A stretch of DNA of 22,009 bases from a virus. This document shows, one piece after another, positions 1 to 22,009 of this stretch (its first letter is position 1; each line of letters opens with the position of its first letter). A program made the position numbers and the translations under genes. The DNA lies in IMG/VR virus record IMGVR_UViG_3300024518_004225, positions 1 to 22,009 of that record. One strand, written 5' to 3'. Below the pieces are notes generated by a model that saw only the letters and a program-made list of their open reading frames with translations, had not been told where the DNA came from and did not search any database.

Positions 1-40
1 AGCGGCCTAGGGTTTCGTCGCTCCCGTTTGTAGGGCCGAT

Positions 41-124
41 TCAGAAGTCCGGGACGGCCCCTGTGGGAGCGATTTCAATTTCGAGCTGTCTTACGTCTTT
101 GGGTTTAGTATTTGGGGGATTCAC
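41..124 (-). CDS. Possible 27-residue protein, GTG start
   Basis: An open frame of 27 residues begins with GTG inside the end of the preceding 42-residue gene and ends at a TGA at 41-43. The C-terminal part, reading VRQLEIEIAPTGAVPDF, has an ordinary amino-acid mix, unlike the A/C-driven composition before it. No Shine-Dalgarno or ATG supports it and I recognise no family. It could also be non-coding spacer. Confidence 0.2.
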   Translation of the reverse strand: MNPPNTKPKDVRQLEIEIAPTGAVPDF

Positions 125-233
125 GCCATACGTGTTTGGGGTGTTTGTTTTGTTTGATGGTTTTGTTGCGGTAGTTTTTTAGGACTCGGGTTATGTTTTG
201 TAGCACAGTTTTGTGTGGGTTATTCCAGTTCAT
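105..233 (-). CDS. Small basic protein, 42 aa, unknown
   Basis: The ATG lies inside the last codons of the upstream gene (220-600) and overlaps it by 14 nt, the style of coupling used throughout this window. The product starts MNWNNPHKTVLQN and is strongly basic (about ten Lys/Arg plus several His), with many Asn, Thr and Lys because its coding strand is A/C-rich. No domain is recognisable; a small nucleic-acid-binding role is only a guess from charge. Too short for confident calling, but overlap, ATG start and continued composition support it. Confidence 0.45.
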   Translation of the reverse strand: MNWNNPHKTVLQNITRVLKNYRNKTIKQNKHPKHVWRESPKY

Positions 234-600
234 TGTCTTCAACATCCTTCCCGACTGCTAGTAGTATTTCGAATCCGTGTGGCGCATAGTCCATTGGTTG
301 TATTTGTACTCGCCAGCAGGCGCAGTGTTCGATTGCGGTGTCGGATCGGAGGTAAAAGGCGTTTCCTACGAGGTATCGGTAGAGTTGTTCACGGGTGGGT
401 GGGTATCCCCATTGGAAGTGTTCGTATGCTTTGAGGATGTCGTCTATTGATTCGTTTATGTAGTCGAGTTCTTCTTTGTCGAAGTACGCTTCCACAATTT
501 CGACGGGTGTTTCTTGTTCGCTGTCGGTTGTGAAGTAGGCGATGGGTTCTTCGTCTTCGAAGCCGTATGCGTCGTCGTCTTGGTTGTAGGGTTCGGTCAT
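220..600 (-). CDS. Acidic hypothetical protein, 126 aa
   Basis: The start is taken as the ATG at 598-600, which overlaps the TGA of the methionine aminopeptidase gene as ATGA; the same frame is open further upstream but would run through that gene. The product is acidic, with an Asp/Glu-rich N-terminal third (DDDAYGFEDEEP) followed by a helical middle and a C-terminal segment containing a CAC motif and aromatic residues. No family is recognised. It is translationally coupled to the aminopeptidase and to the 42-aa gene downstream. Its coding strand is A/C-rich, in contrast to the G/T-rich coding strand of genes at 1337-2083 on the same strand. Confidence 0.75.
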   Translation of the reverse strand: MTEPYNQDDDAYGFEDEEPIAYFTTDSEQETPVEIVEAYFDKEELDYINESIDDILKAYEHFQWGYPPTREQLYRYLVGNAFYLRSDTAIEHCACWRVQIQPMDYAPHGFEILLAVGKDVEDNELE

Positions 601-1337
601 GTCACGAATATGGGTCGGTTGCCGGATTCGGGCACTATTATGGTGTGTTCTGCTTGTGCGCTCTGCGTGTCGGTGTGTATTCCCCACTCGGAGCCCTCCA
701 CGGGGTGCCCGTTGATCGAACTGAGACTTAAGATCGGTTCTATAGCAATCACTTGACCTGCGCTTAGGTGGCCTTCGGTGGCCTCTGGTGGGTAGTTGGA
801 AATAAACGGTTCGGTGTGCAATGCGTCTCCAGTTCCATGCCCCCCGTAGTTTCGGATGATCTGGTAGCCGTAACGACTAGCTATGCGTTGGCATGTGTCT
901 GCGATGTCGTACAAAGATACCCCATCTTGCGCCGCGTGGATCATCGCCGTGCGGGCAAGAATCGTGGCCTGCTGAAGGGCGTAATTGGTGTCAGAAGCGC
1001 TACCTGCGAACGTAGTTAACCCTGTGTCAACCCAAAGCCCTTCCTTCGTGATACTCACATCAACGTTTACAGTGTCGCCCTCCTCGAAAGGGGTGTCGTC
1101 AGGAACCCCATGGGCTACACAACTATTCACTGACACGCATATAGGTGCAGGGAACCCTGCCGCCAACGGAGGAGCAGCCTCAACGCCAGCCCGAACAAAC
1201 ATTTCCTCAGCGGCCTCAGACAAAACAGTGCCAGAAGCGCCCGGAACGACCAGATCGAGACAAGAATTCAAAACCCCACGGGCAACATCCCCCAAAGCCT
1301 GCAACTTCTCGACATCAGAAACGTTAGAAACAATCAT
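597..1337 (-). CDS. map: Methionine aminopeptidase, type I-like
   Basis: Removes the N-terminal methionine from nascent proteins; a cytosolic dinuclear metalloenzyme. All five metal ligands of the pita-bread fold are visible in order: Asp in VNVDVS, Asp in WVDTG, His in YGGHGTGDALHTEP, Glu in AIEPIL and Glu in SAQAEHTIIV, together with the N-terminal AAPPLAAGFPAPICVSVN region that precedes the active site. At about 246 residues it matches bacterial type Ia enzymes without extra domains. The start is the ATG at 1335-1337, overlapping the TGA of the upstream small gene as ATGA; a TTG one codon earlier is less likely. A complete aminopeptidase among small phage-like genes is unusual. Base composition switches strand bias in the middle of this gene, near position 1000. 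Confidence 0.93.
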   Translation of the reverse strand: MIVSNVSDVEKLQALGDVARGVLNSCLDLVVPGASGTVLSEAAEEMFVRAGVEAAPPLAAGFPAPICVSVNSCVAHGVPDDTPFEEGDTVNVDVSITKEGLWVDTGLTTFAGSASDTNYALQQATILARTAMIHAAQDGVSLYDIADTCQRIASRYGYQIIRNYGGHGTGDALHTEPFISNYPPEATEGHLSAGQVIAIEPILSLSSINGHPVEGSEWGIHTDTQSAQAEHTIIVPESGNRPIFVT

Positions 1338-1510
1338 CAAGCAACCCTAACTTCCCAAGGGAAATCGTAGCCCTCATACACCAAAGCGAACAAAAGCGGA
1401 ACACTCATCACAGGATCAGAATAGATCCACCCCCGGATAGCGCCCTCATCGTCACAAGAGCAACCAATATCAGCAGCCAGCTCGGCAACCGTCTCAGGAA
1501 GCCTCTTCAT
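1337..1510 (-). CDS. Small acidic hypothetical protein, 57 aa
   Basis: Begins MKRLPETVAELAADIGCSC with an ATG nested in the last codons of the gene at 1494-1721 (17-nt overlap) and ends in the ATGA that starts the aminopeptidase. The sequence is balanced and mostly acidic, with a Cys-Ser-Cys and two Trp; no family is recognised. The tight overlap on both sides and normal protein-like composition favour a real gene. The same frame stays open upstream but would overlap the neighbour completely, so the short start is preferred. Confidence 0.6.
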   Translation of the reverse strand: MKRLPETVAELAADIGCSCDDEGAIRGWIYSDPVMSVPLLFALVYEGYDFPWEVRVA

Positions 1511-1721
1511 CGCCCATAACCTTAACAGCATCCCAAACTTCGTCAGAAAGCCTGAAAGACAACTCCAAAAGAAGGATCTCCAAATCAACCCCATGCTCAG
1601 GGTGACAGAACGTACGCCTACCAGAACTGGAATCAACAAAATACCAGCCCGCCATCTCATCCTCAGGGCGCGACATGAAAATGAAGCCACCATCACAAAA
1701 AGGCCAATCACTCACGTTCAT
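1494..1721 (-). CDS. Hypothetical protein, 75 aa
   Basis: Start chosen at the ATG of MNVSDWPFCDGG; an AAGG lies about 10 nt upstream. Longer starts (ATG at 1737-1739 or TTG at 1791-1793) would add a hydrophobic leader that looks like translated G/T-rich spacer. The product is acidic, with FCDGGFIFMSRPEDEMAGWYF near the N-terminus and a helical C-terminus ending DEEAS. No known domain. It is the second gene of a minus-strand cluster running from 2083 down to 105, with a 77-nt gap to the gene before it. Confidence 0.6.
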   Translation of the reverse strand: MNVSDWPFCDGGFIFMSRPEDEMAGWYFVDSSSGRRTFCHPEHGVDLEILLLELSFRLSDEVWDAVKVMGDEEAS

Positions 1722-1798
1722 AACCACCAACCTTACCATGCAGCCCGTACGCAACCAACCGTACAAAAACCGAAACGAATACAAGAACAACAAACAAC

Positions 1799-2083
1799 TT
1801 AAAGATCATCACCAACACTCCTAACCGGAGTAAACTCAGGCCCCTCCCAAATAACGTCACCATCAACATCAACAAGCCTAACCCAAGGGATATGGTCAAA
1901 CGACTCCTGCACCCACACCGAATCCACAATACGCCCCAAAATCTCCGCCCCCGGTCGAACCTCAGACACAAGCGCCACCGGCCAACCATCAACCATAACG
2001 CAACCCAACCCCAACAACACCCAACGACACAACGACCACACCCACCCACAAACAAACAACAACACTTCCCTAAAAGCGAACAT
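1799..2083 (-). CDS. Hypothetical protein with N-terminal hydrophobic segment, 94 aa
   Basis: The N-terminus (residues about 6-30) is rich in Leu, Val, Trp, Cys and Gly and could be a membrane segment, followed by a soluble portion with an Asp-rich C-terminus (WVRLVDVDGDVIWEG). The start at 2081-2083 is picked because a TATATT element sits exactly 7 nt upstream on the coding strand, a leaderless arrangement; a GTG at 2120-2122 and an internal ATG at residue 30 are alternatives. Coding-strand composition is extremely G/T-rich, so the hydrophobic stretch may partly reflect base bias. No family is recognised. Confidence 0.45.
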   Translation of the reverse strand: MFAFREVLLFVCGWVWSLCRWVLLGLGCVMVDGWPVALVSEVRPGAEILGRIVDSVWVQESFDHIPWVRLVDVDGDVIWEGPEFTPVRSVGDDL

Positions 2084-2090
2084 GCCCAGA

Positions 2091-2096
2091 AATATA
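2091..2096 (-). promoter_or_regulatory. Candidate -10 element of a leaderless promoter
   Basis: On the minus strand TATATT is followed by 7 nt and then the ATG at 2081-2083. This matches the TAnnnT -10 of actinobacterial leaderless promoters. No good -35 is seen, and there is no Shine-Dalgarno between it and the ATG. Confidence 0.35.
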
Positions 2097-2407
2097 ACAC
2101 ACAAATCTCCGTAACACTCCACCTCACAGGGAGGGGAAGCAAAGAACTTTTACGCCGTGTCACCACAACCACGTTTAGTCGGGTCGGGATCAAGCAAAGA
2201 AAGAGAAAGAAGGCGTGTGCGGCGGTGCGTTGCGAAATCACGGGGGAAAGGGGGGCGGGTTGTTGGGGGGTGCGGCGACATAAATCGCGCATTGAGCCTG
2301 TATTCTGTAGTATTTGGGAATCCGGGCCGTGGTTTGTATGCTTGTGGGCTGATGTCCGTAGGTGTGACACCTCTGTCTTGTATAAGATGATCTAGGTGTA
2401 GCCTGTA
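2097..2407. other. Intergenic region between divergent operons
   Basis: About 310 bases with no convincing gene: the possible frames here give low-complexity or Arg/Gly-rich products without start signals. It separates the minus-strand cluster from the plus-strand RusA operon. The + strand changes from A/C-rich to G-rich near 2140-2200, and a G-quadruplex motif lies at 2242-2270. Promoter-like elements occur at both ends. Confidence 0.6.
2242..2270 (+). other. G-quadruplex motif
   Basis: Four runs of guanine (5, 6, 3 and 6 bases) are separated by loops AAA, C and TTGTT, fitting the G3+N1-7 consensus exactly. It lies in the intergenic region between divergent transcription units, 173 bases upstream of the RusA gene. 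Folding is predicted from sequence only. Confidence 0.55.
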
Positions 2408-2436
2408 CTTACAAACCTTGGCTAATCAACTAAGCT
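2408..2436 (+). promoter_or_regulatory. Promoter for the RusA operon (leaderless)
   Basis: CTTACA (4 of 6 matches to TTGACA) is followed by a 17-nt spacer and TAAGCT, then 6 nt to the ATG at 2443. No Shine-Dalgarno is present, so a leaderless mRNA is the simplest reading. Confidence 0.45.
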
Positions 2437-2442
2437 AGACGT

Positions 2443-2925
2443 ATGGAAAAGATAGCCAGTTATTTCGTAGAGGGTCGCCCTCATCCGCAAGGATCGAAAA
2501 CTGCGGTTAATCGTGGGGGTCGGATCTTCCTGATCGAGGGTAAGGGCAAGGGCACCCAGCTCTGGAAAGATTGGCGTAAGACTCTAGCTGAGCAGACACA
2601 GCAGTACATGAAAGAGAACGGCATAGAAGGTGAATATGATTCAATCTTTCGTGTTGAACTCAAGTTCCATATCAAGCGCCCCGCTTCACGCTCTAAGCGC
2701 GTCAGGGCTGTGGCAGTCAGGCCCGACCTCGACAAGCTCGCTCGTGCTGTACTAGATGGAATCTCAACTCAGAAAGAAGACATCAGACTCCTCTGTGATG
2801 ACTCCCGAGTCGTGGAACTCTGCTGTCAGAAGTACTATGCTCTCACAGGGGAACGAACAGGCGTACAAATAGACGTTTACGACATCATAGATATGAAGTT
2901 GTGGCCCAAACCTGAAAAGGCCTGA
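2443..2925 (+). CDS. rusA: RusA-like Holliday junction resolvase
   Basis: Phage-type endonuclease that resolves four-way DNA junctions during recombination and before packaging. Family hallmarks are visible: an N-terminal YFVEGRPHPQGSKT strand-turn (residues 7-20), the acidic core RPDLDKLARAVLDGI (Asp95, Asp97 and Asp105) and LLCDDSRVVEL (Asp119, Asp120), which correspond to the catalytic Asp cluster of E. coli RusA (DLDNL and DDEQ). The lysine that follows the DLD motif in E. coli is Arg101 here. The length of 160 aa is slightly above the usual 120-140, with a C-terminal tail of about 20 residues. First gene of a four-gene plus-strand group; its ATG follows a TAAGCT element by 6 nt without a Shine-Dalgarno. 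Confidence 0.9.
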   Translation: MEKIASYFVEGRPHPQGSKTAVNRGGRIFLIEGKGKGTQLWKDWRKTLAEQTQQYMKENGIEGEYDSIFRVELKFHIKRPASRSKRVRAVAVRPDLDKLARAVLDGISTQKEDIRLLCDDSRVVELCCQKYYALTGERTGVQIDVYDIIDMKLWPKPEKA

Positions 2926-2953
2926 TTCGGTATCCATCCGGAGATCCATAGGG

Positions 2954-2967
2954 TATACTCTAGTATA
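2954..2967. promoter_or_regulatory. Palindromic -10/operator upstream of HTH gene
   Basis: TATACT-CT-AGTATA is a perfect inverted repeat with 6-bp arms. The first arm is also a good -10 element, placing transcription start about 18 nt before the ATG and just ahead of AGGAGG (2975-2980). A site where the downstream HTH protein could control its own promoter is an inference. Confidence 0.4.
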
Positions 2968-2983
2968 ACCTTTTAGGAGGTAG

Positions 2984-3289
2984 ATGATGTCTTCCTTAGA
3001 AGACGAGTTCACAACAACACTAACTACTAATGCTTTAGAGCTTGAGCGTGTTCGTCGTATCGAGAAGGGCTTGAAGATCGCTCGACTTGAATTGATGGTA
3101 GAGGGCCGTGGAATGGGTCTTTCGTACCAAGCTATTGGTGACGCCCTTAATGTCACGAAAGCATACGTCCACCAACAGATCAAAGCAAAAGAGTCTTCCA
3201 CCCCGGTTTCCGGTGGTGACGCCTTACAGCATCCTGAACTACAGGCTGACACCACCACCAATGGTGTCGTAGAACTTCCGAGAGACTAG
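2984..3289 (+). CDS. Small helix-turn-helix DNA-binding protein
   Basis: A 101-residue protein with a helix-turn-helix around residues 46-67 (LSYQAIGDALNVTKAYVHQQ), resembling the sigma-70 region 4 / homeodomain-like HTHs of small phage regulators. Residues 18-40 form a charged helix and the last 30 residues look unstructured. Two adjacent ATGs are available; AGGAGG at 2975-2980 is 3 nt from the first and 6 nt from the second (2987), so translation may start at the second. A palindrome overlapping a likely -10 sits immediately upstream. The stop overlaps the GTG of the next gene by one base. Probable role: a transcription regulator; target unknown. Confidence 0.75.
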   Translation: MMSSLEDEFTTTLTTNALELERVRRIEKGLKIARLELMVEGRGMGLSYQAIGDALNVTKAYVHQQIKAKESSTPVSGGDALQHPELQADTTTNGVVELPRD

Positions 3290-3657
3290 TGGCAGAAGAA
3301 CCCCAAGGGCGCGTTTACAACCGCAATGGGAAGCCCCTCTCTCAGGTTGAAGTAGAAACGATGATAGGCAACGACATCGAGCTACTAGAGAAAGCCACCA
3401 ACGCCTACGAAGCGGCACTTGAGCGTGAAGCTCATACTGTTGCAAGATATAAGCGCGACTACGCTTCAGCATTCCTGAATGCAGCAGGTGCGAAATACAT
3501 CAAGGAAGCAACCGCTGACCTTGAATGTGACACGCAACTCACAGAGCGTCTCGTCGTAGAAGCAGAAGTAAAGGCTCTACGAGAGCACTTATGGACGATT
3601 CGCACGCGACTCGAAGGGTTGCGTTCCTTAAACGCCAACATTAGGGTACAGGTCTGA
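3289..3657 (+). CDS. Helical phage protein, 122 aa, unknown function
   Basis: Starts at GTG overlapping the TAG of the HTH gene by one base and ends in TGATG that starts the next gene. The product is almost entirely helical and rich in Glu, Ala and Arg, with a likely coiled coil from residue 20 to the end. A YKRDYASAFLNAAGAKY segment followed by a long C-terminal helix ending LRSLNANIRVQV resembles small helical proteins commonly seen in actinobacterial phages next to recombination genes; this resemblance is from memory and gives no function. Codon use matches its neighbours. Confidence 0.7.
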   Translation: MAEEPQGRVYNRNGKPLSQVEVETMIGNDIELLEKATNAYEAALEREAHTVARYKRDYASAFLNAAGAKYIKEATADLECDTQLTERLVVEAEVKALREHLWTIRTRLEGLRSLNANIRVQV

Positions 3658-3842
3658 TGCCAATCTACGAATACCAATGTGAAACATGTGAATGTGTTTT
3701 CGATATAGACGTGTCGATGTCGGACCATTCAGACCCAGATGAATGCCCTGAGTGCGACGACGGTGAAGTCAAACGCTTATACCGTCACTTTGGGATTCAG
3801 TATAGGGGTATGGGGTTCTACACTACCGACACTGGTAGGTAG
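3657..3842 (+). CDS. FmdB-like zinc-ribbon protein
   Basis: The 61-residue product begins MPIYEYQCETCECVFDIDVS and continues SDPDECPECDDGEVKRLY, then ends with YRGMGFYTTD. This is the layout of the FmdB/CxxC_CxxC_SSSS zinc-ribbon family: two CxxC pairs (CETC and CPEC) for one zinc and a conserved GxGFYxTD tail. The family is named after a putative regulator of formamidase and is of unknown mechanism. Start overlaps the TGA of the preceding gene (TGATG). Last gene of the plus-strand RusA group; a minus-strand gene converges on it 49 nt downstream with no clear terminator between. Confidence 0.85.
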   Translation: MPIYEYQCETCECVFDIDVSMSDHSDPDECPECDDGEVKRLYRHFGIQYRGMGFYTTDTGR

Positions 3843-3891
3843 TGCTTACACGATGAACGAGACACCTTACGAGCGATCTGAGTAGTATCGG

Positions 3892-4185
3892 TCATCGCAG
3901 GGCATCTAACTTACAGTAGGCGCACTGCCCGCAACGGGGTAGTGGGTCGGTGACCTTAGTACATGGCAGAGGAATCCCGACCAACAGTTCAGCGTAAAGG
4001 TCGTAAACTGACAGCGCCCAAGACTGGGGAATGCCAGACGTTCCTTCTTCCGGCCCAGAGGTCTTAGCATTATTCCAAATGGCTTCTCTTAAAGCTTCGG
4101 GGATATCTTCCCTTATTCTACGAATGTTCTCGAGGCCGTCGTAGTTGCGTTTATCGTAGGCAGGATTGCGCTTTCGTGGAATCAC
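3892..4185 (-). CDS. Hypothetical protein with C-terminal zinc-like motif, 97 aa
   Basis: GTG start at 4183-4185 overlapping the TGA of the upstream 54-aa gene (GTGA). N-terminal basic patch (IPRKRNPAYDKRNYD), central helices, and a C-terminus with one Cys followed by CGQCAYCK, so three or four cysteines could bind a metal. No known family. Last gene of the minus-strand nuclease/MazG group; converges with the FmdB-like gene. Confidence 0.7.
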   Translation of the reverse strand: MIPRKRNPAYDKRNYDGLENIRRIREDIPEALREAIWNNAKTSGPEEGTSGIPQSWALSVYDLYAELLVGIPLPCTKVTDPLPRCGQCAYCKLDALR

Positions 4186-4346
4186 TTCTTGAACCCGTCT
4201 TCCTCGTCATAAGACTTGATCCTGTAATCTAAATACTCCTGAATAGCGGATTGTAGCAGGGCTCCATGGTGGCGAAACAGCGAATATATCTTATATTCGT
4301 AACTGCACTGCCTGATCGAACCATCGACGTCTATGTCACGCTCCAT
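4182..4346 (-). CDS. Small hypothetical protein, 54 aa
   Basis: ATG at 4344-4346 directly follows the TAA of the nuclease gene (TAAATG), and its TGA overlaps the GTG of the next gene. The product starts MERDIDVDGSIRQCSYEY and is helical and charged, ending EEDGFKK. No family is recognised. Gapless fit between two genes and normal composition argue that it is translated, probably by re-initiating ribosomes. Confidence 0.65.
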   Translation of the reverse strand: MERDIDVDGSIRQCSYEYKIYSLFRHHGALLQSAIQEYLDYRIKSYDEEDGFKK

Positions 4347-5231
4347 TTAAGGTAACCCCAAGTAAACTACGCCCGGAGCATCAAGCCTGCGGAAATCCCC
4401 GTCCTTCACCCTTTTAGTGATGTATTCTTGGCCTTCTTGACAGTGAGCGAAGAAGTCACACCAACCACACAGGGTGTGAGGGGTTGCCTTAATTTCTGAC
4501 AGGTCGCCATTTTTGGCTTTTTTGATCTTCCGTGCATCCGTGATTAGCTCGACTTTTGTTTCCTGAATGATGGATTCGTTGATCTTCACGGTGATAATAC
4601 CGGGGGTTGTTCCCCCAAAAAACAACAGTTTGCCTTTCCTTACGGGTTTGCCTGTCATCTCGTCAACAGCTAGTGCGTACAACTTGATCTGGCGTTTCTT
4701 GTCACCAGCGAACCTGTTCGCAGGACGTTTCCCGGTCTTGTAATCGATCACTTCGATGCCGTCTCCAACCCGATCAAGGCGGTCAGCGTATCCGATGAAA
4801 TGAACGCCTTCTTCGATGTCGAACTCTAGCTTCATCTCGTTGGAATCGACTTCGACTGACTTGGGGGATTCTATCTCCCATAGGCGACGAATGAGCTTCC
4901 ACGACTCTTGACGAAATTCACGCTGTGCCTGATCTTCGAGTTCAAGACTTTGGAACTCTTCGTTGTTCTCAACAAGAAGATCCCACTCTGCGCGAGCTAT
5001 CAGCTTCGTCGTATCCAAGTCTCGTTCTTCGGAATCGAGTTCGTAGAGGCCCTCTAGAACAGAGTGAACAAATGTTCCCCTGACAGCAGCCAAACTTGAA
5101 ACACGTTCCACTTTATCAATGTAGTTAAATTTCCACTTAAGAGAACACTTTTCAAATGTGTCAAGCTGTGAGGCTGACACGCGAACAGGTTTAGTACCTT
5201 CCGGCTCTTCTTTAGTCGTTGATTCACTCAT
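4347..5231 (-). CDS. Cas4/RecB-like PD-(D/E)XK exonuclease
   Basis: Predicted nuclease of the PD-(D/E)XK superfamily, PDDEXK_1/Cas4-like, acting on DNA ends in phage replication or recombination. In order: SASQLDTFEKCSLKW (residues 19-33, with Cys29), the RecB-type His in GTFVHSVLEG (His55), Asp150 in GYADRLDRV, the catalytic VIDYKTGK (Asp163, Lys165), the QIKLYALAV helix (residues 181-189), and a C-terminal Cys255-x2-Cys258-x5-Cys264 cluster. Together with Cys29 these would bind a 4Fe-4S cluster as in Cas4 and AddB. 294 residues is longer than most Cas4 (about 200), mainly through the helical segment 60-130. A strong AGGAG lies 8 nt before the ATG. No cas1, cas2 or CRISPR is nearby, so a link to CRISPR adaptation is not supported. 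Confidence 0.88.
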   Translation of the reverse strand: MSESTTKEEPEGTKPVRVSASQLDTFEKCSLKWKFNYIDKVERVSSLAAVRGTFVHSVLEGLYELDSEERDLDTTKLIARAEWDLLVENNEEFQSLELEDQAQREFRQESWKLIRRLWEIESPKSVEVDSNEMKLEFDIEEGVHFIGYADRLDRVGDGIEVIDYKTGKRPANRFAGDKKRQIKLYALAVDEMTGKPVRKGKLLFFGGTTPGIITVKINESIIQETKVELITDARKIKKAKNGDLSEIKATPHTLCGWCDFFAHCQEGQEYITKRVKDGDFRRLDAPGVVYLGLP

Positions 5232-5269
5232 ATACTATCTCCTGATTCGCATGCGCTTTGGTGGCAACC

Positions 5270-5527
5270 CTAATGCAGAACTTTCTTTCGATGCACCGTC
5301 TTCAAAGCGGTAGGGTTGAACGTGCGCCAACTCCTTCGGCCCTTGGGGTTGCGGTCTCCGCCCCACACAGTGATGTTCTTCACGTCGCCATTAGGTAGCA
5401 ACGTTGCGTACTGGAAACGGAAACGGCCACGAACAGCTTTGAAAGAAACTTCGTCGCCTTTCACCAGCGCTCGCCCGTTAACCTCCACTGTCTCAACCAT
5501 GATAGGCCCCTCATAGGGCACGTTCAC
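5270..5527 (-). CDS. Small beta-strand-rich hypothetical protein, 85 aa
   Basis: Start taken at GTG 5525-5527 because AGGAGA lies 7 nt upstream and the GTGA overlaps the MazG-like stop; an ATG nine codons later (MVETVEVNGRALVKGDEVSF) also has a GAGGGG upstream. The ALVKGDEVSFKAVRGRFRF segment followed by alternating hydrophobic residues suggests a small SH3/KOW-like barrel, and the basic C-terminus (RRSWRTF, HRKKVLH) would suit nucleic-acid binding. No family is claimed. Sits between the MazG-like and nuclease genes in one operon. Confidence 0.7.
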   Translation of the reverse strand: MNVPYEGPIMVETVEVNGRALVKGDEVSFKAVRGRFRFQYATLLPNGDVKNITVWGGDRNPKGRRSWRTFNPTALKTVHRKKVLH

Positions 5528-5856
5528 CTGTTATCTCCTGACCCTCCGAGCTTACCTCGTTCCGCTCTATCTGATAGCTTCTCAAGATTACGAGTAGCCA
5601 CATCAGATAGTGGCACGTTTAGCTCTGTGGCGATCTGGGCTGCGTACCATAGTACATCCCCGAGTTCGTCAACAAGACGCTGTTTTTTGTCGGCTGTGAG
5701 TATGCCGTCATCGTCTCGGAGTACCTTCTTCCAGACTTCAGCCACCTCCCCTGCCTCCCCATTAAGACCGAGTACCGGATAAGCTAGGTCTTCTTGCCCT
5801 TGCCCCGGATATTTAGCGGTAGCCTTAGCTGATTGCTGGTATGTATCAAAACTCAT
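5524..5856 (-). CDS. mazG: MazG-like nucleotide pyrophosphohydrolase
   Basis: All-alpha NTP pyrophosphatase fold, hydrolysing (d)NTPs or alarmones to monophosphates. The metal-binding signature ExxE...ExxD is clear: LNGEAGEVAEVWKK (Glu34, Glu37) and VDELGDVLWYAAQI (Glu64, Asp67), with the usual spacing of about 26 residues. At 110 aa it is a single-domain MazG-like protein, as typical in phages, where it is thought to adjust nucleotide pools or the host stringent response. GGAG lies about 7 nt before the ATG. Co-transcribed with the nuclease; its stop overlaps the next start. Confidence 0.9.
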   Translation of the reverse strand: MSFDTYQQSAKATAKYPGQGQEDLAYPVLGLNGEAGEVAEVWKKVLRDDDGILTADKKQRLVDELGDVLWYAAQIATELNVPLSDVATRNLEKLSDRAERGKLGGSGDNR

Positions 5857-5890
5857 AATGTTCTCCGTTGACGTTCTTTAATCTTAGGTA

Positions 5891-6094
5891 TTAACCTGAG
5901 AACCTCTCCCCAGAGGAGATGCCCTTGGGAGCAACTACCTGAGGTGGTGGTTTCCCAACGTCCGCAGATAGCGCTGCTAAATCCACACTCAGGGCCTCAA
6001 TAACCTTATTGCCCTTAAGAATAGATTTATCTGAAAGGTCCGAAAGGGCCGAAAGGGCCTCTATGGCGTTGTCAAGTAGTTCTTTATCTGACAT
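5891..6094 (-). CDS. Small helical hypothetical protein, 67 aa
   Basis: Begins MSDKELLDNAIEALSALSD; residues 1-47 are a run of amphipathic helix with heptad-like Leu/Ala spacing and Ser/Asp turns, followed by a Pro-rich tail (GKPPPQVVAPKG). An AAGGTG precedes the ATG by 4 nt and a promoter-like TTGGCT-18-TATACT is 42 nt upstream, so it is likely the first gene of the minus-strand nuclease operon. Internally the + strand shows repeated CCGAAAGGG-type units that encode the Leu-Ser-Asp repeats. No family. Confidence 0.6.
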   Translation of the reverse strand: MSDKELLDNAIEALSALSDLSDKSILKGNKVIEALSVDLAALSADVGKPPPQVVAPKGISSGERFSG

Positions 6095-6135
6095 AGTACA
6101 CCTTTTACCGATCTACGAATTTCGTTGTTCGCAAG

Positions 6136-6165
6136 AGTATACTACGTCGATCTTCGATAAGCCAA
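6136..6165 (-). promoter_or_regulatory. Promoter for the MazG/nuclease operon
   Basis: On the minus strand TTGGCT is separated by 18 nt from TATACT, giving a start near 6129 and a leader of about 34 nt before the ATG at 6092-6094. GTATAC around the -10 is itself palindromic, as at 2954-2967 and 7990. Confidence 0.45.
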
Positions 6166-6224
6166 TCGTGAGATCCCTCTAGGGCTTCCCCGTAGTTTCC
6201 CATCGGGTCGGCGTTTAGTTCGGG

Positions 6225-6437
6225 TTATTCGCCTTCTTCTAGGTCGCCAGCTAGCGCTGTAATATGCGGCATCGGGGCAACTTTGGACCTCACTACTTCA
6301 CCACTTCCGATTGCGGCTGCGACCACGGCCAGAATGAGTGGTGTGGGCAAGCCTTCGACGTAGTGACTAGCGAGGGCGAGGAGCGCCACTGCTAGGGTGT
6401 AGATGCGAACCGGTTCGTTTTTGAGCTTATTGATCAT
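6225..6437 (-). CDS. Small membrane protein, holin-like
   Basis: Two predicted membrane spans, about residues 11-28 (RIYTLAVALLALASHYV) and 33-50 (PLILAVVAAAIGSGEVV), with a short charged N-terminus and an acidic C-terminus ending DLEEGE. Size of 70 aa and two spans fit class II holins and other small phage membrane proteins; function cannot be decided from sequence. AAAGG precedes the ATG by 6 nt. Last of four contiguous membrane-protein genes on the minus strand, 9 nt after the stop of the preceding gene. Confidence 0.75.
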   Translation of the reverse strand: MINKLKNEPVRIYTLAVALLALASHYVEGLPTPLILAVVAAAIGSGEVVRSKVAPMPHITALAGDLEEGE

Positions 6438-6446
6438 GCTGGGCCT

Positions 6447-7001
6447 TTAGGGTATTGGTGCATCTACATCAAGATACAGGAATGTTTGGTCCGGCTGAAA
6501 ATGGGTTGATGCTGTAGCCGACTTAAGGGCGTTGACGTCATAGACCACGTCGTTTCGTAGCTGGTACAGAACGCCGGTGTGTATGTCATCAGGAATAATC
6601 TGGGCGCTATTAGTGTCCGTTTGGCATCCCGGCTCTAATATAGTCGATCCATATATCTGGACTTGCCCTATTGCAAACGAGATAGCGGGCTGTTCTTCGA
6701 TATCATCAAAGACACTGTATTGTCCGTGAACATCAATCCAACGGTTCACGATAGCGTCCCTAGTGCCGTCATTGCAGAAGTCTTGTGACCATATGACGGG
6801 CTGTCCCTTTCGGATGACCGGTACGCCCGAGGATGTATACTCTTCAGTCAGTATTGGTGTGCGGTCGCCCATCGTTATCTGACCCGCTGGCTCTACGAAC
6901 ATAGCAATGATGAACAGGGTCATGGCGATGGTTACTGCAAGCATAATGAAAATGAACGTGTTCAATACACGGTATCGTCTGTGCCCGTGGCTGGCAATCA
7001 T
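6447..7001 (-). CDS. Membrane-anchored extracytoplasmic protein, 184 aa
   Basis: Basic N-terminus (ASHGHRRYRVLN), one membrane span at about residues 14-36, then a soluble domain of about 145 residues predicted outside the membrane. The soluble part is rich in beta strands (GVPVIRKGQPVIWSQDFC, TFLYLDVDAPIP) and has only two cysteines, Cys76 and Cys126, which could form a disulfide. No family is recognised. ATG overlaps the TAA of the XhlA-like gene (TAATG). Possible roles include spanin-like, surface or sensor partner for the PAS protein encoded upstream; none is proven. Confidence 0.7.
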   Translation of the reverse strand: MIASHGHRRYRVLNTFIFIMLAVTIAMTLFIIAMFVEPAGQITMGDRTPILTEEYTSSGVPVIRKGQPVIWSQDFCNDGTRDAIVNRWIDVHGQYSVFDDIEEQPAISFAIGQVQIYGSTILEPGCQTDTNSAQIIPDDIHTGVLYQLRNDVVYDVNALKSATASTHFQPDQTFLYLDVDAPIP

Positions 7002-7240
7002 TATATACTCCCTGTGGAGACCAGAATAAGGCCCATCAGTGACGCTAGGACACTTAGCAGGATTGCTCCTGCCATGCCGTAAACGATCTTCTGAACGGGC
7101 GTAAACTGGAATAGGTGTGTATAGTCGTCGAACTTTGCATCCACGTCGTGAATGTCGTCGCTGAGTGCGTCTAGACGTGCCTCTATGCGTCCGAGCTGGG
7201 CTGCCTGCGCTCGATCGTATTCAGAGTTACCGCTGTTCAT
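7001..7240 (-). CDS. XhlA/holin-like protein with coiled coil and one TM span
   Basis: 79 residues: an N-terminal coiled coil (about 8-40, AAQLGRIEARLDALSDDIHD), then FTPVQKIVYG leading into one membrane span (about 52-74) and a short tail. This is the architecture of the haemolysin XhlA family and of small phage membrane proteins with a C-terminal anchor. Start overlaps the stop of the PAS gene by one base (TAATG), and its own stop overlaps the next ATG in the same way, so all three should be translated together. Lysis function is suggested by family only; no endolysin is near. Confidence 0.72.
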   Translation of the reverse strand: MNSGNSEYDRAQAAQLGRIEARLDALSDDIHDVDAKFDDYTHLFQFTPVQKIVYGMAGAILLSVLASLMGLILVSTGSI

Positions 7241-7917
7241 TATACGTTGTCTCCCGTGCGGAAGTCTTCTAGGATGTGCAGTACGCCGATATAGCCAATT
7301 ACGCCACTCTTGCTCATGATAGGGTACGCTGCACTGCGAAAGGTTAAGCGAATCGACCCATCGCGGTTTACCACCCTAATGCCGTGCCACTCGGCTTTCT
7401 CACCTGCAGAAAACGCCGCGTCATATTTGACGTTCAGTTGGGGTAGGTCGTCAGGGTGAATAAAGTTTTCCCACCCTCGTCCCGGCTCACCAAATTTATT
7501 CGGGCCGAGTAGCTCAAACTCTTCAGCCCCGAATATGTCGCACCCGGCACGGTTCACAAATATAGTGCGTTGATCAGGGTCCGATTCCATGATCGCTGAT
7601 TCGACCTCATCTAGGTATAGTCGCTGTTTACTCTGGGCAGCTTCACTTCCCTCTTCTATACCTATCACCCGTGAGAACAGCGCAGGGTTCGTACCGTTCG
7701 GCCCGAGGTGGTAGCGAGTGTAACGGTCAAGATTGTCGAGCTGGGTCGCTAAAGCTGAGTCGTCGACGGCACCACGGACGCTGTCATGGAACGGGACCAG
7801 AAACAGTCTGCGAAACTGTCGCTGAACTGGCGGTAATTGGAGCAGGGTGAAGAGGGCGACAACCAGCCCTACGAAAGCCGCAGCGAATATAACTACACTC
7901 ATCGGAGTGACGCCCAT
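7240..7917 (-). CDS. Membrane-bound PAS-domain protein
   Basis: One N-terminal membrane span (residues 6-27), a basic juxtamembrane stretch (VQRQFRRLF), a helical linker (50-100) and a PAS domain at about 105-217. PAS_3-type features are clear: an IFVNRAGCDIFG core, WENFIHPDDLPQ (Trp149, His154-Pro-Asp-Asp), EWHGIRVVNRDGSIRL and a terminal IGYIGVLHILED strand. No kinase, GGDEF or other output domain follows, so it ends right after the sensor. PAS domains bind small ligands or partners. First of four membrane-protein genes coupled by 1-nt overlaps. An alternative ATG lies at codon 6; neither has a clear Shine-Dalgarno. A membrane PAS protein is unusual in a phage. Confidence 0.82.
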   Translation of the reverse strand: MGVTPMSVVIFAAAFVGLVVALFTLLQLPPVQRQFRRLFLVPFHDSVRGAVDDSALATQLDNLDRYTRYHLGPNGTNPALFSRVIGIEEGSEAAQSKQRLYLDEVESAIMESDPDQRTIFVNRAGCDIFGAEEFELLGPNKFGEPGRGWENFIHPDDLPQLNVKYDAAFSAGEKAEWHGIRVVNRDGSIRLTFRSAAYPIMSKSGVIGYIGVLHILEDFRTGDNV

Positions 7918-7980
7918 GTGCGAGGATCGGCAATGTCATCAGAGTGTACTGCTAGCTCTAATTTAAGATTTAGACAACGC

Positions 7981-8011
7981 ATAGTAGTGTATACTGATCC
8001 TATCGGGTCAA
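7981..8011 (-). promoter_or_regulatory. Possible promoter for the PAS operon
   Basis: On the minus strand TTGACC (8006-8011) is followed after 19 nt by TACTAT (7981-7986); a TATACA also lies between them but at only 12 nt. The spacing is not ideal. The rest of the 174-nt gap 7918-8091 shows no gene. Confidence 0.3.
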
Positions 8012-8091
8012 GTGAGGTATAACCAACAAGAGTTATTTTACCACACTAGACAGCTTGCAAAGAGAACACATCTCTCCACTGTTGGCTCACC

Positions 8092-8433
8092 TTAAGTCGG
8101 AGCCCAGTCCTCATCAACGCGGTCCTTCCACCATAGGTCATCTGACCTACAACGATCACACGGATAAACTGTGCCGTCAGGCTTCTCGACCCATCCATCG
8201 GCACACTTACATGCTCGAAAAAACTCCTCTTTCGGTGTACCTTTACCAATCCACCACTTCAAATAGTTGGCAGCGAGTAGGTAAGAGATGGCTGGAGGAT
8301 CTTCTTCTGGAAGAAAGTTGCCATAAATAAAGTTTGCTGCTTTTGCCTGACCTTCCGGGGATATCTCGGCAAGTTGATCTAGGTAGGTTTCTATCCTACG
8401 AAGCTCTTCTTCTATTGAGAATTTACGAAACAC
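8092..8433 (-). CDS. Hypothetical protein with Cys4 zinc motif, 113 aa
   Basis: GTG start overlapping the end of the helicase-loader gene by 11 nt, with GAAGGGAT 6-7 nt upstream. The first 60 residues are helical (EEELRRIETYLDQLAEISPEG); the C-terminal part has CKCADGWVEKPDGTVYPCDRC, a CxC...CxxC arrangement that resembles DnaJ-type or replication-associated zinc knuckles. Placement directly after the loader suggests a replication-related role, which is inference. A weak 5-bp hairpin (AGAGA/TCTCT) lies after the stop, not convincing as a terminator. Confidence 0.72.
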   Translation of the reverse strand: MFRKFSIEEELRRIETYLDQLAEISPEGQAKAANFIYGNFLPEEDPPAISYLLAANYLKWWIGKGTPKEEFFRACKCADGWVEKPDGTVYPCDRCRSDDLWWKDRVDEDWAPT

Positions 8434-9127
8434 GCCTATCCCTTCCGGGGATGATTCTCGTAACAGACCCTCCGAAGAGGCGTGAGATTACACGCTCGGA
8501 GATATTATCTGTGTACTCTTCTTCGATCAAGTTGGTGGTCACGATAGTTGGAAGCTGCCATTGCCAGCGGTAGTCTACGATAATGAATAGGCGTTCCTCC
8601 ACCCATTCCGTCGTGCGTTCTGAACCAAGGTCGTCTAAACAAAGAACGTCACAAGTCTTGACGCTTTCAAGGATGGCACGCGCCTGATCTTGCTGTCTCA
8701 TGTCGTCGAACAGCTCGAGAATGTTCCACATCTTGACTTTATGGCCTCGGATGTAGAGTTCTCTGCCGATAGCGTATGAGAGGGCGGTTTTGCCTGTTCC
8801 TGTTGGTCCAGCTAGAACTAGGTTCTTTTTCTTTGAGAAGCCGTCAGCGATCCATTCGTTGCCGATGACTTGTAGTTCTTTCCGCATATTAGCAAGCTTC
8901 TCTGGCTTGTGAATCGGGGGAACTCTATCTTCCCACTTTTCGTCGCGGGAAATGCGAACGGATGCATTTCGACGTTTAAGAGATTCTGCAGCGGCTTCGC
9001 GTGAAATCTCAACGTCTTCGTCGGTAACCTCAGGCTCCTCCGATGACATTTCAGCAAGGCGTTTGATGCGATCGCGCACCCTCTGCTTTTCTTCTTCGAG
9101 TTTTTCTTCATCCATCTGGCCCATCAT
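8423..9127 (-). CDS. dnaC: DnaC-like AAA+ replicative helicase loader
   Basis: Loads the replicative helicase onto DNA; IstB/DnaC-type AAA+ ATPase. Visible motifs: a helical N-terminal region with strong charge (residues 1-65), Walker A GPTGTGKT (107-114), Walker B VLCLDDLGS (161-169), sensor 1 TIVTTN (194-199) and an Arg-containing ISERVISRLFGG near the C-terminus. 234 residues is typical. Two adjacent ATGs exist; TAGTGT on the coding strand is 3 nt from the first and 6 nt from the second (9122-9124), so a leaderless start at the second is likely. Divergent from the HNH/initiator operon, with 36 bp between. No helicase gene is in the window, so it may recruit host DnaB. Confidence 0.9.
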   Translation of the reverse strand: MMGQMDEEKLEEEKQRVRDRIKRLAEMSSEEPEVTDEDVEISREAAAESLKRRNASVRISRDEKWEDRVPPIHKPEKLANMRKELQVIGNEWIADGFSKKKNLVLAGPTGTGKTALSYAIGRELYIRGHKVKMWNILELFDDMRQQDQARAILESVKTCDVLCLDDLGSERTTEWVEERLFIIVDYRWQWQLPTIVTTNLIEEEYTDNISERVISRLFGGSVTRIIPGRDRRVS

Positions 9128-9129
9128 GT

Positions 9130-9157
9130 TACACTACGGATCTTCGGATGGTACACT
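9130..9157. promoter_or_regulatory. Divergent promoter region with direct repeat
   Basis: TACACT occurs at 9130-9135 and 9152-9157, exactly 22 bp apart. The second copy lies 6 nt before the ATG of the HNH gene. Read on the minus strand, TAGTGT (9131-9136) lies 6 nt before the second ATG of the helicase loader. Both genes could therefore be leaderless from a 36-bp shared region. Confidence 0.45.
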
Positions 9158-9163
9158 CGGGGG

Positions 9164-9505
9164 ATGGAAGAGGTCTTTCGTGATGGCGAGTACTATGTTG
9201 AGGGCAGTAGCCGTCGCAAGTATGTAGAACGCCCTTGTGGGAAGAGCCATTCTTTGAAGCTTATTTGTCGAGGGTGTGTTAGTGCTCGCGATTTAGCTGC
9301 ACGTAATCGTGCTCAGAATCCTATCATCCCTCATCTTCGGGACTGGGTTTTCAACCGTGACGGGTGGAAGTGTGTCCATTGCGCTTCTCCTGACGACCTG
9401 ACTGCCGACCATATTATTCCCGTGATACAAGGTGGGCGCACTGATCCTGACAATTTGCAGACTTTGTGTCGTCCTTGCAATTCTAGTAAGGGTTCGCGAA
9501 CGTAG
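9164..9505 (+). CDS. HNH endonuclease
   Basis: A 113-residue protein with a complete HNH core: LRDWVFNRDGWKCVHC (first Cys pair CVHC), LTADHIIPVIQGG (catalytic Asp-His), then DPDNLQTLCRPCNSSKGSR (Asn and second Cys pair CRPC). The N-terminal half contains another CGKSH...CRGC, perhaps a second zinc site, and matches the N-terminal extension of some phage HNH proteins. Phage HNH proteins cut DNA for packaging, homing or host-genome breakdown; no terminase is adjacent, so packaging is not supported here. TACACT lies 6 nt before the ATG and there is no spaced Shine-Dalgarno. Confidence 0.88.
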   Translation: MEEVFRDGEYYVEGSSRRKYVERPCGKSHSLKLICRGCVSARDLAARNRAQNPIIPHLRDWVFNRDGWKCVHCASPDDLTADHIIPVIQGGRTDPDNLQTLCRPCNSSKGSRT

Positions 9506-9512
9506 ATCGGTA

Positions 9513-9683
9513 ATGTACGCTTGGCGCATGGAAGCAGAAGAAGATCTATATGTCGATGATGATACCGAGGATCTGGCCGTAGACCATATCCGACCAGCCT
9601 CGTTGGGTGGAAGCTCCCATGAGGGAAACCTACAGATACTCTGTAAGAGTTGCAATTCAGCAAAGAAAGATCGATTCGCATGA
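9513..9683 (+). CDS. Short HNH-like protein lacking the first Cys pair
   Basis: 56 residues with the C-terminal half of an HNH core: LAVDHIRPASLGG (Asp-His), EGNLQILCKSCNSAKKDR (Asn and CKSC). The N-terminal CxxC that normally completes the zinc site is absent; instead residues 7-22 are acidic (EAEEDLYVDDDTED). It begins 7 nt after the stop of the complete HNH gene and its TGA overlaps the ATG of the initiator-like gene. It could be a minimal HNH, a decayed duplicate, or a partner subunit; the frame is intact and codon use normal. No frameshift that would restore an upstream CxxC is apparent. Confidence 0.65.
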   Translation: MYAWRMEAEEDLYVDDDTEDLAVDHIRPASLGGSSHEGNLQILCKSCNSAKKDRFA

Positions 9684-10483
9684 GCATACAGGCAATGAAC
9701 TACGTCTGGGAGCACTCCCAGTACACAGGAACGAAAAAGCTGATCCATATTGCCATAGCAGATGTCGTCAACGACATGCATAACAACGAGTTCTTCATGA
9801 CCAACGATAACCTTGCTGAGAAGGCATCCTGCACGCGCACCTACGCTAATCAGGTTCTCAAAGAGATGGTCGAGGACGGATTGCTGGAACTGGTAGGCAA
9901 AAGGGGTGTTGTGGTTTCCTATAAGTTCCTGTTTAAGGGTGTCAACTCTGTGAACACTAACTGTTCAGAAATTGAACAGTTGACTGTTAACTCTGGCGAT
10001 GGAGGTGTTAACTCTGTGAACACAGAACCCAAAGTAACAAAAGATGGGAACCCAAAGCTAACTAAAGATACGTCCATAAACCCTGAGGTGCAAGAGGTGT
10101 GGGATGCGTATATTGCTACAGTTGAAGAAGTTGAGGGCAAGAAATCCCGGATGAAGTTTACGGACAAGCGGAAAAAGAAGATAACACGCTGGCTAAAGGA
10201 TTATTCGGTTGAAGAACTCACTCTTGCTGTTACAGGCTGGAGATACAGCGCTTGGCATTGTGGTGACAACCCTCAAAGCACCACTTACTACGAGCTTACG
10301 TCGATTCTTGCTGAGGAAGACAGGATTGACAAGCACATCGGCAGGCATGATGAAAAGCAAATCGAGGCTTACCACAAACAAATGAATGCCAACCGGACCA
10401 TAACCGACAAATGGGGACAATCACAAACGAAGACAACAAGTGATATCCTAACCGTTGACGATACGAAAGATTGGGATGACTGA
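9680..10483 (+). CDS. Replication initiator-like winged-helix protein
   Basis: N-terminal winged-helix region (about residues 1-80: TGTKKLIHIAIADVVND, FFMTNDNLAEKASCTRTYA, VLKEMVEDGLLELVG) like HTH_36-type phage replication proteins; a polar linker at 87-125 containing VNSVNT twice; then a helical C-terminal domain (127-220) of the kind seen in phage O/DnaD-like replisome organisers (EVWDAYIATVEEVEG, YSVEELTLAVTGW), and an acidic end. ATG overlaps the preceding TGA (ATGA). Divergent from the helicase loader, which fits an initiator-loader pair. The linker DNA carries iteron-like repeats (9938-10023), as the lambda O gene carries the lambda origin. Family placement is moderate; it could also be a transcription regulator. 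Confidence 0.72.
   Translation: MSIQAMNYVWEHSQYTGTKKLIHIAIADVVNDMHNNEFFMTNDNLAEKASCTRTYANQVLKEMVEDGLLELVGKRGVVVSYKFLFKGVNSVNTNCSEIEQLTVNSGDGGVNSVNTEPKVTKDGNPKLTKDTSINPEVQEVWDAYIATVEEVEGKKSRMKFTDKRKKKITRWLKDYSVEELTLAVTGWRYSAWHCGDNPQSTTYYELTSILAEEDRIDKHIGRHDEKQIEAYHKQMNANRTITDKWGQSQTKTTSDILTVDDTKDWDD
9938..10023 (+). repeat. Iteron-like repeats and inverted repeat, candidate origin
   Basis: Two 20-bp copies (9938-9957 and 10004-10023), identical except for one base, begin GGTGT and end CTCTGTGAACAC. They are 66 bp apart. Between them are a perfect inverted repeat with 9-bp arms (AACTGTTCA at 9959-9967, TGAACAGTT at 9973-9981, 5-nt loop) and a partial third copy TGTTAACTCTG (9985-9995). TGAACA/TGTTCA is shared by all elements. 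Confidence 0.5.
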
Positions 10484-10700
10484 CATCGATCCAGCAATAA
10501 TCCAAATGTATCGAGAAAACGCTACCATCATAGTAGACGTCACCAAAGTAGGAGTGTTCAAATGGAACGCAAGAGTATACGATGACTTTGGATTCTTTGA
10601 CGTCTCAACTACAGTCCATTCTAAGAAAGCTGCTAAGGCGTTCGTTGTTGATCGTCTTGCAGAAGTTGAAGAAACTCTTGGCGGGAGCCTTGATGGCTGA
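10476..10700 (+). CDS. Hypothetical protein, 74 aa
   Basis: ATG overlaps the end of the initiator-like gene by 8 nt. The product has a beta-rich core (ATIIVDVTKVGVFKWNARVYDDFGFFDVS) and a helical C-terminus (SKKAAKAFVVDRLAEVEETLGG), giving an alpha/beta mini-fold without recognisable family. Stop overlaps the next ATG by 8 nt. Probably co-translated with the replication genes. Confidence 0.7.
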   Translation: MTDIDPAIIQMYRENATIIVDVTKVGVFKWNARVYDDFGFFDVSTTVHSKKAAKAFVVDRLAEVEETLGGSLDG

Positions 10701-11028
10701 GCAAGGAGAAGGCGTCGGAATTGGCGTAGCACAAGTGAAGCACGCCCTGATTGCCAGCCTTAGTGTTGTTGGCTCGAAAGAGGATCAGAAACTTCTCGTT
10801 TCGTTCATGTCAGGAGAAGGAGAAATCGTCAACGATTATGGGGAAACATTAGACCCCCTACTTTTCACTTTAGAGATCCTTCCCCATACAGATCGCGGTA
10901 TCCATGAGATGACAGACATGCTCACAGCATGGAAGAACTCGGATACGCCACTTGACGTAACGGTTAGAGAAGATTCAGCCATCTTCTATTCACCGGAGGA
11001 ACAACGCGTTATCAGGATCTCTTTCTGA
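10693..11028 (+). CDS. Hypothetical protein, 111 aa
   Basis: Start at ATG 10693 preceded by GGGAG with 5 nt spacing; longer in-frame starts lie inside the previous gene and would encode an unlikely Leu/Lys-rich leader. Begins MAEQGEGVGIGVAQVKHAL, mixed alpha/beta, with acidic C-terminal half and terminal beta hairpin (DSAIFYSPEEQRVIRISF). No family recognised. Followed at once by a small membrane-protein gene. Confidence 0.68.
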   Translation: MAEQGEGVGIGVAQVKHALIASLSVVGSKEDQKLLVSFMSGEGEIVNDYGETLDPLLFTLEILPHTDRGIHEMTDMLTAWKNSDTPLDVTVREDSAIFYSPEEQRVIRISF

Positions 11029-11067
11029 ATGCGGAAACATGGCTTTACAGGTATTCTGGAGGATATA

Positions 11068-11229
11068 ATGAGTGCTGAAAAACTTAGGCAAGCTATTGCG
11101 TGGATCGTACTAGCTGGCTTTGTCCTATTCTCCACCATCGCTGGATTTTATTACGGGGTAGGAATTGGGTTTGCTGTACTTGGTATCACCTGCGGAATAA
11201 CCGCCCTACTGGTAGGTAACGATAACTGA
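11068..11229 (+). CDS. Small membrane protein, 53 aa
   Basis: Start chosen at ATG 11068 because GGAGG lies 5 nt upstream; the in-frame ATG at 11029 directly after the previous stop has no such signal. Two predicted spans, about residues 8-28 (AIAWIVLAGFVLFSTIAGFYY) and 30-49, with little else. Immediately precedes and overlaps the portal gene (TGATG). Role unknown; small membrane proteins in this place are seen in some phages but no specific family is claimed. Confidence 0.72.
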   Translation: MSAEKLRQAIAWIVLAGFVLFSTIAGFYYGVGIGFAVLGITCGITALLVGNDN

Positions 11230-13124
11230 TGGCATGGAATGCAAAGAGACTACAAGATGTAGCCAAACCTGCCGAGAAGGCAGTTGTTCGAGGCTCCCAT
11301 CGCACCACAGGCTCACAGGTAGCCTACAATGAAGCTTGGGGCAACGAACGTGCCATGGCCGACGCCTTCCAGCGCATCACATGGGTTTATCGAGCGGTAG
11401 ACGCTATAGCTTCAAACGCTGCACGCCTTCCGATCGTTTTGCGTGAAGGAGATCCTTACGACGGTGAAAAGGTTGAAGACTTTGGGCTGTACAAGCTCTT
11501 GAACTCAACCCCGAATGAAGGTGAGGACTCGGTTGCATTTCGTTACCGTTTGAGCGCCCAGCTTCTACTATCCGATAAAGGTTCCTTTATCGAGATTACG
11601 CGTACGCGTGGTGGCGAGATTCTTGCACTCACTCTTCTGCCACCAGAAGCAATGACGATCATCCCTGACACCAAAAAGTTTATCAGCGGATATGAACTTG
11701 ATGTCGACATCATAGTCGACGGTCGGACACAGAGGATTCATAAGGAATACAAGCCAGAAGATATTATATGGATTCGTAAGCCCCACCCGTTCAACCCGTA
11801 TGGAGCCATCACTCCACTCAGTGCTGCCGGTGTTGCGATCGAATCCGACTGGTACGCCAAAATGTACAACCGTAACTTCCTCCTCAACGACGGTCGCCCC
11901 GGTGGTCTCGTTGTCGTCAAGGGAGACATGGCAGAGGAAGACAAGGATGAACTTCGCGCAAAGTTTGGTGGAAACATCTCTCGTGCCGGTCGTATAGCAG
12001 TTATTGCATCTGAGCAGGGAGCGGACTTCGTTGATACTGCTGTGACTCCTAGGGACGCCCAGTACATCGATGGTCGCAAGATCAATAAGGACGAGATCCT
12101 CATGGCGTTTGGTGTGCCTGAGTCTGTACTTGCAAACGCTTCAGGCCGGACATTCGACAACGCAGAAATGGAGCGCCACGTTTTCTGGATGGAGACCATG
12201 ATTCCTCATATGGATCTCATCACTCGCCCCCTAGATGCACTTGACCCGGATGACACCACTTTCATTTCTTACGACTTGAGTAGAGTTGACGTCCTCCAAC
12301 GCATGGAGATGAAGCGCCGCGAGTACGTTCTTCGCGAATACGACGGTGGCACTATTTCGGTTGACGAATATCGGGAAGCAACAGGTAGGGTTCCCGTTGA
12401 GACTGGTCGTAGCAGGATGCTATGGGTGTCCAAGAGTAAAACTCCGGTCACCACCACTGATGGGGAAACCCCCGAAGAGGTTGGGATAATTGAAGACCCT
12501 TCCGTGCGGCCCGGTCGCCCGACCTCAGATGCCGTGACAGAAGAGCCGGAAGACGAACCGGGCGAACGTGAAGACGAACGCCTAACTCCGTTGGACGACA
12601 CAGAGACCACACCTGCCGGTCAAGCGACAGCTTCTCCGGAAATTCAGACGAAAGAAGGAACGGTCACCGAAGAGGGCCGTCAGGACTTTTGGGCTGAGGT
12701 ATCTGTGTCTGCAGCTCGTCGTTTAACTGAACGCTCTGGTAGAGTTGTTAGCGAGAAGGCGAACGGCCACAAATTCCGTAAAGCATTTTTCGACACAGAA
12801 AAGAACTTGGATGAAGTTGTTGACGCCATCTTTGATGAGTCCGTTTGGAATAAGCAGTTCTTCGAAGATTTCCGCCCTCTAGCCAAGAGCATGGTTCACG
12901 AGGCTACGGGTAGAGAGATTGACCTAGAGACGATCAGTATTGTAGCTATCCCCAGTAAGATTCGTTCAGCGGTGTCTGACATCGTTGGGGATGAGCGTTC
13001 GCTGGAGAAGCCAAACATGCAGTATCTCGGTGGTCGCATCGAGCAATCAATAAAGGATATTGCGGATGATCCACAGGTTCAAACAGATCTTCTGGGCTTC
13101 GTGCGGAATTATCTAGTAGAGTAG
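11229..13124 (+). CDS. HK97-type portal protein with C-terminal extension
   Basis: Forms the dodecameric ring at the head vertex through which DNA is packaged. HK97/Phage_portal family features: AFQRITWVYRAVDAIASNAA (residues about 47-65), PPEAMTI...GYELD, a KPEDIIWIRKPHPFNPYG wing region, NRNFLLNDGRPGGLVVV, and GVPESVLANAS near residue 300. The core ends near residue 403; an acidic Pro/Thr-rich linker follows (404-484), then about 145 residues of helical sequence (ARRLTERSGRVV, SVWNKQFFEDFRPLAKSM). Typical HK97 portals are 400-450 aa, so the extension is unusual; it may serve in scaffolding or protease recruitment, or be a fused minor head domain. Start overlaps the previous stop. No terminase gene precedes it. 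Confidence 0.9.
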   Translation: MAWNAKRLQDVAKPAEKAVVRGSHRTTGSQVAYNEAWGNERAMADAFQRITWVYRAVDAIASNAARLPIVLREGDPYDGEKVEDFGLYKLLNSTPNEGEDSVAFRYRLSAQLLLSDKGSFIEITRTRGGEILALTLLPPEAMTIIPDTKKFISGYELDVDIIVDGRTQRIHKEYKPEDIIWIRKPHPFNPYGAITPLSAAGVAIESDWYAKMYNRNFLLNDGRPGGLVVVKGDMAEEDKDELRAKFGGNISRAGRIAVIASEQGADFVDTAVTPRDAQYIDGRKINKDEILMAFGVPESVLANASGRTFDNAEMERHVFWMETMIPHMDLITRPLDALDPDDTTFISYDLSRVDVLQRMEMKRREYVLREYDGGTISVDEYREATGRVPVETGRSRMLWVSKSKTPVTTTDGETPEEVGIIEDPSVRPGRPTSDAVTEEPEDEPGEREDERLTPLDDTETTPAGQATASPEIQTKEGTVTEEGRQDFWAEVSVSAARRLTERSGRVVSEKANGHKFRKAFFDTEKNLDEVVDAIFDESVWNKQFFEDFRPLAKSMVHEATGREIDLETISIVAIPSKIRSAVSDIVGDERSLEKPNMQYLGGRIEQSIKDIADDPQVQTDLLGFVRNYLVE

Positions 13125-13186
13125 ACTAACCCCCCTTTGTATTGTATAGTACAAGAGTCGGGGGAAATCGGCATTAGTGCTAGTAT
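13122..13186 (+). promoter_or_regulatory. Candidate promoter(s) between portal and protease genes
   Basis: TAGACT (13122-13127) with a 17-nt spacer to TATAGT (13145-13150) is one option. TAGTAT (13181-13186), 7 nt before an ATG at 13194, is a leaderless-type option. The same stretch has a TTGTA...TACAA inverted repeat flanked by C5 and G5 runs, which could form a weak hairpin or terminator. Confidence 0.3.
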
Positions 13187-13193
13187 GTTCTTT

Positions 13194-13298
13194 ATGGAAA
13201 CCCCTAAGTTCATAAAGAAGCTGCGTCGGGGCAAGGATAAGTCCATTAAGCCCGCAAAAGACAAAGCTCTACGTCTCACAAAGGACAAGTCAGTATGA
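13194..13298 (+). CDS. Basic micropeptide, 34 aa, coupled to protease
   Basis: Reads METPKFIKKLRRGKDKSI and onward for 34 residues (37 if the in-frame ATG at 13185 is used), with ten Lys and three Arg. It ends in ATGA, the A of which begins the protease start codon. TAGTAT lies 7 nt before ATG 13194. No family. Its strong positive charge contrasts with the very acidic protein translated next; it might bind it or DNA, which is inference. Confidence 0.5.
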   Translation: METPKFIKKLRRGKDKSIKPAKDKALRLTKDKSV

Positions 13299-14905
13299 CC
13301 ACTTCTACCACCACCCCGGCCCTCGTTCATAAATCTCTTGGCGTGGAGGGTTGCAAAGTTCTTGATGCCTCTGAAGGTATTGTAGAAGCTTATGTTTCAG
13401 GTATAGGCAACAAGGATTCCGGTGGTGACATCATTGTCCCCGGTGCCTTTGATACATGGCTTCCACTTCGCAAGCCAAAGGGTGTCTGGTCCCACGATTG
13501 GGACAAGCCTGTTAGCAAGACGCTGGAGATTTACGAAGTATTAGCAGATGATCCTCGGCTACCTTTGAAGTTGCAATTGAATAACATTGGCGGTTTGTAC
13601 GTAAAAACCCAGTTCAATATGAACACGCAGCTTGGCAGGGATGCATTCGAGACCGTGCGGTTCTATGGTGACGAAGCAGAGTGGAGCATCGGTTATCAGG
13701 TCCACGATCAAGAGTTTGACAAGAAGTTGGGCGCTATGATCTTGAAGGAGATCGAACTCTACGAGTATTCTCCTGTGCTGTTCGGTATGAACGCACTCAC
13801 GGCAACCGTTTCAGTTAAGGTCCACCAGTTGGAAGACGGAGAGCTTGAGTACGATGTTAAGGGTCTTAATGACCTAGAGTCAAGGGCTGTATCTGCGGCC
13901 CTTAAAGTTATCTTGGAAGAGAAGCAGATCACTGTTGATCCACAAGAAGGCGACAAGGAGCCAGAAGTGAGTTTAGGCGAGAAAGTTTCCGACGAGGAAA
14001 TTGAAGTTTCCACAGACGAAGAGATAGAAGAGAAAACCGTTACTCAAGAGGAGAGTGAAGACGTGAGCGATTCACAAGAAGAGACAAGTGCAAAGACTGA
14101 CGAAGTCGAGGCTGACGCTAAGGCAGAGGAAGTCGAAGAAGAAGAAGTTAAAGTCGAAGAAGAAGACGACGATGAAGTCAAAGTCGATGAAGTCAAAGTC
14201 GATGAAGATGAAGAATATGAAGACGACGAAGATGAAGAAGATGAAGACGAAGACGACGAAGATGAAGAAGAAGATGACGAAAAAGCTTTGGTTTCCGAGA
14301 TCACTAAAGCCGTGATTGAGAACATCATGGGTGGCCTCCAGTCGGTACTCGCCAAGGAAGAAGATTCTGAGGTTGAGATTAAAGAAGAGGATTCTGAGGC
14401 TGAGGTCAAAGAAGAGGATTCTGAGGCTGAGGTTAAAGAAGAAGATTCTGAGGCTGAGGTCAAGGAAGAGGATTCTGAGGCTGAGGTCAAGGAAGAAGAT
14501 TCTGAGGCTGAGGTTAAAGAAGAGGATTCTGAGGCTGAGGTCAAGGAAGAGGATTCTGAGGCTGAGGTCAAGGAAGAGGATTCTGAGGCTGAGGTCAAGG
14601 AAGAAGATTCTGAGGCTGAGGTTAAAGAAGAAGATTCTGAGGTAGACGAAAAGGATGACGAAGTAGAGGTCGAGGAGAAGACCGACACCGAGGATTCCAG
14701 CGAGGATGCAGAAGAGAAGTCCGAGGAAGTCGAAGCTAAGGAAGAAGATTCCGAGGTAGAGGCGAAGGAAGATGAAGTTGACGAAGACTCCGAAGAGAAG
14801 TCCGTAGAGGACGAGAACTCGGACGAGAAGTCAGACGACATCTCTGATATGGATTTCCTTAAAGGACTTGCAGAGTTTGACGAAATGCTGTCAGATACCC
14901 TGTAA
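13295..14905 (+). CDS. HK97-type prohead protease with long acidic repeat tail
   Basis: Capsid maturation protease (peptidase U35). Residues 15-175 carry the domain: SEGIVEAYVSGIGNKDSGGD, VVPGAF-like IIVPGAFDTWL, the catalytic His67 in VWSHDWDKPV, Ser131 in EAEWSIGYQV, and KEIELYEYSPVLFGMNA (Glu152/154/157 candidates for the triad). Family members are usually about 200-250 aa; here residues 230-536 are an extra, extremely acidic region of Glu, Asp, Ser, Val and Lys. It includes 11 consecutive nine-residue units KEEDSEAEV (354-452) and a Phe/Leu-containing end (DFLKGLAEFDEMLSDTL). The tail may act as a fused scaffold, as protease-scaffold fusions are known in other phages. ATG overlaps the basic micropeptide stop. 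A strong terminator follows. Confidence 0.9.
   Translation: MTTSTTTPALVHKSLGVEGCKVLDASEGIVEAYVSGIGNKDSGGDIIVPGAFDTWLPLRKPKGVWSHDWDKPVSKTLEIYEVLADDPRLPLKLQLNNIGGLYVKTQFNMNTQLGRDAFETVRFYGDEAEWSIGYQVHDQEFDKKLGAMILKEIELYEYSPVLFGMNALTATVSVKVHQLEDGELEYDVKGLNDLESRAVSAALKVILEEKQITVDPQEGDKEPEVSLGEKVSDEEIEVSTDEEIEEKTVTQEESEDVSDSQEETSAKTDEVEADAKAEEVEEEEVKVEEEDDDEVKVDEVKVDEDEEYEDDEDEEDEDEDDEDEEEDDEKALVSEITKAVIENIMGGLQSVLAKEEDSEVEIKEEDSEAEVKEEDSEAEVKEEDSEAEVKEEDSEAEVKEEDSEAEVKEEDSEAEVKEEDSEAEVKEEDSEAEVKEEDSEAEVKEEDSEVDEKDDEVEVEEKTDTEDSSEDAEEKSEEVEAKEEDSEVEAKEDEVDEDSEEKSVEDENSDEKSDDISDMDFLKGLAEFDEMLSDTL
14354..14650 (+). repeat. Eleven 27-bp tandem repeats in protease tail
   Basis: Eleven units in register without indels; nine encode exactly KEEDSEAEV, the first encodes KEEDSEVEI and the last KEEDSEVDE. 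Copies differ only at synonymous third positions (AAA/AAG, GAA/GAG, GTC/GTT). Units 5-6 and 9-10 share the same codon pattern, suggesting block duplication. Confidence 0.95.
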
Positions 14906-14933
14906 GATTACTCCTATTTGAATCATTGAGATG

Positions 14934-14954
14934 GCCCCCTTCGGGGGGCTTTCT
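14934..14954 (+). terminator. Rho-independent terminator with TTCG loop
   Basis: GCCCCC pairs with GGGGGC around a TTCG tetraloop, followed by TTTCT. It lies 29 nt after the protease stop and separates it from the capsid gene. Confidence 0.85.
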
Positions 14955-14975
14955 CGCGAGGGGCGTAATACGAAG

Positions 14976-15019
14976 TTCGGCTATGGCTAGGCTCTTTGGT
15001 AAAGTAGGGTTACTTCACC
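14976..15019 (+). promoter_or_regulatory. Possible capsid promoter with overlapping hairpin
   Basis: TTCGGC, 18 nt, then TAAAGT (15000-15005) is a weak promoter candidate. An inverted repeat AAGTA-GGGT-TACTT, extended by GGT/ACC across one mismatch, spans 14998-15019. A further 6-bp repeat CTTACT/AGTAAG lies at 15040-15061. A promoter is expected here because of the terminator just upstream. Confidence 0.3.
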
Positions 15020-15098
15020 TCAGGGGCAGTCTTACGGTGCTTACTGTGACGCTTGAGTAAGAAGTATCACCAACAGTCCATCTACAAGGAGATACAAC

Positions 15099-16400
15099 AT
15101 GGCTGATTCACAGGCTGCCGATCGCGTTAAAGAGCTAAATACAGCTCTCGCTGCGAAGGTAGCATCCAACAAGGAGATTGCCGACAGCTTCGAAGTCGAC
15201 GCTGCAGGTACTGTCCATGTCGAAGAGGGCCATAAGTCGGCTTTCGACGGCAACATGAAAGCGATTCGCGAGATTCGTGGACTATTGTCCGACCTCACTG
15301 AGCAATCCGATGCTGAGAAGTATCTGGATCAGCCAGAGGCACCCAGCGCAGGCTTTGCCGGTGCAGGTACCAAGAGTGCCGGATCACTTGGCACTCAGTT
15401 CTTGAACTCACCTGAGTTCAAAGAGCTTCAGGGCGGTAAGAACGGTGCTACCATGCGTACCCCGTTCGAACTCAAGCAAGCAAACATCGGTTCGATGTGG
15501 CGTCAAAAAGACGTTTACACTGATCTTCCTTCAGGAACTCCCGCTTCCTTTGGTGACGTTCAGCGTGATCCTATCGTTGAGAGAGCACACCGTCAAACGC
15601 GTGTTCGCGATTTGTTCCCTGTACAGACTACGACTGCTGGAGTTATTGAATACTTCCGTGTGTCGGGCTTCACCAACAACGCTTCCCCAACACCTGAACG
15701 GTCTGGCGGAGCCTTTGGAACAAAGCCTCAGTCTACTCTAGCCTTTGAAGGTCATCAGTCACCAGTGCGTACAATCGCTCACTGGGAAGCAGCCCACCGC
15801 AACGTTCTTGCCGACGAGCCACAACTTCGTGGAATCATCGACAATGAGCTTCTTTACGGCCTGCGTCTTGCTGAGGATGATCAGATCTTGAACGGTGCTG
15901 GCACCGGCGAGGATCTGGAAGGTATTCTGAATACCACTGGCGTTCAGTCCTACTCATGGTCCGCAGGTGCTACCACTCCGGTAGCGGACAACAAGGCTGA
16001 CGCACTTCGTCGTGCGGCAACTCTTGCTTTCCTTGCCTACTACCAGCCAACCGGCGTGGTTCTCCACCCGAATGACTGGGAAGACATCGAGCTTACGAAG
16101 TCTGCAACTGAGGGACAGTACCTCATGGCAGTTTCGATTGCTCTTGGTGGCGAGCCTCAGGTCTGGCGTATGCCAGTAGTTGACACCCCAGCGATTACTG
16201 AGGGTACTGCACTTCTTGGTGCATTCGGTCTTGGAGCACAGCTCTATGACAGTGAGTCAGCAAATGTACGTGTTGCAGAACAGCATAGCGATTTCTTCAT
16301 TCGCAACGCTGTAGTAGTGCTTGCAGAAGAGCGTCTAGCGATGGCCGTAAAACGTCCGGAAAGCTTCGTCGAAGTAACATTCGATGCCGCACCGTCGTAA
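15099..16400 (+). CDS. HK97-fold major capsid protein
   Basis: Forms the icosahedral shell. Residues 1-105 are helical, charged and contain no fold landmarks, matching the delta/scaffold domain removed by the prohead protease. From about 120 the Phage_capsid family is recognisable: VRDLFPVQTTTAGVIEYFR (168-186), the E-loop region, RTIAHWEAAHRNVLAD, LLYGLRLAEDDQILNGAG (P-domain spine and loop), GILNTTGVQ, PTGVVLHPNDWEDIEL, VVDTPAITEGTALLGAFG and RVAEQHSDFFIRNAVVVLAEERLAMAVKRPESFV at the end. Length 433 is normal. AAGGAG is placed 7 nt before ATG. Bounded by terminators on both sides, so it forms its own strongly expressed unit. Confidence 0.95.
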   Translation: MADSQAADRVKELNTALAAKVASNKEIADSFEVDAAGTVHVEEGHKSAFDGNMKAIREIRGLLSDLTEQSDAEKYLDQPEAPSAGFAGAGTKSAGSLGTQFLNSPEFKELQGGKNGATMRTPFELKQANIGSMWRQKDVYTDLPSGTPASFGDVQRDPIVERAHRQTRVRDLFPVQTTTAGVIEYFRVSGFTNNASPTPERSGGAFGTKPQSTLAFEGHQSPVRTIAHWEAAHRNVLADEPQLRGIIDNELLYGLRLAEDDQILNGAGTGEDLEGILNTTGVQSYSWSAGATTPVADNKADALRRAATLAFLAYYQPTGVVLHPNDWEDIELTKSATEGQYLMAVSIALGGEPQVWRMPVVDTPAITEGTALLGAFGLGAQLYDSESANVRVAEQHSDFFIRNAVVVLAEERLAMAVKRPESFVEVTFDAAPS

Positions 16401-16455
16401 AAAGCCAACGTTTGGATAACAGTCCGGTTTATCTGGACGACGTTCAAGCTTCTGA

Positions 16456-16490
16456 GAGAGGGAGGGCTTCGGCCCTCTCTCTTTCTGTTT
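16456..16490 (+). terminator. Rho-independent terminator after capsid gene
   Basis: A long GA-rich arm ending GGGAGGGC pairs across a TTCG tetraloop with GCCCTCTCTC, giving about 12 paired bases with one G-T pair, then TTTCTGTTTT. Same loop as the terminator before the capsid gene. Confidence 0.88.
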
Positions 16491-16506
16491 TCGGAGAATG
16501 GTAGTG

Positions 16507-16512
16507 TAGTAT
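16507..16512 (+). promoter_or_regulatory. Candidate -10 for the WhiB operon
   Basis: TAGTAT lies after the capsid terminator and 28 nt before the WhiB ATG; an overlapping TAGTGT is at 16502-16507. No clear -35. AAGGA precedes the ATG by 6 nt. Confidence 0.3.
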
Positions 16513-16540
16513 TTGTTCATGCGAAGTAGAAGGAACTCTC

Positions 16541-16786
16541 ATGGATAAAGGTAGCTTGATGGGGTTATTGCGTCAGCAAGCATGGAAGGCTGATGCGTCA
16601 TGCATGGGTCAAACGGATTTGTTTTATCCAGACCCACTTCACCCCGACCTTGAAGAGATCCTTGACGTAACAAAAGAGATTTGCAAGTCCTGCCCAGTAA
16701 AGGTTGAATGCGGTAAACATGCTGACGGTCGACCTGAAGAGTTTGGGGTTTGGGCTGGTAAATGGAGAGAGGCGGATTACCAGTGA
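16541..16786 (+). CDS. WhiB-family iron-sulfur regulator
   Basis: WhiB-like (Wbl) proteins bind a 4Fe-4S cluster and partner with the primary sigma factor to alter transcription; they are confined to Actinobacteria and their phages. The four cysteines are Cys21 (DASCMGQTDLFYPD), Cys48 and Cys51 (EICKSCPVKVEC) and Cys57. The beta-turn motif, normally GVWGG, reads FGVWAGKWRE at residues 68-77, followed by almost no basic tail, so the DNA-contacting C-terminus is minimal. 81 aa is typical of small Wbl proteins. ATG has AAGGA 6 nt upstream. It directly follows the capsid terminator, an odd place for a regulator. Phage WhiB proteins such as that of TM4 interfere with host WhiB2; a similar role here is inference. 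Confidence 0.9.
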   Translation: MDKGSLMGLLRQQAWKADASCMGQTDLFYPDPLHPDLEEILDVTKEICKSCPVKVECGKHADGRPEEFGVWAGKWREADYQ

Positions 16787-16950
16787 ACAAGAAAAAGATT
16801 TATAAAGCAATGACTGCTGAAGAGTATCATGCTTCTCGTGATCCCGAGGTTGAACTCATTAAGGCTAAAATTGCCGCACAGGAGAGCGAAGCTGAGCGTC
16901 AAAAGCGTGAGTACATCGAAGCTCGTGCCCGTGAGAGGGCGCAGTCCTGA
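16783..16950 (+). CDS. Small charged helical protein, 55 aa
   Basis: GTG start overlapping the WhiB stop (GTGA); an ATG at 16762 inside WhiB is an alternative. Begins with a basic patch (NKKKIYKAMTAEEYHAS) then a long helix with many Glu, Arg, Lys and Ala (AAQESEAERQKREYIEARAR), a probable coiled coil. No family. Its TGA overlaps the next ATG (TGATG). Unknown role. Confidence 0.62.
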   Translation: MNKKKIYKAMTAEEYHASRDPEVELIKAKIAAQESEAERQKREYIEARARERAQS

Positions 16951-17237
16951 TGAGCTTTTATGAAGACGTGGGCGACGAGATTGAATTTGCGGAGAATGTT
17001 GACGTGTGTCTTGTTTGTGGTACTTCTGGGGGCAACTGCAAGGGGTCAAGCGACGAACATGACATGATTCAGTTCTTGCCTGAAGCGCCAGACTATGATC
17101 CATATGCGACGTGGACCCTTGATCGTGACATTTATGAAGAGACCCAAGTGGGCACGCGCAAAGTAACCAAGCTTAAATATAAGAAGGGTACACGTATCCG
17201 CCCTGAGGTTGCTAAAGAACTCGGGTTGTTTGACTGA
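16950..17237 (+). CDS. Hypothetical protein with Cys-rich N-terminus, 95 aa
   Basis: Begins MSFYEDVGDEIEFAENVDVCLVC; CLVCGTSGGNCKGSSDEHD offers CxxC, a further Cys and a His, a possible small metal site. The remainder is acidic with a C-terminal KYKKGTRIRPEVAKELGLFD helix. No known family. Overlapped on both sides (TGATG), between the helical protein and the glycosyltransferase, so the four genes from WhiB onward probably form one operon. Confidence 0.68.
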   Translation: MSFYEDVGDEIEFAENVDVCLVCGTSGGNCKGSSDEHDMIQFLPEAPDYDPYATWTLDRDIYEETQVGTRKVTKLKYKKGTRIRPEVAKELGLFD

Positions 17238-18337
17238 TGAAAATAGGTTTCCTGTCTGCTGACTGGGGTATTGCCAACGAGCAAGAAGCTATGGGAGACG
17301 AGAAAGCTCCTAGGCTCCTCATGCCCGGTGGTGCCAATTGGTACAGAACGTATCTTCCCGCCTACGAACTAGAGCGCAACGGCTACGAGGTTGTTGTCTC
17401 TGAACAGGTTGCGATTGATGCAAGTGGTGATGGGTTGATTCTTTGCGACTGGAAGGACAAGCAGGATCACTTGTGCGACATCATCGTGATGCAGCGCGTT
17501 ATGCACGACTTCAGTCTAGAGCTTGTGGAAGCCGCTCATAGGGCTGGGCAGATTATAGTTAATGATGTCGATGATTGGTATTGGGGCTTACATCCAAGCA
17601 ACAGCGCCTATAAGACGACAGACCCTCGAGAAGACCCGAACTGCAATCGAGACATTTACAAGAAAGTCCTGATGGCCTCTGATGCGGTCACGGTGTCCAC
17701 TCCGTTTCTGCGAGATAAGATCCTCTCGTGGAATCCGAACACACATCTAGTTCGCAACGCAATCGACTTGGACAGATGGAGGGTGTTCCCTCAAAGGGAG
17801 AATCCAGTTGTCGGGTGGGTTGGCGCTACCTCTCACCGTAGTGGCGATCTAGAGACATTGAAAGGTATCGTACAGCCGTACATAGAACGTCATGACTTGG
17901 CGTTCCACCACTCTGGTTGGAGGAAGGGTTACCCTCATGCATGTGAGATGATGAACGTGGAAGTAGAGCGATCCACTACTACTCCGATGAGCCCGATCTA
18001 CAACTACCCTGAGGCGTTTTCCCACATGGATATCTCCTTGGTCCCACTGAATACGCTTGACTTTAACAGCGCAAAAAGTGCAATTAAGGGGATTGAGTCT
18101 GCTGCTGCGGGTAGACCATTTATAGCTCAAGCTTCCCCTGAGTATCGTTGGCTCCAAGAAACCTACGGAATTGGCAGAGTTGCCAAAAAGCCTCGTCAGT
18201 GGGTTAGCCATCTAGAGGAACTATACCCGCTTGAAGTGCGGGCTGAAGAAGCTGCCAGAAACCGTGAACTCCTTGCTCCGCTTGATATAGCGGTCAAATG
18301 GAAGGACTGGGAAGAGGTCTACGGTTCCCTCCTCTGA
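17237..18337 (+). CDS. Glycosyltransferase, GT-B fold (GT4-like)
   Basis: Transfers a sugar from an activated donor. An N-terminal Rossmann-like half (MKIGFLSADWG, PGGANWYRTYLPAYELERNG, IIVMQRVMHD, IIVNDVDDWYWG) and a C-terminal half starting VVGWVGATSHRSGDLETLKG (about residue 190) fit GT-B enzymes of the GT4-like group; FHHSGWRKGYPHA, SHMDISLVPLNTLDFNSAKSAIKGIESAAAGRPFIA contains the donor-site region with the Glu of IKGIESA. 366 aa is usual. ATG overlaps the previous stop. In the middle of the virion genes, it most likely modifies a capsid or tail protein, as reported for some mycobacteriophages; host-surface modification is an alternative. Confidence 0.85.
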   Translation: MKIGFLSADWGIANEQEAMGDEKAPRLLMPGGANWYRTYLPAYELERNGYEVVVSEQVAIDASGDGLILCDWKDKQDHLCDIIVMQRVMHDFSLELVEAAHRAGQIIVNDVDDWYWGLHPSNSAYKTTDPREDPNCNRDIYKKVLMASDAVTVSTPFLRDKILSWNPNTHLVRNAIDLDRWRVFPQRENPVVGWVGATSHRSGDLETLKGIVQPYIERHDLAFHHSGWRKGYPHACEMMNVEVERSTTTPMSPIYNYPEAFSHMDISLVPLNTLDFNSAKSAIKGIESAAAGRPFIAQASPEYRWLQETYGIGRVAKKPRQWVSHLEELYPLEVRAEEAARNRELLAPLDIAVKWKDWEEVYGSLL

Positions 18338-18346
18338 CTGATGGTG

Positions 18347-18352
18347 TAAAAT
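18347..18352 (+). promoter_or_regulatory. Candidate -10 of a leaderless promoter
   Basis: TAAAAT is followed by 6 nt and the ATG at 18359. The GAAGG between them touches the ATG and cannot act as a normal Shine-Dalgarno. No clear -35. Confidence 0.4.
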
Positions 18353-18358
18353 CGAAGG

Positions 18359-18709
18359 ATGGCAGCAGGTAAATATAATTTTCTTTGTGAACAGGGCGCT
18401 ACCTTTAATCCGACTATTACTTGGACTGACGAAGCCGGGGATGCCGTTAGTCTAGTCGGCTACACTGCACGAATGCAGGTCCGAGCGACCATTGACGCTA
18501 GTACACAGTTGATCGAGTTGACCACGGAGAACAGTAGGATAACGCTTGGTGGGCTTGCTGGCACAATCGAGTTACTATTGTCGTGCGACGAAACGGCAGC
18601 GCTTGCTGACGGGACTTTCAAATACGACTTAGAGCTTGAAAGTCCGGGGGACGTCTGTACTAGACTACTCAAGGGAAATTTCAAGGTTGACCCCGAGGTC
18701 ACCCGATAA
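18359..18709 (+). CDS. Putative virion protein with Ig-like beta fold, 116 aa
   Basis: Begins MAAGKYNFLCEQGATFNPTI and continues TWTDEAGDAVSLVGYTARMQVR, a beta-sandwich-like start found in many phage and prophage neck, fibre or baseplate-upper proteins (BppU-like). The rest alternates strands and polar turns (LTTENSRITLGG, GTIELLLSCDETAAL, GTFKYDLELESPG). Residue composition and position right before other surface-type genes support a structural role. Family match is from memory and not exact. Confidence 0.7.
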   Translation: MAAGKYNFLCEQGATFNPTITWTDEAGDAVSLVGYTARMQVRATIDASTQLIELTTENSRITLGGLAGTIELLLSCDETAALADGTFKYDLELESPGDVCTRLLKGNFKVDPEVTR

Positions 18710-18733
18710 AGCCATACCATATGACCTGCGGGC

Positions 18734-18739
18734 TATACT
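18734..18739 (+). promoter_or_regulatory. Candidate -10, TATACT
   Basis: TATACT lies 41 nt before the ATG at 18781; AAGGGG follows it, 8-9 nt from the ATG. The same hexamer occurs at 2954 and 6136 (minus). No -35 match. Confidence 0.35.
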
Positions 18740-18780
18740 TGGGACACACGAACACTTGATCGAACTAAGGGGTAACAGGA

Positions 18781-19182
18781 ATGGCTAACGCACTTTACGA
18801 CTATGGCAGGGAAGGCCATCTGGCGGGAGATATCGACTGGGATGCTAACAACATCAAAGCTGTCCTTGTGGATACTGGCACTTATACGGTCAACCTTGCA
18901 ACGCATCAGCATCACGATGACCTTACTGGCATTGTAGCGACTTCAGCGAATATGGCATCAAAGACTGTTACTGCCGGGGTGGCTGACGCAGCCGACCTCA
19001 CTTTCACAGCCGTGTCAGGCTCTTCAGTTGAAGCGATCGTCATTTATGCAGACTCTGGGGTTTCTTCAACTTCAAGGCTTATTGCTTACATCGACACGGG
19101 TACCGGTCTTCCGGTTACTCCAAACGGTGGCGACATAACTATTGCTTGGAGCGACGGAGCAAGCAAGATTTACAAGCTGTAA
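18781..19182 (+). CDS. Conserved phage structural protein, 133 aa
   Basis: Starts MANALYDYGREGHLAGDIDW; IKAVLVDTGTYTVNLATHQ, a conserved TFTAVSGSSVEAIVIYADSG and the ending TGLPVTPNGGDITIAWSDG match a widespread short phage protein made of beta strands, found next to head and tail genes. Its exact place in the virion is not established; decoration or fibre-attachment protein are possible. CTAAGGGG precedes the ATG. The stop is immediately followed by AAGGAGG for the leader ORF. Confidence 0.78.
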   Translation: MANALYDYGREGHLAGDIDWDANNIKAVLVDTGTYTVNLATHQHHDDLTGIVATSANMASKTVTAGVADAADLTFTAVSGSSVEAIVIYADSGVSSTSRLIAYIDTGTGLPVTPNGGDITIAWSDGASKIYKL

Positions 19183-19193
19183 GGAGGCTCCAA

Positions 19194-19256
19194 ATGGGCT
19201 TCCTTGAGCGCGAGGTTTCCACCTCTGCTCTAATCATGTGGAGGGCATCCACATGA
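19194..19256 (+). CDS. 20-residue leader peptide upstream of adhesin gene
   Basis: Strong GGAGG (19183-19187) 6 nt before ATG, then MGFLEREVSTSALIMWRAST and TGA. The stop overlaps the adhesin ATG as ATGA. The last codons run through a perfect hairpin holding the adhesin's own Shine-Dalgarno and start. The peptide has no recognised domain; its likely purpose is to bring a ribosome to open the hairpin. Confidence 0.6.
   Translation: MGFLEREVSTSALIMWRAST
19234..19256 (+). promoter_or_regulatory. Hairpin sequestering RBS and start of adhesin gene
   Basis: TCATGTGGA pairs perfectly with TCCACATGA (9 bp) around loop GGGCA. The 5' arm and loop hold GGAGGG (19240-19245) and the 3' arm holds the adhesin ATG (19253-19255), so both translation signals are inside the structure. 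Confidence 0.65.
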
Positions 19257-22009
19257 CCACGTCAAAGTTCACAGCAGTCCACGTTGACGGCTATGGACTG
19301 AGGGGCAATTCCCCCCTTTTCAACGATTCGGCTGCCACGATAATTGCGCGCAACCATTCGGCTGCGAACGCTAAAGGGTATGCATTTTTCAAGTTTGCAG
19401 TTTCGGGCATTGAGCCCGGTGCAACAATTGATGCTGCCGCCATTCGCCTGACCGGACAAAATGGTTCAAACAGTCTAGGTGGTGGCAGCGATATCAAGAT
19501 TTCGGTGCAGGACGACATCACCGATTTCACTATCTCCAATACAGCTACGACGCGCCCCGTCTACTTTCTTGAAACCAGCGTCACCCTAACCTCAGATGGA
19601 GTGAACGACTACGTTTACTTCGATGATTCCTACTCAACTTACACGGATGGAACGGGGCCGGTAACTGGCGGTGCCTCCGTCGGAAGCAGCGCCGACTTTT
19701 GGTCACCAGATATAGGGTCGCTCCTTCAAGATCTCGTTGACGACCCATCGTGGACCACAGGAACCCATTACATCACCATCTGGATTTGGGGACAAACTAC
19801 AGCCAGTGCCGGTGTGTTCACTGTCTACTCAAGTGAGAACGTTTCAGGCGAACCAGACCCGTACCTGTACATTGATCACACCCCCCCCGTCTTCCCTGAC
19901 TCTATTGGGTCTGCTGAGGACGTCCCTTCTCTCGCGTGGATAAATACCCTCGAAGGAAGCTACTCGACTGCGACCCCGGACTACTACGACGCTACCCAAA
20001 ACGGAATCGGGGCAGTATCTGACAACGACTTCACTCTGCGCTGTAACGCTAGCACTACCGCTGGTAGCGAAGACTATTTCCAAGTAAAGATTCCTACCAT
20101 TCCTTGGGCGGAAACGCTGACTGGGTTCACTTACCGTAGCAATATGCAAACTGCGGGAACTACTACTATAGATGGTAATCTGGCAGTAGTTAAAACTGGC
20201 TTAGGAACGATTACCGATGGAGTCGTCGATGGTATCTCTGACCTGTACGACGCTTTCATTGTTGGCGGGGGAACTCCTGTAGCATGGACTGTTACTGCCG
20301 CCAAGGGCAGCACTGCAGAGACGCCGGACCTCTCTGATCTAGCGAATGATATTTTGCAAGACGTTGGCTACGACCCTTTGACGGACACTCTCTCAATTAT
20401 TTTCAAGGGGTCTAACAGTGTTGATGAGGTAGCCTCACTGTACAATGCCACGAATGGGTCCGGCTATGTCCCCAAACCTCTTTTCGATTGGGCACCACTC
20501 CACCGAGTGAAAGCAGTGGACAGCGTTAGCTCCAGTGAGAGCGTGGGTAGCCCCGAGATAACTTTCTTTGATACAGGGATCTTGCGAGACCTAGGAGATA
20601 GGTCTGGGGTGTACGCGTCTCCCGTCCTAAACGGAAACCTTGGGTGGGATGTTTCATCTGTTGCGACGTCGAGTAACCAAATCGACAAGTTGATGGACAA
20701 GGACTTTGCGTCACCAAGTGCCACTTCGTACTTTAAGACCGACAACACCGCTAATAGCTGGTTCTCACTTGATTTTGGTGTTGCAGTTCAAGTCGATGCT
20801 TACACCATCATGCCTTCGAACGAAGGCTACTTACTTCGAAACTGGAAACTGCAGGGGTCGAGCGACAATTCTATTTGGACTGATGTCGATATTAGAATCA
20901 GCGACAGTGAAATTGCAACGACTTCTGACCTTGGTCATTTTGTTTGCTCCGAAAGTGGAGATGTCGGATATTATCGGTACTACAGGCTGCTTCAGGACGG
21001 ACTGAACGCTGACGCCGATAACGTTCTTGCGATTGAGCAGATAGAATTTAATGGGGACCATCCGGGCTTCAGTGGGATCACACTGGATACGCTCCCCGAA
21101 AACTACGTCGCAAAGCAGAGCACTCTTGCTGATTACACGGATACGGGAGGTATTTTCTACGGTCTCGGTACGGGATTCGGGGCGAGTAGTTGGTCGAATC
21201 CGGTCGATAATGTTGAGGTTAGTTACTCCCAGTCCAGCGTTTTCTCAGGGCGAACGTTGAATCAGGTTTCAGATCATGCTTCGGCTACTTGGACGTCAGG
21301 TTCAGGCAACTCTCACTGGGGTAAATGGGACTTCGGTACAACCAACGAGGTGAACGTCAAAGGCATCGCCTTGAACTCTCACGCAACGCTCAACGAAGCT
21401 CTTCAGAATTTTGTGGTGGAGGGGTCAGACAACGACTCTGACTGGACGACACTAGTAACGGTTGGAACTAGAGATCCACTTGTCACTACGGAAGTTTTCT
21501 ACTGGGCCGACGATATTGAAGATACGACGACATGGAGATACCTTCGCTATACCGTCACCATGAGTTCATCTCGCGCTCGTATAACTGAGCTTGACTTTTA
21601 CGGGTTTGTGGGCGAACCTACTGCGGTTGTTTCCCCAGATTCTGTATCCTCTGGCGAGGACGTTAGCAATGTCACGATCACGGCAGGGGCTGTTACTGTT
21701 TCCCCAGATTCTGTCACCTCCGACGAGGATGTCAGTGAGCCCACAGTAACACTTGGGGCTGCTACTGTTTCCCCAGATTCTGTAACTTCTGACGAGGACG
21801 TTAGCGAGCCTACAGTAACGGCAGGGGCTGTTACTCTTTCCCCAGATTCTGTCACCTCCGACGAAGACGTCAATAACGTCACGATCACGGTTGGGGCCGT
21901 TACTCTTTCCCCAGATTCTGTATCTTCTGATGAAGATGTCAATGACGTCATAATAACGACTGGACCCGTTACTGTTTCCCCAGATTCCGTTCTGACTGAC
22001 GAGGACGTT
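19253..22009 (+). CDS. Large modular adhesin/tail protein, partial (919+ codons)
   Basis: Open from ATG 19253 to the end of the window without a stop. Modules: residues 1-210, a carbohydrate-binding-like beta sandwich (AFFKFAVSGIEPGATIDAAA and YITIWIW, DNRLRE/CBM96-like); 211-460, less clear; about 465-600 and 655-782, two discoidin (F5/8 type C)-like domains (NSWFSLDFGVAVQVDAYTI, LRNWKLQGSSDNSIWTDV; HWGKWDFGTTNEVNVKGIAL, FVVEGSDNDSDWTTLV); from 790, 23-residue repeats with core SPDSVTSDEDV. The motif also occurs singly as PDSIGSAEDVPS (about 215) and DSVSSSESVGSPE (about 422). Probably a receptor-binding or surface-decorating virion protein. A C8 tract at 19881-19888 lies in the coding frame. 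Expression is probably coupled to the leader ORF. Confidence 0.82.
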   Translation, partial: MTTSKFTAVHVDGYGLRGNSPLFNDSAATIIARNHSAANAKGYAFFKFAVSGIEPGATIDAAAIRLTGQNGSNSLGGGSDIKISVQDDITDFTISNTATTRPVYFLETSVTLTSDGVNDYVYFDDSYSTYTDGTGPVTGGASVGSSADFWSPDIGSLLQDLVDDPSWTTGTHYITIWIWGQTTASAGVFTVYSSENVSGEPDPYLYIDHTPPVFPDSIGSAEDVPSLAWINTLEGSYSTATPDYYDATQNGIGAVSDNDFTLRCNASTTAGSEDYFQVKIPTIPWAETLTGFTYRSNMQTAGTTTIDGNLAVVKTGLGTITDGVVDGISDLYDAFIVGGGTPVAWTVTAAKGSTAETPDLSDLANDILQDVGYDPLTDTLSIIFKGSNSVDEVASLYNATNGSGYVPKPLFDWAPLHRVKAVDSVSSSESVGSPEITFFDTGILRDLGDRSGVYASPVLNGNLGWDVSSVATSSNQIDKLMDKDFASPSATSYFKTDNTANSWFSLDFGVAVQVDAYTIMPSNEGYLLRNWKLQGSSDNSIWTDVDIRISDSEIATTSDLGHFVCSESGDVGYYRYYRLLQDGLNADADNVLAIEQIEFNGDHPGFSGITLDTLPENYVAKQSTLADYTDTGGIFYGLGTGFGASSWSNPVDNVEVSYSQSSVFSGRTLNQVSDHASATWTSGSGNSHWGKWDFGTTNEVNVKGIALNSHATLNEALQNFVVEGSDNDSDWTTLVTVGTRDPLVTTEVFYWADDIEDTTTWRYLRYTVTMSSSRARITELDFYGFVGEPTAVVSPDSVSSGEDVSNVTITAGAVTVSPDSVTSDEDVSEPTVTLGAATVSPDSVTSDEDVSEPTVTAGAVTLSPDSVTSDEDVNNVTITVGAVTLSPDSVSSDEDVNDVIITTGPVTVSPDSVLTDEDV
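21620..22009 (+). repeat. 69-bp tandem repeats at adhesin 3' part
   Basis: Five full units and part of a sixth, each 69 bp (23 codons), with the TCCCCAGATT landmark at 21632, 21701, 21770, 21839, 21908 and 21977. Core reads VSPDSVTSDEDV followed by a variable SEPTVT/NNVTIT segment and Gly-Ala. The array continues past the window. Confidence 0.95.

Follow-up and report, generated by a model that had tools for sequence, protein, structure and literature searches.

In phage lambda the initiator protein O binds four inverted-repeat iterons in the middle of its own gene O, where it assembles into the O-some and opens the neighbouring AT-rich region, and two iterons beside this AT-rich region are sufficient in vitro (PMC7466680, PMC3985674); the statement of a first-pass annotation of the DNA studied here, that lambda carries its ori iterons inside gene O, agrees with this published account. 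The origins of the Stx phages P27 and 933W comprise iterons and an AT-rich region in mid-gene O, as in the locus described below, and carry six iterons of the lambda sequence, unlike this locus (PMC7466680). For phage P1 an origin, oriL, was likewise proposed within an initiator gene, repL, an A/T-rich part of which is required, as was shown with synonymous changes; the initiator belongs to another family and the term iteron is absent from that report (PMC9948254).

Within the window, i.e. the whole stretch of 22,009 nucleotides that was analysed, we found an array of dyad repeats in an O-like gene which very probably constitutes a lambda-type intragenic replication origin of a tailed phage, where initiator binding, unwinding and initiation would take place as read from the sequence. 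The features are as follows.

8423–9127, minus strand: DnaC-like helicase loader gene, divergent (PHROG 50, E 6.6e-40; Pfam IstB_IS21, E 1.3e-13)
9680–10483, plus strand: O-like replication initiator gene, 267 aa (PHROG 270, E 7.7e-10; 6643, E 1.4e-9; 678 and 345: replication initiation / O-like)
9680–9931, plus strand: sequence coding a predicted winged helix-turn-helix domain, residues 1–84 (AF2 model)
9940–9956, plus strand: iteron 1, TGTCAACTCTGTGAACA, 10/12 dyad positions, frame 2, within the 20-bp copy 9938–9957
9962–9978, plus strand: iteron 2, perfect dyad TGTTCA-GAAAT-TGAACA, 12/12, frame 0, within the palindrome 9959–9981
9985–10001, plus strand: iteron 3, degenerate, left half TGTTAACTCTG retained, right half gone
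10006–10022, plus strand: iteron 4, TGTTAACTCTGTGAACA, 11/12, frame 2, within the 20-bp copy 10004–10023
10025–10069, plus strand: A-rich 23-bp direct repeat, 1.9 copies, GAACCCAAAGYTAACWAAAGATGG, TRF score 76, proposed unwinding element
10073–10360, plus strand: sequence coding the C-terminal domain (37% identity to the replication initiation protein of Vibrio phage VvAW1, E 3e-6)

The repeated unit is the 17-bp dyad TGTTCA-N5-TGAACA, of which four phased copies start at 9940, 9962, 9985 (half-degenerate) and 10006, three of them good, with start-to-start steps of 22, 23 and 21 bp. The half-sites lie at 9940, 9951, 9962, 9973, 9985, (~9996, lost), 10006 and 10017, and given these steps of 10–12 bp (about 11) they share one helix face. 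The first-pass annotation had recorded two 20-bp direct repeats at 9938–9957 and 10004–10023 (19/20 identical, offset 66 bp), a perfect 9-bp inverted repeat (AACTGTTCA, 9959–9967; TGAACAGTT, 9973–9981; spacer 5 nt) and a partial third copy (TGTTAACTCTGG, starting at 9985), and all of these elements are real. The right description is, however, four sites and not two repeats with a separate palindrome, the palindrome being iteron 2. The sequence TGAACA/TGTTCA, said to be common to all elements, is indeed shared by the others but not by the partial copy at 9985, which lacks the TGAACA half.

A palindrome with TGTTC/GAACA half-sites might also be read as a repressor or SOS box, or as a terminator hairpin, which we regard as extremely improbable. 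Gram-positive and mycobacterial SOS boxes have the form GAAC-N4-GTTC, compared with which the half-site order is inverted and the spacing different in the window, and no T-run follows the hairpin.

The lambda origin in gene O (NC_001416: 39034–39118) is like the window in having four 6-5-6 dyad iterons about 22 bp apart over a span of ~85 bp. The iteron starts are spaced by 20/24/23 bp in lambda versus 22/23/21 bp in the window, the array begins at 0.39 versus 0.33 of the gene length, and in both cases an A-rich stretch follows the array on the same side and on the coding strand. The half-sites differ (TCCCTC-N5-GAGGGA in lambda versus TGTTCA-N5-TGAACA), iteron 3 of the window has, unlike lambda, lost one half, and the DnaC-like loader is divergently transcribed whereas lambda P lies in the same operon. 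Judged by sequence, every feature of the lambda origin that can be tested appears to be present: a position inside a gene coding for a phage replication initiator (PHROG replication initiation / O-like), the N-terminal winged helix and layout of the O-like family (PHROG 678, 345 and 391; winged-helix model), multiple phased dyad iterons at intervals of about two helical turns, an adjoining AT-rich and easily melted region (60% A+T) and a companion helicase loader.

That the array falls in the linker-coding part of a winged-helix initiator-like gene divergent from a DnaC-like loader, as had been proposed, is borne out by the PHROG matches and the AF2 model. The latter, calculated on a 9-sequence alignment, gave the N-terminal domain a mean pLDDT of 73 and the order H-H-E-H-H-E-E, and Foldseek returned weak matches of this model to MarR-type winged helices (E at least 1.3e-3). 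Weak Pfam matches of the same domain were to HTH_Crp_2, DnaD_N and RepL, and none of the Pfam models reached its own cut-off against the initiator. Prediction of the whole initiator from the single sequence was not usable (pLDDT 36), and an Rfam search yielded no match. Between the two replication genes lie an HNH endonuclease gene (9164–9505) and, after it, another HNH copy (9528–9683), which is truncated at the N-terminus and overlaps the start codon of the initiator gene. An actinobacterial host is probable, as suggested by a WhiB-like gene at 16541–16786 (Pfam Whib, E 1.4e-10; the contig has only 50% GC) and by a portal closest to Gordonia phage portals.

With respect to the coding sequence that overlaps the array, the DNA repeat could be a by-product of the repeated linker peptide VNSVNT, having no function as DNA. 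Both copies of the direct repeat encode GVNSVNT, and under synonymous recoding alone the two still agree at a mean of 15.5/20 positions, with 333 of 20000 recodings reaching 19/20; the direct repeat is in part due to the repeated peptide. Such an explanation is less easily extended to the whole array. When the initiator gene was scanned without a given motif for sets of four phased 18-mers 19–25 bp apart, with synonymous shuffles as the null, the best array coincided exactly with the iteron sites and had a score of 68, a value reached in 12/5000 shuffles (mean 57.3, sd 2.9); on lambda gene O the same scan recovered the four annotated iterons exactly. Iteron 2 repeats the motif in another frame and encodes the unrelated peptide CSEIEQ, whereas iterons 1 and 4 encode GVNSVNT; the common DNA is therefore not a common peptide. 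Furthermore, the adjoining A-rich repeat shifts frame as well, a 1-nt indel setting the first ten bases of its two copies in different frames.

The single-window statistics of the array are moderate, the inverted repeat alone being reached in 917/20000 recodings, and together with the 12/5000 for the array they leave some room for the repeats being chance in a short stretch, a reading taken up again below. Among the 60 of 95 20-mer pairs listed (those beyond sort after position 21704), the copies at 9938–9957 and 10004–10023 form the sole pair with at most one mismatch outside two long coding tandem arrays. A second stretch of the window, 1976–2060, scored 66–68 in the phased-array scan and overlaps short low-complexity tandem repeats (CAACACCCAA). 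Repeats were also noted at 13295–14905, in the gene directly before the capsid gene, whose product carries a long acidic tail made of repeats (10.7 copies of a 27-bp unit), and at 21628–22009, where 69/138/207-bp tandem coding repeats run off the contig end.

The A-rich repeat begins directly after iteron 4. The 50 nt downstream of iteron 4 contain 50% A, corresponding to the 98th percentile within the gene, and the best 50-bp window of the repeat ranks at the 99th percentile of the contig for low duplex stability. Its A+T content of only 60% makes it weaker than the AT-rich region of lambda, and several other spots of the contig melt more easily. The cumulative GC skew, which the first-pass annotation had suggested as a check on the full genome, was computed on the contig only, the 22 kb being an incomplete genome. 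Its minimum at 9137, ~0.8 kb from the array, fits an origin, yet it is confounded with a switch of gene direction at the same place.

Close homologs of the initiator or the loader were not found in viral_contigs, where only C-terminal relatives occur, nor were close homologs of the initiator found in genome_contigs. For a profile search, the alignment of the N-terminal part offered no stretch of sufficient conservation. Structural relatives based on the portal comprised 44 contigs; no initiator or loader match was detectable in the 29 records of portal relatives searched, so that these could not serve as orthologs. The N-terminal ~200 residues of the 13295–14905 product are conserved in portal-related contigs. 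Two further genes of the window, both unusual for a phage, belong to the peptidase M24 family (methionine aminopeptidase-like; 597–1340) and to the PAS-domain proteins (7240–7917).

More distant relatives could be compared. The winged helix of KellEzio gp40 (Arthrobacter phage; O-like) is related to that of the window initiator at the N-terminus (34%, E 5e-4), and its array is weak (2/150). The O-like homologs Decurro gp23 (likewise from an Arthrobacter phage), related in the N-terminal winged helix too, C72C1 and L073 carry arrays of other sequence at the same place, the one of Decurro being phased and in the linker; the repeat sequences of both KellEzio and Decurro differ from the window. 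No arrays were found in the related initiators VvAW1, Va_PF430-3_p42, phiLC3 and NIIg3.2, and the TGTTCA-N5-TGAACA array is absent from the DnaD-type initiators of the cultured phages Palmer, AP45, D6E, PK3.5, phiLC3, NIIg3.2 and TPWB-10. Arrays of other sequence follow the N-terminal domain in Palmer (L097), AP45 (L099) and D6E (L101), with 0/200 synonymous shuffles in each case. An array in the linker thus appears common but not universal among O-like relatives.

As no close homolog was present in the searched collections, a blind scan by the DNA motif alone took the place of an ortholog comparison. Two patterns were searched in 2.9 million viral contigs, yielding 20 distinct contigs together. 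The first, two tandem dyads, occurred in 10 contigs versus 0.006–0.06 expected from base composition when the collection is taken as about 4e10 bases (our estimate), and the second, three half-sites in 11-bp steps, in 12 contigs versus 1–3 expected by chance. A winged-helix gene contains the array in nine of the 20 contigs (L075, L077, L078, L079, L080, L082, L083, L088, L090), and eight of these genes match replication families, L079 only at E 9e-4; the gene of L078 is without such a match and its winged helix was judged by eye from the alignment. In five contigs (L085, L086, L087, L089, L092) the array directly adjoins a small gene, which matches a replication-initiation family in all except L086. 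The arrays of L074, L076 and L081 are not tied to an initiator; L084, L091 and L093 have one sequence in common, which contains only one dyad, and were discounted as chance matches. A separate search with 18 bases of the 20-bp repeat gave three matches in unrelated genes or intergenic DNA, which were rejected. Since the motif of the window, searched blind, led to replication genes in most matches, the probability that the repeats are mere chance is close to negligible.

By BLASTP the window initiator gave no match at E 0.01 to the other nine intragenic-array initiators, and most matching pairs among the ten share 20–37% identity, so that these predicted initiators show a high degree of mutual divergence. 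In eight of the ten genes the A content of the 50 nt following the array reaches at least the 95th percentile for that gene, the exceptions being L080 (80th percentile) and L090 (13th). Together the ten genes, that of the window among them, contain 43 sites of at least 10/12, which occupy frame 2 (23 sites) or frame 0 (20 sites); frame 1, where the TGA of TGAACA would be an in-frame stop codon, is not used at all. The encoded peptides differ from gene to gene (VHHMNT, CSPHEQ, VQKMNS, CSENEQ, VQGVNT and others). Within diverged winged-helix initiator genes the DNA motif thus appears to be kept while the reading frame is free, and with both stop-free frames in use and the peptides differing, the origin of the repeats as a by-product of VNSVNT is very unlikely.

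The arrays outside genes bear on a further explanation, according to which the repeats are an autoregulatory operator through which the winged-helix protein controls transcription of its own gene, replication starting elsewhere. The MarR-like winged helix predicted for the encoded protein would suit this role, as would the five arrays that adjoin a small gene, in four cases one with replication-initiation matches; those of L085, L086 and L089 precede the gene start, the position expected of an operator. The arrays of the ten intragenic cases, however, are located mid-gene and not at promoters, most are then followed by an A-rich element, the geometry fits the lambda origin and the genes match replication families. 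We consider the operator in place of an origin unlikely, and the two roles are not mutually exclusive. In L087 (10170–10252) and L092 (3917–3977), both AT-rich contigs, arrays of the same dyad stand 2–13 bp past the stop codon of a winged-helix gene of 95–97 aa that matches replication-initiation families, and are candidate origins of another phage group.

The reading of the window array as a replication origin, put forward in the first-pass annotation, is supported by the gene families, the lambda-ori geometry, the A-rich repeat, the skew minimum and the blind recurrence of the motif. In such an origin, initiator dimers would bind the iterons via the N-terminal winged helix. Because the half-sites are ~11 bp apart, bound dimers would face one side and could form an O-some-like complex with wrapped DNA, by analogy with lambda. 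This complex may strain and open the A-rich repeat, to which the divergently encoded DnaC-like loader would deliver the helicase.

The chances are evenly balanced that TGTTCA-N5-TGAACA is a recurrent iteron of diverged winged-helix phage initiators, occurring in different hosts and families and in whichever stop-free frame fits. No description of the motif as a phage iteron was found in the literature searched, which is thin in subscription journals, and we do not claim it as unreported. If the motif is such an iteron, the origin of one phage could be bound and interfered with by an unrelated phage, and origins could be located by the motif in uncultured phages.

For the uncultured, probably actinobacterial phage studied here, the analysis provides a well-placed predicted origin, and it speaks for intragenic origins of the lambda type far beyond the lambdoid phages. 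A short iteron motif alone picks replication genes in very different phages and thereby offers a testable origin finder for metagenomic phages, and its recurrence raises the question of whether unrelated initiators may cross-recognize each other's sites.
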